Positions 1 through 64,000 of a DNA stretch of 64,000 nt are shown in pieces. Position numbers and translations under genes: made by a program. The notes beneath the pieces are model-generated. The model was not told the DNA's origin and did no database searches. It worked only from the letters and a program-made list of their open reading frames with translations. Numbering within the stretch: position 1 is the stretch's first letter; every line of letters starts with the position of its first letter. Origin of the DNA: Natronomonas aquatica (GTDB taxonomy: Archaea > Halobacteriota > Halobacteria > Halobacteriales > Haloarculaceae); assembly GCF_024449025.1 (NCBI RefSeq), contig NZ_JAHLKM010000002.1:248001-312000 (forward strand), read 5' to 3'.

Positions 1-1179
1 CTACCAGGCTTCCTCGAGGACTGCCTCGAGTTCCCCGGCGGTCGGCTCCAGCGCAGCGGGCGCCTGCGGCATCATCCAATCGTTCATCGTGAACTCCGCG
101 AGAGCGGGGATATCTGCCCGGTCGGCCCCCTCGAGGTCGCCGGCGTTGCGGGGGACGTCGAGGGCGTCCCTGACCCGTGTGAGTTCGGCGACGACCGCGT
201 CGGTCGGATCCCCGTCGGTGCCGACCCCGAACGCCGCCGCGAGCTTCCAGCGAACCGCCGGCACCTCCCGGAGGACGTACCGGAGGACGTGCGGCGCCAT
301 CACCGCGTGGACGTCCCCCTGCTGGACGGGGTAGCGGCGCGCGAAGGCGTGGCCGAACGCGTGGATGATCGACGCCCGCCGCTCGTACTGGACGAGCAGG
401 ATGCCCGCGACCGCCCGATCGAGGGCCGCCGGGTCGGCTTCCGACAGTCGCGGCAGCGACGTCCGGAGGAACTCCAGTCCGTGGATCGACGCCGCGTCGC
501 TGAACGGATGGCCGTCGCGGGCATAGAGGTTCTCGATCCCCTTGTCGAAGCCGTTCATGGCCGATCCCGCCAGCGCGCTCCGTGGCGACGTCGCGAAGGC
601 CTCGGGGTCGGCGACGTCCGCGATCGGCATCGACTCGCCGCTGACCGTGATCGGCTGGCCGTTCGGGGATTCCTCGGCCGAAAGCACGACGAGCGAGCCG
701 CCGGCGGAGACGTCGGCGCCGGCGAAGGTCGTCGGGACGACGACCGTCGGGATCGGCGGTTCGGCGGCCTCGAGCCCCGAGATGGTTCCCTCGCGGGCGG
801 CCGCCTCGAGGTCGGCCCGCGTCCGTCCGTCGGCCGCGAGGACGCTCGCCTGACGGGCGATATCGAGGCTGCTGCCCCCGCCGACGCCGACGAGGACGTC
901 CGCCTCGAGTCCCCGGATTCGATCGACCACGTCGCAGGCCGTCCCGAGGCGTTTCGCGGGGGTCGTCTCGTCGAAGACGCCCGCGAGACGGTCGCCGAGC
1001 CCCTCGGTTATCGGATCCATCAGCGCCTCGTTGGCGCCGACGTTCGAGCCACAGACGACGAGGGCACGCTCGAGGCCGTGCGCTTCGAGTATTTCGCCGA
1101 GGTCTCCGATACGGCCGCGGCCGTACAGGATATCACACCCGCGGTACGAAAACGAGAACGCGTCCGGATTTCGGGACAT
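1..1179 (-). CDS. Iron-containing alcohol dehydrogenase family protein
   Basis: The 392-residue protein has the two-domain layout of the Fe-ADH/glycerol dehydrogenase superfamily: an N-terminal nucleotide-binding half with GGGSSLDIA at residues 100-108, and a helical C-terminal half with the metal-site histidines in IIHAFGHAF and QGDVHAVMAPH. It should be an NAD(P)-dependent oxidoreductase in the cytoplasm; the substrate cannot be read from sequence. The ATG at 1179 starts a normal family N-terminus, whereas the open frame upstream is arginine-rich and unlike neighbouring proteins. The stop is at the very edge of the window, so the gene is complete. The next gene, a VOC protein, is on the same strand 121 bp away. 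Confidence 0.9.
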   Translation of the reverse strand: MSRNPDAFSFSYRGCDILYGRGRIGDLGEILEAHGLERALVVCGSNVGANEALMDPITEGLGDRLAGVFDETTPAKRLGTACDVVDRIRGLEADVLVGVGGGSSLDIARQASVLAADGRTRADLEAAAREGTISGLEAAEPPIPTVVVPTTFAGADVSAGGSLVVLSAEESPNGQPITVSGESMPIADVADPEAFATSPRSALAGSAMNGFDKGIENLYARDGHPFSDAASIHGLEFLRTSLPRLSEADPAALDRAVAGILLVQYERRASIIHAFGHAFARRYPVQQGDVHAVMAPHVLRYVLREVPAVRWKLAAAFGVGTDGDPTDAVVAELTRVRDALDVPRNAGDLEGADRADIPALAEFTMNDWMMPQAPAALEPTAGELEAVLEEAW

Positions 1180-1300
1180 ACCTCGCGTGTGAGGGGCGGT
1201 ACCTATATATTCGCGGGGCGGTCGCGGCCGCCGTTCCGACCGGCCGTCCGGGAGCCGGATCGGGAGGCGACCCCATAAGTCGACTCTCGAGACCCTGGCC

Positions 1301-1684
1301 TCAGGTACCGTCGTACGTCGCGATCTCGACGAGGTTGTCGTCGGGATCCCGGAGATACACCGACGTGATCGGGCCGACGGCGCCGGTCTGACCGGTCGGC
1401 CCCTCGAGGATCTCGACACCACGATCGCGGAGGCGCTCTTCGACGGCCTCGATCGGTGTCTCTGTCATCAGACAGAAGTCGCCGCCGCCGACCGTCGGCT
1501 CGCCGGCGACGAGATCGATGTCGTTGTCGACCGGGTGGAGGTTGATCTTCTGGTCGCCGAACCGGATCGCCGTCCGGCCGTCGCCGAACGTCACGATCTC
1601 GGCGCCCAGTTCTTCGTAGAACGCACACGTCGTCTCGACGTCTTCGACGGTAAGGACGAAGTGGTCGATGCCGGTGAACTCCAT
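1301..1684 (-). CDS. VOC (glyoxalase/dioxygenase superfamily) protein
   Basis: The 127-residue protein has the paired beta-alpha-beta-beta-beta pattern of the vicinal oxygen chelate fold. It opens with GIDHFVLTVEDVE, has CAFYEELGAE, and ends with VYLRDPDDNLVEIATY, where the His and the final Glu are at usual metal-ligand positions. Members include glyoxalases, dioxygenases and resistance proteins, and the exact reaction is not predictable here. The ATG at 1684 was chosen because the family pattern begins three residues later and the upstream extension has no resemblance to it. It lies head-to-head with purC, 138 bp apart. Confidence 0.88.
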   Translation of the reverse strand: MEFTGIDHFVLTVEDVETTCAFYEELGAEIVTFGDGRTAIRFGDQKINLHPVDNDIDLVAGEPTVGGGDFCLMTETPIEAVEERLRDRGVEILEGPTGQTGAVGPITSVYLRDPDDNLVEIATYDGT

Positions 1685-1822
1685 GGCTTCCGTTCGGCGT
1701 GTCGCTACAAAACCTCCCGGGCGAACGCGTCGGTCCGGCCGCTTTCGGAGGGCTGAGCCGGGTCGACGGCACGGTAGCCACGATAGAAACGCCTTTCCGG
1801 CCACACGGATTCAACGTCGATA

Positions 1823-2842
1823 ATGACCAGCGTCAAGCAGTTCCGGGTCGAGGAACCGGCGACCGCCGACGACCTCGGAACGGGTGCGTTCGTCTTCACC
1901 GACGATTACTCGGTGTTCGACTGGGGGAAGATGCCCGACGCCATCCCGAACAAGGGCGCATCGCTGTGTGCGATGGGGGCGGCCAACTTCGAGGCGCTCG
2001 AGGCCGCCGGAATCCCGACCCACTATCGCGGCGTCATCGGCGGCGGCGAGGTCGTCGATCTCGGCTCGGTCGCGTCGCCGCCCCGCGAGATGTCGATCGA
2101 TCTGACGCGGGTTCCGGAGCTCCCCCACGAGGGCCGTGAGTACGATTACACCGCCTACCACGCCGCAGCCGGCGAGAACTACCTGATCCCACTGGAGATC
2201 GTCTTCCGGAACACCGTCCCCGTCGGATCGTCGCTCCGGTCGCGGGCCGATCCTGATGCGTTCGGTCTCGGGTACGACGGGTGGCCCGACGAGGCCATCG
2301 ATCTCCCCGAACCGGTCGTGGAGTTTTCGACCAAATACGAGGAATCGGACCGGTATCTCTCCCGGGAGAACGCCGACTACATCGCCGGCGACGCCGACGT
2401 CGACACCCTCGAAGAGATCGCCCGCGACGTCAACGAGCTCGTCACCGAGAAGGCGGCCGAGGCCGGCCTGAAACACGAAGACGGGAAGATCGAGTGTCTC
2501 TACTACGAGGGCGAGATCCGGGTCGCGGACGTCGTCGGTACCTTCGACGAGAACCGGTTTTCCTACGAGGGCCGACAGCTCTCGAAGGAGGTCCTAAGAC
2601 AGTACCACAAGCGGACCCAGCCCGAGTGGGCCGAGGCGGTTTCGGCGGCGAAAACGGAGGCGAAAGCGGAGGATGTCGCCGACTGGCGGGAACTCTGTGC
2701 GACCGATCCCGAGCCGCTCGAGGACCACGTCATCGACGCGGTTCGGGACATGTACACCGCGGGCACGAACGCCTACCTCGATCGGGAACTCTTCGACGCA
2801 CCGCCGCTTTCGGCGGCCGTCGAGGCGGTCGAAGAACTGTAG
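1823..2842 (+). CDS. purC: Phosphoribosylaminoimidazole-succinocarboxamide synthase
   Basis: The 339-residue protein resembles haloarchaeal SAICAR synthases, which join aspartate to CAIR using ATP in IMP synthesis. Visible hallmarks are the N-terminal segment VFTDDYSVFDWGKMPDAIPNK, NYLIPLEIVFRN around residue 125, and the substrate-site block KIECLYYEGEIRVADVVGTFDENRF near residue 220. It is longer than typical bacterial PurC (about 240 residues) owing to the C-terminal helical part, as in other halophiles. It is followed 14 bp later by purU in convergent orientation. Other purine genes, purS and purQ, lie about 4 kb downstream. Confidence 0.93.
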   Translation: MTSVKQFRVEEPATADDLGTGAFVFTDDYSVFDWGKMPDAIPNKGASLCAMGAANFEALEAAGIPTHYRGVIGGGEVVDLGSVASPPREMSIDLTRVPELPHEGREYDYTAYHAAAGENYLIPLEIVFRNTVPVGSSLRSRADPDAFGLGYDGWPDEAIDLPEPVVEFSTKYEESDRYLSRENADYIAGDADVDTLEEIARDVNELVTEKAAEAGLKHEDGKIECLYYEGEIRVADVVGTFDENRFSYEGRQLSKEVLRQYHKRTQPEWAEAVSAAKTEAKAEDVADWRELCATDPEPLEDHVIDAVRDMYTAGTNAYLDRELFDAPPLSAAVEAVEEL

Positions 2843-2856
2843 CTTCCCTATCCGGA

Positions 2857-3825
2857 TTAGTCGTCAGGCTCGGCGACCGCCTCGCCGAGGCCGTCGATCG
2901 GCCGGTCGGGCAACAGCCCCGAGACCGAGTCCGGCAATCCGAACCGGTACTCGTCGGCGTCGGCGTCGTCCCGAAGCTCCGTCCGCCCGTGATAGACGGA
3001 GACCGCCTTATCGAGGTGGAGCCGGACGGCCTCCAGGATCGCTTCGGCCTCGAGCGGCTGGCCGCGACGTTCGATCTCTTCGACGGTCGTGCCCGGGGGC
3101 ACGTCGAACGCCCGCTGGGTGATGATCGGCCCCTGATCCAGATCCGTCGTCACGTAGTGGGCGGTCACCCCGGCGATGCGGACGCCCTCGTCTCTGGCCT
3201 GCCGGTAGGCCTCGGCGCCGGGGAAGGCGGGCAACAGTGAGGGGTGGACGTTGATGATCCGGTCCTCGTACCGGAAGACGACGTTCGGGCTGAGGATCCG
3301 CATATAACGTGCCAGGACGATGAGATCGGTGTCGTACTCCGCCAGGAGATCCAGCAGCCGCTCCTCGTCGGGGTTGCCCTTCTCGTCGCCGATGTCGTGA
3401 AAGTCGACCCCGTAGTGTTCGGCGAGCGGTTCGAGGTCGTCGTGGTTGCCGATGATGACGCTGATGTCGGCCCCCAACTCGCCGTCGGCCCACGCCTCGA
3501 AGAGCGCCTCGAGACAGTGTGACTCTTTGGTGACGAGGACGGCGATCGTCCGGGTTTCGCGGTCGGCGGGGAACCGGACCTGGATGTCGACGCCGAGTTC
3601 CTCGCCGAGCCCCGAGAGCGCCTCGCGCAGCTCCGCCTGCGAACACGTCATCTCGGCGGTATCGACGGTCATCGTCATCCGGAAGACCCGGTCGCGGACC
3701 GCCTGATCGAGGTCCTCGATGTTGATGTCGCGCTCGAAGAGCAGCGTCGTGACGCGGGCGATGAGACCCGTATCGTCCTCGCCGACGACGGTGATCTCGG
3801 TGTACTCTCTGCTCACGGTCGCCAC
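2857..3825 (-). CDS. purU: Formyltetrahydrofolate deformylase
   Basis: The 322-residue protein has an N-terminal ACT domain (about residues 8-85, beginning TEITVVGEDDTGLIARVT) and a formyltransferase catalytic domain. The catalytic elements are VIIGNHDDLE (Asn), NVHPSLLPAFPG (His) and TTDLDQGPIITQ (Asp). PurU hydrolyses 10-formyl-THF to formate and THF, supplying formate to formate-dependent purine steps. Its place beside purC agrees with that role. About 40 acidic residues follow the catalytic domain, longer than the bacterial enzyme (about 280). The start at 3825 gives the expected ACT N-terminus. Confidence 0.9.
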   Translation of the reverse strand: MATVSREYTEITVVGEDDTGLIARVTTLLFERDINIEDLDQAVRDRVFRMTMTVDTAEMTCSQAELREALSGLGEELGVDIQVRFPADRETRTIAVLVTKESHCLEALFEAWADGELGADISVIIGNHDDLEPLAEHYGVDFHDIGDEKGNPDEERLLDLLAEYDTDLIVLARYMRILSPNVVFRYEDRIINVHPSLLPAFPGAEAYRQARDEGVRIAGVTAHYVTTDLDQGPIITQRAFDVPPGTTVEEIERRGQPLEAEAILEAVRLHLDKAVSVYHGRTELRDDADADEYRFGLPDSVSGLLPDRPIDGLGEAVAEPDD

Positions 3826-4077
3826 CTCCGGGGGATCGACGGGGAATCCATACGTCCCTCTGGGGGTGGCGCTCTCAAAAGGGCGACGTTCCGTCCCGGG
3901 ATCCGGCGGGCAGGGTCCGGGGTGGCTTCGATCATCGCCTAATATCAGATTATTGTAACTATCCCGTTCGCTATTAATCCGGACAGATAGCCGTCAGACG
4001 TGCGTATGACGGCCGGGCGCGGCGAGCGGTCGAACCGGCATCGGGATTTTTGTATCAGTCCGCCCACACTCGGGATA

Positions 4078-4740
4078 ATGGGGCTCAGCTGTCTGTTCGG
4101 GCACGACTTCGGCGACCCGACACACCGGGAGGAGCGGGAACGACACGGCGAGGAGGTCGTTTTGACGAGGCGGAACGTCGAGACGTGTCGACACTGTGGG
4201 ACCGAACGAGTCCTCGCCGAGAACACCGTGGTGATGCAACACGACGCGGCACGGAACCCGTCCGATCCCGAACGGTCCAGCGCGGATCCGGCGGCCGGGA
4301 CCGACGAGGCCGAACCGCCGACCCGCGACGTCGGGGACGCGGCCGGGAAACGGACGCGGGATGGGGGCGGGACGGTCGCGTCCGCGTCGGCCACCACCGA
4401 CGGCGTCGAGGTCGGAAGCGGGGGGGAAGGCGGGGACGAGCCGCCGGTCACCGACGACGCGGTGATCCTCACCGACGGGAGCACCGAGGAGCGCAGCCCG
4501 ACGGAGTGGCCGGATTTCGCGGGAGGAGATACGCGAACCGGACAGTCCCCGGCCGCGGACGACGGCCAACCCCCGGGGACGGCGGACGGGAACTCGGACG
4601 GCACGGGATTCGAGACCACACACGATCGCCCGAAACTGCGCTGTGAGAACTGCGCCACGGCGTGGGATCCGATGTCGTCGCTGCTCGCCGGCGATCTCTG
4701 TCCGAACTGTCGTATAACGTATCTCACCGACGGGTCGTGA
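4078..4740 (+). CDS. Haloarchaeal zinc-ribbon protein (DUF7093-like)
   Basis: This 220-residue protein has two Cys-rich ends joined by a long acidic, low-complexity linker (about residues 60-180). The N-terminus reads MGLSCLFGHDFGDP followed by a CRHCGTERV knuckle; the C-terminus reads LRCENCATAWDP then GDLCPNCRITYL, a likely four-cysteine zinc ribbon. The start at 4078 is supported by a TATA-like TTTTTGTAT at about -30 and by the family-like N-terminus; an in-frame ATG at 4000 gives an implausible extension. I recognise the family as a haloarchaeal domain of unknown function and assign no role. It is convergent with the lipoprotein gene, 6 bp away. Confidence 0.8.
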   Translation: MGLSCLFGHDFGDPTHREERERHGEEVVLTRRNVETCRHCGTERVLAENTVVMQHDAARNPSDPERSSADPAAGTDEAEPPTRDVGDAAGKRTRDGGGTVASASATTDGVEVGSGGEGGDEPPVTDDAVILTDGSTEERSPTEWPDFAGGDTRTGQSPAADDGQPPGTADGNSDGTGFETTHDRPKLRCENCATAWDPMSSLLAGDLCPNCRITYLTDGS

Positions 4741-4746
4741 GCCCGA

Positions 4747-6069
4747 TCACCGGAGCATGTGTAGTCGGTCGGCGGCGTGTTCGGCGCCCTCCCCGGTGCG
4801 GTCGTACTCGAGCGTCCGGGCGATCGCCCGCCCGTCGGCGAAGACCGGTGCCCGGTTGAGCTGGTGCTCGAAGGTGTGGGCGGCGGTGGGCTCGCCGGTC
4901 TCGAGGTCGGCGGCGACGACCGTGTCTACGGCCCCGCTTTCGGTCCGGCGACCGTAGGCCCGATCGCCGGCGACGACCGGCGCCCCGGAGAAGACTGCCT
5001 CGCGCCAGCGAAGCTGTCCGTCCGGGTCGAACGTGCGGACGTCGCTCCCGACGACAGTGACTCCCTCCTCCCGGACGGCGAGGGGCGAACTCAGCCCTCC
5101 CTCGACCGAGCGTGTCCAGCGACGCTCGCCAGACGCGGCGTCCAGAACGGTGAGGCTCACGACACGGGGCTCGGACGGACCTCCACGCTGATCGACAGCC
5201 AGCACGTACACAGACTCCCCGAGGGCCGCCACCCCTTCCACGTAGCGGACGTCGCCGACGGCCGACCTCCAGGCGACCCCGTTGGTGTCGAAGGCGACGA
5301 CCTCCGTCTGGAAGTAACTGTTCTCCCGGTCCGCGTCGTACCGTGCGAAGGGGACGAACACCCGGCCGCCGCTGACGGCCGGTCGGCCGGTTGGCGTCCG
5401 ATCGGAGAGCCAGCGCCCGCCCGGCCACCCGACCGGATGGAGTCGGCCGACGGTTTCGCCGCTGCCGTCGATCGCGACGACCGACCCGTGACGGACGGAC
5501 GCAAAGACCGTCGCCTCCGTGACGGCGACGGCGGTGATCCGCTCGGCGTCGAAACGCCAGGCGATCGAGCCGTCCGTCCCGACGGCACAGAGTCGCTGTT
5601 CGCCGGCGGCGTCTGTCCGGTCGCCGACGACGTAGACGCGATCGCCGACCGCGGCGACGATCCGGGCTCGACGCAGGCCGTCGAGTTCGTAGCGCCACTC
5701 CCGGTCGCCGGTGTCGGCGTCGTAGGCCAGCACGCGACTGTGGACGGTGTCACCACGATCCGTCGCGACGGTGAGGACTGTCCCCTCGAGGACGAGGGGT
5801 CGATCGAGGCGGGCCTCGACCCGTCGGCTCCACCGTTCGGTCAGCGAGTCGGGGCCATCGGGGGCCGCGTTGGTGTTGCCTGGGTCGTGAAACTGGTGAG
5901 GCCAGTCGCTCCGGACGCCAAGATCGGCAGGGATCGAGTAGCTCTCTCCGAGGCCGCTACAGCCGGCGAGCCCGACCGCCAGCGCCGTACATCCGGCGAG
6001 AAGTGTGCGTCTGTTCGTGGAGGAGGACGAACGCGGGAACACACCGAGTGGATATCGCGACCCGCTCAT
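4747..6069 (-). CDS. Tat-exported PQQ-like beta-propeller lipoprotein
   Basis: The 440-residue protein begins with a twin-arginine signal (STNRRTLLAGCTALAVG) ending in the lipobox LAGC, so it is likely a lipid-anchored extracytoplasmic protein. The mature part is a string of repeated blades with motifs such as VYVVGDRTDAAGE, AWRFDAERITAVAV, VVAIDGSGETVG and VVAADLETGEP, typical of the BamB/quinoprotein-like propeller. No catalytic site is evident, so scaffold or binding function is more likely than PQQ enzyme activity. The ATG at 6069 is chosen because it precedes the signal peptide directly. It is divergent from purS, with a perfect palindrome between them. Confidence 0.9.
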   Translation of the reverse strand: MSGSRYPLGVFPRSSSSTNRRTLLAGCTALAVGLAGCSGLGESYSIPADLGVRSDWPHQFHDPGNTNAAPDGPDSLTERWSRRVEARLDRPLVLEGTVLTVATDRGDTVHSRVLAYDADTGDREWRYELDGLRRARIVAAVGDRVYVVGDRTDAAGEQRLCAVGTDGSIAWRFDAERITAVAVTEATVFASVRHGSVVAIDGSGETVGRLHPVGWPGGRWLSDRTPTGRPAVSGGRVFVPFARYDADRENSYFQTEVVAFDTNGVAWRSAVGDVRYVEGVAALGESVYVLAVDQRGGPSEPRVVSLTVLDAASGERRWTRSVEGGLSSPLAVREEGVTVVGSDVRTFDPDGQLRWREAVFSGAPVVAGDRAYGRRTESGAVDTVVAADLETGEPTAAHTFEHQLNRAPVFADGRAIARTLEYDRTGEGAEHAADRLHMLR

Positions 6070-6112
6070 AGTTCTTTGGAGATATCCCCCGGCGATCCCG
6101 GTTCGAACCGCC

Positions 6113-6132
6113 GTATACACGAACGTGTATAC
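6113..6132. promoter_or_regulatory. 20-bp perfect palindrome, candidate operator for purS and/or the lipoprotein gene
   Basis: Two 9-bp arms, GTATACACG and CGTGTATAC, are exact reverse complements separated by AA. The site is 44 bp before the lipoprotein start and 48 bp before the purS start, in the only intergenic space of this divergent pair. The symmetry and position suit a dimeric transcription factor. Which gene it controls is not shown by the sequence. Confidence 0.55.
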
Positions 6133-6180
6133 TGTAGGGAACCCACAACCGTTTTCACGCACGAACACGCCGGGATAGAT

Positions 6181-6432
6181 ATGACCGCCTACACCGCGAC
6201 CGTCACCGTTCGGCTCAAGGGTGGCGTGCTCGACCCCGAGGCCGAGACCACGAAGCAGGCGCTCGAACGGCTCGGGTTCGAACTGGAGGATCTGCGGTCG
6301 GCCGACCGCTTCGAGGTCGATCTGGAGGCCGACGACGCAGGGGCCGCCGAAGCACAGGCGACCGAGATGGCCGATCGGCTGCTCGCGAACCCGACGATCC
6401 ACGACTACGACGTCGAGGTCACGGAGGCGTAG
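6181..6432 (+). CDS. purS: Phosphoribosylformylglycinamidine synthase, PurS subunit
   Basis: The 83-residue protein has the PurS fold pattern: TAYTATVTVRLKGGVLDPEA at the N-terminus, a helix ending in LGF, then EVDLEAD and a C-terminal DYDVEV strand. PurS bridges PurQ and PurL in the FGAR amidotransferase complex, the fourth step of IMP synthesis. The ATG at 6181 starts the conserved first strand. It is followed directly by a mini-ORF whose ATG abuts the purS stop, and then by purQ. purL is not in the window. Confidence 0.93.
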   Translation: MTAYTATVTVRLKGGVLDPEAETTKQALERLGFELEDLRSADRFEVDLEADDAGAAEAQATEMADRLLANPTIHDYDVEVTEA

Positions 6433-6495
6433 ATGACTCCGATATCGACTGCATATCTGGCGACGCCCGGCTCACCCACGGGGGGCTCGCTGTGA
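6433..6495 (+). CDS. Putative 20-residue coupling mini-ORF between purS and purQ (first copy)
   Basis: An ATG abutting the purS TAG opens a 20-codon frame, MTPISTAYLATPGSPTGGSL, whose TGA overlaps a GTG (GTGA, 6492-6495) that begins a second mini-ORF. The arrangement looks like translational coupling rather than a functional peptide. The last 11 residues are repeated exactly in the next mini-ORF. Expression is inferred only from the gene order. Confidence 0.35.
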   Translation: MTPISTAYLATPGSPTGGSL

Positions 6496-6555
6496 CCGTC
6501 GCAGTCACAACGACCGCAACGCCCGGCTCACCCACGGGGGGCTCGCTGTGACCGT
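6463..6555 (+). repeat. 56-bp tandem duplication covering the purQ start region
   Basis: Bases 6463-6499 and 6519-6555 are identical over 37 bp, with a period of 56 bp. The similarity continues for seven more bases with two differences, both at third codon positions of the purQ start (GTC/GTT and GCA/GCG). The duplication copied a mini-ORF tail plus the GTG start of purQ, so the ancestral start is now followed by a second copy of the mini-ORF tail. Confidence 0.9.
6492..6551 (+). CDS. Putative 19-residue coupling mini-ORF (second copy, made by duplication)
   Basis: GTG at 6492 opens VTVAVTTTATPGSPTGGSL and stops at TGA 6549-6551, which overlaps the purQ GTG at 6548 as GTGA. The first five codons match the purQ N-terminus (VTVAV) and the last 11 residues match the preceding mini-ORF. 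It is best read as a by-product of the tandem duplication that keeps start-stop coupling intact. Confidence 0.3.
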   Translation: MTVAVTTTATPGSPTGGSL

Positions 6556-7222
6556 TGCGGTCGTTCGCTTCGGTGGATCCAACTGCGACCGCGATGCCGT
6601 CCGTGCGCTCGAACATCTCGGGATCGACGCCGAGATCGTCTGGCACAGGGACGGCCTCACCGGTGACGAGACCGGGATCGTCATTCCCGGCGGCTTCTCG
6701 TACGGCGATTACCTCCGGGCCGGCGCGATGGCTGCCCGGACGCCGATCCTCGACGAGGTGTGGGCGGCCGCCGAGGCTGGCACGCCCGTTCTCGGCGTCT
6801 GCAACGGCGCCCAGATCGGCTCGGAGGGCGGGCTCACCCCCGGCGCGTTCACGACCAACGAGAGCGCCCGCTTCCAGTGTGAGCCGGTCCACCTCCGGGT
6901 TGAGAACCCCGACACGCCCTGGACGGCGGCCTTCGAGGAAGGCGAGATCATCGAGGTGCCGATCGCACACGGCGAGGGGCGATTCGAGATCACCGACGAC
7001 CGACTCGAGGAACTCCGGACGGACGATCGGGTGCTCTTCCGGTACTGTGACGCCGAGGGGGACGTCACCCGGGCGGCCAACCCCAACGGCTCGAAGGACA
7101 ACGTCGCCGGCGTCCTCGGTGCGGACGACCACGTCGCTGTGTTGATGCCCCACCCCGAGCGGGCGTCGTTGCCCGACATCGGACCGACGGACGGTCAGGG
7201 TGTGTTGCGGGCCTTCGAGTAG
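6548..7222 (+). CDS. purQ: Phosphoribosylformylglycinamidine synthase, PurQ glutaminase subunit
   Basis: The 224-residue protein is a class I glutamine amidotransferase. The nucleophile lies in VLGVCNGAQIG (Cys85), and the His-Glu of the triad are in MPHPERAS near the C-terminus. PurQ makes ammonia from glutamine for PurL in the conversion of FGAR to FGAM. The start is GTG at 6548: the family N-terminus VAVVRFGGSNCDRD follows directly, and the codon overlaps the stop of the upstream mini-ORF. It is the last gene before the convergent MATE gene, 20 bp away. Confidence 0.94.
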   Translation: MTVAVVRFGGSNCDRDAVRALEHLGIDAEIVWHRDGLTGDETGIVIPGGFSYGDYLRAGAMAARTPILDEVWAAAEAGTPVLGVCNGAQIGSEGGLTPGAFTTNESARFQCEPVHLRVENPDTPWTAAFEEGEIIEVPIAHGEGRFEITDDRLEELRTDDRVLFRYCDAEGDVTRAANPNGSKDNVAGVLGADDHVAVLMPHPERASLPDIGPTDGQGVLRAFE

Positions 7223-7242
7223 TCGAAACCGCCGCGGTCGAT

Positions 7243-8712
7243 TCAGGTGGGGGTGGAACCGCTGTCGTCGATCACACGCCCAGTCCAGGTTCCCCGCAAG
7301 AAGTAGCCGCCGACGAGAAGCGCCATCAGCAGGTTCGCGATCGCTTCGCCGTACCAGATACCGGTCGCCTCCAGTCCGCCCGGGACCGCGAGAGCGTAGG
7401 CGAAGACGGACCGGAACACGATGAAGCCGACGAAGGCGAAGACCATCGCCATCCGGGTGTTGCCGCTACCGCGGTATCCACCCTGAAAGACGTAGAAGAC
7501 GCCCAAAAAGACGTACGACGAGCCGACGATTCGGAGATACCCGCCGCCGATATCCGTGACGATCGCCGCCCCCGTCCCGTCGATGAATACCCCGATGATC
7601 GGATCGGCCAAGAGGTAGATCCCGACGCTGAAAAGCGAGAGCGCGCCGGCGATGAGCCCGACGGCGGCGATCACACCCCGCCTGGCGCGGTCGACGTATC
7701 CGGCACCGAGGTTCTGGCCGACGACGGTCTCGACCCCGCGTGCGACTCCCAGTGCCGGCAGGACGACGATCGAGGTGATCCGCGATCCGATCCCGTAGGC
7801 TGCGACGGCGTCCGAGCCGGCGATGGCGACGAGAGCGGTCAGGATCGTCACGCTCAAGGCGCTCGTCGAGATCTCGATGCTCGCCGGCGCGCCGATCCGG
7901 AAGAGATCACGCACGGTCCCGAACCGCGGCCTGAAATCGGACAACGAGAGCTCGATCCCGACCGAACCCGACAGGAGCAGCCAGATCCCGATGACAGCGC
8001 CGATCCCCCGCGAGAGGATCGTCGCGAACGCCGCTCCCTGAACGCCGAACCCCTCGAACCCCGTGAGCCCGTACAGCGTCGTCTCGACGCCTGCCAGGCC
8101 GGTCCACGCGAAGACCACGTTGTCCTGAAACCCGAGGATGAAAAACGGATCGAGAAGCACGTTCAGCGCGACGCCGAACGTCATGAGATAGAGCGGCGTT
8201 CTCGTGTCGCCCCAGCCCTGAAGCAGCGACTGGAAGACGAAGAAGCCGAACACGAACGGGATACCGACGAACATCGTCCGTGTGTACTCGAGGGCCAGCC
8301 GGTACGCTTTCGAGCCGGGGGTAGCACCGACCAACTCCAGGAGCGTCGGGGCGAGTGCGAACCCCACAATCGAGAACAACACCGAGACGCCGACGACGAC
8401 AGAGACGGTCTGGCCGGCGACGTGGCTGACACGCTCGAGTCGTCCCGCGCCCTTGTTCTGTGCCACGAGGACCGTCCCGGCGACGGAAAAGCCGAGCGAG
8501 AGGCTGATGATCAAAAAGACGATCGCCCACGAGAACGACAGCGCCGCGACGGCCGGCTGGCCGAGCCGGCCGACCCAGAACGTATCGGCCAGATTGTAGC
8601 CGACCTGCAACAGGTTCGTGAGGACGATCGGGATCGACAGGACGATCAACGGCCGTATCAAAGCGCCGTCGGTAACATTGACTGCGCGGTCCGGCGCCGT
8701 CGTCCGGCTCAT
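7243..8712 (-). CDS. MATE family efflux transporter
   Basis: The 489-residue protein has about 12 hydrophobic segments in two similar halves, the hallmark of the multi-antimicrobial extrusion (DinF/NorM) family. Family patterns include LSIPIVLTNLLQVGYNLADTFWVG in helix 1 and VAAYGIGSRI in the second half. These transporters exchange organic cations or drugs for H+ or Na+ across the cytoplasmic membrane. The substrate is unknown. The ATG at 8712 gives a short acidic cytoplasmic N-terminus before helix 1. It is a single gene with its own upstream region (8713-8849). Confidence 0.92.
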   Translation of the reverse strand: MSRTTAPDRAVNVTDGALIRPLIVLSIPIVLTNLLQVGYNLADTFWVGRLGQPAVAALSFSWAIVFLIISLSLGFSVAGTVLVAQNKGAGRLERVSHVAGQTVSVVVGVSVLFSIVGFALAPTLLELVGATPGSKAYRLALEYTRTMFVGIPFVFGFFVFQSLLQGWGDTRTPLYLMTFGVALNVLLDPFFILGFQDNVVFAWTGLAGVETTLYGLTGFEGFGVQGAAFATILSRGIGAVIGIWLLLSGSVGIELSLSDFRPRFGTVRDLFRIGAPASIEISTSALSVTILTALVAIAGSDAVAAYGIGSRITSIVVLPALGVARGVETVVGQNLGAGYVDRARRGVIAAVGLIAGALSLFSVGIYLLADPIIGVFIDGTGAAIVTDIGGGYLRIVGSSYVFLGVFYVFQGGYRGSGNTRMAMVFAFVGFIVFRSVFAYALAVPGGLEATGIWYGEAIANLLMALLVGGYFLRGTWTGRVIDDSGSTPT

Positions 8713-8849
8713 TCAGCGGTCCCGTGTCCGGCGAGTACCCGCGCCGTACAGCGCCGGTGGCTGTCGGAGGTATCTGTCGCGAGGCGGGGAGGGCTCACGT
8801 CGAATGGGTGGTCAGTCACTTATGTGAACGATCCTATTACCAGCGACCG

Positions 8850-9956
8850 TCATCGGACCAGCGGCTGGTTGTACGCCGTCTCCTCGCGCATGACGTACTC
8901 CCAGGTCGACTCACACGCACACGAGACTTCCTCGAAGACCGACGGGTCCTGTCGGAGGTCGAAGTCCTTGATCGCCCGCTGGACGAGGTCGTCACACTCC
9001 CCGCAGTTGTGCGGGCCGCGATCGGAGCCGTGCCCGACCGGATCGGAGACCACGAGCGCGTCGACGTCGGCCGTCGACTCGAGCACGTCACAGATCGACC
9101 ACAGCCAGGGCGGCCGGAAGCCGCCGTCGTGGTACAGTTCCTCGACCATCGTGTGTCGCTGGACGTTACAGGGGTTCATCGAAACCGTATGACACCCCTC
9201 GACGGCGGCACACCCCCGGATCGACTGCTTCATGTCGGCGACGGCGTCGGGTTCGGCGAGGAAGGGTGGCTTCATCAACAGATAGGCCTTCACGCCCGCG
9301 ACCGGTTCGCCCGTTTCCCCCGTCTCGGCGCCCGCCGTCCGGGCCTCGGCGCAGGCGTTCTCGAAGTCCGCGAAGTCGAAGTACTTGTTGACGGCGTCGT
9401 GTCTGACGCGGTCGGTCGCTGTCTCGAGACCGATCGCGACGTCGGTCTCGAGGCCGCGATCGAGGAAGTCCGCGAGTTTCCCCCGGTCGACGAAATCCGG
9501 CAACGATTCGACGACGATCCGCTCTCTGTCGGCGAACGTTTCGGCGATCGCCGCCCGCGTCTCGGCGGGGATTTCCCGCTCGTCGAGGAAAGAGCCGGAC
9601 GTGTAGATCTTGACGATTTCGGCCGGTTTCTCGGCGTTTTCGGCCTCGTGTCCCAGACAGTGCTCGATCTGCGTCATGAGGTTCTCGTGGCCGACGCTGC
9701 CGCCCTCGACCGATTCGGCGACGTACCCACACATCGTACAGCCGCCGGCACGGGCCCACCGACAGCCGCCGGTGTTGAGGATGATCGTCAGCGACTGTCG
9801 GACGCCGTCGGGGGTGTTGTCCTCGTCGAGCCACACCCGGGTCGGCTCGGTCGGCTCGTAACTCTCGTCGTTGCGCGCCCGGATCTCGCGCATCACCTCG
9901 TTGTGGGCGTCCATCCCCCGTCCCGACTCGTAGCTTTCGGGTGTCGGCTGACTCAT
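8850..9956 (-). CDS. Archaeosine radical SAM enzyme RaSEA
   Basis: The 368-residue protein is a radical SAM enzyme of the Elp3-like group with the cluster motif CRWARAGGCTMC (Cys-x7-Cys-x2-Cys, about residues 65-76). It matches the haloarchaeal family now known as RaSEA, which with ArcS converts the lysine adduct of preQ0 at tRNA position 15 to archaeosine. Extra cysteines follow in VSMNPCNVQR and GPHNCGECDDL. TgtA and ArcS lie 4.6 and 7.2 kb downstream. The ATG at 9956 is chosen because the preceding frame is arginine-rich and unlike the family. Confidence 0.87.
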   Translation of the reverse strand: MSQPTPESYESGRGMDAHNEVMREIRARNDESYEPTEPTRVWLDEDNTPDGVRQSLTIILNTGGCRWARAGGCTMCGYVAESVEGGSVGHENLMTQIEHCLGHEAENAEKPAEIVKIYTSGSFLDEREIPAETRAAIAETFADRERIVVESLPDFVDRGKLADFLDRGLETDVAIGLETATDRVRHDAVNKYFDFADFENACAEARTAGAETGETGEPVAGVKAYLLMKPPFLAEPDAVADMKQSIRGCAAVEGCHTVSMNPCNVQRHTMVEELYHDGGFRPPWLWSICDVLESTADVDALVVSDPVGHGSDRGPHNCGECDDLVQRAIKDFDLRQDPSVFEEVSCACESTWEYVMREETAYNQPLVR

Positions 9957-10018
9957 TAAACGAGTTAGCCGACGAGTCCCTAAATCCGTGTCGGATCGGG
10001 TGGTGGCAGTGTGTCCCG

Positions 10019-10068
10019 CCGATTCCCTGTCGGTTGATCCGCGTTCGCCCCGATTCCCTGTCGGTTGA
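10019..10068. repeat. Short direct repeat, two 19-bp copies 31 bp apart
   Basis: CCGATTCCCTGTCGGTTGA occurs at 10019-10037 and again, identical, at 10050-10068. A related GGATTCCCTGTCG is present at 10521-10533 on the far side of the VanZ gene. The copies lie in the spacer between RaSEA and VanZ. No function can be assigned. Confidence 0.75.
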
Positions 10069-10078
10069 GCCCCTCCGG

Positions 10079-10498
10079 TTATCCGCCGCGCGCGATGCCG
10101 AACCACGGCGAGACGAGCCACCACAGCGTGGCTCCCAGGGCGGCACCGACGGCGTTCGTGGCCGCGTCGGAAGCTGCCATCGTCCGGTACGGGATCGTGC
10201 CCTGCAACAGTTCGATCGCCGCCCCATACAGTGTCACGAGGGCGGCGACGGCGAGCAGCGTCCGGCGCTCCGCCGACGCCAGCGCGTATCCAGACACGGC
10301 GGCGAGTCCGGCGTACGCGAGTACGTGAAGATAGGTGGTGAACCCGATCCCGAGGAGCGTCCTCGGGAGTCCCCCGCCCGGATCGACGATCGACGCGAGG
10401 AGGACGGCGAGCGCCAGACAGACGATGCCGGCGTACCGAAGGGGACGCGGGACGGTCGGGAGTGTAAACGACACGGTGGTACCTACGGGAGCCCGCAC
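10079..10498 (-). CDS. VanZ-like membrane protein
   Basis: The 139-residue protein has about four transmembrane segments and the VanZ-family features: an internal HVLAYAGLAAVSGYAL segment, a GAAIELLQG helix (with Glu and Gln) and the closing DAATNAVGAALGA. Family members are membrane proteins of unclear function, named after a teicoplanin-resistance accessory protein. The gene stands alone between RaSEA and the oxidoreductase and is flanked by short direct repeats. Confidence 0.8.
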   Translation of the reverse strand: MRAPVGTTVSFTLPTVPRPLRYAGIVCLALAVLLASIVDPGGGLPRTLLGIGFTTYLHVLAYAGLAAVSGYALASAERRTLLAVAALVTLYGAAIELLQGTIPYRTMAASDAATNAVGAALGATLWWLVSPWFGIARGG

Positions 10499-10542
10499 TT
10501 CAGCACCCCGGTCGCCGCCCGGATTCCCTGTCGAATCCCGTA

Positions 10543-10562
10543 TGTAACCATTTTTTGTTACA
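10543..10562. promoter_or_regulatory. Inverted repeat upstream of the oxidoreductase gene
   Basis: TGTAAC and GTTACA are exact reverse complements separated by the AT-rich spacer CATTTTTT. The site lies about 57-76 bp before the ATG at 10619. It could be an operator or part of the promoter; no protein is implicated. Confidence 0.4.
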
Positions 10563-10618
10563 TCATGGTGGGAACTATTACGACGATGGAAACCAACTAG
10601 CTAGTGTTGAATATTACC

Positions 10619-12559
10619 ATGACAGATCTAGGTGGTTTCCACGACCGCGTCGCTCGAGTCGACCTCTCGAGCGGGGACGTACAGCACGAATCGATCGACG
10701 ACGAAGACGCAAAAAAGTACATCGGCGCGCGCGGCCTCGGCGTCAAATACGTCTTCGATCAGGGTCCCGACGTCGACCCCGAAGGCCCCGAGAACCTCCT
10801 TGCGTTCATGAACGGGCCGCTCACGGGTACCCAGGTCACCATGAGCGGTCGTATCGCAGTGTGTACGAAATCGCCGCTGACGGGGACGGTAACCGATTCC
10901 CACCACGGCGGCTGGTCGGGCGCACGCCTCAAATGGGCCGGCTTCGACGGCTTGCTGTTCGAGGGACAGGCCGACTCGCCCGTCTACGCCCTCGTCGAGG
11001 ACGGCGAAATCGAACTCCGGGACGCCTCCCACCTCTGGGGTGAAGGTGTCCAGAGCGCCTGCGAGACCATCGAGGACGAACTCGACGGCGCCTACGGCAA
11101 GAACCTCTCCTTTATGGGGATCGGGCCGGCCGGCGAAAACGGCGTCAAATACGCCTGCATCGTAAACGAGGACGACCGGGCCTCCGGCCGGGGCGGCACC
11201 GGCTGTGTGATGGGCTCGAAGAACCTCAAAGCGGTCGTCGTCAGGGCCTCGACCGACATGCCGAAACCGGCCGACCCCGAGACGTTCAAGAAGGGCCACA
11301 AACAGGCCATGGAGGTCATCCAGGAGTCGGACGTCACCGCCCCCAACGAAGGCGGGCTATCGATGTACGGGACGAACGTCCTGATGAACGTCTCCGAGGA
11401 AATGGACGGTCTGCCGACCCGAAACGGCCGATACACCTCGACGGAGAGCGAGGCAACCGAGTCCCCAGACGAGCCGAACATCGACGCCGAGAACGTCTCC
11501 GGGGAGAACGTCCGCGAGAACATCCTCGTCGACGAACCGACCTGTCACTCCTGTCCGGTCGCCTGCAAGAAGGAAGTCGAGGTCGACGTGACCCACAAGG
11601 GCGAGGATATGAACGTCCGGATGGAGTCCTACGAGTACGAGTCCGCCTGGGCGCTGGGTCCGAACTCGATGAACGACGACCGCGACAAGATCGCGGTGAT
11701 GATCGACCGCTGTAACGACATGGGTATGGACACCATCGATACGGGCAACATGCTCGCGATGGCCATGGAGATGACCGAGGACGGCAAACTGGACGACCTC
11801 GGCGACGGGATCGAGTGGGGCGACGCCGAGACGATGGTCGACATGATCGAGCGCATCGGGCGCCGCGAGGACGACCTCGCTGATCTGCTCGCGGAGGGCG
11901 CCGACCGCATCGCCGACCGACGCGACGCCCACGACAACTCCCTGGCGGTCAAGGGCCAGACGATCCCGGCCTACGATCCCCGGTGTATGAAGGGAATGGC
12001 GATCGCGTACGCCACTTCCAACCGTGGGGCGTGTCACCTTCGGGGGTACACCCCGGCGGCGGAGATCCTCGGTATCCCCGAGAAGGTCGATCCCGTCGAG
12101 TGGGAGGGCAAGGGCGAACTCGCCGCCACCTTCCAGGACATGCACGCGATCTCGGATAGCTTCGATATCTGCAAGTTCAACGCCTTCGCCGAGGGCGTCG
12201 AGGAGTACGTCCTGCAGTACAACGGCATGACGGGTCTGGACGTGACCGAAGACGACCTGATGACTACCGGCGAGCGGATCTGGACCCTCGAACGCTACTA
12301 CAACAACCTCGCCGGCTTCGACGGGTCGGACGACGACCTCCCCGAACGGTTCGTCGAGGGTTCCGAGGACGCGATCCCCGGACAGGGCGGCATAGAGGGC
12401 GAACTCGCCGAACTCGATAAGATGAAAGAGGAGTACTACGACGTCCGCGGCTGGGTCGACGGCGTGGTGCCCGACGAGAAGCTCGACGAACTCGACATCG
12501 ATGTCGGGCCGGGAACGGGCGTCTCCGCTGGCGATTCGGCCGCACCCGCCGACGACTGA
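10619..12559 (+). CDS. aor: Aldehyde:ferredoxin oxidoreductase family protein
   Basis: The 646-residue protein is a tungsten/molybdenum-bis-pterin oxidoreductase of the AOR family. The N-terminal domain carries ARGLGVKYVFD and the pterin loop GRGGTGCVMGSKNLKAV. The [4Fe-4S] ligands are CHSCPVAC (about 311-318) plus a distant Cys near 517 (DSFDICKFNAF); the second pterin motif is DRCNDMGMDTIDTGN. AORs oxidise aldehydes to acids with ferredoxin as acceptor. The ATG at 10619 fits the family N-terminus; a GTG at 10604 would add five residues. SAMP1 and mobB elsewhere in the window could supply the cofactor. Confidence 0.92.
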   Translation: MTDLGGFHDRVARVDLSSGDVQHESIDDEDAKKYIGARGLGVKYVFDQGPDVDPEGPENLLAFMNGPLTGTQVTMSGRIAVCTKSPLTGTVTDSHHGGWSGARLKWAGFDGLLFEGQADSPVYALVEDGEIELRDASHLWGEGVQSACETIEDELDGAYGKNLSFMGIGPAGENGVKYACIVNEDDRASGRGGTGCVMGSKNLKAVVVRASTDMPKPADPETFKKGHKQAMEVIQESDVTAPNEGGLSMYGTNVLMNVSEEMDGLPTRNGRYTSTESEATESPDEPNIDAENVSGENVRENILVDEPTCHSCPVACKKEVEVDVTHKGEDMNVRMESYEYESAWALGPNSMNDDRDKIAVMIDRCNDMGMDTIDTGNMLAMAMEMTEDGKLDDLGDGIEWGDAETMVDMIERIGRREDDLADLLAEGADRIADRRDAHDNSLAVKGQTIPAYDPRCMKGMAIAYATSNRGACHLRGYTPAAEILGIPEKVDPVEWEGKGELAATFQDMHAISDSFDICKFNAFAEGVEEYVLQYNGMTGLDVTEDDLMTTGERIWTLERYYNNLAGFDGSDDDLPERFVEGSEDAIPGQGGIEGELAELDKMKEEYYDVRGWVDGVVPDEKLDELDIDVGPGTGVSAGDSAAPADD

Positions 12560-12579
12560 GCGTCGGCCCGTCCACTACT

Positions 12580-13695
12580 TTATAACCGGAGATCGAACGC
12601 CACAGCGACGGCGCCGTCGGTGATCCCGAAGAAGGCGAACCGATAGCGGCCGGCGGCGAGATCCGGACAGACCTCGGCGTGGTCATGGAACGTGTCCGCG
12701 GTGATCCCCGCTTCGGTCAACCCGAGCGACCACTCGAAGCCCTTGCCGGGCGGGTGTTCGACCGCGTCGTCTTCGTATCCGAAGTGCTGATCCTCGCCGG
12801 CGACCCGGAGGTCCTGCCAGCCGTCCCCGGTGTACGCCTGAACGTTGTATTTCGCGCTGTTGCCCGTATAGACGGACTCGTCTGTGACGTTCGTCAGTTC
12901 GATCCGAGTGGTATCGCCGTACTCGTAGGCGGTGTCATCGATCCGGAGCCCGAGGGCCACCCGGCCCTCGTGCCAGAAGTTGCCCCACCGCAAATTCTCG
13001 CTGTCGAAGGCCTGCGGGTGACGGTGGACGTTCGAGCGCCCACACTCGAGCGGTTCGAGCGGATCGGCTTCGGCTTCCGGGCGGATCGACCCCTCGAGCG
13101 AGCCCAGGTTAGGATCGAGCGGGTCGTCGACTGTCGCGGATATCGTCGCCGTCTCGTCCCATCCGTCGGTCATCTCGACGGCGGCCGAATCAGCCGGCGC
13201 TGTCCCGGCCTCGAAACTGATTCGCACGACAGCCGAGGGATAGGTGAGGACTTCCGCACACGCCGTCCCGTCCTCGCCCGTGTCGACGACTGTCGCCTCC
13301 GCCCGGAGTTCGCCCGCTACGGGACGGACGTTCGAGACGTCGAGGCGATCGTGGCAGGCGTCCGGTCCCACCGACTCCGCGATTAACAGCCGCTCGCGCT
13401 CGTAGTCGAGATCGGCCAGGAAGTCCTCGAACTCGTCGCGTCGTTCCCCGGCGTCGTACTGATCGAACACGGCACGTTCTCGCGCTTCGCTGTCGACGAG
13501 GACAGCCCGACCGACAGTATCCGCCCCGTCCCGGACGGGGCTCCCACTGTGAGTCACGAAGGGCCGGTTATCCACGCCGGCGATCGCGTCCGCCGACCCG
13601 TCTTCTCCCGGTTCCGTCGGATCGGAACAGCCGGCAAGCGTCGTGACGGCGCCCAGCCCGGCAAGCCGGAGAAACGTACGTCTCTGCGGGCTCAT
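12580..13695 (-). CDS. Tat lipoprotein of unknown function
   Basis: The 371-residue protein starts MSPQRRTFLRLAGLGAVTTLAGC, a clear twin-arginine signal with a lipobox, so it is likely secreted folded and lipid-anchored. The mature protein is acidic and rich in beta strands. The last third (about residues 240-371) resembles an Ig-like C-terminal domain of haloarchaeal lipoproteins, with LGLRIDDTAYEYGDTTRIELTNVTDE and GRYRFAFFG. Several cysteines in the middle (DACHDR, TACAEV, LECGRSN) might form disulfides. It is convergent with the AOR gene, 20 bp away. I cannot name a substrate. Confidence 0.82.
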   Translation of the reverse strand: MSPQRRTFLRLAGLGAVTTLAGCSDPTEPGEDGSADAIAGVDNRPFVTHSGSPVRDGADTVGRAVLVDSEARERAVFDQYDAGERRDEFEDFLADLDYERERLLIAESVGPDACHDRLDVSNVRPVAGELRAEATVVDTGEDGTACAEVLTYPSAVVRISFEAGTAPADSAAVEMTDGWDETATISATVDDPLDPNLGSLEGSIRPEAEADPLEPLECGRSNVHRHPQAFDSENLRWGNFWHEGRVALGLRIDDTAYEYGDTTRIELTNVTDESVYTGNSAKYNVQAYTGDGWQDLRVAGEDQHFGYEDDAVEHPPGKGFEWSLGLTEAGITADTFHDHAEVCPDLAAGRYRFAFFGITDGAVAVAFDLRL

Positions 13696-13771
13696 ATCCG
13701 ACAGGAGGTATCGAGCGGATGTGTCCCTTGTGGTACGTCAAACGGCCGTTTGACGCTTATGCGTCGGTTTC

Positions 13772-14050
13772 CTATCCGCCGCTGACCGGCGGGAACATCG
13801 CCAGTTCATCGCCCGCTTCCAGTTCGGTCTCGAAGCCGTCGTCGGCGACGAAGGGGTTCTCGTCGTTTCGTAACACGCGGATGTGATCCCGCAGCTCGCC
13901 GTCCTCGTCGAGCACTTCGGGTTCGAGGTCGGGGTGTGCCTCCAGAAGCTGTTCGAGGGCGTCGCCGAACGTGTCGCCAGGCCCCGCCTCGACCGCGACA
14001 CGCTTGGTGCCGGCGGTTTCGGCGAGGTTGGCGAACAGTCGCCATTCCAT
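13772..14050 (-). CDS. samp1: Ubiquitin-like MoaD-family protein, SAMP1 type
   Basis: The 92-residue protein has the beta-grasp pattern of MoaD and ends in PPVSGG, with the C-terminal diglycine needed for adenylation by an E1-like enzyme. The N-terminus MEWRLFANLAETAG and the block DHIRVLRNDENPF match the haloarchaeal SAMP1 type, which serves both as a protein modifier and as sulfur carrier for molybdopterin. Its place near an AOR-family enzyme, which needs molybdopterin, agrees with the cofactor role. The gene is flanked by short spacers and appears monocistronic. Confidence 0.87.
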   Translation of the reverse strand: MEWRLFANLAETAGTKRVAVEAGPGDTFGDALEQLLEAHPDLEPEVLDEDGELRDHIRVLRNDENPFVADDGFETELEAGDELAMFPPVSGG

Positions 14051-14119
14051 ACAGAACGATAGGCGGGTAGCCGACTTATACGATTCGCAGGAGGCGGGCC
14101 AAAGAACGGCGCCGACGCG

Positions 14120-14431
14120 TTACTGTGACCCTTTACAGCCGCCGCGGAGCCGGCTGCACTCCTTGCTTCGACCCTCCACACAGAGGTCCGTCCCCGCGTA
14201 CTCCTCGGCGACGACCGTCTCGAGTATCTCGAGTTCGCGCTCGCCGTAGGTGTCGTTCGCGATGAAGTAGGGCCCGAGCCGCTGTTCGACGATCCGTCGG
14301 CCACAGAGCCCCTCCGCTTTGAGCTTTCGGACGGCCTCTCTGAGTTCCGCCTCCGTGGGTTCGTCGCCGAAATCGAAATCCGCACCGCGGCCCGTCGACA
14401 GTTGCTCGAAGAGCCCCTTCGTGTCAATCAT
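14120..14431 (-). CDS. Small cysteine-containing hypothetical protein
   Basis: The 103-residue acidic protein has a helical N-terminal half (PTEAELREAVRKLKAEGLCG) and a C-terminal cluster of three cysteines (DLC, KEC, GGC) that with LCG could bind a metal or cluster. I do not recognise a named family. A TTTATT on the minus strand at about -27 from the ATG at 14431 suits a leaderless transcript. It is divergent from tgtA and 69 bp from the SAMP1 gene. Confidence 0.7.
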   Translation of the reverse strand: MIDTKGLFEQLSTGRGADFDFGDEPTEAELREAVRKLKAEGLCGRRIVEQRLGPYFIANDTYGERELEILETVVAEEYAGTDLCVEGRSKECSRLRGGCKGSQ

Positions 14432-14537
14432 CTATATAATAAACGGGGGCGTACTGGAATAAACTCCCCGCCGAACATGTTCCCCCTCGCGCGCTATCCA
14501 ATCGGCTTATCCCTCCGGACGCCGTCGGTTCGTCCCG

Positions 14538-16013
14538 ATGCGTGAGATCTTCGAGCTCCGGGACGGCGACGGCGCGGGTCGTATCGGCGAGTTGACCGTC
14601 CCACGGGCCGGCGTGACCGTCGAGACGCCGGCGCTTTTGCCCGTGATAAATCCCCACCTCCGGACGATCGAGCCAGCGACGCTGGAGGCCGAGTTCGACG
14701 CGGAGATACTCATCACGAACGGCTATATCCTCTACGGGAGCGAGCAGTTCCGCGAACGAGCCCTCGAGGAGGGGCTCGCCGAACTGTTCGATTTCTCGGG
14801 CGCGATCATGACCGACTCGGGTTCGTTTCAGCTCTCCGAGTACGGCGAAATCTCGGTGACTAACGCCGAAATCCTGCGGTTTCAGCGCGATATCGGCTCG
14901 GACATCGGGACGCCGATCGACGTCCCGACGCCGCCCGACGCCGCCCGCGAGCGGGCCGAAGCCGAACTCGAAACGACCCGGTCCCGCCTGGAGGCCGCCG
15001 AGGCGGTCGATACGGGCGAGATGCTCGTCAACGCCCCGATCCAGGGATCGACCTACCCCGACCTTCGGGAGAACGCAGCAAGGGATGCCTACGGGACGGA
15101 CCTCGACGTCTTTCCGGTCGGCGCCGTCGTCCCGCTGATGAACGGCTACCGGTACGCCGAAATGATCGAGGTCGTCCGGGCGGCCAAACGTGGCCTCGGC
15201 GCGGACGCGCCGGTTCACCTCTTCGGGGCCGGCCATCCGATGATGTTTGCGCTGGCGGTCGCCGCCGGCTGTGATCTGTTCGATTCGGCCGCCTACGCGC
15301 TGTACGCCCGGGACGGACGGTACCTGACCGTCGCCGGGACCGACCACCTCGAGGATCTCGAGTACTTCCCGTGTTCCTGTCCCGTCTGTATCGAACACAC
15401 ACCGGAGACGCTCCGGGCGTGTGAGGACGACCGTCGCGAGGAACTGCTCGCCAGACACAACCTCCACGTCAGCTACCGCGAACTCCGGACGGTCAAACAG
15501 GCGATCCGGGAGGGCAACCTCTTCGAGTTGGTCGAGCGCCGCGCCCGGAGTCACCCGGCGATGGTCGACGGCTACCGGGCGCTCCTCGACGACGCGGCCG
15601 GACTCGAACGCCACGATCCCGTCTCGAAGGGGACCTTCTTTCATCTCTCCGCGGACTCGGCGCGGCGCCCGGAGGTCACACGGTATCACGATCGGCTCTC
15701 GCGGCTGTCCGTGTCCGGCGACCGCGTACTGCTGTCGGCGGGCGAGGACAACAGCCGCTTCGACGAGACCTGGCGGCTCCGGACACCCTTCGGCCCCGTC
15801 CCGCCGGCGCTGTCAGAGAGCTATCCGCTGACCGCCGAGCGGCCGGAACGGCTCGACCGGACGGCCTACGAGGCGGCGGCGGCGGGCGTGCGCCGGCTCG
15901 TCGAGGCGAACCCCGATGTCGAGTTCGCCCTCGCCCACTGGCGGTGGCCCGACTCCGCGCTCGATGCGATACCCGGGCGGGTCGACGTGCTGGAACTCGG
16001 CGTCGAGCAGTGA
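14538..16013 (+). CDS. tgtA: tRNA-guanine(15) transglycosylase
   Basis: The 491-residue archaeal TGT swaps guanine 15 in the tRNA D-loop for preQ0, the first tRNA-bound step of archaeosine synthesis. The catalytic region [10 protein letters not shown] has Asp93. The second block is [17 protein letters not shown], and the zinc site is [11 protein letters not shown] (Cys-x-Cys-x2-Cys then His). The TIM-barrel part covers about residues 1-330, followed by the archaeal C-terminal domain. It lacks a clear C-terminal PUA domain, as in other haloarchaea with a separate ArcS. It heads a colinear set with the DHH protein and arcS. Confidence 0.94.
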
Positions 16014-16070
16014 TCCGACGGTCGGGAAACCACGGCGATTCCTAAGTGGTTCCCGACCGTACACCCGATA

Positions 16071-17090
16071 ATGGACGACGCCGACAGTCTCTATGAGATT
16101 CTCACGGAAGGCGACGAGCTGACCATCGTCTGTCACAACAACCCCGATCCGGACTGTCTGGCGAGCGCGTTTGCTCTCGGGCGGATCGCGGCCGCGGCCG
16201 GCATCGACGAGCGGCGGATCCTCTACAGCGGCGACATCTCCCACCAGCAGAACCGGGCGTTCGTCAACTTGCTCGAGATCGACCTCCAGCCGTTCGAGGT
16301 CGAAACGGTACAGGATCGGCCGGCGGGATCGTTGCTCGCGTTCGTCGATCACTCGATCCCCGGCGCGAACAACCGGGTACCGGAGGGAATACGGCTGGAT
16401 ATCGTGATCGATCATCACCCTGCCGAGGGGATCGACGCCCGCTTCGTCGATCACCGCGAGGAGTTGGGGGCGGCGGCGACGATCCTCGCCGAGTACGTCC
16501 GCGAACTCGATGTCGAACTCGACAGCGTGCTCGCGACGGCGCTTTTGTTCGCGATCCGACGGGAGACGCTCAACTTCCTGCGTGGGGCGACGCGGGCGGA
16601 GTACGACGCGGCGGGCTATCTCCACGACCACGCCGATCGAGAGCTGTTACGAAAGCTCTCGACGCCGTCGGTCACCGGCAAAACGCTCGATGCGATCGCG
16701 ACGGCGATCAGAAACCGCGAGACGAGTTCGTCGGTGCTCATATCCCACGTCGGGCGGACGACCGAACGCGATGCGCTCCCGCAGGCCGCCGACTACCTCG
16801 CGACGCTCGAGGGGGTCGAAACGGTCATCGTTTTCGGGATCGTCGGCGACTCCATCCATTTCAGTGCCCGGTCGCCGGATCCACGGATCCACGTCGGGAA
16901 CGTGCTCAAAGCGGCGTTCGAGGACGTCGGAAGCGCCGGCGGCCACCACGACATGGCCGGCGGAGAGATCCCGCTCGGGATCTTCGCCGAGTACACGACC
17001 GACGACGAGCAGTTGCTCGGGATCGTCGAACAGGTCATTACCGTCCGGCTCACGGCGGAACTCGGTCTTTCCGAGGATACCGAAGAGTAA
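16071..17090 (+). CDS. DHH family phosphoesterase (NrnA-like)
   Basis: The 339-residue protein has the DHH catalytic domain with HNNPDPDCLASAFALG (about residues 22-37), LAFVDHSIPGANN and VIDHHPAEG, and a C-terminal DHHA1 domain with GSAGGHHDMAGGEIP. These metal-dependent enzymes degrade nanoRNA, pAp or cyclic dinucleotides. The precise substrate is not resolvable. It lies between tgtA (57 bp upstream) and arcS (80 bp downstream) on the same strand, but a link to tRNA modification is only positional. Confidence 0.87.
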   Translation: MDDADSLYEILTEGDELTIVCHNNPDPDCLASAFALGRIAAAAGIDERRILYSGDISHQQNRAFVNLLEIDLQPFEVETVQDRPAGSLLAFVDHSIPGANNRVPEGIRLDIVIDHHPAEGIDARFVDHREELGAAATILAEYVRELDVELDSVLATALLFAIRRETLNFLRGATRAEYDAAGYLHDHADRELLRKLSTPSVTGKTLDAIATAIRNRETSSSVLISHVGRTTERDALPQAADYLATLEGVETVIVFGIVGDSIHFSARSPDPRIHVGNVLKAAFEDVGSAGGHHDMAGGEIPLGIFAEYTTDDEQLLGIVEQVITVRLTAELGLSEDTEE

Positions 17091-17170
17091 AGCAGACACG
17101 GGATTTCGGGGGGAGGGGGTGCCGCTCACGAACCGACGGACAGTTACTTCGCCGGCGAGCAGGGGTTGGT

Positions 17171-18922
17171 ATGACGGAGTACTTCGAGGTCGGCGACCGC
17201 GATGGGGCCGCACGCCGGGGAACGTTGCGGCTCGCCGAGCCGGTTTCGACGCCGGCGGTCGTCGACGACGCCCTCGCCGACGCCGGCAGCCGCTGGCACG
17301 AGTCACAGTCGGTTCCCGACGGCGACGAATCGGAACTGACGGTACTACCACACCGGGCGCTCCCGCCGGGAACCGAGCCGCCGGTCGAGGAGGCTTTCGC
17401 CGTCGAGTATCCCGCCGTCGAGTATCCGAGCGCTGCCGTCGTCTCCCCGGGGACGGCCGACGATCACGGGGCCGACGCGTACGTGCTGTCGAACGCGGGC
17501 GGCTACGCGGGCCACGCCGAGGCGTTCGTCGAGGCGGTGCTGTCGGTCCGGGAGGCGGTCCCCGACGACACCGCGCTGTACTGTCCGGCGGTCGCGACGC
17601 CGGCCAACGTCGCGACGCTCGTGTATGCGGGCGTCGATCTCGTTGACGAGAAACGCGCCAGAGCGCGGGGGCTGGAGGGGTTTTACCTCACGACCGACGG
17701 CGAGGCGTTCCTCGAGGACCTCGAGGAACTTCCGTGTCCGTGTCCGGCCTGCCGGGAGCCGATCGACTCGTTCGACCAGACCGACTGCGCCGAACACAAC
17801 GTCGCCGCCCTCCGGGCGGAGCTCTCCCGCGTCCGGGGCCGGATCAGCCGGGGGCGGCTCAGGGATTACATCGAGGGCCAGGCTCGACACGAGGCGTGGC
17901 TGACTGCCGTCTTCCGGCGGCTCGATCAGCAGTACAGCTACATCGAGGAGCGAACGCCCGTCTTCCGGCGGAACGAACTGCTCGCCGCGACGGACGACTC
18001 GCTCCGTCGGCCCGAGATTCAGTGCTTCGCCGACCGGGTGACGAGCCGGTACCGGCGTCGGCTCGAGGGGCCGCTGGTACTCTTGCCCTGTTCGGCCAGA
18101 AAACCCTACAGCGAATCTCAGAGCCACGAGCAGTTCAGCCGGGCGATCGGCTACCGGGGGCATATGGTCTCGATGACCTCGCCGATCGGCGTCGTCCCGA
18201 ACGAGTTGGAGACCACGTATCCGGCCCAGCACTACGACAGCGTCGTGACCGGCCGGTGGACCGAAACCGAGATCGAGTTCGTCGCAAGCGTCCTCGAGCG
18301 GTACCTCGGGCGGGCCGACTACGACAGACACATCGCCCACGTCCCCGACGACTACCGCGAGATCTGCGAGCGGGTCGAGGACCGAGCAGGCGTCGAGTTC
18401 GAGCACACCGTCGTCGATCACCCGACGACCGACGAGTCACTCGCCGCCCTCGACGCCGCCCTCGAGGGCGAAGACAGCTACTACAAGAGCGAACGCGAGG
18501 CGGCGACAGTGCGGGCGATCGCGGACTTCCAGTTCGGCGACGGCGCGGGCGATGCGGTGTTCGGCCCCGACGCGACGACCGAGGGGTACTACCCGAAACT
18601 GCGGGTCCGAGACGGCGACGGCGAGCACCTGGCGACGATGGTTCCCCAGTACGGTACGCTCTCGTTGACCCTCGCCGGCGGTCGCACGTGGCGTGCGAGC
18701 AGCGCCGAAACGAAGACTGTCGTGATCGACGGCTTCGTGCCGAGCGGAAGCGTCCTCGCGCCGGGGGTTGTCGATGCCGACGACTCGATCCGGCCGGGCG
18801 ATGAGGTCCTCTTCGAGGGGCCGAAGGCGGTCGGCGTCGGGCGGGCGGCCTGCCACGGCCGGGCGATGGTCGAATCGACACGCGGCGTCGCGGTCGACGT
18901 CAGACACTGTGAGGAGCGATAG
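17171..18922 (+). CDS. arcS: Archaeosine synthase ArcS (TgtA2)
   Basis: The 583-residue protein is a TGT-like protein with an N-terminal barrel-derived domain, a zinc site LPCPCPACREPIDSF around residues 188-201, the ArcS-specific block PCSARKPYSESQSH at 306-319, and a C-terminal PUA RNA-binding domain (about 505-583, with FVPSGSVLAPGVVDAD). The family attaches lysine to preQ0-15 in tRNA, and RaSEA then yields archaeosine. The ORF is full length for the family. It follows tgtA and the DHH gene on the same strand. Confidence 0.93.
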   Translation: MTEYFEVGDRDGAARRGTLRLAEPVSTPAVVDDALADAGSRWHESQSVPDGDESELTVLPHRALPPGTEPPVEEAFAVEYPAVEYPSAAVVSPGTADDHGADAYVLSNAGGYAGHAEAFVEAVLSVREAVPDDTALYCPAVATPANVATLVYAGVDLVDEKRARARGLEGFYLTTDGEAFLEDLEELPCPCPACREPIDSFDQTDCAEHNVAALRAELSRVRGRISRGRLRDYIEGQARHEAWLTAVFRRLDQQYSYIEERTPVFRRNELLAATDDSLRRPEIQCFADRVTSRYRRRLEGPLVLLPCSARKPYSESQSHEQFSRAIGYRGHMVSMTSPIGVVPNELETTYPAQHYDSVVTGRWTETEIEFVASVLERYLGRADYDRHIAHVPDDYREICERVEDRAGVEFEHTVVDHPTTDESLAALDAALEGEDSYYKSEREAATVRAIADFQFGDGAGDAVFGPDATTEGYYPKLRVRDGDGEHLATMVPQYGTLSLTLAGGRTWRASSAETKTVVIDGFVPSGSVLAPGVVDADDSIRPGDEVLFEGPKAVGVGRAACHGRAMVESTRGVAVDVRHCEER

Positions 18923-18955
18923 CCCGAAGGCGCCGTTGCCGCCCGTGCCGATCAC

Positions 18956-18966
18956 CTTTTTATTTA
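18956..18966 (+). promoter_or_regulatory. TATA box before the MoaD/SAMP-like operon
   Basis: TTTTTATTTAT lies 20-30 bp before the ATG at 18986, with no Shine-Dalgarno sequence between. This is the expected spacing for a leaderless haloarchaeal transcript and marks the start of a four-gene operon. Confidence 0.6.
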
Positions 18967-18985
18967 TGGCGCGTCAGTTGTCCGT

Positions 18986-19372
18986 ATGGACGATATCGAA
19001 CTCGGTGTCCCGAAGCCGCTCCTCGAGTCGCTCCCGGAGGACGGCGACGGCGCCCGACAGGACATGCAGCGCGCCGTCGAGGGATACAACGCACGGCTAG
19101 AGCGTGCCATGGAGGCGGCCGACGACGACAGCGAGGCCGCGACCCGCGTCCTCGATCTCATCGAACACTTCGAGGACCGCATCGAGCGGTTCCACGGCTT
19201 CGTTCCCGAACTGCGCGCGTGGGGCCAATCGCCGATCTTCGCGATCGCCTGGCGGAACCTCTATGCGGACCTGATCGAACAGCTCTATGGCCACGAGTGG
19301 CTGGCGGCCCAGCTGGACCGCGAGCGGAACGCCCGTCTCGTCGAGGACGGTATCCGGCTTTCCGACGTATGA
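18986..19372 (+). CDS. Helical hypothetical protein, first gene of MoaD-like operon
   Basis: The 128-residue acidic protein is predicted mostly helical, with heptad-like segments (DMQRAVEGYNARLERAMEAA and RVLDLIEHFEDRIERFHGF) and a conserved-looking PIFAIAWRNLYADLIEQL. I do not recognise a family. Its stop overlaps the ATG of the MoaD-like gene (ATGA, 19369-19372), so the two are translationally coupled. Its own TATA box lies upstream. A role as partner of the ubiquitin-like protein is inference from the overlap. Confidence 0.75.
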   Translation: MDDIELGVPKPLLESLPEDGDGARQDMQRAVEGYNARLERAMEAADDDSEAATRVLDLIEHFEDRIERFHGFVPELRAWGQSPIFAIAWRNLYADLIEQLYGHEWLAAQLDRERNARLVEDGIRLSDV

Positions 19373-19671
19373 CCGAAAACGACGTCGGGGTCGAAATCGA
19401 TCTCCGGTTCTTCGCGAACTTCCGAACCGCGGTCGGACAGAAGGAAATCGTTCGGACGTTCGAACCGGGCGTGACCGTCGGCGACGTCCTTGCCGGCCTC
19501 GAATCGGAATTTCCCGAACTCGCCGGCGATACCCTCGACGAGGACGGGGAAATCAAACCGCAGCTGTCGGTGCTGAAGAACGGCCGCGAGGTCGTCCACA
19601 TGGACGGGACGGCGACCGCCCTCGAGGACGGGGACCGACTGAGCGTGTTCCCGCCGGTCGCGGGGGGATAA
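19369..19671 (+). CDS. Second MoaD/SAMP-type ubiquitin-like protein
   Basis: The 100-residue beta-grasp protein has EIDLRFFANFRTAVGQKE at the N-terminus, QLSVLKNGREVVHM in the middle and ends in VFPPVAGG with a C-terminal diglycine. It differs clearly from the SAMP1-type protein 5 kb upstream. In Haloferax such extra paralogs act as modifiers or sulfur carriers (SAMP2, SAMP3); I cannot say which this matches, though length and ending suggest a SAMP3-like protein. The start at 19369 is set by the ATGA overlap. The next gene begins immediately after its stop. Confidence 0.85.
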   Translation: MTENDVGVEIDLRFFANFRTAVGQKEIVRTFEPGVTVGDVLAGLESEFPELAGDTLDEDGEIKPQLSVLKNGREVVHMDGTATALEDGDRLSVFPPVAGG

Positions 19672-19938
19672 ATGGAGGAGACACGGGAGTTCCGCGGCAT
19701 CTCGAAACGGCTGGCCGCGAACTACCTCGAGAACCTCGGCGGCGAGCGGATCGACGAGGCCGGCGACCGGATCGAGGGCGACGGCTGGACGGCCGAACTC
19801 ACCGAGCGGACGGTGAACCCGGTCCCCGGCACCAGCCTCTCACTCAACGAGGTACGGGTCGAGTTCAGCGGCGAGGCGGAATCGCTCCGCCCGCTCATCG
19901 ACCGGTTCGCCCAGAAGGCCATGCGTGCCGGTGGCTGA
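19672..19938 (+). CDS. DUF1952-like partner of MoaD, with diglycine C-terminus
   Basis: This 88-residue protein follows the MoaD-like gene with no gap (TAA then ATG). Its pattern, FRGISKRLAANYLENLGGE then WTAELTERTVNPVPGTSLSLNEVRVEFSGE, resembles the small domain (DUF1952) found fused to the C-terminus of some MoaD-related proteins; that match is from memory and moderate. It ends KAMRAGG, so it too has an exposed diglycine. It probably works with the upstream ubiquitin-like protein. Confidence 0.75.
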   Translation: MEETREFRGISKRLAANYLENLGGERIDEAGDRIEGDGWTAELTERTVNPVPGTSLSLNEVRVEFSGEAESLRPLIDRFAQKAMRAGG

Positions 19939-19939
19939 C

Positions 19940-20296
19940 GTGTCCGGCGGACCGCTCGACGGCAACGCCCTGGTGCTCGCGGCCGCCCAGGCGTCGGTGC
20001 CCGGCGAGCGGCTCCCCGACCTCGTCGATCGGGCGCAGGCCTACCTCGAGTCGCGGCTCGAGGAGTACCGCCGTCGGTACGAACGGATCCACGCCGACGG
20101 GACGGCGACCGTGTTTTTCGTCGAGGCGGGCCACTGGGAATCGGTCGGGGCGGATCTCGACCTCGAACCCCGAGAGTGGAAGGCGCTGCGGCGCGTCCAC
20201 GCCGAACACCTCAAACGGCTCGGGGGCGAACTCGGTCGGCGCGAGGAGTTCGAAACCGCTCTCGAACTCCGCGAGGCCGTCGTCGTGGGGACGTAA
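19940..20296 (+). CDS. Hypothetical protein, last gene of MoaD-like operon
   Basis: About 118 residues, with a charged helix (DRAQAYLESRLEEYRRRYERI), a short strand TATVFFVEAGHWE and another helical stretch ending LELREAVVVG. I do not recognise a family. GTG at 19940, one base after the preceding stop, gives a compact start; an in-frame GTG at 19925 would overlap the previous gene by 14 bp. Either is possible. The tight spacing places it in the same operon. Confidence 0.7.
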   Translation: MSGGPLDGNALVLAAAQASVPGERLPDLVDRAQAYLESRLEEYRRRYERIHADGTATVFFVEAGHWESVGADLDLEPREWKALRRVHAEHLKRLGGELGRREEFETALELREAVVVGT

Positions 20297-20337
20297 CGGC
20301 CGGAGCGATCCGGCCGGGATCTACCGTCGAAAGCGGG

Positions 20338-21543
20338 CTACCCGCCGAACTCGAGTTCGGTCTCGGATTCGACCTTCGAGTCGTCGATCCGGATCCCCAT
20401 CCCCGGATCGTCCGGGACCGGAACCGTCCCGTTTTCGGGCTCGACGGGGTCCTCGAAGAAGAACTGGGTCACCGCGTTCAGCCGGGGGAGATATTCGACC
20501 TGCGGACAGACCGTCGGTGACTGGGCGGCGGTGACCTGCACGTTGGTCGGGACCGAGAACCCATGGATCACGACGGGGATATCGTGAACCGAACAGAGCG
20601 TACAGATCTTGTCCAGTTCGCTGACCCCGCCCGCCCAGTAGGTATCCGGCTGTGCGACGTCGATCGCGTTTCGGCTCAGGAGTTCCTGGAACCCCCATCG
20701 GGTGTATTCGTGTTCGCCGCCGGCGATCGGGAAGTCGGCCGCCTCGCGGACGTCGGCGTACGAGTCGATGATGTCCGGCGAGACGGGCTCTTCGAGCCAG
20801 GCCGGATCGTAGCGAGCGAGCCGATCGACCATCTCCAGGGCGTAGGATCGCCCCCAACTCATCCAGCAATCGAACATCAGGTCGTGGTCGTCGCCGGCTC
20901 CCTCGCGGGCCGCTTCGGCCAGCGCGATGTTTTTCCGTTTGCCTTCCTCGCCCGATCCCGGTCCGTGCTGGAAGAACCACTTCTGTGCGGAATAGCCACG
21001 CTCTTCGATGTCGGCGGCCCGTTCGCGTACGGCCGTGGGGTCGGTATCGTACAGGAACATCGAGGCGTACGCCGGTAGCTCCGTTCGGGTCGGCCCGCCG
21101 AGCAGCCTGTGAACCGGCTCCCGGTAGTGCTTTCCCTTGATGTCCCACAGCGCACAGTCGATCGTACTGATCGCCATCATCCGTTCGCCCTTGCGGCCGT
21201 CGACTTCCCGTCTGTACATCAGATCCCAGTGTTTCTCGGTCTCGAGGGGGTCTCTCCCGACGAGCAGCTCCTCAAGTTCGAGCGTGAGAAACGCGAGCGT
21301 CTCGCCGATCGGTCCCGCCAGCCCCGTGATACCGGCGTCGGTCTCGATCTCGAGGAAGACGCTCGATACCTGTATCTCGCCGCCTTCGCCCTCCGTGATC
21401 CCGATATCACCGACGCTGAATCCCGACTGGTCTCTGAATTCGTCGTAGACGTCCAGCGGCCGGGCGACCCGAGACTGGACGAAGTTATCGACACCGGAGA
21501 GCGTCCCCTCGCGTCTGACGCACCGAACGGCGGTTATCTCCAT
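20338..21543 (-). CDS. Enolase-superfamily dehydratase (rhamnonate dehydratase-like)
   Basis: The 401-residue protein has the mandelate racemase/muconate lactonizing enzyme two-domain layout. The capping domain ends near residue 125, and the barrel begins SAQKWFFQHGPG. Visible catalytic elements are MFDCW (metal Asp), WLEEP (Glu), AGGEHEY (Glu) and VIHGF (His). The KWF segment and overall length recall L-rhamnonate dehydratase, which would make 2-keto-3-deoxy sugar acids; the substrate is inference. It is not beside other sugar-catabolic genes. The start at 21543 fits the family N-terminus. Confidence 0.85.
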   Translation of the reverse strand: MEITAVRCVRREGTLSGVDNFVQSRVARPLDVYDEFRDQSGFSVGDIGITEGEGGEIQVSSVFLEIETDAGITGLAGPIGETLAFLTLELEELLVGRDPLETEKHWDLMYRREVDGRKGERMMAISTIDCALWDIKGKHYREPVHRLLGGPTRTELPAYASMFLYDTDPTAVRERAADIEERGYSAQKWFFQHGPGSGEEGKRKNIALAEAAREGAGDDHDLMFDCWMSWGRSYALEMVDRLARYDPAWLEEPVSPDIIDSYADVREAADFPIAGGEHEYTRWGFQELLSRNAIDVAQPDTYWAGGVSELDKICTLCSVHDIPVVIHGFSVPTNVQVTAAQSPTVCPQVEYLPRLNAVTQFFFEDPVEPENGTVPVPDDPGMGIRIDDSKVESETELEFGG

Positions 21544-21659
21544 GGTCGGGGTGGACCGGAGACAGGGTTAAACGTTTGCCCCGATCCCGGAGTGGCGGTT
21601 CGTGGCGGATCCCCCCACGATCGTACGCCCCGGTCCGAAGCGGTGCCCGATCGCCCCGC

Positions 21660-22904
21660 CTACGTCCAGGGGACGGATCGGTCCTGGAGTTCGCCGGCGA
21701 TCGAGCGTCGCATCGTGTCCGCGGGGTCCTCGGTGTGTTCGAGCGCCCACATCAGCTTGACGTACGCCGTCGCCGGGAGGGTATCGCCGGCCTCGACGAC
21801 GCCCGCCTCGAGCAGGTCACGGCCCGTATCGTAGACCCGATCGCAGACACGGCCCTCGAGACACTGACTCGTCATGACGACCGTCGTCCCGTCGTCGACG
21901 AGTGCCGCGATCCGGTCGATCCAGTCGGTGTTGACGTGGCCGAGGCCGGTCCCTTCGATGACGAGGCCGGATGCGCCGTCGGCGACGTCCAGAAACGAGG
22001 CGTCGGTTCCGGGGACGAACTTGACGAGTTCGACGTCCGTCTCGAGGGCGGCCGAAAGACCGTTCGATCCCGCACCCCGTTCGGCGACGTCCCGGCGGAA
22101 CGAAACCGCCCCGGAGTCCCACCCGACGCGGCCGAGCGGCTTCGCGCCGACGGTCTCGAAGGCGTCCCGGCGGGAGGTGTGGTTCTTCCGGACGCGGGTC
22201 CCGCGGTGCAGCGCACAGACGTCGTCGGATTCGGACCCGTGCATACAGACGAGGACTTCGGAGTGGTCCGCTTTCGCCGCCTCGACGGCACAGACGGCGT
22301 TCATCACGTTGTCGGAGGAGGGCCGGTCGGCCGATCGCTGGCTGCCGGTGAGGACGACGGGGACGGAGGCATCGAGCGTAAACGAGAGCGAGGCGGCGGT
22401 GTACTGCATCGTGTCGGTTCCGTGCATGACGACGACGCCGTCGGCGCCGCGTTCGATCTCCTCGTGGACGGCCGCCGCCAGGTCCTGCCAGACGGTCGGC
22501 GTCATGTTCTCCGAGAGGATGTTGGCGACGACGCGGCCCCGGTAGTTCGCCCGCCCCGCGAGTTCGGGGACGGCCCGGAGGACGTCCTCGGCGTCGAACT
22601 GGGCGGTGACGGCGCCGGTCCGGTAATCGACCGTCGAGGCGATGGTGCCGCCCGTCGAGATGAGCGCGATCGTCGGGAGGTCCTCATCGAAGGTGATCTC
22701 GGAGTCACCCTCGCCTTCGCCGCGGTCGCCGATCTCGTAGGTATCCGTTTCGAGTACCTCTACCTCGGCGTCGGCCCTGTCGATCCCGACGTTGTAGCCG
22801 CCGTCGAGTTTGACGACGAGCGTCTCGGCGCTCGAGGAGGGCAAGAGGACGCCCTCGTAGGTCGTGTCGGTTCGGTCGACGCGGACGCGATCCCCGGGGT
22901 TCAT
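21660..22904 (-). CDS. gatD: Glu-tRNA(Gln) amidotransferase subunit D
   Basis: The 414-residue protein is the archaeal asparaginase-like ammonia-releasing subunit of GatDE, which converts Glu-tRNA(Gln) to Gln-tRNA(Gln). A small N-terminal beta domain (1-70) precedes the asparaginase domain with ISTGGTIAST at 82-91 and MHGTDTMQYTAA. Other landmarks are GSQRSADRPSSDN and VMTSQCLEGRV. gatE is not in the window. The ATG at 22904 gives the family N-terminus MNPGDRVRVDR. The gene is divergent from the CetZ homolog, 177 bp apart. Confidence 0.94.
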   Translation of the reverse strand: MNPGDRVRVDRTDTTYEGVLLPSSSAETLVVKLDGGYNVGIDRADAEVEVLETDTYEIGDRGEGEGDSEITFDEDLPTIALISTGGTIASTVDYRTGAVTAQFDAEDVLRAVPELAGRANYRGRVVANILSENMTPTVWQDLAAAVHEEIERGADGVVVMHGTDTMQYTAASLSFTLDASVPVVLTGSQRSADRPSSDNVMNAVCAVEAAKADHSEVLVCMHGSESDDVCALHRGTRVRKNHTSRRDAFETVGAKPLGRVGWDSGAVSFRRDVAERGAGSNGLSAALETDVELVKFVPGTDASFLDVADGASGLVIEGTGLGHVNTDWIDRIAALVDDGTTVVMTSQCLEGRVCDRVYDTGRDLLEAGVVEAGDTLPATAYVKLMWALEHTEDPADTMRRSIAGELQDRSVPWT

Positions 22905-23057
22905 ACACCGACGTATCGCGCCGTCGGACTTGAAAGGCACCCTTCCGATGCGAGCGAAATCACTTCCGTTCCCGGGTGTCCGGATTACGCGCCAATATCT
23001 TCGTGAAAATCCCGGTTTCGTGTCCTGATAGAGAGCAGTTTCGGGAAAAGCTAACGT

Positions 23058-23068
23058 GTAACAGTTAC
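23058..23068. promoter_or_regulatory. Short palindrome just before the CetZ gene
   Basis: GTAAC-A-GTTAC forms a perfect 5-bp inverted repeat ending 13 bp before the ATG at 23082. Its half-site TGTAAC is the same as in the inverted repeat before the AOR gene. The shared half-site may be chance at this length. Confidence 0.3.
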
Positions 23069-23081
23069 GAAACGGGGCACC

Positions 23082-24299
23082 ATGAAGGTCGCAATCATCG
23101 GGATCGGACGGGCCGGTGGGAACGTCCTCGATCGGCTTCTGGAGTATGAAAAAGGACAGGAAGCGGATTTCATTCGCCACGGTCTGGCTGTAAACACCGA
23201 TTCGACGGAGCTACGTAGACTGTCGACAGTCCCCGAGACAGAGCAGTTACTCCTCGGTGAGTCGGTGTTCGAAGGGATGGGGACGTTACACAACCCGGAA
23301 GCCGGACGGACGTACTTTCGGGACAGCATCGATGAGATCCTTGCGGAGACCGACAAAGTCTCGATCGGCCAAATCGATGCATTCCTCGTCATCGCCGGGC
23401 TCGGCGGCGGCACCGGGGGTGGGGGAGCACCCGTGGTCGCTTCCGCGTTGCGAGATCAGTCTGTCCGTCCGGTCTACGGCCTCGGTATCCTGCCCGGAAA
23501 TGACGAAGGGGAACGCATGCGGGTGAACGCCGGTAGAACCTTGCATCCGTTCGTCGACAGCACCGATTCGGCGTTTCTCTACGACAACGACACCGCCCAA
23601 CCGGGCGACGGGGAGGATCCCCCCAGTGCCCAGACATCAGTTCTCAAGCTAAATAACGAAATCACCACCCGGTTTGGGACCTTGTTGTCAGCGGACGAAG
23701 GAGACGTACAAACCGATCCGAGCAGAGGGACCGATGTTGCGGTATCCGACCTGATCGAAACGCTCGGCGGAGGTAACAAACCGGATGCGGCCAAGAGAAC
23801 CGAACCGAACGACGGGGGTGGGATTACGGCGCTGGGGTATGCCGCGGAACCGCCCGTTGTAGATATCGCCCGGAGTAGTGGCGTGCTCGGTAGCGTTCTT
23901 CCGTGGCGAGTGTCCGTCTCCCAAGCGACGGATCGGATAGCCACACAGATCCGAGATCTGGTTCGTACCACCGTACGGGAAGGGATGACGCCCCCGTGTT
24001 CACTTTCGAGTGCCGAACGGGGGTTGCTGATCGTCGCTGGACCACCGGACTCGTTACCCCGCCAGGGTATTCAGGACGCCCGTATGTGGCTCGAGTCCGA
24101 GCTTGAGACGGAGACGGTGCGGGTTGGGGTAGCGAGGCGTCAGAACGCCGAGAAGATCTCGACGCTACTCGTCGCTTCCGGGGTTACGGAATCCGAGCGG
24201 ATCGATGAGCTACGAGCTATCTCCTCCGATATCGAGTACTCCGACGACGTATCCGATTTTCCGAGTCTGAAAGGGATCACGGACCGCGAAGAGGGCTGA
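23082..24299 (+). CDS. cetZ: CetZ-family tubulin-like protein (divergent)
   Basis: The 405-residue protein is a tubulin/FtsZ superfamily GTPase of the haloarchaeal CetZ group. The N-terminus MKVAIIGIGRAGGNVLDRLLEYE and the G-box AGLGGGTGGGGAP (residues 105-117) bind GTP; PVYGLGILPGNDEGER and LLIVAGPPDSLPRQGIQDAR are further family blocks. CetZ proteins polymerise and control cell shape and motility. This copy has looser codon use than its neighbours, a variant G-box (GGGG after GT) and lacks the long acidic tail of CetZ1, so it is probably an accessory paralog. The membrane protein gene follows 81 bp later. Confidence 0.88.
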   Translation: MKVAIIGIGRAGGNVLDRLLEYEKGQEADFIRHGLAVNTDSTELRRLSTVPETEQLLLGESVFEGMGTLHNPEAGRTYFRDSIDEILAETDKVSIGQIDAFLVIAGLGGGTGGGGAPVVASALRDQSVRPVYGLGILPGNDEGERMRVNAGRTLHPFVDSTDSAFLYDNDTAQPGDGEDPPSAQTSVLKLNNEITTRFGTLLSADEGDVQTDPSRGTDVAVSDLIETLGGGNKPDAAKRTEPNDGGGITALGYAAEPPVVDIARSSGVLGSVLPWRVSVSQATDRIATQIRDLVRTTVREGMTPPCSLSSAERGLLIVAGPPDSLPRQGIQDARMWLESELETETVRVGVARRQNAEKISTLLVASGVTESERIDELRAISSDIEYSDDVSDFPSLKGITDREEG

Positions 24300-24343
24300 T
24301 ACTGACCCCACCGATCGCGGACAACAACGCCGGGGAGGGGATG

Positions 24344-24363
24344 GATTTAATAATTTATCATAT
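24344..24363 (+). promoter_or_regulatory. AT-rich promoter-like element before the TRAM membrane gene
   Basis: ATTTAATAATTTATCATATG lies 18-37 bp before the ATG at 24381 and is much richer in AT than its surroundings. It could supply a TATA box, so the membrane gene may have its own promoter besides any read-through from cetZ. Confidence 0.45.
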
Positions 24364-24380
24364 GTTCGATCACCTAATGG

Positions 24381-25466
24381 ATGACCCGACACGCGAAATC
24401 GAACGACTGGCAGGCCGGCGATTACGTCAGCGGTGAGATTAATCGCCTGGATGACGAAGGCCGCGGGGTGATCGGAACCGGTTCGAAGGGGGTTCGCGTT
24501 ACCGGCGACGTGGAGGCCGGGAAATCGGTTATTGCGGAGATTACGTCGAGTGACGACGAGTACGTACTCGCCGAAGAAATCCCGTATTTCTCGGATACCG
24601 ACGCCACGCTTTGGGTACAACAGACGGCAGACACCGACTCGACGATGGGGTGGTATCCGAAATACCCGCTCAAGAACTTGCCTCTATTGTTCCACTGCAA
24701 TCTCTTCGAGGAAGCAACACTGGAAACTGCACCCCGGGTGAGCAAGGAAGAACCGCCGGTATTGTGGCGAAAACTACATTCCGTCGTCGCAACCACGGCT
24801 GGTCTTGGAATATTGCTGGTGATACTCTATCTCATCGTGACGCTACTCAGAGGATCAGTCATGTCTCAGTGGGGGGCGGCGGCCGGGCAATCACCAGTGT
24901 TCATCCTACTGTTTTTTATCGGACTCGGGCTCACGTTTGTCGGGTGGGTGGTCTTCGAATACCTGATCTGGCTCTCCGGAGCGATTCTCGGCGGCGCGAT
25001 GGGTATCACGGTCGGTGGGGCGCTGTCGCTTCGACTCGGCCTGAGTGGCGGGCAAGGGCTATTATTGAGTTGGCTGATGATGGGCGGCGGCGCTAGCCTC
25101 GTCGGTGGGCTGTTCGTGTTGTTACACCGTTTCGCGATCATGCTCGGTGCGTTCTTTGCAGTCGCATCGCCGCTCGCGTTTTTGTTGACCGGCGGAGCGA
25201 TCGCCAGCGGTGAGGTCGCTTTGACATCGGTTTGGCTCATACTGCCCGTCCTCGTTGCGATCGGTTTCGGAATCGTCGCCGCGATTCTCACCTGGGTGGT
25301 GTACAAACTCGCCATAATACTAGTGACGAGTTTCTTCGGCGCGGCATATCTGGTCTATCTCCCGCTTCTCGCACAGACCGGGGAGATCGGGTTCAGCTTC
25401 CAGTTCGTAATCGTCTTCCTCGCCGGGGCGGGCGTACAAGCGTTCTTCGGCTTTGCCGGTGATTGA
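24381..25466 (+). CDS. TRAM-like domain fused to a multi-pass membrane domain
   Basis: The 361-residue protein starts with a soluble segment (about 10-70) whose pattern GDYVSGEINRLDDEGRG, VRVTGDVEAGKSVIAEI and YVLAEEI fits the TRAM nucleic-acid-binding fold. From about residue 115 there are seven or eight hydrophobic, glycine-rich segments (for example LSGAILGGAMGITVGGALSL) reminiscent of TMEM198/DUF4203 membrane domains. I know of no characterised protein with this combination; both domain calls are by eye. It follows cetZ on the same strand, suggesting a membrane partner for that cytoskeletal protein. Confidence 0.72.
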   Translation: MTRHAKSNDWQAGDYVSGEINRLDDEGRGVIGTGSKGVRVTGDVEAGKSVIAEITSSDDEYVLAEEIPYFSDTDATLWVQQTADTDSTMGWYPKYPLKNLPLLFHCNLFEEATLETAPRVSKEEPPVLWRKLHSVVATTAGLGILLVILYLIVTLLRGSVMSQWGAAAGQSPVFILLFFIGLGLTFVGWVVFEYLIWLSGAILGGAMGITVGGALSLRLGLSGGQGLLLSWLMMGGGASLVGGLFVLLHRFAIMLGAFFAVASPLAFLLTGGAIASGEVALTSVWLILPVLVAIGFGIVAAILTWVVYKLAIILVTSFFGAAYLVYLPLLAQTGEIGFSFQFVIVFLAGAGVQAFFGFAGD

Positions 25467-25507
25467 GCGAGTGATTCTCCGAGCAACCGAAGGCTGAGTT
25501 TTATAAC

Positions 25508-25567
25508 AAGTACGGAGCGAAGATCGACGGCTTCAGCCGTCGAAAGATCTTAAAACAGCTTGGAACG
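25508..25567 (+). pseudogene. Possible remnant of a Tat-signal N-terminus
   Basis: One frame reads KYGAKIDGFSRRKILKQLGT, very like the start of haloarchaeal Tat-exported proteins (KIDG.SRR.FLK.LG), but no start codon precedes it after an in-frame TGA and no plausible protein follows. The stretch lies between two complete genes. It may be the stump of a deleted secreted-protein gene or a coincidence produced by the hairpin at 25524-25543. Confidence 0.35.
25524..25543. terminator. 9-bp stem hairpin after the cetZ-TRAM pair
   Basis: TCGACGGCT and AGCCGTCGA are perfect reverse complements separated by TC. The hairpin is 58 bp after the TRAM gene stop, and a T-run (25569-25573) follows 25 bp later. 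It could act as a transcription terminator or stabiliser for the upstream genes. Confidence 0.4.
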
Positions 25568-25595
25568 ATTTTTTATCAGTTGAATAGAAGGTTAC

Positions 25596-26339
25596 TCAGA
25601 CGATCGACGGGGCGTCGAGACGTTCCGCGAGATCGACGAAGTCGTCGGCCACGATGTCGTAGGCGGAGTCGTCCGGCTTTTCGGCGCTTTCGGCCGCTTC
25701 CGGGCCGTACTCCAGCGGCCGGTGGACGTAGGCGGTACGGAGCCCCGCCTCGCGGCTCGCATCGAGGTCCCCTTCGTGTGCGGCGACCATCATGACTCGG
25801 TCGGGCTCGAGATCCAGGATATCGACCGCGGTCAGGTACGCCTCCTCGTCCGGCTTGTAATGGCCGGAGAGTTCCGCCGAGAGGATCAGATCCCAGGGTA
25901 TCCCGGCCCGCTTGGCCATGTTCGTGAGAAGGCGGACGTGACCGTTCGAGAGCGGTGAGATCACGTAGTGTGGCTTGAGTCGGCTGAGACCGGGGATCGC
26001 GTCCGGCCAGGGGTCGAGCCGGTGCCAGGATCGGTTGAGGTGTTCGATCTCCGCGTCGGTCAGTCCCTCGACGCCGAACCGATCGAGCAGCCCCTCGAGC
26101 GACTCACGGTGGAGCGCATCGAGGTTCCGCCAGGGGATCTCTCCCTGCCGGACCCGGCCCAGGGAGGGCTGGTACTCCTCGCGCCAGGCGTCGGCGAACG
26201 ACGCCCAATCGACCTCGACGTTTCCGTCCGTGGCTCGGCCGAGCTTTTCGCCCTCGCGGATGACGCCGCTGCGCCAGTCCACGACCGTCCCGAACACGTC
26301 GAAGACCAGCGCCTTCACCTCAACGTCCGGAGCCGTCAT
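25596..26339 (-). CDS. Haloacid dehalogenase, type II
   Basis: The 247-residue HAD-superfamily protein has the type II haloacid dehalogenase pattern: nucleophile motif VFDVFGTVVDW (Asp14), ISPLSNGHVRLL, GHYKPDEEAY with the catalytic Lys, and MMVAAHEGDLDASREAGL. These enzymes hydrolyse 2-haloalkanoic acids to 2-hydroxy acids; many archaeal members may act on other small substrates. The start at 26339 gives a normal family N-terminus. Upstream lies a long AT-rich spacer before the next gene. Confidence 0.86.
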   Translation of the reverse strand: MTAPDVEVKALVFDVFGTVVDWRSGVIREGEKLGRATDGNVEVDWASFADAWREEYQPSLGRVRQGEIPWRNLDALHRESLEGLLDRFGVEGLTDAEIEHLNRSWHRLDPWPDAIPGLSRLKPHYVISPLSNGHVRLLTNMAKRAGIPWDLILSAELSGHYKPDEEAYLTAVDILDLEPDRVMMVAAHEGDLDASREAGLRTAYVHRPLEYGPEAAESAEKPDDSAYDIVADDFVDLAERLDAPSIV

Positions 26340-26633
26340 CGGGAGCCGCCCCCCGGAAACCGGAGTCGGTCGGTGCCGATGCGTTTCGGACCCCTCCGGC
26401 GGGAGGGGCTGCCACGCGGATTCATACCGGACAGTGCGCGAAGACGGTCTTTATTCTTTGGTTGGGTCGTGAACCAACCCTCTCTATGATAACTCATTTA
26501 TTTTATTAAATAATACATGGAAGTAGAAGTAATATATTTGATCGACAGTTGCTTATCATTTAGTTCTACAAATTCATTTCCTTTGTAATAGAATCGATTT
26601 TATATCCCACGTGATGCTTTCTAAACTTGGAAT
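26340..26633. other. AT-rich intergenic region
   Basis: This 294-bp spacer changes from GC-rich (26340-26440) to strongly AT-rich (26480-26630). It contains an inverted repeat TTGGTT-N8-AACCAA (26458-26477) and a TATA-like TTTATAT at 26598-26604, about 33 bp before the NTF2-like gene. I see no gene in it. The composition break suggests an insertion boundary near 26450. Confidence 0.6.
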
Positions 26634-27197
26634 ATGACCGAAGTTGATAACGAAGCTATCCAAGAAGTGATCGATAAATTCGCTATCCATGAGCTGATGT
26701 CGGAATACGAAATGATGTATGATCATTTCCCTCTTCCACACGGAGGGGGGACAGGAGATTTCAACGCTTTTGACGAACTCGATAACATAGATATAGAAGA
26801 TCACGTTGACGATTTTATGGAACTTTTCACCGACGATTGTGTTGTCGATTACGGCATACACGGACGGATCGAGGGAAAAAAAGCTCTACGTGATTTCCAG
26901 CTCGCCTACTTCAAAAAAGAGACCGAATTCGTCGATTGGTTCCACCTCGTTGCAAACCCATGGATCGAGGTTCACGACAACGAGGCCCGGGGAAAATGGA
27001 ACTTTTTCGGTCCCTACATCATGGAAGGAGCCGGCGCTTGTTTCCACTTCTCGACGTATGACAACACATTCGTTAAAGACGATGGGGAATGGAAAATTGA
27101 AAATCTCAAATTGACTCTGAAATACATGTCCCCCTACGATGGAGGATGGGAAGACGTTCCGATAGACGACGTGTTCCTGTCCGGAGACTCGATGTAG
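26634..27197 (+). CDS. NTF2/SnoaL-like domain protein, probably horizontally acquired
   Basis: The 187-residue protein has the NTF2-like cone-fold pattern: a first helix IDKFAIHELMSEYEMMYDH, FMELFTDDCVVDYGIHGRIEGKKALRDF in the middle, and HLVANPWIEV then WKIENLKLTLKYMSPYDGGW at the end. The family includes dehydratases, isomerases and cyclases, and the His/Asp residues in the pocket suggest an enzyme. Its base composition and codon use (many A/T third positions) are unlike the neighbours. No linked pathway genes are present, so no substrate is proposed. Confidence 0.8.
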   Translation: MTEVDNEAIQEVIDKFAIHELMSEYEMMYDHFPLPHGGGTGDFNAFDELDNIDIEDHVDDFMELFTDDCVVDYGIHGRIEGKKALRDFQLAYFKKETEFVDWFHLVANPWIEVHDNEARGKWNFFGPYIMEGAGACFHFSTYDNTFVKDDGEWKIENLKLTLKYMSPYDGGWEDVPIDDVFLSGDSM

Positions 27198-27331
27198 AAG
27201 GGGCAGTTCGGATCGGTTCGAACTCTTTGTCTGCATTTTACCAATAGGGTATTCAGAGAACGTATCGAACAATTAACAGCCGCTGTTGTGACGTAGATCG
27301 TTACCGAAGTGCAAACGCAGTTGTACCATCT

Positions 27332-27889
27332 TCACCGGCGCGGGAGTGTTCCGGGCTCGACCGGGTCGGTGTCCTCGATCGCCGCCCGGAGCGTCCCGAT
27401 CGACTCGTCGCCGGTCCCGATCCGGTTCGGGTCCGGGTCCGTTCCGGCGCCGGTCGCCGTCCCGTCACCTTCGCCGACGCGGATCGTCGGCAGAGGAGCG
27501 GCGCCGAACCCCTCGACGAGGACGATGTCGAACCCCCGTGAGGCGAGCCTATCGAGTGTGGCCCCGAGGGCCGCGAGTTCGGTAGCGGTGTCCGTCCGAT
27601 CGGACCCCTTCCCACCGCGGGTGATCTCGAACGTGAACGCGGGCGTGATCCCGACGACGGTATCGGCGCCGGCGGTCCGGTGCCGATGGGTGTCCGTTCC
27701 GGGCGTGTCCGGTTCGATGTCGTGGTGGATCGACTTGACCGTCGCCACGCGTCTGTCCTCGAACGCCGAAACGAGCGCCTCCACGAGCGACGTCTTGCCC
27801 GCGTCGCTCGGCCCGATAATCGAGACGACCGTCGGTCGGTCTGGATCGCCCCTCTCTTCGGAGGTGTCGGTCGCGGATCGATCGGTCAT
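27332..27889 (-). CDS. mobB: Molybdopterin-guanine dinucleotide biosynthesis protein MobB
   Basis: The 185-residue protein begins with an acidic tail and a P-loop GPSDAGKTSLVEAL (from residue 26), followed by VATVKSIHHDIEPD and DIVLVEGFGAAPLP, the usual MobB pattern. MobB is a GTPase that helps attach GMP to molybdopterin. The C-terminal 50 residues are low-complexity and acidic. An in-frame ATG eight codons earlier (27913) is possible; 27889 was taken as the more compact start. It is convergent with the NTF2-like gene. Confidence 0.85.
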   Translation of the reverse strand: MTDRSATDTSEERGDPDRPTVVSIIGPSDAGKTSLVEALVSAFEDRRVATVKSIHHDIEPDTPGTDTHRHRTAGADTVVGITPAFTFEITRGGKGSDRTDTATELAALGATLDRLASRGFDIVLVEGFGAAPLPTIRVGEGDGTATGAGTDPDPNRIGTGDESIGTLRAAIEDTDPVEPGTLPRR

Positions 27890-28052
27890 GGACCGACTCC
27901 GTGTTCGATCCACCTAACGGCACCGGGAGCACGCCGGTTTTATTTATGTATTGTTAGCGCTCCATGCAGTGACCTCGGTCCGGGCGTTTTATTCGTGATG
28001 GCCCCATCCACAGGCAGCCCCCGACCGACGCGTCGAAAGACCGTTCGCGAGG

Positions 28053-28062
28053 GGTTATTTAA
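28053..28062 (+). promoter_or_regulatory. TATA-like element at the frameshifted small gene
   Basis: TTATTTAAAT stands out in GC-rich sequence 5-14 bp before ATG 28067. At usual spacing it would start transcription near 28085, downstream of that ATG, which would favour the later ATG 28139 or GTG 28146 as the original start. Confidence 0.4.
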
Positions 28063-28066
28063 ATCT

Positions 28067-28405
28067 ATGGCAGGATTTCGAGACGCGATCCTGTCGGTAC
28101 TGAGCACCGGCGGGACAGCGGCCGAGGAGGGAAGAAGGATGAGCCGTGGAGCCGGACCCGTCGGCAGACGAGCCGGCGGACGCACCGATGAAACAGCCCG
28201 ACGAGGCGACGCTCGGGGGAGAGAGTCGGCGGACGAACGGATCGCTCGAGGGGATCGTCGCGGCCGCACAGGAGGCCGCCGACGGGATCGAAACCCGGGT
28301 CGAAACGTCTCCGAGCTGGCCGAAAAGCAGCGTGACGGCATCGAGGACATGGTCGATCATCTGCAGGAACTGTCGGCTGCCGACGCCGTCGAGACCGTCG
28401 AGTGA
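28067..28405 (+). pseudogene. Small coiled-coil gene with two compensating frameshifts
   Basis: Plausible protein sequence switches frame twice. Frame A gives MAGFRDAILSVLSTGGTAAE from ATG 28067 and, at the end, VSELAEKQRDGIEDMVDHLQ up to the TGA at 28403-28405. Between about 28146 and 28300 frame A is arginine-rich nonsense, while frame B gives an acidic, sensible segment (EPDPSADEPADAPMKQPDEA, then GIVAAAQEAADGIETRVET). One extra base near 28139-28146 and one missing base near 28300-28308 would restore a single 110-residue helical protein. It may be a decayed gene or hold two sequencing errors. No family recognised. Confidence 0.55.
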
Positions 28406-28461
28406 AGGGGCTGAGCGAGCCGACACAAGGCATTTGTCCGCCGCCGGCCTACGAACCTCGT

Positions 28462-29097
28462 ATGAACGCGTCGTCGTACGACCGGTGGGTATTCGACCTC
28501 GACGGGACGCTCGTCGACGTCGAACCGTCGTACGTTCGGGACCTGCTCGGGCGGGTCGGCGCGCGACTCGGCTACTCGTTCACCGACCGGGAGGCCGACG
28601 CGCTGTGGCACGGCTTCGGCGGCGAGCGCAACGCCACCCTCGAAGCCGCCGGCCTCGATCCCGAGCGGTTCTGGGAGGTCTTTCACGACGAGGAGGACGC
28701 CGAGGCGCGCGCCGAGGCGACTTTCCTCTATCGGGACGCCGAACGCGTCGGCGAAATCGACGCCCCGACGGCGCTTGTCACCCACTGCCAGCGGTACCTG
28801 ACGGAGCCGGTGCTCTCGTCGCTCGACATCGCCGACTGGTTCGACAGCGTCGTCTGCTGTACACCTGAGACGGGCTGGAAGCCCGATCCGAACCCGGTCG
28901 AACGGGCGCTTTCGGCCGCCGGCGCGGAGACCGGGCCGGGCGTGCTCGTCGGCGACGGTCCACACGACGTCGGCGCGGCCTGGAACGCGGGCCTCGACGG
29001 CGCCCACGTCGAGCGCCACGGCCACGAACGTCGAGGTCTCTGTGTCGTCGGCGATTACCGCCTCGGCGGGTTGGACGAGATCTCCGGGCTGACCTGA
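28462..29097 (+). CDS. HAD-superfamily hydrolase (phosphoglycolate phosphatase-like)
   Basis: The 211-residue protein is a HAD subfamily IA hydrolase: WVFDLDGTLVDVEPS with the nucleophile Asp at the start, ALVTHCQRYL as motif II, GWKPDPNPVERAL with Lys, and GVLVGDGPHDVGAAWNAGL as motif IV. It is probably a small-molecule phosphatase in the cytoplasm; the substrate is unknown. ATG 28462 starts ten residues before the catalytic motif; the frame continues upstream but less plausibly. It follows the frameshifted small gene by 56 bp. Confidence 0.86.
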   Translation: MNASSYDRWVFDLDGTLVDVEPSYVRDLLGRVGARLGYSFTDREADALWHGFGGERNATLEAAGLDPERFWEVFHDEEDAEARAEATFLYRDAERVGEIDAPTALVTHCQRYLTEPVLSSLDIADWFDSVVCCTPETGWKPDPNPVERALSAAGAETGPGVLVGDGPHDVGAAWNAGLDGAHVERHGHERRGLCVVGDYRLGGLDEISGLT

Positions 29098-29173
29098 TAC
29101 TGTCGGTTATATATCGTGGAAAGTATCGCAGCAACGGGGCCGCGAACACGTCGAAATAGCTATAGCGACGGTA

Positions 29174-29386
29174 TCAGTCGTAGCGATCGTCGTCGAGCGG
29201 GAGTTCGAAGTCGCCCTCCTCGATGCTCCCGACGACGGCCTCGAGAACGAGCCCTTCGCCGGTTTCTGGATCCGGGACCGCCAGCTTGATGCGGATGCCG
29301 TCGTCCGCCGACGAGATATCGAGGACGTCGGCGTCGGAGGGGTACAGGTACTCGGGATCGAGATAGCAGTCTGTTTCGTCCGCCAT
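29174..29386 (-). CDS. Small acidic hypothetical protein
   Basis: The 70-residue very acidic protein (MADETDCYLDPEYLYPSDAD at the start) has strands DGIRIKLAVPD and GLVLEAVVGS, suggesting a small beta domain. I do not know a named family. The ATG at 29386 is preferred; an in-frame ATG at 29473 would add 29 less typical residues. It is divergent from the methyltransferase gene. Confidence 0.65.
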   Translation of the reverse strand: MADETDCYLDPEYLYPSDADVLDISSADDGIRIKLAVPDPETGEGLVLEAVVGSIEEGDFELPLDDDRYD

Positions 29387-29503
29387 AGGCCACGGTTGAC
29401 TGTCGGTCGGTTTGAGCCTTTCGGGGACGGCGATAACGACGCTATCGGGAAGTGTCGGATCGGAATCCGACAACTGTTAACCGTAGCTACCGTGGTTGAC
29501 GGT

Positions 29504-30121
29504 ATGGATCCTGAGGACAATCGCCGCGGCTGGGCGGAGCGCTCCGGGGCGTACTCCCCGGAGTATTACGCCGAGATCGGAACGAACGAGGTGAGCGAGA
29601 CGCTCGCGGAGGTGTTCGATCACTACGTTCGCGAGGACGCCGCCGTCCTCGAACTCGGGTGTAGCTCCGGGCGGCACCTCGAATACCTACGAAAACGGGG
29701 ATACACGGACCTCTCGGGCATCGACATAAACGAGACGTCCTTCGAGGTCATGGACGAACACTTTCCGGAACTGGCCGGGACGGGGACGTTTCACACCGGC
29801 GCGATCGAGGAGGCCCTCCCCGGGATCGACGACGACGCGTTCGACGTCGTTTACTCGGTCGAGACGCTCCAGCACGTCCACCCCGACGACGAGTGGGTGT
29901 TCGAGGAGATCGTCCGTGTCACCGACGACCTCCTGATCACGGCCGAAAACGAGGGTAACAGCCCGGATCGCGGACGGGACGACGCGAGGGTGAGCCACGT
30001 CCACGACGAGTTCCCGCTGTATCACCGCGACTGGAGGGCGGTGTTTTCGGACCTCGGGCTCGCACAGTTGCTCGAAGAGCCCGGCAAACGAGATACGGTT
30101 CGCGTGTTTCGGATCGTCTGA
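29504..30121 (+). CDS. Class I SAM-dependent methyltransferase
   Basis: The 205-residue protein has the Rossmann methyltransferase motifs AVLELGCSSGRHLEYL (motif I), LSGIDINETSFEVM (motif II), and FDVVYSVETLQHVHPDDE (motif IV), with a short C-terminal part. The methyl acceptor cannot be deduced. The ATG at 29504 was chosen since it leads directly into a normal N-terminus; the frame is open upstream over the divergent promoter region. It is convergent with the nucleotidyltransferase gene. Confidence 0.86.
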   Translation: MDPEDNRRGWAERSGAYSPEYYAEIGTNEVSETLAEVFDHYVREDAAVLELGCSSGRHLEYLRKRGYTDLSGIDINETSFEVMDEHFPELAGTGTFHTGAIEEALPGIDDDAFDVVYSVETLQHVHPDDEWVFEEIVRVTDDLLITAENEGNSPDRGRDDARVSHVHDEFPLYHRDWRAVFSDLGLAQLLEEPGKRDTVRVFRIV

Positions 30122-30148
30122 GAGGTTCGATCCGCCGTCCGTGGTCGG

Positions 30149-30901
30149 CTACTCCGAAGCCGCGCCGGTCGCCTCGGCGTCGGCCTCGAAGTCCCCCTGA
30201 ATCCGGCGTTCGGCCTCCTCGCGGTCCTCGGGATACCCGACGTCGATCCGCCAGCCGTCCATCCGGATCGCGTCGATCGTCCGCCCCGAGTGGATCAGCA
30301 GATCGATCGCGTCGGAGAGTTCGTACTCGCCGCGGCCGGAGGGCTGGACGAGATGGCAGGCGTGGAAGATCGCCGGTGTGAACGTATAGAAGCCGGTCAT
30401 CACGAGGTTCGTCGGCGGGTCGTCGGGTTTCTCGATCACCTCGACGATCTCGCCGTAGTCGTTGGTGTCACAGACGCCGTAGCGGGAGGCCTCCTCCCAG
30501 GGCACCTCCTCGACGAGGAAGGCGGCGTCGGTCCGGTTTTCCCGCTGTCGGTTGACCACGTCGGCGAGGTTCGCCTCGAAGACGTTGTCCCCGAGCATGA
30601 GCATGAAATCGTCGTCGACCTGCTCTTCGACGGTGAGAAGCGCGTGGGCCAGTCCCTTCGGCTCCCGCTGGTGGGTGTAGGTGATCGGGACGCCCTCGTA
30701 GGCGTCACCGTAGTGGTCGATGATCCTCTCTTTTCTGTAGCCGACGACGACCAGCAACTCGTCGGCGTCGAGTTCGAGCAGCCGGTCGAAACAGTGGCTC
30801 AGGATGGGTCGGCCGTCGACCTCGACGAGCGCCTTCGGTTTGTCCTCGGTGAGCGGCCGGAGGCGGGTCCCCTCTCCGGCGGCGAGTACGACTGCTTGCA
30901 T
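30149..30901 (-). CDS. Sugar-1-phosphate nucleotidyltransferase
   Basis: The 250-residue protein has the nucleotidyltransferase signature MQAVVLAAGEGTRLRPLTEDKPKAL at residues 1-25, plus MLMLGDNVFEANL and MTGFYTFTP. It couples a sugar-1-phosphate to an NTP, as in glucose-1-phosphate thymidylyl- or uridylyltransferases; AglF of the Haloferax N-glycosylation pathway is of this type. No other glycosylation genes are nearby, so the exact sugar is unknown. The start at 30901 is certain from the signature. Confidence 0.88.
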   Translation of the reverse strand: MQAVVLAAGEGTRLRPLTEDKPKALVEVDGRPILSHCFDRLLELDADELLVVVGYRKERIIDHYGDAYEGVPITYTHQREPKGLAHALLTVEEQVDDDFMLMLGDNVFEANLADVVNRQRENRTDAAFLVEEVPWEEASRYGVCDTNDYGEIVEVIEKPDDPPTNLVMTGFYTFTPAIFHACHLVQPSGRGEYELSDAIDLLIHSGRTIDAIRMDGWRIDVGYPEDREEAERRIQGDFEADAEATGAASE

Positions 30902-30962
30902 ACCCCCATGCTATCGTTCCCGGATCAAATCGTTTCCCCTTCCGCCCGACGGTGGCGACGGC

Positions 30963-30976
30963 AGTATCTTGATACT
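30963..30976. promoter_or_regulatory. 14-bp palindrome upstream of the MFS gene
   Basis: AGTATC-TT-GATACT is a perfect 6-bp inverted repeat located 23-36 bp before the ATG at 30999, where the TATA box of a leaderless gene would be. A repressor bound here would block transcription of the transporter. Confidence 0.45.
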
Positions 30977-30998
30977 CTCCGGATACCCATACGCATCT

Positions 30999-32393
30999 AT
31001 GGCCCGAGAGCAGGCCGAGGCTGCCGGTCCGATCGACGCCTTCCGGGGGTTCTTTTCGCTCCGGCGGGACGTGATGGTACTTTCGCTCGCGATGTTCGCC
31101 TTCAGTCTCGGCTTCCAGATGACGACCCGGTTCCTCCCGGAGTACATGATCGCACTCGGGGCCTCGGGGTTCGTCGTCGGGCTGTTCGGTACGTTCGGTA
31201 ACGTCATCTCGGCGGTATACCCGTATCCGGGCGGGGCGATCTCGGATCGCCTCGGCTCGCGGTACTCGCTGACGCTTTTCGGGGTGCTCTCGACGCTCGG
31301 GTTCGTCGTCTGGCTGATCGCGCCGGGGATCGGGACCGTCGCCCTCGGAGGGCTCACGGTCCAGCCTTGGATCTGGGTCTTCGTCGGATTGCTGCTCGCG
31401 CAGGCCTGGAAGTCCTTCGGGCTCGGGGCCTCTTTCGCCGTGGTCAAGCAGGCGACCGATCCCTCGCGTCTGGCGGCGGGGTTCGCCAGCACGGAGGTGT
31501 TCCGCCGCAGTGCCTTCCTCGTCGGACCGGTTCTGGCGGCGGTACTCATCGGTCTCCACCCCGATTTCACCGTCAGCTTCCGGTACGCGCTGGCGGTCGC
31601 GGTCGTCTTCGGGGCTGTCGGGACCGTCGTCCAGCATTACCTCTACGACGCCGGGGGGGATTCGGTCGGCGACTCCCTCGAGAGCCTGGCCCGGATCCGC
31701 CGGGATCTCCGGGAGATGCCCGGACCGATGCGGCCGCTTTTGATCGGCGACACGCTCGTGCGGTTCGCCAACGGCATGGTCTACGTGTTTTTCATCCTGG
31801 TCGTGACGCAGTTCCTCGAGGTCGGGCTCGAGGCGTCGGTCTCTGTCGCGGGTTTCGGCTACGACGTCAGCCTCTCGCCGGCAGCCTTCTTCGGGTATCT
31901 GCTCGGGATCGAGATGCTGATCGCGCTGGTCTCGATGCCGATCGCCGCCAAGGGCGCCGAGTACGTCGGGCTCAAGCCGGTCGTCGGGCTCGGGTTCGTC
32001 GTCTATGCGGTCTTTCCGGTTATCCTGATCAACGCGCCGGCGAGCGCCGCCGCGATGGTCGCAGTCTTCGCCTTTTCGGGGCTCCGGTTCGCGGGTCTCC
32101 CGGCCCACAAGGCCCTGATCGTCGGCCCGGCCGAACGCGGTGCCGGCGGCCGGGTCACCGGGACCTACTATCTCGTCCGCAACACGATCGTTATCCCGAG
32201 TGCCGCGATCGGCGGCGCGCTCTGGGACGGCCTCCGGCTCCCCGAGGCGATACTGGGCGTTTCGGTCCCCGGCGGCGGCGTCGAATACTGGGGCGGGAAT
32301 CCAACCGTCGCTTTCGGCGTCGCCACCGTTATCGGGCTGGTCGGGACCGGATACTTCATCACGTTCGGAAAGGAGTTCGAAGCCTACGCCTGA
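30999..32393 (+). CDS. Major facilitator superfamily transporter
   Basis: The 464-residue protein has about 12 hydrophobic segments in two halves and the MFS loop motif GGAISDRLGSRYSLT after helix 2. There are long loops after helix 6 (DSLESLARIRRDLREMPG) and between late helices (VSVPGGGVEYWGGNP). The substrate is unknown. The ATG at 30999 precedes a soluble N-terminus of about 25 residues; a longer frame upstream runs over the divergent nucleotidyltransferase gene and is rejected. An operator-like palindrome precedes the gene. Confidence 0.9.
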   Translation: MAREQAEAAGPIDAFRGFFSLRRDVMVLSLAMFAFSLGFQMTTRFLPEYMIALGASGFVVGLFGTFGNVISAVYPYPGGAISDRLGSRYSLTLFGVLSTLGFVVWLIAPGIGTVALGGLTVQPWIWVFVGLLLAQAWKSFGLGASFAVVKQATDPSRLAAGFASTEVFRRSAFLVGPVLAAVLIGLHPDFTVSFRYALAVAVVFGAVGTVVQHYLYDAGGDSVGDSLESLARIRRDLREMPGPMRPLLIGDTLVRFANGMVYVFFILVVTQFLEVGLEASVSVAGFGYDVSLSPAAFFGYLLGIEMLIALVSMPIAAKGAEYVGLKPVVGLGFVVYAVFPVILINAPASAAAMVAVFAFSGLRFAGLPAHKALIVGPAERGAGGRVTGTYYLVRNTIVIPSAAIGGALWDGLRLPEAILGVSVPGGGVEYWGGNPTVAFGVATVIGLVGTGYFITFGKEFEAYA

Positions 32394-32437
32394 CCCGGCC
32401 CCGACCCGGGCGGGATCCGGCAGGGGAAGACTTTTGA

Positions 32438-32452
32438 ATAACTGTGAGTTAT
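32438..32452. promoter_or_regulatory. 15-bp palindrome between TATA box and start of the HTH-CBS gene
   Basis: ATAACT-GTG-AGTTAT is a perfect 6-bp inverted repeat ending 8 bp before the ATG at 32461 and overlapping the TATA-like TTTTGAATA (32432-32440). The gene downstream encodes a helix-turn-helix protein, so autorepression is a direct hypothesis. Confidence 0.5.
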
Positions 32453-32460
32453 CGATCCGT

Positions 32461-33009
32461 ATGGGAACCGATCTACCGACCCCGGCGGATCTGAAAGAGC
32501 GCCGCACGGAACTCGGCTTGACACAGAGCGAACTGGCGGATCGGGCCGACGTCTCACAGCCGCTGATCGCGCGCATCGAGGGCGACGACGTCGACCCACG
32601 GCTCTCGACGCTTCGTAGCATCGTCACCGCGCTCGACGATGCCGAAAGCGCCGTCATACACGCCGGGGACATCATGCACGAGGGCGTCGTCAGTATCGCG
32701 CCCGACGACAGCGTCCGGACGGCGATCGATGTCATGGTCAAGGAAGGATACTCCCAGTTGCCGGTCGTCCGTGACGACCGCCCTCAGGGGATCATCTCCA
32801 ACTCCGATATCCGTCAACTGGAGTCGGAGAACGCCGCCGAACTCCCGGTCGCCGACGCGATGCGGGAGGCGATCACGACGGTCGAACCTGAGGCGACGCT
32901 GGACGAGGTCAACGCCCACCTCAACCACCAGGACGCAGTGATGGTCGTCACCGACGGCCGGCTCCGCGGAATCATCACTGAAGCCGACGTCGCGGCACAC
33001 ATCTCCTGA
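32461..33009 (+). CDS. Helix-turn-helix regulator with paired CBS domains
   Basis: The 182-residue protein joins an XRE-type HTH (about residues 8-60: LKERRTELGLTQSELADRAD, VSQPLIARIEGDDVDPRLST) to two CBS domains (about 68-122 and 126-181, each ending in a GIIS/GIIT turn). CBS pairs usually sense adenine nucleotides, so this is likely a ligand-responsive transcription factor. The family is common in archaea. The gene follows the MFS transporter by 67 bp and has a palindrome at its own promoter. Confidence 0.9.
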   Translation: MGTDLPTPADLKERRTELGLTQSELADRADVSQPLIARIEGDDVDPRLSTLRSIVTALDDAESAVIHAGDIMHEGVVSIAPDDSVRTAIDVMVKEGYSQLPVVRDDRPQGIISNSDIRQLESENAAELPVADAMREAITTVEPEATLDEVNAHLNHQDAVMVVTDGRLRGIITEADVAAHIS

Positions 33010-33036
33010 GGCCGCAGCGTAGGACCCGCGGTCGGG

Positions 33037-33399
33037 TCAGTTCTCGGCGTCGTCGCTTTCGGTCTCGAACGTTTCGATCACTTTCAGCGGCACGTCGCGC
33101 AGCGCCCCGCCGATCTCGCTTTTCGCGATCCGGGCGGCGTGCTGTTCGCTGTCGGCGTTGAACACTTCCATCTCGAGTCCGAGCCCGACGAGCGCCGTCT
33201 CGGCGGCGATAAACGCCGAATCGAACGGCTCCCCGCAGGCCGGACAGGGCGTCGAACCGACCTCCACCTCGACGTAGTCCATGTCGTCTTCGTTGAGCCG
33301 GCGTCCGGCCTCGCTCACGGCGACGCCGATGGCGTCGTCGATCTCCTCGACGTCCCGCACCAGCCATGCCGCTTCCATCGCGACGAGATAGTTGCTCAT
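33037..33399 (-). CDS. DUF555 (UPF0212) family protein
   Basis: The 120-residue protein begins MSNYLVAMEAAWLVRDVEEI and carries one CPACGEPFDSAFIAAETALV block, the pattern of the archaeal DUF555 family of unknown function. The two cysteines of CPAC might bind metal in a dimer. The ATG at 33399 matches the family start. It is convergent with the HTH-CBS gene. Confidence 0.85.
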   Translation of the reverse strand: MSNYLVAMEAAWLVRDVEEIDDAIGVAVSEAGRRLNEDDMDYVEVEVGSTPCPACGEPFDSAFIAAETALVGLGLEMEVFNADSEQHAARIAKSEIGGALRDVPLKVIETFETESDDAEN

Positions 33400-33701
33400 A
33401 CGTGATCCGAACGGTGGGTGACGGATAGCCCTATTGTTTCGGGTTCGCGGTTGTCGGTTGCCCGACGCCCGACGGGCCGGCGGTGCGCACGTCACGGTCA
33501 TTATCTCCATAACTTATGCTGATGACCACGCTGGCCTATCCGTGATATCCGTCCGATCCGGAGATATACAAATAAAGAATGCTTCAGAACAAATAAAACT
33601 TAACCGCTGGACTGAAGCCGGATGGTTGGTCATAATTTATCAGACATCTATCGAGACATCGGGAAAGTATATATATCACCGTCCGTTTGCGGCTGTATAC
33701 G
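33400..33701. other. Intergenic region, AT-rich in its second half
   Basis: About 300 bp between the DUF555 gene and a small membrane protein. From about 33500 the sequence is AT-rich relative to the surroundings. It contains the promoter of the downstream gene (TATATATA near 33668). I see no convincing ORF or RNA gene. Confidence 0.5.
33665..33676 (+). promoter_or_regulatory. TATA box of the small membrane protein gene
   Basis: AGTATATATATC lies 26-37 bp before the ATG at 33702, the normal distance for a leaderless haloarchaeal transcript. Confidence 0.55.
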
Positions 33702-33881
33702 ATGACACGAACCCCGTACCGGGCCGCCGTACTCGCCCTGTATCAGATCAGCGTCCTGCTCGGCATCGTGCTTTTGCCGGTCGCACTCCTCGCGAACCGC
33801 GCCGGAATCCCGTTCCCGCTCGGGCGGCTCCTCGGTCGGATCGACTCGGCGTACGAACGGACGGCGGTCGCCCAGAGCTAA
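33702..33881 (+). CDS. Small haloarchaeal membrane protein
   Basis: The 59-residue protein has one long hydrophobic segment (VLALYQISVLLGIVLLPVAL) between a basic N-terminus and a C-terminal tail GRLLGRIDSAYERTA. I recognise it as a common type of small haloarchaeal membrane protein without known function. The ATG at 33702 is supported by a strong TATA box upstream. An earlier in-frame start would overlap that promoter. psmB follows 40 bp later. Confidence 0.65.
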   Translation: MTRTPYRAAVLALYQISVLLGIVLLPVALLANRAGIPFPLGRLLGRIDSAYERTAVAQS

Positions 33882-33887
33882 CCGGAA

Positions 33888-33895
33888 GGTTTTAT
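33888..33895 (+). promoter_or_regulatory. TATA box of psmB
   Basis: GTTTTATC lies about 30 bp before the psmB ATG at 33922, with no Shine-Dalgarno in between. psmB therefore probably has its own leaderless promoter despite the close upstream gene. Confidence 0.5.
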
Positions 33896-33921
33896 CAGCG
33901 CTCGGCTTCTACTGAGATTTA

Positions 33922-34641
33922 ATGCGTCAATCCGACTTTTCCCTGCCGCGTACCGGACAGGACCACACCGTCTCGCCGTACGAGCCGGAACTCGGTGACG
34001 TCCCGTCCAACGATCTCTCGACGGACGACCTCGAGAACGTCAGCAAGACCGGGACGACCACCATCGGTATCTCGACTGCCGAGGGCGTCGTCATCGCCAC
34101 CGACATGCGCGCCTCCCTCGGCGGCCGCTTCGTCTCCAACAAGGACGTCCAGAAGGTCGAACAGATCCACCCTTCGGCCGCGCTGACGCTCGTCGGGAGC
34201 GTCGGCGGCGCCCAGTCGTTTATCCGCTCGCTTCGGGCCGAGGTGAACCTCTATGAGGCCCGCCGCGGCGAGGACATCTCGATCGGCGCGCTCGCGACGC
34301 TGGCCGGCAACTTCGCCCGCGGCGGTCCGTTCTTCGCAATCAACCCTATCCTGGGGGGCGTCGACGACGACGGCCACCACGTCTACTCCATCGATCCCGC
34401 CGGCGGCGTCATGGAGGACGACTACACCGTCACCGGCTCGGGCCTCACGGTCGCCTACGGAACGCTCGAACGCGAATACGAAGACGACATGACCAACGAA
34501 GAGGCAAAGCGAGTCGCCGCCTCGGGTATCAAAGCCGCCGTCGAACGGGATACCGGCTCCGGCAACGGCGTCTTCCTCGCGACCGTCACCGAGGGCAACG
34601 TCGACATCAAGGGTCACAAGGACTTCGACGAGGTCCTGTAA
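33922..34641 (+). CDS. psmB: Proteasome beta subunit
   Basis: The 239-residue protein is an archaeal 20S proteasome beta subunit. A propeptide of 44 residues ends in KTG, exposing the catalytic Thr45 of TTTIGISTAEGVVIATD. The Ntn fold follows, with MRASLGGRFVSNKDVQKVEQI (catalytic Lys region) and VTGSGLTVAYGTLE. It forms the inner rings of the protease that degrades unfolded and possibly SAMP-tagged proteins. The alpha subunit gene is not in the window. DNA ligase follows on the same strand. Confidence 0.95.
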   Translation: MRQSDFSLPRTGQDHTVSPYEPELGDVPSNDLSTDDLENVSKTGTTTIGISTAEGVVIATDMRASLGGRFVSNKDVQKVEQIHPSAALTLVGSVGGAQSFIRSLRAEVNLYEARRGEDISIGALATLAGNFARGGPFFAINPILGGVDDDGHHVYSIDPAGGVMEDDYTVTGSGLTVAYGTLEREYEDDMTNEEAKRVAASGIKAAVERDTGSGNGVFLATVTEGNVDIKGHKDFDEVL

Positions 34642-34715
34642 TCGGCGGTCCCTGACGAACCGCCCGTCGGTTCGATCCGCGCCCTTTTAATCGGCGTTGT
34701 GAGTACGTTACCCCG

Positions 34716-36359
34716 ATGGACTTTGCCGACTTCGCCGCCCGGGCCGCAGCTATCGAGGGCGAGTCCGCGGATCTCGAGACCATCGGCCTCGTCGCCGACC
34801 TCTTTGGGGACGCGGGCGAGGACCTCGGGGCGGTCGCCCGGTTCGTCCAGGGCCGGATCGTCCCCGCCCACGACGATACCAAACTCGACGTCGGGCCGAC
34901 GCTCTGTTATGAGGCGCTGGCCAGGGCGGCCGGGAGGAACGTCTCGGCCGCCGACGTCGAGGCCGAGCTCGCAGCGGTCGGCGAGATCGGCGCAGTCGCC
35001 GAATCGCTCGATCTCGGCGGGCAACGCGGCCTCGAAGCCTTCGGTGACGGGACGCCGGATCCCCTCACTGTCGCCGAGGTTCAGCGGACGCTGCGTTCGA
35101 TCGCGACCGCCTCCGGCGGCGGGAGCACCGACACCAAACGCAACACGCTGTTCGGCCTGTTCAACCGGGCCGAGCCGCTGGAGGCCCGATACCTTGCCCG
35201 GCTCGTCCTCGGGGAGATGCGGATCGGGGTCGGTGAAGGGACGGTGCGGGACGCGGTCGCCGAGGCCTTCGAGGCGTCCACGGAGGCGGTCGAGCGTGCC
35301 CTGCAGGTCTCCAACGACTGTGGCGTCGTCGCTCGGACGGCCCGCGAGGACGGCGAGGCGGGGCTCTCGGCGATCCGCCTGCGCGTCGGCCGCCCGGTCA
35401 AGGCAATGTTGGCCCAGACCGGAACGGCGATCGAGGCGATCGAATCCTGGGGTGACGCCGCCGTCGAAACGAAGTTCGACGGGGTCAGAGTACAGATCCA
35501 CTACGACGGCGAGACGCCCCGGCTGTTCTCCCGGAACCTCGAGGACGTGACCGACTCTCTCCCCGAGGTGGTCGACGCCGTCGAGCGTTCGATCGACGTT
35601 CCGGCAATACTCGACGGGGAGGTCGTCGCGGTCGACCCCGACGGGACGCCGCTGCCGTTCCAGGAGGTCCTCCGGCGGTTCCGCCGGAAACACGACGTCG
35701 CCGCGGCCCGCGAGGACGTCGCTGTCGAACTCCACGCTTTCGACTGTCTGCACGTCGACGGCGAGGATCTGCTCGATACGCCGCTGGAACGCCGGCACGA
35801 ACGGCTTCGGGAGCGTTTGCCCGACGCCGCCGTCGATCTCACGGTTTCGGACGATCCCGATGCGATCGCCGATCTCGAGTCCGAGGCGCTCTCGAAGGGC
35901 CACGAAGGGATCATGCTCAAGAACCCCGAATCGACCTACACGCCGGGAAAGCGTGGTCAAAACTGGCTCAAGCGGAAGCCAGACGTCGAGACGCTGGATC
36001 TCGTCGTCACCGGAGCCGAGTGGGGCGAGGGTCGACGAGCGAACCTCTTCGGGACGTTCGTCGTTTCGGTCCGAACCGACGACGGTTACGAACCGGTCGG
36101 GAAGGTCGCGACGGGAATCACCGACGGGGAACTCGAAACGCTTCACGAGCGGCTCGAACCGCACGTCCGATCGGAGACCGGCACCGAGGTCGACATCGAA
36201 CCGGCGGTCGTTTTCGAGGTCGGGTACGAGGAGATCCAGCGGTCGCCGACCTACGGGTCGGGGTATGCGCTCCGGTTTCCGCGGTTCGTCGGGATCAGGG
36301 AGGACAAGTCCCCGGCGGACGCCGACAGCCTCGAACGGCTCCGACGGCTGTACTCCTGA
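34716..36359 (+). CDS. lig: ATP-dependent DNA ligase
   Basis: The 547-residue protein is a family B archaeal DNA ligase. The N-terminal DNA-binding domain (1-240) precedes the adenylation domain with TKFDGVRVQIHYDG (catalytic Lys253), FSRNLEDVTDSLPE, and EGIMLKNPESTYTPGKRG with motif V, and a C-terminal OB fold. It seals nicks during replication and repair using ATP. A TATA-like CCTTTTAATC lies about 28 bp before the start. The length matches other archaeal ligases. Confidence 0.95.
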   Translation: MDFADFAARAAAIEGESADLETIGLVADLFGDAGEDLGAVARFVQGRIVPAHDDTKLDVGPTLCYEALARAAGRNVSAADVEAELAAVGEIGAVAESLDLGGQRGLEAFGDGTPDPLTVAEVQRTLRSIATASGGGSTDTKRNTLFGLFNRAEPLEARYLARLVLGEMRIGVGEGTVRDAVAEAFEASTEAVERALQVSNDCGVVARTAREDGEAGLSAIRLRVGRPVKAMLAQTGTAIEAIESWGDAAVETKFDGVRVQIHYDGETPRLFSRNLEDVTDSLPEVVDAVERSIDVPAILDGEVVAVDPDGTPLPFQEVLRRFRRKHDVAAAREDVAVELHAFDCLHVDGEDLLDTPLERRHERLRERLPDAAVDLTVSDDPDAIADLESEALSKGHEGIMLKNPESTYTPGKRGQNWLKRKPDVETLDLVVTGAEWGEGRRANLFGTFVVSVRTDDGYEPVGKVATGITDGELETLHERLEPHVRSETGTEVDIEPAVVFEVGYEEIQRSPTYGSGYALRFPRFVGIREDKSPADADSLERLRRLYS

Positions 36360-36411
36360 TGCGGGGGCGGGGAACCGGCGGATTTGTATCGGTCGGCCAC
36401 GTTCTACCGAT

Positions 36412-37104
36412 ATGATCGAGTGCGAGGACGTCTCCGTGTCGTGGCTCGGCTATGCGACCATCCGGATCGAGGGCGCCGGAACGGTGGTGTACCTCGACCC
36501 CGGGCGATACGGCGTACTGGAGTGGTACGACGGTGGCGACGGCGACGTGGTCTGTGTGTCCCACGATCACCACTACGACAGCGACGGAATCCGGACCGTC
36601 GCCGAGAGCGATGCCGATCTCGTCGTTTTCGAGGGGCTCAACACCCACCGGATCGACCGCCCCGTCGAACGACCGGCGGATCTCCCGTTCGACGTCCGGA
36701 CCGTCGATACCGCTGCCGATATCGCGGCCGGCGAGGCGATCGTCCGGACGACGGCGGCGTACAACGAGCCCGGGGGGCCACGCGTCCGGGAGAACGGCGA
36801 GCCGTACCATCCGGAAGGGTTCGGCTGTGGCTTTCACGTCACGCTCGGGGGGACGTCAGTGTACTACCCCGGGGATACGGACGTCCTCGAGGGCCACGAT
36901 CGGCTCGACGTGGACGTCTTCTGTCCGCCGATCGGCGGTACGTTCACCATGGACCGACACGAAGCCGCCGACCTCGCGGCGGCGCTGGATCCCGCCGCCG
37001 TCGTCCCGGTCCACTACGATACCTTCGAGGCGATCGAGGCCGACGCCGAGGCCTTCGCTGCCGATCTTTCGGACCGCGGCGTCCGGGTCGAACTGGACGG
37101 GTAA
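36412..37104 (+). CDS. MBL-fold metallo-hydrolase
   Basis: The 230-residue protein has the metallo-beta-lactamase-like (UlaG/RomA-type) pattern: VSWLGYATIRIEGAGTVVYLDPG at the N-terminus, the metal motif CVSHDHHYDSDG, SVYYPGDTD in the middle and VVPVHYDTFEA near the end. These enzymes are metal-dependent hydrolases of varied substrates. Nothing nearby defines the substrate. ATG 36412 starts the family N-terminus. It is convergent with top6A, 4 bp apart. Confidence 0.87.
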   Translation: MIECEDVSVSWLGYATIRIEGAGTVVYLDPGRYGVLEWYDGGDGDVVCVSHDHHYDSDGIRTVAESDADLVVFEGLNTHRIDRPVERPADLPFDVRTVDTAADIAAGEAIVRTTAAYNEPGGPRVRENGEPYHPEGFGCGFHVTLGGTSVYYPGDTDVLEGHDRLDVDVFCPPIGGTFTMDRHEAADLAAALDPAAVVPVHYDTFEAIEADAEAFAADLSDRGVRVELDG

Positions 37105-37108
37105 CGGC

Positions 37109-38215
37109 CTACAGCACGCCCATCTCCCCGAGCCGCTCGGGCAGATACGTATCGGTCACGAAATCCAGCCCCCGGGAGGCGAGCGCCTGCTGTTCGGCCT
37201 TCTTGCCGATATCGAGCTGGAGTTCGATCTGCTCTCGCCAGTAGTCGCTCTGGAACCGGGGATCGTCGAGTTCGCTCTCTAAGGCGTTGATATCCGAGTC
37301 GCTGAGCGGGTCCGTCGGGAGGTCGTAGTTGACGATGTCGACCGGCTGGATGCCGACGTACTCGGCGGCCGGCGTCGCGAGGTACTCAGAGAGGTGCGCC
37401 GATTTGATCGAGCCATAGGAGACCGACGCGTAGATCCGATACGACCAGGGGTCGCCGTCACAGAAGACGACCACCGGCAACTCGAGTTCGTCGTGGAGCC
37501 GCCTGGTGATCCGGCGGGTCGCCCGCGCGGGCTGGCCCTTCAGGTGGACGACGATCACGTTGTACTCCTCGTCGAAGCCGTTCTCGACGAGCCGATCGCG
37601 CATGCCGCCGGTCTCGACACACAGCACGAAGTCCGCGTCGTGATCGAGGAACTCGATCGTATCGGGGTTGTTCGGGATCTGGTAGCCTCCCTCACCGACG
37701 TCCTCCTGGCAGTGGATATCGCGTTCGCCGCGGCGGGTCTGCTCGCGGAGAAACAGCGGTCCCATGATCGTCGCGCCCGATTCTTCGGGTCGCATGTGGA
37801 AGTCCTCCCGGGTCACCTCGCTGACGATCTCTAAGTCCTCGACGAGCTGGTTGGACTCGTCTTGGTCGTTGAACTGTGCACGCTCTTCGTCCCACGACTC
37901 CGAGAGGTAATACAGCTCACGCAGCGTCGAGGAGCGGTCCTGATCGAGCTGTTCGGCGAGGAACTCGATCGTGTAGATCGCTTTCAGGAGCTTCTGTGCG
38001 CCGCGGACGCTGTTGGCCGAGCGGGTCGAGGTCCGGTCGCCGTAGACCCAGACGTCCTTTTTTTCATCGAAGACGATGTTGCTTTTCGTCCGGGTGGGAA
38101 TCTCCATCTCCGGAACCGTCCCCTCGGCGAACTGGTCGTAGAACTCGCTCGCCAGCTCGATGAGCCGTTTTCGGGCGAGTTCGTCCTTCACGTCGGAATC
38201 TGATTCGGTACTCAT
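37109..38215 (-). CDS. top6A: DNA topoisomerase VI subunit A
   Basis: The 368-residue protein is the Spo11-like cleaving subunit of topoisomerase VI. The catalytic tyrosine is in [11 protein letters not shown] (second Tyr, 103), in the winged-helix domain; the Toprim domain has [12 protein letters not shown] and [15 protein letters not shown] (the DxD metal site). It cuts both DNA strands to let another duplex pass. Its ATG is one base after the top6B stop, so the two subunits form an operon with B first. Confidence 0.96.
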
Positions 38216-38216
38216 G

Positions 38217-40610
38217 TTATGCGTTGATCGTAAGTTTCTCGCCTTCGATGCCCTCGACGGAGACGTCGAACGCGACGTCGTCGCCGGTCTCGTACTCCAG
38301 CGTCGCCGTCTCGCCGCTTCCGACGGTCGGCGACCACTTCATGAACCACTCGCCGTCCATCTCGACGACGGTCGCGCCGTCCGGATCGCCGGGGTCGTCG
38401 GTCACGATCTCGGTGATCTCCGGGGCGACGTTCGTCCCGCCGTAGTTGTGGACCGACAGCCGGACGCTCGATCCCTCGACTGTCCGCTCGATCAGGACGT
38501 TGTTCATGATACGGGCCAGCGAGTCCTCGATATCGAGGGACTCACGCCCGGTGACTTCCGAGAGCTTCTCGGCCATCTCCGGGAGGATATCCGCGATGAC
38601 GTTCTGCTTGCGTTTCCGTTTCTGCAGCGACCGCTGCTTTTTCAGGTGGGAGTTGAGTTCCCGCCCGGCCTCCTGCAGTGCGAGTCTGAGTTCGTCCTCG
38701 ATTTCGGGGATATTCGCGACCGCGTCCTTCGATTCGCTGGTGAACGGAACGCTCGTGGAGGCGATATGGACCATCAGGACCGCCGGGCCGTTCGGCATCC
38801 CGCTGCCGCCCGGCTGATCGAGGCCGTAGTTGCGCCAGTTGACGTTCTTGAGCACGTCGACGGTCGCACAGGCCCCGCGCTGGTAGACCAGCGGGACCCG
38901 GTTGGCGAACCGCAGGACCTCGACGCCGCCGTCGGACTCGATTTCGCCGCCGTAGGCGATCCCGACCTCGACGACGAACGGATCGCCGCCGTGGACCGAC
39001 GCGTCCCGGGTTACCGAAGTGTAGAAGTCGGCGTCGTATTCCTTCTTCAGGCCGGCGAGGACGAGCTCTTCTGAGATCGGCGCCAGACAGTCCGTCGGCG
39101 GCGCGAGGATGTCCGTCTCCCGCATCGCTTCCAGCAGTTGGGCCGCAGTGTCCCTGTCGGCGGCGACGTCCCTGACGTTCGGCGGATCGTCGGGGACCGT
39201 CACCGACCGCTCCCAGACCGCCTCGGTGACGTTTCCCCGCGCCGTCTCGCCGAACGTCGCGTCGTCGAACTCCTCGGTGGCGTCGGCCGATCGGTCGACG
39301 AACTCCCGGAGCCTTTCGCGGGTGAGCCGGTTGCGCTGATCGTCCTGTCCGTCGAACTTGTCGGCGAGCCGTCCCGCCAGACCCTCGATCGCGGCGTCGT
39401 CCTTCCGGCTCGTCGTCGCTCTATCGACGAGTTCATAGGAGTCGGCCGACCGATCCATGACGACCGTAGACCAGGCGGCCTCGACGGCGTTTCCCCTGAC
39501 CGTCGAACCGAACGTCTCGTCGAACTCGGCCTCGATTTCGTCGGCGAGGTCGTCGACGAGCCCCGCGAGTTCGGCGTTGGCGATCCGGTCTCGGTCGCCG
39601 ACGTCGTCGGCCAGCCGTTCGGCGAAAGCCGCCGTCGCCGCCGCGCTTTTGTTCGCGACGGCGTCGGCGACGGCCGATTCGACGTCCCCGTCGGCGTGGG
39701 TCCGTGGCGGTCGCCAGGCCACCTCGCGGCCGAAGTGTCTATCGCGGAAGTTATCGAGGACGCTGTCGGCGGTCTTGGCGCCGACGCGGGTGAACTCCCC
39801 CTGCAGGAAGCCCGAAAGCGAGTACGAGTCGGTCGCCTCGAGCATCTTCAGAAGCGTCCCGAGTTCGACGCCGTGGGGATGTGGTCTGATCTCCTCGGTC
39901 TCCGGCGGGAGTTCGTCGGTCGCCCGTTCGAACTTGAACGACGCGTCGGGCTCCTCGAACTCGATCCGCGCGTGGGGGTTGACCACGGCGGTGTACTGAA
40001 CGTAGTTGTGGAGCTGCTTTCGCGCCCGCATGTTGCCCTCCATCTCCATCTCGATTCTGGTGCCGTGGGGGCGTTCCCACGTCGTTTCGGATTCGACGTC
40101 GATCTCGGGTTCGTTCGTGTCCGTATCGATCGTGAGCTCGAAGTAGCGGGCCCCGTCGCCGTTCTCGGTCTTCGAAGTTATCTTGGCCGGCTTGCCCGAG
40201 GTGAGTTGCGAGTACAGGACGGCCGCCGAAATGCCGATTCCTTGCTGTCCTCGCGTCTGTGCACGGGTGTGAAACCGAGAGCCGTACAGAAGCTTCCCGA
40301 AGACTTTCGGGACCTGTTCTTTCGTGATACCGGGGCCGTTGTCCTCGACGACGAGTCGGTAGTAGCCGCCGACCTCCTCGATCTCGATGTAGACGTCCGG
40401 AAGGATGCCGGCCTCTTCGGTCGCGTCGAGAGCGTTGTCGACGGCCTCCTTGACGGCCGTGACGAGCGCTTTGGCGTCGCTGTCGAAGCCGAGCATCTGT
40501 TTGTTCTTCTCGAAGAACTCGGCGATGGAGATGGAGCGTTGGCTCTCGGCGAGCTCCTCGGCGATCGCTTCACCGCCGCCCTCCCCGAGTTGCGACTGAA
40601 ACGAGGTCAT
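38217..40610 (-). CDS. top6B: DNA topoisomerase VI subunit B (long form with internal duplication)
   Basis: The 797-residue ATPase subunit has the GHKL fold: [14 protein letters not shown] (N box, residue 55 on), [14 protein letters not shown] (G1) and [15 protein letters not shown] (G2), an H2TH region after about 245, and a transducer-like domain to about 670 with extra C-terminal strands. It is some 250 residues longer than non-halophile versions; about 300-495 form an acidic insert. That insert has two related segments (about 328-383 and 411-470) sharing FGxTxRGNxxEAxW. top6A follows after one base. Confidence 0.95.
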
Positions 40611-40868
40611 CTACCGGGAGGTAAACCCCCCGGGACGTAAAACCCCGTCGGGACCACGGTGAAAGTAATCGTCCGCGTCTCCTCGCGGGTCGACACGAGC
40701 GCCTCGTCGCCGCCATCGGAACCGGGATCGTCGTCGGCGGCTCGGCCGTTCACAGGCGTTTTCCCCGAACGAGCGCTTGAATCCCGTTTCCACGAACCAA
40801 CTGGATTCTCGCCCGCGCGCGTGCGAGCCATTTATCACCGTGGGGTTGCAAGCGGTTGTACGTATCAG

Positions 40869-42788
40869 ATGTCTCAGGATAACGAATACAGCGCCGGACA
40901 GATACAGGTCCTGGAAGGGCTCGAAGCCGTCCAGAAGCGTCCGGCGATGTACGTCGGGTCGACGGACTCCCGTGGCCTCCATCATCTCGTCTACGAGGTC
41001 GTGGACAACTCCATCGACGAAGCTCTCGCCGGATACTGTGACACCATCGAGGTCGTATTGAACGACGATGGATCCGTCACCGTCCGGGACGACGGCCGCG
41101 GGATCCCGGTCGACACCCACGCGGAGTACGACCGCCCGGCCGTCGAGGTCATCATGACGGTGCTACACGCCGGCGGGAAGTTCGACAGCAAGTCCTATCA
41201 GGTCTCCGGCGGGCTCCACGGCGTCGGCGTCTCGGTCGTCAACGCCCTCTCGAAGTGGCTCGAGGTCGAGATCAGACGCGACGGGGCGGTCTGGCGTCAC
41301 CGCTTCGATCACGGCCAGCCGGAGGGCGACCTCGAACGGGTTCAGGGGATCCCCTCCGACGAGGGAACCGGCACGGAGATCCGCTTTTGGCCCGACGGCG
41401 AGATCTTCGATACCACGGCGTTCGATTACTCGACGCTCCGCGCGCGGCTCCGGGAGCTGGCCTTCCTCAACCCCGGCGTCGAGATCGCGATCCGCGACGA
41501 GCGAACCGACGACGGGGAGACGACGACCTTCGAGTACGAGGGCGGGATCCGGGAGTTCGTCGCCTACCTCAACGAGACGCGGGATATCCTCCACGAGGAC
41601 ATCGTTTATTTCGAGAACGATGAAGACGACATCCACGTCGAGGTCGCCATGCAGGCGACGGCGGGCGTCCAGGGATCGATCCACGCTTTCGCAAACAACA
41701 TCAACACCCGGGAGGGCGGGACCCACCTGACCGGTTTCAAAACGGCGCTCACCCGGGTCGTCAACGATTACGCGACCGACAACGGCATGCTGTCGGATCT
41801 CGACGGCACCCTGAAAGGCGAGGACATCCGCGAGGGGCTGACGGCCGTCATCTCGATCAAACACCCGGATCCGCAGTTCGAGGGCCAGACCAAGACGAAA
41901 CTCGGCAACGGCGAGGTAAGAGGGATCGTCGAGGGGACCGTCCACGAGGAACTGTCGACGTACCTCGAGGAACACCCCGACACCGCCGAGGCGATCGTCT
42001 CCAAGGCCGTCGAGGCGGCGAAAGCACGCAAGGCAGCCAAGAAGGCCGAGGAGCTGACCCGCCGGAAATCCGCGCTCGAATCCACTTCCCTGCCCGGCAA
42101 ACTCGCGGACTGTCAGAGCCAGGAGCCGGGGGACGCGGAACTGTTCATCACCGAAGGCGACAGCGCCGGCGGGAGCGCAAAGCAGGGTCGCAATCCCGAA
42201 TTCCAGGCGATCCTCCCGATCCGCGGGAAGATCCTCAACGTCGAGAAACACCGCCTCGATCGCATCCTCGAGAACAACGAGATCCGAAACCTGATCACGG
42301 CGATCGGGACCGGGATCGGCGAGGAGTTCGACATCGAGGACGCCCGGTATCACAAGGTCATCCTTCTGTGTGATGCCGACGTCGACGGTGCCCACATCAG
42401 AACGCTGCTTTTGACCTTCTTCTATCGGCATATGACCCCGCTTTTGGAGGCCGGCTACGTGTACGCCGCCCAGCCGCCCCTCTATCGGATCCGGTACAAC
42501 GGCGAGACCTACGACGCGATGACCGACGCCGAACGCGACCGGATCGTAACGGAGGTCTGTGACGGCTCGCCCGATCAGGTCCAGCGGTTCAAGGGTCTCG
42601 GCGAGATGAATCCCGAACAGCTCTGGGCGACGACGATGGACCCCGAGAACCGCATCCTCAAGCAGATCACCGTCGAGGACGCGGCGGCGGCAGACCGGAT
42701 GTTCAGCGTCCTGATGGGCGATGCCGTCGGCCCGCGAAAGCAGTTCATCAAAGAACACGCCGAAGATGCCGAGTGGATCGACATATGA
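40869..42788 (+). CDS. gyrB: DNA gyrase subunit B
   Basis: The 639-residue protein is a bacterial-type gyrase ATPase subunit. GHKL motifs are [16 protein letters not shown] and [10 protein letters not shown], then [15 protein letters not shown]. The Toprim metal sites are [16 protein letters not shown] and [15 protein letters not shown], and the C-terminus ends [12 protein letters not shown]. Gyrase adds negative supercoils using ATP and is the novobiocin target in halophiles. ATG 40869 gives the usual start; an upstream frame extension lies in the divergent promoter region with top6B. Its stop overlaps gyrA. Confidence 0.96.
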
Positions 42789-45322
42789 GTTCGGACCTAC
42801 CCGAAACCCCCGACGTTCCGGCCGAGAAGGTAGAGCCCGTCCGTATCGAGGACGAGATGGAGCAGTCCTACATCGATTACGCGATGAGCGTCATCGTCGG
42901 GCGCGCACTCCCCGACGCCCGTGACGGTCTCAAGCCCGTCCAGCGCCGCATCCTCTATGCGATGAACGAGATGGGAGTCTCCTCCCGGTCGGGCCACCGC
43001 AAGTCATCCTCAATCGTCGGCGAGACGATGGGGAACTACCACCCCCACGGCGATTCGGCCATCTACGACGCCCTCGCACGCATGGCACAGGATTTCTCGC
43101 TCCGGTATCCGCTCGTCGACGGTCAGGGGAACTTCGGCTCCGTCGACGGGGATCCGCCCGCGGCGATGCGGTACACCGAGACACGAATGGCGCCGATCGC
43201 CGAGGAACTGCTCGCGGACATCGAGAAGGATACCGTCGACTTCGGGAGCAACTACGACGACCGGCTGACCGAGCCAGAGGTGTTGCCGTCGCGGATCCCG
43301 AACCTGCTGGTCAACGGGGCCTCCGGAATCGCCGTCGGGATGTCGACCAACATCCCGCCGCATAACCTCGGGGAAACCGTCGACGCGGCGATCCATCTCG
43401 TCGACAATCCCGACTGTTCCGTGGCCGATCTCATCGACACCCCGGACTCGAAGGGGTATATCAAGGGACCCGACTTCCCGACCGGAGCGAACATCGTCAA
43501 CCGCGAAGGGATCTGGGACGCCTACACCGGGGGTCGCGGTCGGCTCCGCGTGCGGGCCGAGATCGAGACCGAATACACCGACCGCGGCGGTGACCGGCTC
43601 CTCATCACGGAGCTACCGTATCAGGAGAACAAGGCACGACGGATCGAGCGGATCGCCGAGGACGTAAACGAGGGCAAGATCGAGGGGATCAGCGATATCC
43701 GCGACGAATCCGACCGGAGCGGGATTCGGGTCGTCATCGAGTGCAAACGCGGCGCGAACGTCGACGTCGTGAAAAACCAGCTACTCGAGCACCACCTCGA
43801 GAACACGTTCTCGGTCATCTCGCTCGCGTTAGTCGACGACCAGCCCCGCGTTTTGAACCTGAAAGAGCTCCTTGAGCAGTTCGTCGCCCACCGGCGGACC
43901 GTCGTCAGGCGGCGATCGCAGTTCGAACTCGACGAGGCGAAAGACCGGGCGCACATCCTCGAGGGGCGGCTCGTCGCCCTCGATAACGTCGACGACGTCG
44001 TCGAGATCGTCCAAAACAGCGAGGACAGAGACGGGGCGATGGCGGGGCTACGGGAGGCGTACGACCTCACAGCGGAGCAGGCCGAACACATCGTCCGGAT
44101 GCAGCTCGGGTCGCTCACTTCGATGGAAGCCGGCGAGATCGAAGCCGAGTACGGGGACGTCCAGGCGGAGATCGACCGGCTAGAGACGATTCTCGGGGAC
44201 GAAAGCGAACTCTCGGAGGTCGTCAAGACGGAACTCCGCGAGATCAAAGGCGAGTACGACGACGACCGGCGGACGGAGGTCATCCAGGACGCCGGTTCGG
44301 TGACGCGCGAGGATCTCATCGCCGAGGAGGACGTCGTCGTCGCCGTCTCCGAGTCCGACTACGTAAAACGGATGCCGCTCTCGGAGTTCGATCCCCAGCA
44401 CCGCGGCGGCAAGGGGATCATCGGCGCCCGTCCGAAGGAGGGCGACCGGATCTCGACGGTCTTTACCGCCTCGACGCACGATTATCTGCTCTGCTTTACC
44501 AACCGGGGGCAGGTCTACCGGCTGAAGGTGTTCGAACTCCCCGAGATGGGTCGGACGGCCCGCGGGACGTCGGCGATCAACATCATCGATCTCGACGACG
44601 GCGAAGAGATCACCGCCGTCGTCAACACCGACGACATCGATTCGGGGCATCTCGCGATGGCGACGCGCCGCGGATACGTGAAACGGACCGCCGTCTCGGC
44701 GTTCGAGAACGTCCACTCCGGCGGGATCCGGGCGATCAGCCTCGAAGACGACGACTCGCTCGTCGACGTCGAGGTCACGTCCGGCGAGGGAGACCTCCTT
44801 CTCGGTACCCGAAACGGGATGACGATCCGCTTTGCCGAATCGGACGCCCGGCCGATGGGCCGGTCGGCGCGGGGCGTCAACGGGATCGACCTCGAGGGGG
44901 ACGATCGGGTCGCCGGACTCGTCGCCGCGGGGAGTGACGACGACCGGCGTGATCTGCTCACCGTGACGAAAAACGGGTACGGAAAGCGGACGCCGTTGTC
45001 GGAGTATCGCCGCCAATCCCGGTACGGGAAGGGACTCATCGACATCAAAACCGACGATCGAAACGGTCCGGTCTGTTCGATCAACGCGGTTTCCGGCGAC
45101 GACGGGCTCGTCATTATGACCGAATCCGGACAGATAATGCGGACTCAGGTCGAGGAGGTCTCGACTGTCGGACGAAACACCAAGGGCGTCGTCGTCATGC
45201 GGCTAGACGAGACCGACCGCGTGGCCGGCGTGGACGTCGTCGACAACACCGACTCCGAGGGGGACGTCGACGCCGCTGCTGATACCGACGACGACAACGA
45301 CAACGACGACGACGGCCAGTAG
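42785..45322 (+). CDS. gyrA: DNA gyrase subunit A
   Basis: The 845-residue cleaving subunit has [18 protein letters not shown], then [19 protein letters not shown], where Ser and Asp occupy the quinolone-sensitive positions, and the catalytic Tyr in [12 protein letters not shown]. The C-terminal beta-pinwheel includes the GyrA-box-like [10 protein letters not shown] and further blades ([32 protein letters not shown]). The tail is a run of Asp-rich residues. The ATG overlaps the gyrB stop (ATGA), so the two are coupled. An in-frame ATG four codons earlier is less likely. Confidence 0.96.
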
Positions 45323-45446
45323 CGATCGGCGGCTCCGGTTGGCCACGCGATGGTTCTTCCGTCCGTCTCGTGGGTAACCGGTTCCTCGGAGTCTCCTCGG
45401 TCCCACCACCGTCGCCTTTAAGTCTGAAAGTACCGAAGTGTCGTTC

Positions 45447-45986
45447 ATGTCATCGATCGAACTTACGCCCAGCCAAAAAACGATCCTCCAGGAACTTATC
45501 AACCTGTTTCGGGAGTCCGAGAGCGCGGTCAAAGGCGAGGACATCGCCGAGAACGTCGACCGGAACCCGGGGACGATCCGAAACCAGATGCAGAGCCTCA
45601 AGGCGCTCCAGCTCGTCGAGGGAGTTCCCGGTCCGAAGGGCGGATACAAGCCGACGGCGACGGCCTACGACGCGCTCAAGATTCAGGAGATGGATCAGGC
45701 GGCTGACGTCCCGTTCCGCCACAAAAAAGAACTCATAGAGGGCGCGAACGTCCAGGAGATCGACCTGACAAGCGTTCACCATCCAGAGCTCTGTCGGGCG
45801 GAAATCAAACTCCAGGGTTCGATCGCCGAGTTCGAGGAGAACGACAAGATAAGCGTCGGCCCGACGCCGCTGTCGAGACTGCTGATCGAGGGGAAACTCG
45901 AAGGAAAGGACGACACCAACAACAGTCTCATCCTCACTATCGACAACATGGCCGCGCCGGCGGGCGAGGAGAACCCGTCCCACTGA
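45447..45986 (+). CDS. Winged-helix transcriptional regulator (Rrf2-like HTH)
   Basis: The 179-residue protein has an N-terminal winged helix (about residues 5-75): QKTILQELINLFRESESAVK, GEDIAENVDRNPGTIRNQMQ, and a wing GPKGGYKPTATAYDAL. The C-terminal part (90-179) is a separate domain with FRHKKELIEGANVQEIDLTS and LILTIDNMAAP. It is a haloarchaeal regulator type; the ligand and target genes are unknown. ATG 45447 is favoured over a GTG three codons earlier. The NADH dehydrogenase-like gene follows 81 bp later. Confidence 0.82.
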   Translation: MSSIELTPSQKTILQELINLFRESESAVKGEDIAENVDRNPGTIRNQMQSLKALQLVEGVPGPKGGYKPTATAYDALKIQEMDQAADVPFRHKKELIEGANVQEIDLTSVHHPELCRAEIKLQGSIAEFEENDKISVGPTPLSRLLIEGKLEGKDDTNNSLILTIDNMAAPAGEENPSH

Positions 45987-46059
45987 GCGGCACGACCGAC
46001 GGGAAGTCAGCCGCCTCAGCGGCTCCGTTTCAATAGGTTTGTATCCGGTGACATCCAAC

Positions 46060-46066
46060 AGGAGGA
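46060..46066 (+). promoter_or_regulatory. Shine-Dalgarno sequence of the NDH-2-like gene
   Basis: AGGAGGA ends one base before the ATG at 46068. It is one of the few clear ribosome binding sites in the window, though its spacing is shorter than optimal. Confidence 0.45.
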
Positions 46067-46067
46067 C

Positions 46068-47234
46068 ATGACAGAAGATGTTGTCGTGCTCGGTTCGGGA
46101 TACGCCGGCACCGGCGCAATAAAACGGCTCGAATCGGAACTCGACGACGAGGCGGATCTGACCTGGGTCTCGGACGTAGATCACCATCTCGTCTTACACG
46201 AATCCCATCGCTGCATCCGTGATCCGGATATCAAAGACAAGGTTACCTTCGACGTGTCGACGATCAAGTCCCCGTCGACACGTTTCATCGAGGCGCGGGT
46301 CGAATCGGTCGACACCGACGAGTGCGTGGTCACCCTCGAGGACGACTCGACCGTCGAATACGATTATCTGCTCGTGGGGTTCGGTTCACAGACAGCCTTC
46401 TTCGGGATCGACGGCCTCAAGGAACACTCGTTGACGCTGAAATCGCTCGCTGACGTTCTCGAGATCCACGAGGTAGTCACCCAGGCTGCACGTGAGGCGT
46501 CCCGAAACGACCCCGCTCAGGTGATCGTCGGCGGCGCCGGCCTCTCGGGGATCCAGTCGGCCGGCGAGATCGCCGAGTTCCGGGACAAACACCGGGCACC
46601 GATCGACATCCACCTCGTCGAGGGGCTCGAGAACGTCTTCCCGAACAACGACCCCGTCGTGCAGGCAAAGCTGCGAAAACTACTCGAGACAAAGGACATC
46701 GAGATCCACACCGGCGAGTTCATCGGCGAGGTCGATGACGAGGTGGTTTACGTCGGCGACGAGAAAGAACTCGAGTACGACGTGCTGCTTTGGACCGGCG
46801 GGATCACTGGTCAGGACGCGGCCGAAACCATCGACGTCGAGAAAGACGAACGGAACAACCGGATCGAGGCCGCTTCGGACTTCCAGACGTCCGACGAGCG
46901 CGTCTTCTCGATCGGCGACGCCGCGCTCGTCGATCAACCCGGCCAGGACCAGCCTGCCCCGCCGACCGCACAGGCCGCCTGGCAGGCCGCCGAGGTCGCC
47001 GGCGAGAACATCGCCCGCAGCATTCGAGGCCAGCCGCTACAGGAGTGGGAGCACGACGACAAAGGGACGCTCATCTCCGTCGGCAACAAGGCTGTCGCCC
47101 ACGACGTCAAGGGCGTCCCGATCAATACCTTCGGCGGTCCGGCCGCCAAGATGCTGAAGAAGACGGTCGCGGCACGCTGGATCAACACGGTCACCGGTGT
47201 CGGTGACGCCGCGAAAGCGTTCCCCGACATGTAG
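46068..47234 (+). CDS. NAD(P)/FAD-dependent oxidoreductase (type II NADH dehydrogenase-like)
   Basis: The 388-residue flavoprotein has two Rossmann motifs: VVVLGSGYAGTGAIKRL at the N-terminus for FAD, and VIVGGAGLSGIQSAGEIAEF near residue 152 for NAD(P)H. The FAD-closing motif RVFSIGDAALVD is near residue 280. It lacks cysteine pairs, so it is nearer the single-subunit NADH:quinone oxidoreductases than disulfide reductases. A good Shine-Dalgarno AGGAGG at 46060-46065 lies only a few bases before the ATG, unusual among the leaderless genes here. Confidence 0.88.
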   Translation: MTEDVVVLGSGYAGTGAIKRLESELDDEADLTWVSDVDHHLVLHESHRCIRDPDIKDKVTFDVSTIKSPSTRFIEARVESVDTDECVVTLEDDSTVEYDYLLVGFGSQTAFFGIDGLKEHSLTLKSLADVLEIHEVVTQAAREASRNDPAQVIVGGAGLSGIQSAGEIAEFRDKHRAPIDIHLVEGLENVFPNNDPVVQAKLRKLLETKDIEIHTGEFIGEVDDEVVYVGDEKELEYDVLLWTGGITGQDAAETIDVEKDERNNRIEAASDFQTSDERVFSIGDAALVDQPGQDQPAPPTAQAAWQAAEVAGENIARSIRGQPLQEWEHDDKGTLISVGNKAVAHDVKGVPINTFGGPAAKMLKKTVAARWINTVTGVGDAAKAFPDM

Positions 47235-47252
47235 TGTCGGGCACTCCCCGCT

Positions 47253-48083
47253 TTACTCCGGGTCCGGGAGCGATAGACCGGCGTGCCACCGATCGACGCC
47301 GGCCTCGGCTTTGATCCGGTCCATCCGGGTAAGCAGCGCCGCCGCGAGCGACGCCGTTTCGGCCGCCTTCCGCTGGCCTTCGGTCCGGAATTCCCCCGTC
47401 ACGCGGTTGGCGTACACCGTACACACGGCTCCCGCCCGGAGCCCGTAGAGGCTCGCGAGCGTCAGGATCGAACTCGCCTCCATCTCGAAGTTGAGGACGC
47501 CGGCCGACCGGAGCTCCTCGAGCCGTTCTGTCGCCCCGGCCGCTCGGAAACCCCCGAACCCCGGGCGTGCCTGGCCCGCGTAGAACGAATCCGTAGAGCA
47601 CGTAACCCCGAGATGATACTGGTGATCGAGCCGTTCGGCCGCGGTTACGAGTGCAGTGACGACCTCCTCGTGGGCGATTGCCGGATACGACCTGCGGACG
47701 TATTCGTCGCTCGTCCCCTCCTGTCGGACCGCGCCGGTCGTGATGACGAGATCGCCGACTTCGACGCCCTCCTGTATCGTGCCACAGGAGCCGACCCGGA
47801 GGAACGACTCGGCGCCGATCCGGGCCAGCTCTTCGACCGCGATCGCGGCCGAGGGCGAGCCGATCCCGGTGGAGGTGACGGCGATCGGTTCGCCGCCGTA
47901 CTCGCCGGCCAGCGTCCGGTACTCACGGTGGTCGGCGAGTTGCTCGGAACGGTCCCAACACTCCGCGATTATATCGACGCGGTCCGGATCACCGGGCAGC
48001 AGGACCGGACCGTCGATGTCCCCCTCGCGGAGTTCGAGGTGGTACTGTTCGCCGTCGTTCGGGGCGTCGCTTTCGTCGGTCAT
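47253..48083 (-). CDS. udp: Nucleoside phosphorylase (uridine phosphorylase-like)
   Basis: The 276-residue protein belongs to the PNP/UDP family: VLLPGDPDRVDIIAECWD at the start (phosphate site), GIGSPSAAIAVEELARIGAE in the middle, and NFEMEASSILTLASLYGL, the purine/pyrimidine and ribose site. It splits uridine or a related nucleoside with phosphate. The choice of uridine follows general similarity and the overlap with cytidine deaminase, which makes uridine. The start at 48083 overlaps the cdd stop by 4 bp. Confidence 0.88.
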   Translation of the reverse strand: MTDESDAPNDGEQYHLELREGDIDGPVLLPGDPDRVDIIAECWDRSEQLADHREYRTLAGEYGGEPIAVTSTGIGSPSAAIAVEELARIGAESFLRVGSCGTIQEGVEVGDLVITTGAVRQEGTSDEYVRRSYPAIAHEEVVTALVTAAERLDHQYHLGVTCSTDSFYAGQARPGFGGFRAAGATERLEELRSAGVLNFEMEASSILTLASLYGLRAGAVCTVYANRVTGEFRTEGQRKAAETASLAAALLTRMDRIKAEAGVDRWHAGLSLPDPE

Positions 48084-48472
48084 TCGAGGTGCCCGCCGGT
48101 AATCGTGTTCGGGAGCAGCTCCCCGAGCGTGTACTCGGCCGTCGTGTCCTTCTCGTCGCAGATCACCCGGAGTTCCGGCGCACAGAACTCCGATAGCGAC
48201 TGTCGGCACATACCACACGGCGTGACCCCGTCGCGGCGACCAGAGCTGACGGCGATCCGCTCGAACGACCGATGGCCCTCCTCGATCGCCTTCGAGATCG
48301 CCAGTTCCTCGGCGTGGACGCTGTTGGAGTAGTTCGCGTTCTCAATATTACTGCCGGTGAACACGGTTCCGTCGGCCGTTTCGATCGCGGCGCCGACGGA
48401 GTACTCCGAGTACGGCGCGTAGGACCGTTCGACCGCCTTCCGAGCGACCGCGAGCAGATCCTCGTCCTCCAT
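48080..48472 (-). CDS. cdd: Cytidine deaminase
   Basis: The 130-residue protein has the homotetrameric cytidine deaminase pattern: YAPYSEYSVGAAIE, GSNIENANYSNSVHAEELAI with the catalytic Glu and zinc ligands, and VTPCGMCRQSLSEF with PCxxC. It converts cytidine and deoxycytidine to uridine forms. Its end overlaps the start of the uridine phosphorylase gene, so the two form a salvage operon. The length is typical. Confidence 0.94.
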   Translation of the reverse strand: MEDEDLLAVARKAVERSYAPYSEYSVGAAIETADGTVFTGSNIENANYSNSVHAEELAISKAIEEGHRSFERIAVSSGRRDGVTPCGMCRQSLSEFCAPELRVICDEKDTTAEYTLGELLPNTITGGHLE

Positions 48473-48517
48473 ACCCGCATCTCGGTACCGGCCGGCAAAT
48501 ATCTGCCCCCGGCGGGA

Positions 48518-49870
48518 CTACGCGTCCTCGATCGCGCCTTCGACGACCTCGATGACGGCTTCGATCAGTTTCTCGACCGTCTCGCTTTCGGCGTAGATAC
48601 GGACGTAGGGTTCGGTTCCGCTCGGCCGGACGAGTACCCACGCCCCGTCCGGAAACGTCAGCCGGACACCGTACTCCGTCTCGGTGTCGGCCGCCGGAAA
48701 CGCCTCCGGGAGCCGCGCCGTCAGAAGCGACATGGCCGGTCGCTTCCGGTCGTCCGGACAGTCGACGCTCACCTTTCGATAGGGGCGCTCTCGAACGGGC
48801 GCCCGGAGATCCGAAAGCCCCCGATCGGCGGCCAGGGCGCCGACGACGCCCGCGCTGATCGTCGCGTCGATCCAGGGGCCAAAGTGGGGGTGGATGTGTT
48901 TCCACGGCTCGGCGGCGAAGACGATCTCCGTGCCGTCGTCGCGTTCGTCTTCGATGGCCGCCATTCCTTCGTGGAGTCCACCGAGGTGGGTCCGTTCGAC
49001 CCGTCCGCCGGCCGCTTTGACCCGATCGTCGATCCGGCCGGAGGCGTTCGGTGTCGTCACGACGACCGGGTCGGCGGCGTCGCTCGTTTCCGTGTAGTGT
49101 TCAGCGACGATCGCGAGGACAGTATCTTCGTGGACGACCTCGCCCTCGGCGTCGATCACGACGATCCGGTCGCCGTCCCCATCGTGTCCGAGGCCGAGAT
49201 CGAACGGCCCGTCGGCGACGAACGCCCGGAGGTCGGCGAGGCTTTCGGCGGTCGGCTTCGAGGTCCGCCCCGGGAAGTGGCCGTCGATGCTGGCGTTGAG
49301 CGTCGTAACGGTCGCCCCGAGCTCACGGAGTACGCCCGGCGTCGCGAGACTCGACGTTCCGTTCCCGCAGTCGACAGCGGCACGGATCCCGTCACAGTCC
49401 CCGATCTCCTCGCCGACGTACTCGACGGCGGCGGCACGGTACGCCTCGATCACGTCAGCGCGGGTCCGGGATCCCCACTGGTCCCACCCGACCGGCCCCT
49501 GTTCGGATTCGATGCGCGATTCGATCCGGCGTTCGGCCTCCCGGTCGTACTCGACCCCATCGACGAAGAACTTGAGCCCGTTGTCCGCGGGCGGATTGTG
49601 ACTCGCCGTCACCATGACCCCGCGACGCCCGCGGCTCGCGTAGGCGAGCGCCGGCGTCGTGACCTCACCGAGTCTGATCACGTCAACGCCGCCGCTCAAC
49701 AGCCCGGCTTCGAGGGCTGCGGCGAGCGCCTGACCGGTCTCGCGGCCGTCCCGGCCGACGACGAACTTCGATCCGTCCTCGGCGGCCGCTCGGCCGAGCC
49801 TCAACGCGAGCGACGGCGGTACTTCCGTCCGTGCAGCCCCACGGATACCGGCGGTTCCGAACAGCTCCAT
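48518..49870 (-). CDS. glmM: Phosphohexomutase (phosphoglucosamine/phosphomannomutase family)
   Basis: The 450-residue protein has the alpha-D-phosphohexomutase motifs: LFGTAGIRG at the start, MVTASHNPPADNG with the phosphoserine, DLGLGHDGDGDRIVVID as metal loop, FAAEPWKHIHP in domain 3, and RPSGTEPYVRIYAES as the phosphate site. GlmM is the likeliest name in halophiles, but PMM or PGM activity is possible. The ATG at 49870 starts right at the signature. It lies behind cdd and udp but 45 bp upstream, perhaps the same transcript. Confidence 0.85.
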   Translation of the reverse strand: MELFGTAGIRGAARTEVPPSLALRLGRAAAEDGSKFVVGRDGRETGQALAAALEAGLLSGGVDVIRLGEVTTPALAYASRGRRGVMVTASHNPPADNGLKFFVDGVEYDREAERRIESRIESEQGPVGWDQWGSRTRADVIEAYRAAAVEYVGEEIGDCDGIRAAVDCGNGTSSLATPGVLRELGATVTTLNASIDGHFPGRTSKPTAESLADLRAFVADGPFDLGLGHDGDGDRIVVIDAEGEVVHEDTVLAIVAEHYTETSDAADPVVVTTPNASGRIDDRVKAAGGRVERTHLGGLHEGMAAIEDERDDGTEIVFAAEPWKHIHPHFGPWIDATISAGVVGALAADRGLSDLRAPVRERPYRKVSVDCPDDRKRPAMSLLTARLPEAFPAADTETEYGVRLTFPDGAWVLVRPSGTEPYVRIYAESETVEKLIEAVIEVVEGAIEDA

Positions 49871-50037
49871 GCCGGACGTTCGGCGACAAAGTACATTAAA
49901 CGGCCGTATGCGAACAGACAGCGTTTCAGGAACGTCCTCGACAGCCCACACGCTGTACTCCCGCCCCGATGGGCTGTCGGCGGGTGTCTACGTCATGGGT
50001 CGTCTGGTCCCGTGCTCGTATATAAACCGCCGGCCGA

Positions 50038-50664
50038 TCAGGCGATATCGCGGCTGGTGTCGATGTCGATCGCCGCACTGAGATCGAGTTTGATCACGTC
50101 CGAGAGCGCCCGGCCGCCGCGGAACTTGGGAACGGCGAGCCGGTTTTCGATCCGATCGCCTTTGACCGTCGTTTCGAGCTCGAAGACGATGTCGGCCATG
50201 TGTTCGGTCGTGTCCCGGAGCTGTGGGACGCTGTGTCCCTCGAGACAGTGCAGCATGGCTAGCCCCTCCGTGTTGTAGATGTGGTTCTGGAGCTCGTTGA
50301 GGAAGTTCCGGTACCGGGCTGGGTCGCTCCGCTCGAGCGCGTCGACGGGATCGACGACGAGGTTCGAAGACTCGGGAAGCGCGGCGACGAGCTTCGAGGC
50401 GTTATCGAGCGGCGCATCGCCTGTCACGTCCCTGACCGTCGGGTCGGCGGTGTTCGTCGGCGCGTTCTCGATGCTTTTTGCGACCGCGTCGCTGGTCCGA
50501 TCGACGGAGAGATACAGGGTCCCCCGCGCCGCGGTCAGTTCATACAGGAACAGTTCGGCCTGGCTGGCCGGCGCGGCAGCGAGCGCGACGATGCTACCCG
50601 CCGGGATCCCGCCCTCGAGCTCGCGGTCGAGGGCCGCGATACCGGTCTTGAGGCGCTCGCTCAT
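50038..50664 (-). CDS. RAD55-family protein with degenerate Walker A
   Basis: The 208-residue protein follows the KaiC/RAD55 pattern: LKTGIAALDRELEGGIPAGSI at the start, SSNLVVDPVDALERSD as a Walker B-like strand, and ADIVFELETTVKGDRIENRLAV, KFRGGRA at the end. The P-loop position reads ALAAAPASQAELFL, without the GKT of active ATPases, so nucleotide hydrolysis is doubtful. It may be a regulatory member, as several exist in haloarchaea. It is divergent from pyrB. Confidence 0.8.
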   Translation of the reverse strand: MSERLKTGIAALDRELEGGIPAGSIVALAAAPASQAELFLYELTAARGTLYLSVDRTSDAVAKSIENAPTNTADPTVRDVTGDAPLDNASKLVAALPESSNLVVDPVDALERSDPARYRNFLNELQNHIYNTEGLAMLHCLEGHSVPQLRDTTEHMADIVFELETTVKGDRIENRLAVPKFRGGRALSDVIKLDLSAAIDIDTSRDIA

Positions 50665-50819
50665 CGGATTACGGTTCGAGGGCGGCGCGATTAAAACTTC
50701 TGGCGGATCTATTCAGTAAAACACACGGCGAGTACGGATCGCCCGATGCCGGCGGGTACCCGGAGGACGCGGCGGCGTAGCTGGGGGATTCAAGAGCGTT
50801 CGCACCGGACCCTCCATCA

Positions 50820-51722
50820 ATGCGTTACGACCACCTCATCAGTGCGAAACAGCTCTCGCGTGAGGACATCGAGTCCGTGCTCGATCGGGCCGCCGAGGTC
50901 GCGGCCGATCCCGGGGCGTTCGCGGACACACACGCGGGGACGCTTCTGGGATTGCTGTTTTTCGAACCGAGCACCCGGACCAGAATGTCGTTCGACGCCG
51001 CGATGAAGCGGCTCGGCGGCGACACGATCGACATGGGGAGCGTCGACTCCTCCTCGGTCAAGAAAGGCGAGAGCCTCGCGGATACGGTCCGGGTCATCGA
51101 GGGCTACGCCGACGCGCTCGTGCTCAGACACCCCTCCGAGGGGGCCGCAAAGCTCGCAAGCGAGTTCGTCGATGTCCCGGTCGTCAACGCTGGCGACGGG
51201 GCCGGCCAGCATCCGACCCAGACGCTTTTGGACCTGTATACGATCCGGGAGAACGCCGGGCTCGACGGTCTCAGGATCGGTATCGTCGGCGATCTGAAGT
51301 ACGGACGGACGGTCCACTCGCTCGCTCACGCGCTGACGAACTTCGACGCCGAACAGCACTTCATCAGCCCCGAAAGCCTCCGGCTGCCGCGGGGCATCCG
51401 GTACGATCTCCAGTCGTCCGGTACGACCGTTCGGGAACATACGGAGATCGAGGACGCACTCGAAGATCTCGACGTGCTGTACGTCACCCGGATCCAGCGC
51501 GAGCGGTTCCCGGACGAGAACGAATACCGACAGGTCGCCGGTGAGTACCGTATCGACTCGGCGCTGCTCGAATCCGCCGCCCCGGAGCTTACCGTCATGC
51601 ACCCGCTGCCCCGGGTCGACGAGATCGCCCCCGAGATCGACGAGACTGCCCGTGCGGCGTACTTCGAACAGGCACACAACGGCATCCCGGTTCGGATGGC
51701 ACTTCTGGACGAGATACTATGA
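50820..51722 (+). CDS. pyrB: Aspartate carbamoyltransferase catalytic subunit
   Basis: The 300-residue enzyme has the carbamoyl-phosphate motif [19 protein letters not shown], the KKGESLADT loop, [18 protein letters not shown], and the aspartate-site [10 protein letters not shown] near the end. It makes carbamoyl-aspartate in pyrimidine synthesis. The ATG of pyrI overlaps its stop (ATGA), so both subunits are coupled. The length is normal for the family. The upstream region contains no obvious attenuator. Confidence 0.96.
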
Positions 51723-52180
51723 CAGACACCGAACTCCGCGTTTCGAAGATCGAGAACGGAACCGTCATCGACCACGTCCCCGGCGGAGAGGCGCTCACCG
51801 TCCTCGCGATCCTCGGGATCGACGGGAGCGGCGGCGAGGTGGTCAGCATCGGGATGAACGTCCCCTCCGACCGGCTCGGAAAGAAGGACATCGTGAAAAT
51901 CGAGGGGCGCGAACTGAGCCAGGCCGAGGTCGACGTGCTCTCGCTCATCGCTCCCGAGGCGACGATCAACATCGTCCGGGCGTTCGAGGTTATCGAGAAA
52001 CACCACGTCACCAGACCGGAGACGGTCCGTGGCGTGCTCTCGTGTCCGAACGCCAACTGCATCACGACGGAAAACGAACCCGTCGAATCCAGATTCGACG
52101 TCCTCGATGCGGGCGTCCGGTGTGTGTACTGTGAGACGATCATCGACGGCTCCATCGCATCACACATCCACTCGACGTAG
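51719..52180 (+). CDS. pyrI: Aspartate carbamoyltransferase regulatory subunit
   Basis: The 153-residue protein has the allosteric nucleotide domain ([37 protein letters not shown]) and the C-terminal zinc domain with four cysteines, LSCPNANC and VRCVYC. It binds CTP or ATP and tunes PyrB. The coupling to pyrB by a 4-bp overlap is the usual archaeal arrangement. A tiny membrane peptide gene follows after 77 bp. Confidence 0.95.
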
Positions 52181-52221
52181 GCCACCCCTCCTTTTCGCCC
52201 CCGAGCCGAGCGGGTCAGCAG

Positions 52222-52230
52222 AAAGATTAT
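52222..52230 (+). promoter_or_regulatory. TATA-like element before the 22-residue ORF
   Basis: AAAGATTAT lies 28-36 bp before the ATG at 52258, the correct distance for a leaderless start. It supports expression of the small ORF. Confidence 0.45.
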
Positions 52231-52257
52231 GCCATCGGATACCGTTGATCGAAGCGT

Positions 52258-52326
52258 ATGTCGAAGAAAGCACTCGCGGTCGTTCTCGTCGCAGCGGTCG
52301 TCCTGTTGTACGTAAAGAAACGATAG
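52258..52326 (+). CDS. Tiny single-pass membrane peptide
   Basis: Twenty-two codons encode a peptide beginning MSKKALAVVLVAAVV and ending LYVKKR. It is a hydrophobic helix flanked on both sides by lysines, the form of a minimal transmembrane peptide. A TATA-like element at the right distance precedes the ATG. No family can be named at this length. It may act as a small regulator of a membrane complex; function is unknown. It sits between pyrI and the TIM-barrel-like gene. Confidence 0.5.
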   Translation: MSKKALAVVLVAAVVLLYVKKR

Positions 52327-52401
52327 CTCCCCGGCGCTACTGGAACCGCCCTCCGATCACTTTTCCGAACGACTTACCCTCCGAGAGTCCCCAGTAGCGC
52401 T

Positions 52402-53268
52402 ATGCACGGCGTCGTCACGCGGAACGAGGAGGAGACTGAATGGCCCGACTTCGACCGGAGCTTCTATGAAGTCAAGGACGTCTCGGGACGATCCGCCGAA
52501 CCCCTCGAGGGGACGGTGAGCATGATCTCCTGTTTCGGTGACAACGCCGCCGCCGAGGAGGAGCCCGACCTCGTCCCCGTCACTCCCGACGGTCAGCGGG
52601 CGACCCGCGAGCGGACCTACTTCGATTGGGCGTACATCTGTCCGACCCACGACGGCTACCGCGAAGGGCTACTCGAGATCGTCGAGGACTGTACCGCGGT
52701 GACGCCGGACGTGCGGCTCGACGACATCGGGTTCCCGCGCCCGGAGTATTGCTACTGTGACCGCTGTAACGAACGGTTCGAGAGGTGGGCCCGGACCCGT
52801 CACGAGGACGGTGAAGGGCCCCCGCCCGAAGAGACGACGATCGAGGACCGCTACGCGTGGCGTGCCGACGTGATCAAGTCGTTCGTTCGGGACGCGGCCG
52901 ATCGGATCCCCGGTCGGCTCTATATGACGCTGTACCCGGATCCATACGAGGGCCACCTCTACGAGCGGGCGGGAATCGACCTCGAAGCGATCGAACCGTT
53001 CGTCGACGAGTTCGTCGTGCCGCTGTACGACACCTACTACGGGACGACCTACTGGCTGGAGACGATCGCCCGGGGGTTCGAGGACCGCCTGAACACGCCG
53101 TTCAGCCTCGAGTTGTACGCGGTCGATGTCGACGTCGACAACCTGATCCACGCGATCGAGGTCGCCGGGAGCTACGGCGAATCGGTGCTCTTCGGGTACG
53201 ACGCCGCCAACGCCCGGGCGGCGCTCCGACGGATGGATGCCGACCGCCGCGATGGCGTGGAGTGGTGA
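52402..53268 (+). CDS. TIM-barrel-like hypothetical protein with cysteine motif
   Basis: The 288-residue protein has alternating strands and helices and a conserved-looking core: FDWAYICPTHDGYREGLLEIVED, RLDDIGFPRPEYCYCDRCNERF, RLYMTLYPDPYEG and FVDEFVVPLYDTYYGTTYW. The DIGFP...YCYCDRC segment resembles putative glycoside-hydrolase-like barrels, where a YCxCxxC patch follows a catalytic-strand acid. I assign no substrate. It stands alone between the peptide gene and a convergent Nudix gene. Confidence 0.75.
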   Translation: MHGVVTRNEEETEWPDFDRSFYEVKDVSGRSAEPLEGTVSMISCFGDNAAAEEEPDLVPVTPDGQRATRERTYFDWAYICPTHDGYREGLLEIVEDCTAVTPDVRLDDIGFPRPEYCYCDRCNERFERWARTRHEDGEGPPPEETTIEDRYAWRADVIKSFVRDAADRIPGRLYMTLYPDPYEGHLYERAGIDLEAIEPFVDEFVVPLYDTYYGTTYWLETIARGFEDRLNTPFSLELYAVDVDVDNLIHAIEVAGSYGESVLFGYDAANARAALRRMDADRRDGVEW

Positions 53269-53295
53269 GCACCCCCGACCCGACGCCCGGTATCG

Positions 53296-53862
53296 TTATG
53301 TTACCGCGCGTGCGGCCTCGATGAGGTCGCCCCGGTCGCGGGTGTCTTCGGGCATCCCGTCCGGATCGAACCACCGCGCGTCGCTGATCTCCCCGTCCGG
53401 ATCCGAGACCGCCGTCTCGGTCGTCTCCGCGGTCGCATGAAAGACGGGGAGCAGCCCCCAGGTATCACAGCCGCGACAGTTGATCTCGACGCGAGCCACC
53501 ATCGCGAGCCCCCGGTAGGTGGCCCCGATGCCGGCCTCCTCTTCGAGTTCGCGCTCGGCGGTCTCCCGGAACGACTCGGAGCCGTCGACGCCGCCACCGG
53601 GCAGGACCCACAGGTCGACGCCCTCGTGTCTGACCAAGAGGAGTTCGCCGCCCTCCCGGCGGACGAGGGTGTGAACGCCGTAAGGCGTCCCGTGCCGTCG
53701 GATTCGGGTGGCGAGCGTGCGGAACCGGGCTCTCGAGACTCGCTTCCGGTAGGTGCGTCGGATGCCCTCATCACCGTATCGCTCCGACAGCCGGTGGGCG
53801 GCCCGTTCGGCCCGGCGTTCGGCCTCCTCGGCGAGGTACCACAACCCGTCTATAGACGTCAT
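53296..53862 (-). CDS. Nudix hydrolase
   Basis: The 188-residue protein has a basic helical N-terminus (about 1-55) and a Nudix domain with the box GGGVDGSESFRETAERELEEEAGI, whose REXXEEXG core is intact. The start of the domain is YGVHTLVRREGGELLLVRHEG. It should hydrolyse nucleoside diphosphate-linked compounds; specificity is unknown. An in-frame ATG at 53877 would add five residues; 53862 was chosen as the more compact start. Confidence 0.86.
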   Translation of the reverse strand: MTSIDGLWYLAEEAERRAERAAHRLSERYGDEGIRRTYRKRVSRARFRTLATRIRRHGTPYGVHTLVRREGGELLLVRHEGVDLWVLPGGGVDGSESFRETAERELEEEAGIGATYRGLAMVARVEINCRGCDTWGLLPVFHATAETTETAVSDPDGEISDARWFDPDGMPEDTRDRGDLIEAARAVT

Positions 53863-54059
53863 CCCGACCACCCCCATCGGCGTATCGGCCCCGTCTCGGT
53901 CGGAGGGAGGGACCGCAGGACAGCGGGACGTAACATACGATCGCTTAGACGTCGATCGCTGAAAAACTGTTCGAAGGGGGCGGGTGGACCGATCGGCTCG
54001 AATTCCGATATTCGACGCTGAAGCGACGGGCTTTTTCGGTACCGACGAAAAGCGGACGT

Positions 54060-54248
54060 ATGGCATTTGAAAAGGGCGATCGCGTGGTATTCCACGACAA
54101 ACACAGCGAGTACGACGGTGAAACAGGCGAGGTAACGCAGGTCTCCGAGACGATGTTCGGCGACAACACCTACATCGTCGAGTTCGAGGAGGGACAGGAG
54201 GCCGGGATCGCCGAGGAATCCCTCGAGACGGCCGAGGGCGACGAGTGA
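54060..54248 (+). CDS. Small KOW/SH3-like haloarchaeal protein
   Basis: The 62-residue acidic protein, MAFEKGDRVVFHDKHSEYDG at the start, has the strand-turn pattern of small SH3 or KOW-like domains (GDRVVF, GETGEVTQV, NTYIVEF). I recognise it as a widespread small haloarchaeal protein without known role. The DUF54 RNA-binding gene starts 4 bp after its stop, so the two are cotranscribed, which hints at RNA-related function. Confidence 0.72.
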   Translation: MAFEKGDRVVFHDKHSEYDGETGEVTQVSETMFGDNTYIVEFEEGQEAGIAEESLETAEGDE

Positions 54249-54252
54249 ACCG

Positions 54253-54696
54253 ATGAGCGCCGTCCCGTTCCACTACGTCGACCTCCGGACGTTCTGCTAT
54301 GCGACGGAGGACGAAAAGCGGGTCGAGACGGCGCTTCGGACCTTCCTCCCCGAGGAGACGGAGATCGACAGCGACGCGACCGAGGGACACTACGGCGATC
54401 GGATCCTGGTTCTCTCGGTGCGACTCGAGCGGGCCGACGACGTCCGGTACGTCCTCTCGAAGCTGACCGAACTCGGCTCGTTCGATCGGCTCCTCTCGGA
54501 ACTCGAAGACCGGATCGACGACAACTGCGCCTTCTTCATCCAGCTGGACAAACAGGCCGCCTACCGGGGGGACGTCGAACTCGGCGACGGTCTCATGCTC
54601 CGCGGGAAGGTCGAGGCCTACCCGGCGACGAAGGATCGGGCGATCGAGACCGCCAGCGAGGCCCTCGCGGCCCTCGAAGCACAGACGGACAGGTAA
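54253..54696 (+). CDS. RNA-binding protein of the DUF54/COG1325 family
   Basis: The 147-residue protein matches the archaeal family often annotated as exosome-associated RNA-binding protein: VPFHYVDLRTFCYATEDEKRV at the start, EGHYGDRILVLSVRLERAD in the middle and FFIQLDKQAAYRGDVEL near residue 95. The role is inferred from family annotation. It directly follows the small SH3-like gene. Confidence 0.82.
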   Translation: MSAVPFHYVDLRTFCYATEDEKRVETALRTFLPEETEIDSDATEGHYGDRILVLSVRLERADDVRYVLSKLTELGSFDRLLSELEDRIDDNCAFFIQLDKQAAYRGDVELGDGLMLRGKVEAYPATKDRAIETASEALAALEAQTDR

Positions 54697-54738
54697 TCGA
54701 CGGACTCTCGACGTTTTCCCGGACCCGTCGGCGGGTAG

Positions 54739-54750
54739 TCTTATATGTAT
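54739..54750 (+). promoter_or_regulatory. TATA box of the DUF1508 protein gene
   Basis: CTTATATGTATG lies 22-33 bp before the ATG at 54772, in an otherwise GC-rich spacer. Its spacing fits a leaderless transcript. Confidence 0.55.
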
Positions 54751-54771
54751 GTGTGATGTTCATGATAATGT

Positions 54772-55425
54772 ATGACAGAAGAGACGATCCACGAGGAAAA
54801 ACGGACCCGGAGCCGGAAAGGAATCGCATCGTACCTACACCGGATCGCGAACGCGCTCGGCCGCGGCGAACGCGTCCCCGCCGACGAGAACCAGACCGTG
54901 ACCGTCGACCCGCCGGCCAGACCCACGCTCGAGACCGACATCGAACGCGACGGCGACACGCTCAGTCTCGAGATCGAGATGGAGTGGGACGGGACCGACA
55001 GCGAGGTCGAGACCGACACGAACGCCAGCAAGGCGGCCTTCCGGCGGTACGTCGACAGCGAGGACAAACACCGCTGGCGGCTGGTCCACGACAACGGCAA
55101 CATCATCGCCGACGGCGGCGAAGGATACGCCTCGAAACAGAAGGCGACACAGGGGATCGAAAGCGTCAGATCGAACGCTCCCGGCGCCGCGGTGGTCGAT
55201 CTCTCTAGCGAAGAGTCGATCGATAGCCCCGATGACGGAAGCGACGCCGTCTTCGAGCTGTTCGAGGATTCGGCCGGCGAGTATCGATGGCGGTTGGTCC
55301 ACGACAACGGCAACATCATCGCCGACGGCGGACAGGGCTACTCGTCGAAACAGAAGGCGAAACAGGGCCTCCGGAGCGTCAAGCGGAACGTTCCCGGGGC
55401 AGCCGTCGAGGACGCAGACGAGTAG
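54772..55425 (+). CDS. Amphi-Trp plus two DUF1508 (YegP-like) domains
   Basis: The 217-residue protein has a basic, helical N-terminus (residues 1-40), a short strand-rich block with LSLEIEMEWDG that fits the amphi-Trp motif, and two DUF1508 repeats (about 90-140 and 162-212). Each repeat contains the identical YRWRLVHDNGNIIADGG or HRWRLVHDNGNIIADGG string and a SKQKA.QG turn. DUF1508 proteins are small and widespread but of unknown role. The near-identical repeats suggest fairly recent internal duplication or gene conversion. Confidence 0.83.
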   Translation: MTEETIHEEKRTRSRKGIASYLHRIANALGRGERVPADENQTVTVDPPARPTLETDIERDGDTLSLEIEMEWDGTDSEVETDTNASKAAFRRYVDSEDKHRWRLVHDNGNIIADGGEGYASKQKATQGIESVRSNAPGAAVVDLSSEESIDSPDDGSDAVFELFEDSAGEYRWRLVHDNGNIIADGGQGYSSKQKAKQGLRSVKRNVPGAAVEDADE

Positions 55426-55606
55426 AACCGTAGGGGAAAGGAGGCGCTGGGAAGATCGACACTGTTTACGCTGATCGTATTCGATAGGACCCCGGTTTTC
55501 ACCACTGAATACCCCGGGTTCCCCTCGAACTCACTGTCCGAGTTCGACCGAGCTATAAAATGGGTATCCCTCCTTGTTCCGAAACGAGACGGTCCTCGTA
55601 CCAACC

Positions 55607-55936
55607 ATGATACAGGTTTCCGACGAACTCCGCGACGTGTGTGTCGGCGCAACAGTGAACCTGTTCGTTTCCGTCGGGGAGACCTCCAGACGGCTCAAAG
55701 GGGAGGTCTACGAGACCAGAGAACGCGGCGAGAACGGCGACGTCGTTGAGGTCCGGATCACCGAAGGTGCACCCGGCGATTCGGATATCGTCTTCTGGCT
55801 CGGGTTCGCCGAGGAAGCGACCTACATGCTGCCGCTGGACGCCTACGACGATCGGCTCGTCTACGTCGAGTACCGTCACAACGGTGCCAGAACGGGCCTC
55901 AACGTCCGGACCGTCCGGGAGGTCGGGGTCCGGTGA
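55607..55936 (+). CDS. Hypothetical beta-rich protein
   Basis: The 109-residue acidic protein has repeated short strands (VGATVNLFVSVGETSRRLKG, VVEVRITEGAPGD, RLVYVEYRHNGARTGLNV), suggesting a small beta-barrel. No family is recognised. ATG 55607 is chosen because the frame upstream is less plausible and the sequence before it contains only a short TATA-like stretch. The gene stands alone. Confidence 0.68.
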   Translation: MIQVSDELRDVCVGATVNLFVSVGETSRRLKGEVYETRERGENGDVVEVRITEGAPGDSDIVFWLGFAEEATYMLPLDAYDDRLVYVEYRHNGARTGLNVRTVREVGVR

Positions 55937-56004
55937 GTCGGAAGGCCGCCGTCTCCGTTCCGTCGCACCGCTTTTACTCGTGTGTCGCGTAGTGTCGCCC
56001 GGAT

Positions 56005-56349
56005 ATGCTCCGGATTCGCGGCTCAGCGGGGGGAACTGCACTGACCGGGACGCTGTACGAACCCGGCGAGAACCCGCCGACGTTCCGCGGCGCGCCCGAC
56101 GACGAGGCGCCGTACGTGTGGGTCTGTGATTCCTTTTATGAGGTCGAAAGCGGCGGGCAGACACAGACCCTTGAGGGCCGGGAGATCCAGGTCGCCTTCG
56201 AGTCGCCGATGCCGCGTGGGTTCGAAGACAAAGCGCACGCGATCGACGCCGCGACGGCGCACGTCCGGACGCAGTTCGCCCGCCTCGGGGTCGACGAGTC
56301 GGCCGTCGACGTCGACGTCCTCGAGGTAGCCGACGACCCGACCGCGTAA
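56005..56349 (+). CDS. Hypothetical haloarchaeal protein
   Basis: The 114-residue protein has a strand-rich N-terminus (MLRIRGSAGGTALTGTLYEP), a PYVWVCDSFYEVESGGQ middle and a helical end FEDKAHAIDAATAHVRTQFARL. It resembles a conserved haloarchaeal protein of unknown function, but I cannot give a domain name with certainty. It is convergent with nurA, with an inverted repeat in the spacer. Confidence 0.7.
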   Translation: MLRIRGSAGGTALTGTLYEPGENPPTFRGAPDDEAPYVWVCDSFYEVESGGQTQTLEGREIQVAFESPMPRGFEDKAHAIDAATAHVRTQFARLGVDESAVDVDVLEVADDPTA

Positions 56350-56359
56350 CTCATGGGGA

Positions 56360-56445
56360 GTATCGTAGCCAGCCGGAGCGTTTCAGGCCCGACTTCCGGT
56401 ACTGTGAACCGGCTCCTCGCGGTGCGTCGTGAACTCCTACGATAC
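56360..56445. repeat. Inverted repeat flanking the spacer between convergent genes
   Basis: GTATCGTAG (56360-56368) and CTACGATAC (56437-56445) are exact reverse complements, with GGGG and CCCC near their outer ends. Inside, AGCCGG and CCGGCT can also pair. The element fills most of the 101-bp spacer and could fold as a bidirectional terminator or small RNA. Confidence 0.4.
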
Positions 56446-56450
56446 CCCCA

Positions 56451-57695
56451 TCACGCCACAAGTCCCCACCGTTCGTCGTCGTAGGACCGGTCGCGGTCGG
56501 CGTCGAACCGTCGTTCTATCGCCCGTGTGAGCGCGGCCTTCTCCTCGCGGCTGATCCGGGCCAACTCGTCGGCTTTCGAGACCGCAAGTGGGGGTCCGCC
56601 CCCGTGGGCGATATCCCGCAGTACCTGCATCGTCAGCGCCTCCCGTGTTTCGGAGTCGCGTGTGAACACGGCGGGCGCCTCGATCCGGAACAGAAGCTCC
56701 TCGCGGGGGTCGTACACACAGAAGAACGTCACCTCGTAGTCGGCGGGATCGCGCTCCCGCTCGAGCCCGAGAGCGTCGCCGTCGGCCGACAGCGGTTCGT
56801 CGACGCCACACCGGGAGACGAACCAGTCGGTGAAGGTCAACTGGTCGGTCAGCGGTTCGCCGTCGACGTCGGTCCGCCGCAGGACGCGCTCGAAGAGGGC
56901 GGCGTCGTCGGCCCAGGGGGCCCGTTTCTGCCGGCGGAGCGTCCTGGTTATCGCTTTCGAACTCCCGTTTTTGACGAAACCGACAAGCGGGACGCCCCGG
57001 TCGGCAAAGCGCTCGACCAGATCGATGTAGCTCGCGACGACGTCCCGGGGGCGTTCGGCCTCGGCGAGGAGATCAGCGAGTTCGGGGTGTCGGTCCGTCC
57101 ACGCCAGCAGCCCTTTCGGGTAGATCGGCCCGTCGAGGACGAGGAGATCCTCGACGACCTCGGCCTGCGTTTCGGCGTGGTTCACCTCCGCGAGATACAG
57201 CGACAGCGCGTGGACGACTGCCTCCTCGTAGCGGCTGACGCGTGGCGCCTGTAGCACCCGTCCCTTCGAGTAGCCGCCGTCGAACATCGTCCAGTCGTCC
57301 TCCCCGCAGTCGACGGTCGCGTCGTTGGAGTGGACCGTCGCCACCACTGTCCGCGAGCGGTGCAGCTCCAGCTCCGAGGGGACGGACGCCATCGCCGCCT
57401 GTGCCACGTCGAGGACGAGGCCGTTCGTGAACGTCGTCGGGTTGATCGTTCCCGAATCGAGCCCGTGTTGGGTCGGAAACGGCGCCTCCTGGAGGGCGGC
57501 GTCCTCGATCTCGATCCGCCGGCGGCGAAGCTGGTCCAGCGGTTCGAGGACCCGCCGGTCACCGTCCCACAGCGGGTCGAGGAACTCCGCGAAGACCGTC
57601 TCGGCGAAGTCATCGTGGTCGGTCGAATCGACGCGCTGGCTGATCCGGCCCGCGAGCTGTGCGATGCCGTCGAAGTGGACCGGGTCGAGGGTCAT
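56451..57695 (-). CDS. nurA: NurA-type nuclease
   Basis: The 414-residue protein matches the archaeal NurA nuclease: a catalytic DWTMFDGGYSKGRVL segment, VVHALSLYLAEVNHAETQAEV, LVLDGPIYPKGLLAW with a second acidic site, and VPLVGFVKNGSSKAITR. NurA works with the HerA helicase in end resection of DNA breaks. herA is not in the window. The length and order of the motifs are normal for the family. Confidence 0.88.
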   Translation of the reverse strand: MTLDPVHFDGIAQLAGRISQRVDSTDHDDFAETVFAEFLDPLWDGDRRVLEPLDQLRRRRIEIEDAALQEAPFPTQHGLDSGTINPTTFTNGLVLDVAQAAMASVPSELELHRSRTVVATVHSNDATVDCGEDDWTMFDGGYSKGRVLQAPRVSRYEEAVVHALSLYLAEVNHAETQAEVVEDLLVLDGPIYPKGLLAWTDRHPELADLLAEAERPRDVVASYIDLVERFADRGVPLVGFVKNGSSKAITRTLRRQKRAPWADDAALFERVLRRTDVDGEPLTDQLTFTDWFVSRCGVDEPLSADGDALGLERERDPADYEVTFFCVYDPREELLFRIEAPAVFTRDSETREALTMQVLRDIAHGGGPPLAVSKADELARISREEKAALTRAIERRFDADRDRSYDDERWGLVA

Positions 57696-57735
57696 ACGCC
57701 GTCTGGGGCGCTCTGGCTCATAAAACGTCGGCCGA

Positions 57736-58611
57736 TCACCCTAACTCGCCGGCGACGGCCGTCGCCATCGTGTCGCTGTTGTAGTCGGCGCCGGTCTTCC
57801 CGTCCGGTGTCAGGACGATGAGGCCGGCGTGGCCCTCTGTGAGGCCGCCGAACTCGTCGATCGCCGTCCGCGCGGCCGATCCGGCGTCGTGGCCGTCCTC
57901 GAGCAGTTCGACGGCCCGCCGCGAGAGGGTGTGTCGGGCGATATCCTCGCCGGCCCCGGTCGCGGAGACGCCGCCGGCTCCGGTACAGTAGAACCCCGAA
58001 CCGACCTGCGGGACGTCGCCGACGCGACCGGCGAGGGCGAACCATCGGCCGCCGGTCGACGTCGCGGCGGCCGTCCGTTCGCCGTCGGTGGCGACCGCGC
58101 CGACCGTATCGTGGTCCCGCTCGGCGGGGCCGCCGAACCGCTCTCGGACCCACGTCGCCTGCGCTTCGATCCCGTCCGGCGGCCTCTCGCCGAGGTCCTC
58201 CCAGCGCGTTCGGGTTCGGTCCGTCCATAGGTCGACATCGGTCTCGACCCCGTACGCGTCGGCCAGATCGACGGCGTGAACGCCCGAAACCAGGACGTGT
58301 GGTGTCTCCGATCGGACGACTACCGCGACGTCGATCGCGTGTTCGACGCCGGGCATGCCACAGGCTGCCCCGACACTGCGGTCCTCGCGCATGATCCCTG
58401 CGTCGGTCCGGATGTACCCATCCGACTGGACGGCGCTCCCCCTGCCGGCGTTGAAGCGTGGGTCCGACTCGAGCGCCCCGAGGGCCGTCCGGACCGCATC
58501 GATCGGTGATTCCGCCTCGCTTCCGGCTTCCGCGGCCGAATCGAGCGCTCGCTGCCGGGTCTCCGGATCCGCCGGGGCCGTCCCGGCGCCCCCGTGGACG
58601 ATGACTCGCAT
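57736..58611 (-). CDS. Isoaspartyl peptidase/L-asparaginase (Ntn hydrolase)
   Basis: The 291-residue protein begins MRVIVHGGAGTAPADPETRQ and has the self-cleaving site HDTVGAVATDG, with Thr169 as the new N-terminal nucleophile. GSGFYCTGAGGVSATGAGED forms the substrate site. The family removes aspartate from isoaspartyl peptides or hydrolyses asparagine. An in-frame ATG at 58635 is possible but 58611 fits the family. It is divergent from icd. Confidence 0.88.
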   Translation of the reverse strand: MRVIVHGGAGTAPADPETRQRALDSAAEAGSEAESPIDAVRTALGALESDPRFNAGRGSAVQSDGYIRTDAGIMREDRSVGAACGMPGVEHAIDVAVVVRSETPHVLVSGVHAVDLADAYGVETDVDLWTDRTRTRWEDLGERPPDGIEAQATWVRERFGGPAERDHDTVGAVATDGERTAAATSTGGRWFALAGRVGDVPQVGSGFYCTGAGGVSATGAGEDIARHTLSRRAVELLEDGHDAGSAARTAIDEFGGLTEGHAGLIVLTPDGKTGADYNSDTMATAVAGELG

Positions 58612-58722
58612 GCCCGACCGTCGTCCCGTTGGCACTTATTTCTTCTAACTATCACGATCGTTATTTATAGATACGCCGGGAGAACGGTACGCCTTTCATG
58701 GCCCCCTTCAAAACCGTCCGGT

Positions 58723-59979
<1,257 letters not shown>

Positions 59980-60102
59980 GACGGCGGGACCGAACCTCGT
60001 TCCGTTTCTGTCCTGGGCAACGCTGGGGCTGAGCCACCGGATCCGGACAGAGACGTCTACCCGTCGAATCCAACCGCAGTGATCCCGACGCCGCGTCGGG
60101 TG

Positions 60103-60441
60103 TTACTCCGCCCAATCGGGATCCGTCCGCGCCGGCGAGAAGACGTCGATCCCGCGAACGACGGTGTCGCCGCGGTTCTCTACCCCGTGGGGTTCCCCGC
60201 CCGGGATGACGAACGAGTCGCCCGCAGAGAGCGTCACCGTCCCCTCATCCGAGAGGAACGTCAACTCGCCCTCGTAGAGGTACCCGATCTGCTCGTGGGG
60301 ATGGTCGTGTTTCGGAACGGCCGCGCCGGGTTCGATCTCGAACTCCTGCATGCTCGTCTCTTCGCCGTCGACGAGCTTCGTCAGGTGGACGTTTTCGACC
60401 GCTTCGACCGAGTCTTTATCGGACAGTCCGATGTGCTCCAT
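60103..60441 (-). CDS. Single-domain cupin protein
   Basis: The 112-residue protein has both cupin motifs: PKHDHPHEQIGYLYEGELTF with two His and a Glu, and GDSFVIPGGEPHGVENRG with the last His. It is a small metal-binding beta-barrel; the substrate is unknown. It lies between icd and proS, transcribed with the latter's strand but likely independent. Confidence 0.86.
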   Translation of the reverse strand: MEHIGLSDKDSVEAVENVHLTKLVDGEETSMQEFEIEPGAAVPKHDHPHEQIGYLYEGELTFLSDEGTVTLSAGDSFVIPGGEPHGVENRGDTVVRGIDVFSPARTDPDWAE

Positions 60442-60501
60442 AGGCGCCTATCACCCCCGGTCGAAATAAAAACGGGGGATCCATTCCCGCCCGTCCCCGG
60501 T

Positions 60502-61950
60502 TCAGTAGGATTTCGCGAAGTAGGCGGTTTCGGTCGCGTCCTCGCCACAGATCCCGCAGGTGTCGTGGATCGGTTCCTCCTCGGTGTCGAGCGGGAGCAT
60601 CACGATCTCGGCGGCGATCTCGTCTTTGATAACCGCCTCGCAGTCCTCGTCGCCGCACCAGCCCGTCTTGACGTAGCCGCCGTGTTGGCCGATCGTGCCG
60701 AGGATCTCGCCGCGGCCGTGGGCCTCACGGACGTTCTCTTCGAGATTCTCTTCGGCGGCCGCATAGAGTTTGGCGTAGACGGTCTCGAGGGCCTCGTCGA
60801 CCGATCCGACGATCCCCTCCCGATCCGCGCTCTCCGTTTCGCCGTCCGGCCGGTGGACGAGCGTCGCCTCGCTGTCCTCGACCTCGTTGGGACCGATCTC
60901 GATCCGGAGCGGGACGCCGTTGAGTTCGTGTTCGTTGAACTTGAAGCCGGGATTGCGCTCGTCGCGGTCGTCGAGTTCGGCGCGGAACTCCTCGTCGAGT
61001 TCGGCGGCGAGGTCGGCGGCGTACTCCCGGACGCTCTCTTCGGTTTCGGCCTGCCAGATCGGGACGACGACGACCTGCGTCGGGGCCAGCGCCGGCGGCA
61101 GGACGAGCCCCTGATCGTCCGAGTGGGTCATGATGAGCGCGCCGAGCGCGCGCCAGGACAGCCCCCACGAGGTGGTGTGGGCGATCCGCTCGTTTTCGTC
61201 CTCGTCGGTGTAGGTGATGTCGAACGCCTCGGCGAAGGAGGTCCCGAGGTGGTGGCTCGTCCCGGCCTGCACCGACTTGCCGTCCGGCATCAGCGCCTCG
61301 ATGGTCGTCGTCGTGTGCGCGCCGGGGAACTTGTCGTGTTCGGGCTTCCGGCCGAGCATACCGGGGATGGCCATCACCTCCTCGTAGAGCCGTTCGTACT
61401 GGTGCAACCGGGTCATCGTCTCCTCCCAGGCGTCCTCGTGGGTCGCGTGGGCGGTGTGGCCCTCCTGCCAGAGGAACTCCTTCGTCCGGAAGAACGGTTT
61501 GGTTTCGGTGGCCTCCCAGCGGACGACCGAACACCACTGGTTGACCCGCAACGGGAGGTCCCGATAGCTGCGGACCCACTCGGCGATAAAGGGCGTGATG
61601 ATCGACTCGGAGGTCGGCCGGACGGCGAGGCGCTCTTCGAGTTCCTCGTGGCCGCCGTGGGTCACCCACGCGACCTCGGGGTCGAACCCCTCGACGATGT
61701 CCTTCTCCCGTTCGAGGTACGATTCGGGGATGAACATCGGGAAGTAGGCGTTCTGTACGCCGGTCTGTTTGAACCAGCCGTCCAGATGCTCCTTGAGCCG
61801 CTCCCAGATCGCGTAGCCGCGCGGGCGGGTAACGATGAACCCGCCCATCGGGGCGTAGTCCGCGAGGCCGGCTTTCTGGACGACCTCGGCGTACCACTCG
61901 CCGGGATTGTGTGCTTTGCTCTCCGTGATTCCGAGTTCTTGTTCACTCAT
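60502..61950 (-). CDS. proS: Prolyl-tRNA synthetase
   Basis: The 482-residue enzyme is the archaeal/eukaryote-type ProRS. The class II core includes VRWEATETKPFFRTKEFLWQEGHTAHA and HTTSWGLSWRALGALI, an anticodon-binding domain follows, and the C-terminal zinc domain has KTGWCGDEDCEAV and HDTCGICGED, ending in a Tyr (FAKSY) as usual. It charges tRNA(Pro). The start MSEQELGITESKAHNPGEWY is normal. It is divergent from the zinc-finger gene. Confidence 0.96.
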   Translation of the reverse strand: MSEQELGITESKAHNPGEWYAEVVQKAGLADYAPMGGFIVTRPRGYAIWERLKEHLDGWFKQTGVQNAYFPMFIPESYLEREKDIVEGFDPEVAWVTHGGHEELEERLAVRPTSESIITPFIAEWVRSYRDLPLRVNQWCSVVRWEATETKPFFRTKEFLWQEGHTAHATHEDAWEETMTRLHQYERLYEEVMAIPGMLGRKPEHDKFPGAHTTTTIEALMPDGKSVQAGTSHHLGTSFAEAFDITYTDEDENERIAHTTSWGLSWRALGALIMTHSDDQGLVLPPALAPTQVVVVPIWQAETEESVREYAADLAAELDEEFRAELDDRDERNPGFKFNEHELNGVPLRIEIGPNEVEDSEATLVHRPDGETESADREGIVGSVDEALETVYAKLYAAAEENLEENVREAHGRGEILGTIGQHGGYVKTGWCGDEDCEAVIKDEIAAEIVMLPLDTEEEPIHDTCGICGEDATETAYFAKSY

Positions 61951-62172
61951 GGTGTTTTTGCGTTCGCGTTCGGCTGTCGCTTCCGAACGGACTGGCGTTG
62001 GTGTCCGTTCGGCGGCGTGCGTTTATATACTGTCGGGATCTGCTCGTGTCCGATCGTCGTGTGAATGTTCCGGACGGAAGAGCGGACGACAGACACACTC
62101 CGGTGGACGGTTATCGGTTCAGAATCCGTAACGTCTCGAAGATTTATTTTACGAACCGTCGATGGTCGGGAT

Positions 62173-62364
62173 ATGGAGATTATCGATGGCGACAAGACGC
62201 GGTGTAGTCGGTGTGAGGACGTTATCTCGCTCGCCGAGGCGGTCGTTCTAGAGCGGCAGAACAACAAGGCGATGGAGAAGCCCCTCTGTGGGACGTGTTT
62301 CGAAAACGTCGGCGTTCCGAAGGGCTACGAGGTCGAACGGGACGTGACCTACCTGGAACGATAG
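62173..62364 (+). CDS. Small zinc-finger protein
   Basis: The 63-residue protein has two CxxC pairs, TRCSRCEDVIS and PLCGTCFENV, which should bind one zinc. It otherwise contains a short helix SLAEAVVLERQNNKAM. It is a common small haloarchaeal type; many such proteins affect metabolism or stress response, but its role is unknown. ATG 62173 is preferred because the frame upstream runs into the AT-rich promoter region of proS. Confidence 0.75.
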   Translation: MEIIDGDKTRCSRCEDVISLAEAVVLERQNNKAMEKPLCGTCFENVGVPKGYEVERDVTYLER

Positions 62365-62428
62365 CACGGCGTTCGGCCGTGTGGAATCCGAAACATCCTT
62401 TAGTTCTCTAATTAGATGTAATTATACG

Positions 62429-63397
62429 ATGAGCGAGTTCCCGGAATACGTCGACGTATCGTACACCGACGGGGAGGGCGAGTCCGCCGCCGACTACCCC
62501 GCGATCGAGGACAAAATCGAAAAGGCCATCGAGGTCGTTGCGACCGGCCTCGAGGAGTACGAAAACCCCGCGATCATGTGGACCGGCGGGAAGGATTCGA
62601 CGCTAACGCTGTATTTCGTCAAGGAGGTCGCCGAGCAGTACGGCTACGACCTCCCGCCCGCGGTCTTCATCGACCACTACCAGCACTTCGACGAACTGCT
62701 CGAGTTCGTCGACCGGTGGGCCGAGGAGTGGGACCTCGAGGTCATCTTCGCGCGCAACGAGGACGTCGGTGCCTACGTCGAGGAACACGGCCTCGAGCCC
62801 GGTGACGACATCCCCGTCGAGGAACTCGACGAGAACAACCGCCGTCACATTCGGGAAATCCTCGAATACGAGGAGGACACCTTCCCGTTCCTGCTGGATA
62901 CCTACGTCGGCAACCACCTGCTGAAGACGGTCGCGCTGAACAACACGTTGGAGGAACACGGCATCGACGGGATCATCTCGGGGATCCGCTGGGACGAACA
63001 GGAGGCCCGCGCCGAGGAGACCTTCTTCTCGCCGCGGCACGACCCCGACATCTATCCGCCCCACGACCGGATCCAGCCGATCCTGCAGTTCGACGAAGCC
63101 GACGTCTGGGACGCCTTCTGGTACTACGTCGTCCCCGAGACCGTCTCGGAGTACCCCGACGACGGCTACGTCCCGCAGGACTACGACGACCTGCCGAACG
63201 ACCTCACCCACGAGGACATCCCCGTCTCGCCGAAGTACTTCGCCGGCTTCCGGTCGCTGGGCAGCGAGATCTCGACCGAAAAGAGCGACGAGGCCCCCGC
63301 ATGGCTACAGGACTTAGAGAACACGACCGAACGTGCCGGTCGTGCCCAGGACAAAGAGGACCTGATGGAGCGGCTGCGGGACCTCGGTTACATGTAA
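62429..63397 (+). CDS. PAPS reductase/ATP sulfurylase CysD-like PP-loop protein
   Basis: The 322-residue protein has the PP-loop IMWTGGKDSTLTLYFVKEV near residue 55 and the blocks AVFIDHYQHFDELLEFVDRW, ISGIRWDEQEARAEETFFSPR and FDEADVWDAFWYYVV. It belongs to the phosphoadenosine-phosphosulfate reductase family, closest by eye to CysD-type adenylyltransferases. Sulfate activation or tRNA/cofactor thiolation are possible; no cys genes are nearby. ATG 62429 starts after an AT-rich promoter. Confidence 0.85.
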   Translation: MSEFPEYVDVSYTDGEGESAADYPAIEDKIEKAIEVVATGLEEYENPAIMWTGGKDSTLTLYFVKEVAEQYGYDLPPAVFIDHYQHFDELLEFVDRWAEEWDLEVIFARNEDVGAYVEEHGLEPGDDIPVEELDENNRRHIREILEYEEDTFPFLLDTYVGNHLLKTVALNNTLEEHGIDGIISGIRWDEQEARAEETFFSPRHDPDIYPPHDRIQPILQFDEADVWDAFWYYVVPETVSEYPDDGYVPQDYDDLPNDLTHEDIPVSPKYFAGFRSLGSEISTEKSDEAPAWLQDLENTTERAGRAQDKEDLMERLRDLGYM

Positions 63398-63464
63398 GCG
63401 ACACCCCCGGATGGAGAAACGACGTTGGTAAAGAGTTTTGTCCGGGTTCCCCCAAACGGGGGAC

Positions 63465-63803
63465 ATGACCGATTACACTGTCGAGTTCGTCGGGACCGGC
63501 GAGACGATCACGGTCGCCGATACGAGTACTATCCTCCAGCGCTGCATCGAGGAAGGGATCGCCCAGGAGTACTCCTGTCGCGTCGGGATGTGTCTGGCCT
63601 GTTCGGCCGAAATAATCGAAGGCGAGGTCACACAGCCGGCGGCCCGCGGGCTCACCGACGAAGAGCGGGAACGCTACGCTTTGACGTGTATGGCCCGCCC
63701 GCAGTCGGATCTGAAACTCGACCGCGGGAAGTACCCCCCGAGCATCGACGCCGACACCGCGGCCGACGACGGCGGCCCCGATCCGGCCGCAGCCGACGAC
63801 TGA
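63465..63803 (+). CDS. 2Fe-2S ferredoxin
   Basis: The 112-residue protein has the plant-type ferredoxin fold with ligands Cys38, Cys43, Cys46 (YSCRVGMCLACSAEI) and Cys75 (ALTCMARP). An acidic C-terminal tail of about 25 residues is typical of halophilic versions. It carries electrons, possibly to oxidoreductases in this or other pathways. The start at 63465 was preferred over a longer frame from 63438. Confidence 0.9.
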   Translation: MTDYTVEFVGTGETITVADTSTILQRCIEEGIAQEYSCRVGMCLACSAEIIEGEVTQPAARGLTDEERERYALTCMARPQSDLKLDRGKYPPSIDADTAADDGGPDPAAADD

Positions 63804-63892
63804 TACGGCTCGATCCCGGACCGATCGACGGCCGGCCGCCCGGCGCCTCGAAGTCCCAACCGCTATGAGACCCCGGCCGGTACCCCTCTCGT

Positions 63893-64000
63893 ATGGCCCT
63901 CGAGATCGGTCGCCGGCTCGTTCACGCCTCGGGGGCGACACTCCCCGCCGCGTATCTCATCGATACCCACGTTCTCGGGACGGGGCTTTTCACGTGGTCG
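63893..64000 (+). CDS. N-terminus of a dolichol kinase/CDP-diglyceride-like membrane protein (partial)
   Basis: Thirty-six codons are present before the window ends. The protein starts with EIGRRLVHASGATLPAAYLI, which resembles haloarchaeal proteins annotated as dolichol kinase or phosphatidate cytidylyltransferase-like. The identification rests on this short segment only. Confidence 0.5.
   Translation, partial: MALEIGRRLVHASGATLPAAYLIDTHVLGTGLFTWS

Follow-up and report, generated by a model that had tools for sequence, protein, structure and literature searches.

Two neighbouring genes of the halophilic archaeon Natronomonas aquatica raise the question of whether a CetZ-family protein and a multi-pass membrane protein carrying an apparent TRAM domain form a membrane-anchored cytoskeletal module, as an earlier note on this DNA had proposed, or are independent genes lying side by side. 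Both are found in a 64,000-nucleotide stretch of the genome, here called the window.

The locus and its composition

The two genes lie on the same strand about 80 bp apart, and the open reading frame coordinates agree with the earlier note on their positions, shared strand and adjacency; both frames look like genuine protein-coding genes. The features on which the argument relies are the following.

23082..24299, + strand: divergent CetZ-family tubulin-like GTPase, 405 aa
23727..23750, + strand: altered T7 loop of this protein, residues 216-223
23769..23813, + strand: insertion of about 15 residues after T7, residues 230-244
24346..24353, + strand: TATA-like box of archaeal type, TTTAATAA, lying 27 bases ahead of the ATG of the membrane gene
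24381..25466, + strand: TRAM-like membrane protein, 361 aa
24411..24584, + strand: TRAM-like (OB-like) N-terminal domain, residues about 11-68
24759..24851, + strand: extra N-terminal transmembrane helix, residues 127-157, predicted from hydropathy
24891..25460, + strand: TM7S3/TM198-like 7TM core, residues 171-360

The looser composition described previously was recovered, with a third-codon GC of 0.67 for the CetZ gene and 0.69 for the membrane gene, against 0.80-0.89 in most neighbours. The low value is not shared by the HAD and GatD neighbours, and a SnoaL-like gene at 26634 is the only neighbouring gene below the pair. This SnoaL-like gene (26634-27194; GC 0.46 overall and 0.54 at third positions) is itself flanked by genes of normal GC. 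The CetZ and membrane genes may have been acquired together: their common odd composition fits joint acquisition, which is no demonstration of joint function.

A divergent CetZ with an altered T7 loop

The 405-aa protein matches the Pfam families CetZ_C (1.6e-30) and Tubulin (3.3e-27), both far above the Pfam cut-offs, and PDB entry 4b46 at 2.8e-64 in a PDB sequence search, confirming the CetZ identity assigned in the earlier note. A tubulin-family match is present in all sampled genomes of the order, and the closest relatives of the window protein are about 44% identical to it. Its position in the tree is unsure because its end branch is long (3.12 changes per column) and stems from an unresolved fork with the genus-level CetZs; it groups with neither the CetZ1 nor the CetZ2 supported subfamily. 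Halobacteria were already known to hold divergent CetZs outside clear subgroups (PMC9856176). The protein resembles Haloferax volcanii CetZ1 and CetZ2 (PDB 4B46/4B45; PMC9856176) in whole-length homology, the GGGTG loop and the CetZ_C domain, and differs from them in belonging to neither close group, in its T7 loop (VVDxSE replaced by VAVSD) and in its 15-residue insert. It retains 96 of the 152 positions that are near-invariant among 31 best-hit CetZs, the other 56 being changed, and its nucleotide loop reads GGGTGGG instead of GGGTGSG, a single Ser to Gly change. The domain matches and the alignment show that this unusually fast-evolving relative of tubulin retains both the CetZ fold and the GGGTG nucleotide loop. 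Elsewhere, genome G051 carries tandem divergent CetZs, one of them long-branched (locus L122, 3079-4296 and 4317-5516), and in genome G207 a CetZ is split between two frames (locus L127, 2941-4256), perhaps as a broken copy.

The acidic residues of the T7 loop drive GTP hydrolysis in FtsZ and CetZ. The FtsZ loop is NxDxxD, as compared with GTDVAVSD in the window protein. A first set of best-hit CetZs, to which divergent plasmid CetZs were added, keeps D-x-S-[ED] in every other member, the plasmid copies included, mostly as ESVVD[AS]SE. The window protein lacks this motif and has VAVSD instead, the first aspartate being missing and the second acidic residue being kept as Asp; the insertion that follows is absent from the other CetZs compared. 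In an equal-length alignment the first Asp becomes Ala, whereas a shifted alignment would change the spacing instead, so the first catalytic T7 aspartate appears to be lost, depending on the alignment. With this motif missing, normal GTPase activity is not supported; homology to CetZ, as judged from the protein sequence, stands on the domains. If the first aspartate is lost, this fast-evolving paralogue would probably bind GTP and hydrolyse it poorly, and it could act as a stabilising or regulatory subunit together with the other CetZs of the genome. The reverse arrangement was observed in two plasmid CetZs (L137, 1501-2607; L138, 1453-2538), in which the nucleotide loops are degenerate (GGNTSGG and GGATGSV) and T7 is intact.

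Architecture of the membrane protein

Hydropathy and helix prediction give the 361-aa protein eight transmembrane helices, that is, one helix plus a 7TM core, preceded by a soluble N-terminal portion. When its sequence was searched against Pfam, NCBIfam and PDB, nothing significant was returned. An assignment to DUF7241 was rejected, the match being weak (E 0.004) and no member being found among 40 relatives or in control genomes. Against a profile of a haloarchaeal 7TM family, residues 171-360 score 23.5 bits, the best of 2000 shuffles reaching 6.6, and by this profile they are a divergent copy of that family. Sixteen of the 21 stand-alone members of the family match TM7S3_TM198 (PF13886), the best at 2.8e-06, and only through them is the window protein linked to PF13886. 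It shares the 7TM core and invariant Gly, Ala and Pro residues with TM7S3/TM198 proteins (human TMEM198 and TM7SF3) and with the stand-alone haloarchaeal relatives, one of which, a paralogue of the core, is encoded in its own genome. It differs from all of these in adding the N-terminal helix and the N-domain; the long loop that precedes their final helix is missing from it, as is the C-terminal tail. Near stand-alone 7TM genes of two genomes (L044, L053), a short zinc-ribbon-like two-helix protein (MPSCRNCG...) was also seen.

The N-domain was compared with haloarchaeal TRAM domains by hhalign, using as query an alignment of three N-domains, those of the window protein and of its two full-length relatives (G427 and G463). 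The match has a probability of 92.9% and covers the whole domain in 57 ungapped columns; the maximum among 300 column-shuffled controls was 4.8%. Single-sequence TRAM scores are weak (6.6 bits), although only 4 of 2000 shuffles reach the score of the window protein. Structure predictions of the membrane protein (pTM 0.31-0.34) gave low-confidence models with scattered strands, too poor for a fold search. Archaeal TRAM proteins have been described as RNA chaperones (PMC5572242). The N-domain has in common with them a gapless pattern of about 57 residues, in which a G-x-G turn occurs as well as a G-x-x-V that precedes a late strand, and departs from them in being joined to a membrane protein and in lying below Pfam TRAM detection. 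We use the wording "TRAM-like" only, because the domain scores under the cut-off of Pfam TRAM (PF01938), which gave no match. This failure, together with weak PDB matches to S1 (0.075) and to the Cdc48 N-domain (0.1) and the need for profile-profile comparison, leaves room for a related small barrel of S1/OB or Cdc48-N/double-psi type, binding protein rather than RNA; given how far the ungapped, full-length TRAM match exceeds the best shuffled control, we consider such a barrel unlikely.

Two further Haloarculaceae genomes encode full-length relatives: G463 and G427, the contig of the latter matching Haloarculaceae archaeon H-GB1-1. No additional one was found in the class (391 genomes) or in the family (146 genomes); searches of plasmids, phages and viral contigs with the membrane protein were empty. 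Two other candidates were set aside: a match in G199 to residues 54-119, in a frame judged spurious, and a partial, weak match in G177. Between the window protein and its G463 relative, conservation is higher in the N-domain, with 36/69 identical residues (52%), than in the membrane part, with 86/228 (38%); in the comparison with G427 the two parts are about equally conserved. Recurrence in three genera argues for a real architecture, and the earlier proposal that a multi-pass membrane protein carries a TRAM-like domain is supported. At the level of sequence, the profile matches and helix predictions show a TRAM-like domain, an extra helix and a TM7S3/TM198-like 7TM core within one predicted protein. 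To our knowledge, based on a limited literature search, the fusion of a TRAM-like domain to a TM7S3/TM198-type membrane core has not been described. The 7TM core and extra helix would hold the predicted barrel at the membrane, probably on the cytoplasmic side because Arg-Lys directly precedes the first helix, and the most likely work of the protein would be to tether RNA, or a partner protein, at the membrane's inner face.

Neighbours or partners

The earlier note had staked its module on conserved co-occurrence of the two genes, and the result goes largely against it, the genes not being neighbours in G427 and G463. The membrane gene adjoins a PAS histidine kinase gene in the former and lies between hel308 and cheC in the latter, with no CetZ nearby by tblastn in the approximately 20 kb read in each. 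Conversely, it was found beside no other CetZ locus examined, and stand-alone 7TM genes are far from CetZ genes in the genomes listed with matches to both. The comparison comprises the three known members, so the absence of CetZ is that of two genomes; as far as tested, the pair is specific to the window genome. The TATA-like box before the membrane gene, one of 4 matches in the 64 kb against 0.4 expected, suggests a promoter of its own, separate from the CetZ gene. Because the pairing is found in the window genome only, the evidence does not support a cytoskeletal module formed by the two proteins, and beyond adjacency and composition nothing supports a functional pairing.

A module restricted to this lineage, in which the membrane protein anchors the divergent CetZ and has co-evolved with it, would explain the fast evolution of the latter. 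The common strand, the short interval, the low third-codon GC unlike that of the HAD and GatD genes and the extreme CetZ branch would agree with it, but the two other carriers without an adjoining CetZ, the other CetZ loci without the membrane gene and the separate TATA-like box make it distinctly unlikely. Alternatively, both genes could be recent, lightly constrained passengers of little function on a low-GC stretch, with the CetZ decaying. Their composition, the altered T7 loop, insertion and long end branch of the CetZ, and the split copy in G207 are compatible with decay; however, the frames remain open over 361-405 codons, nearly two-thirds of the near-invariant CetZ positions are retained and three genera share the architecture of the membrane protein, so that this explanation appears improbable. 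We favour, with a probability of roughly 0.6, two independent neighbouring genes, possibly co-acquired, one encoding a CetZ with impaired hydrolysis and the other a membrane-tethered TRAM/OB-like barrel.

It is very improbable that the CetZ forms a T7-impaired tubulin-family filament whose membrane anchor is the TMEM198-like 7TM protein, through an RNA-binding barrel of TRAM type; if true, such an archaeal filament would connect a tubulin-like polymer with both RNA and the membrane. The TRAM-like and TM7S3/TM198-type architecture could bring the binding of RNA or protein to the membrane in archaea. If the first T7 aspartate is truly gone while the GTP-binding loop is kept, the CetZ would be a tubulin-like subunit that naturally hydrolyses GTP slowly, and such a protein would help to test the role of hydrolysis in CetZ filaments.
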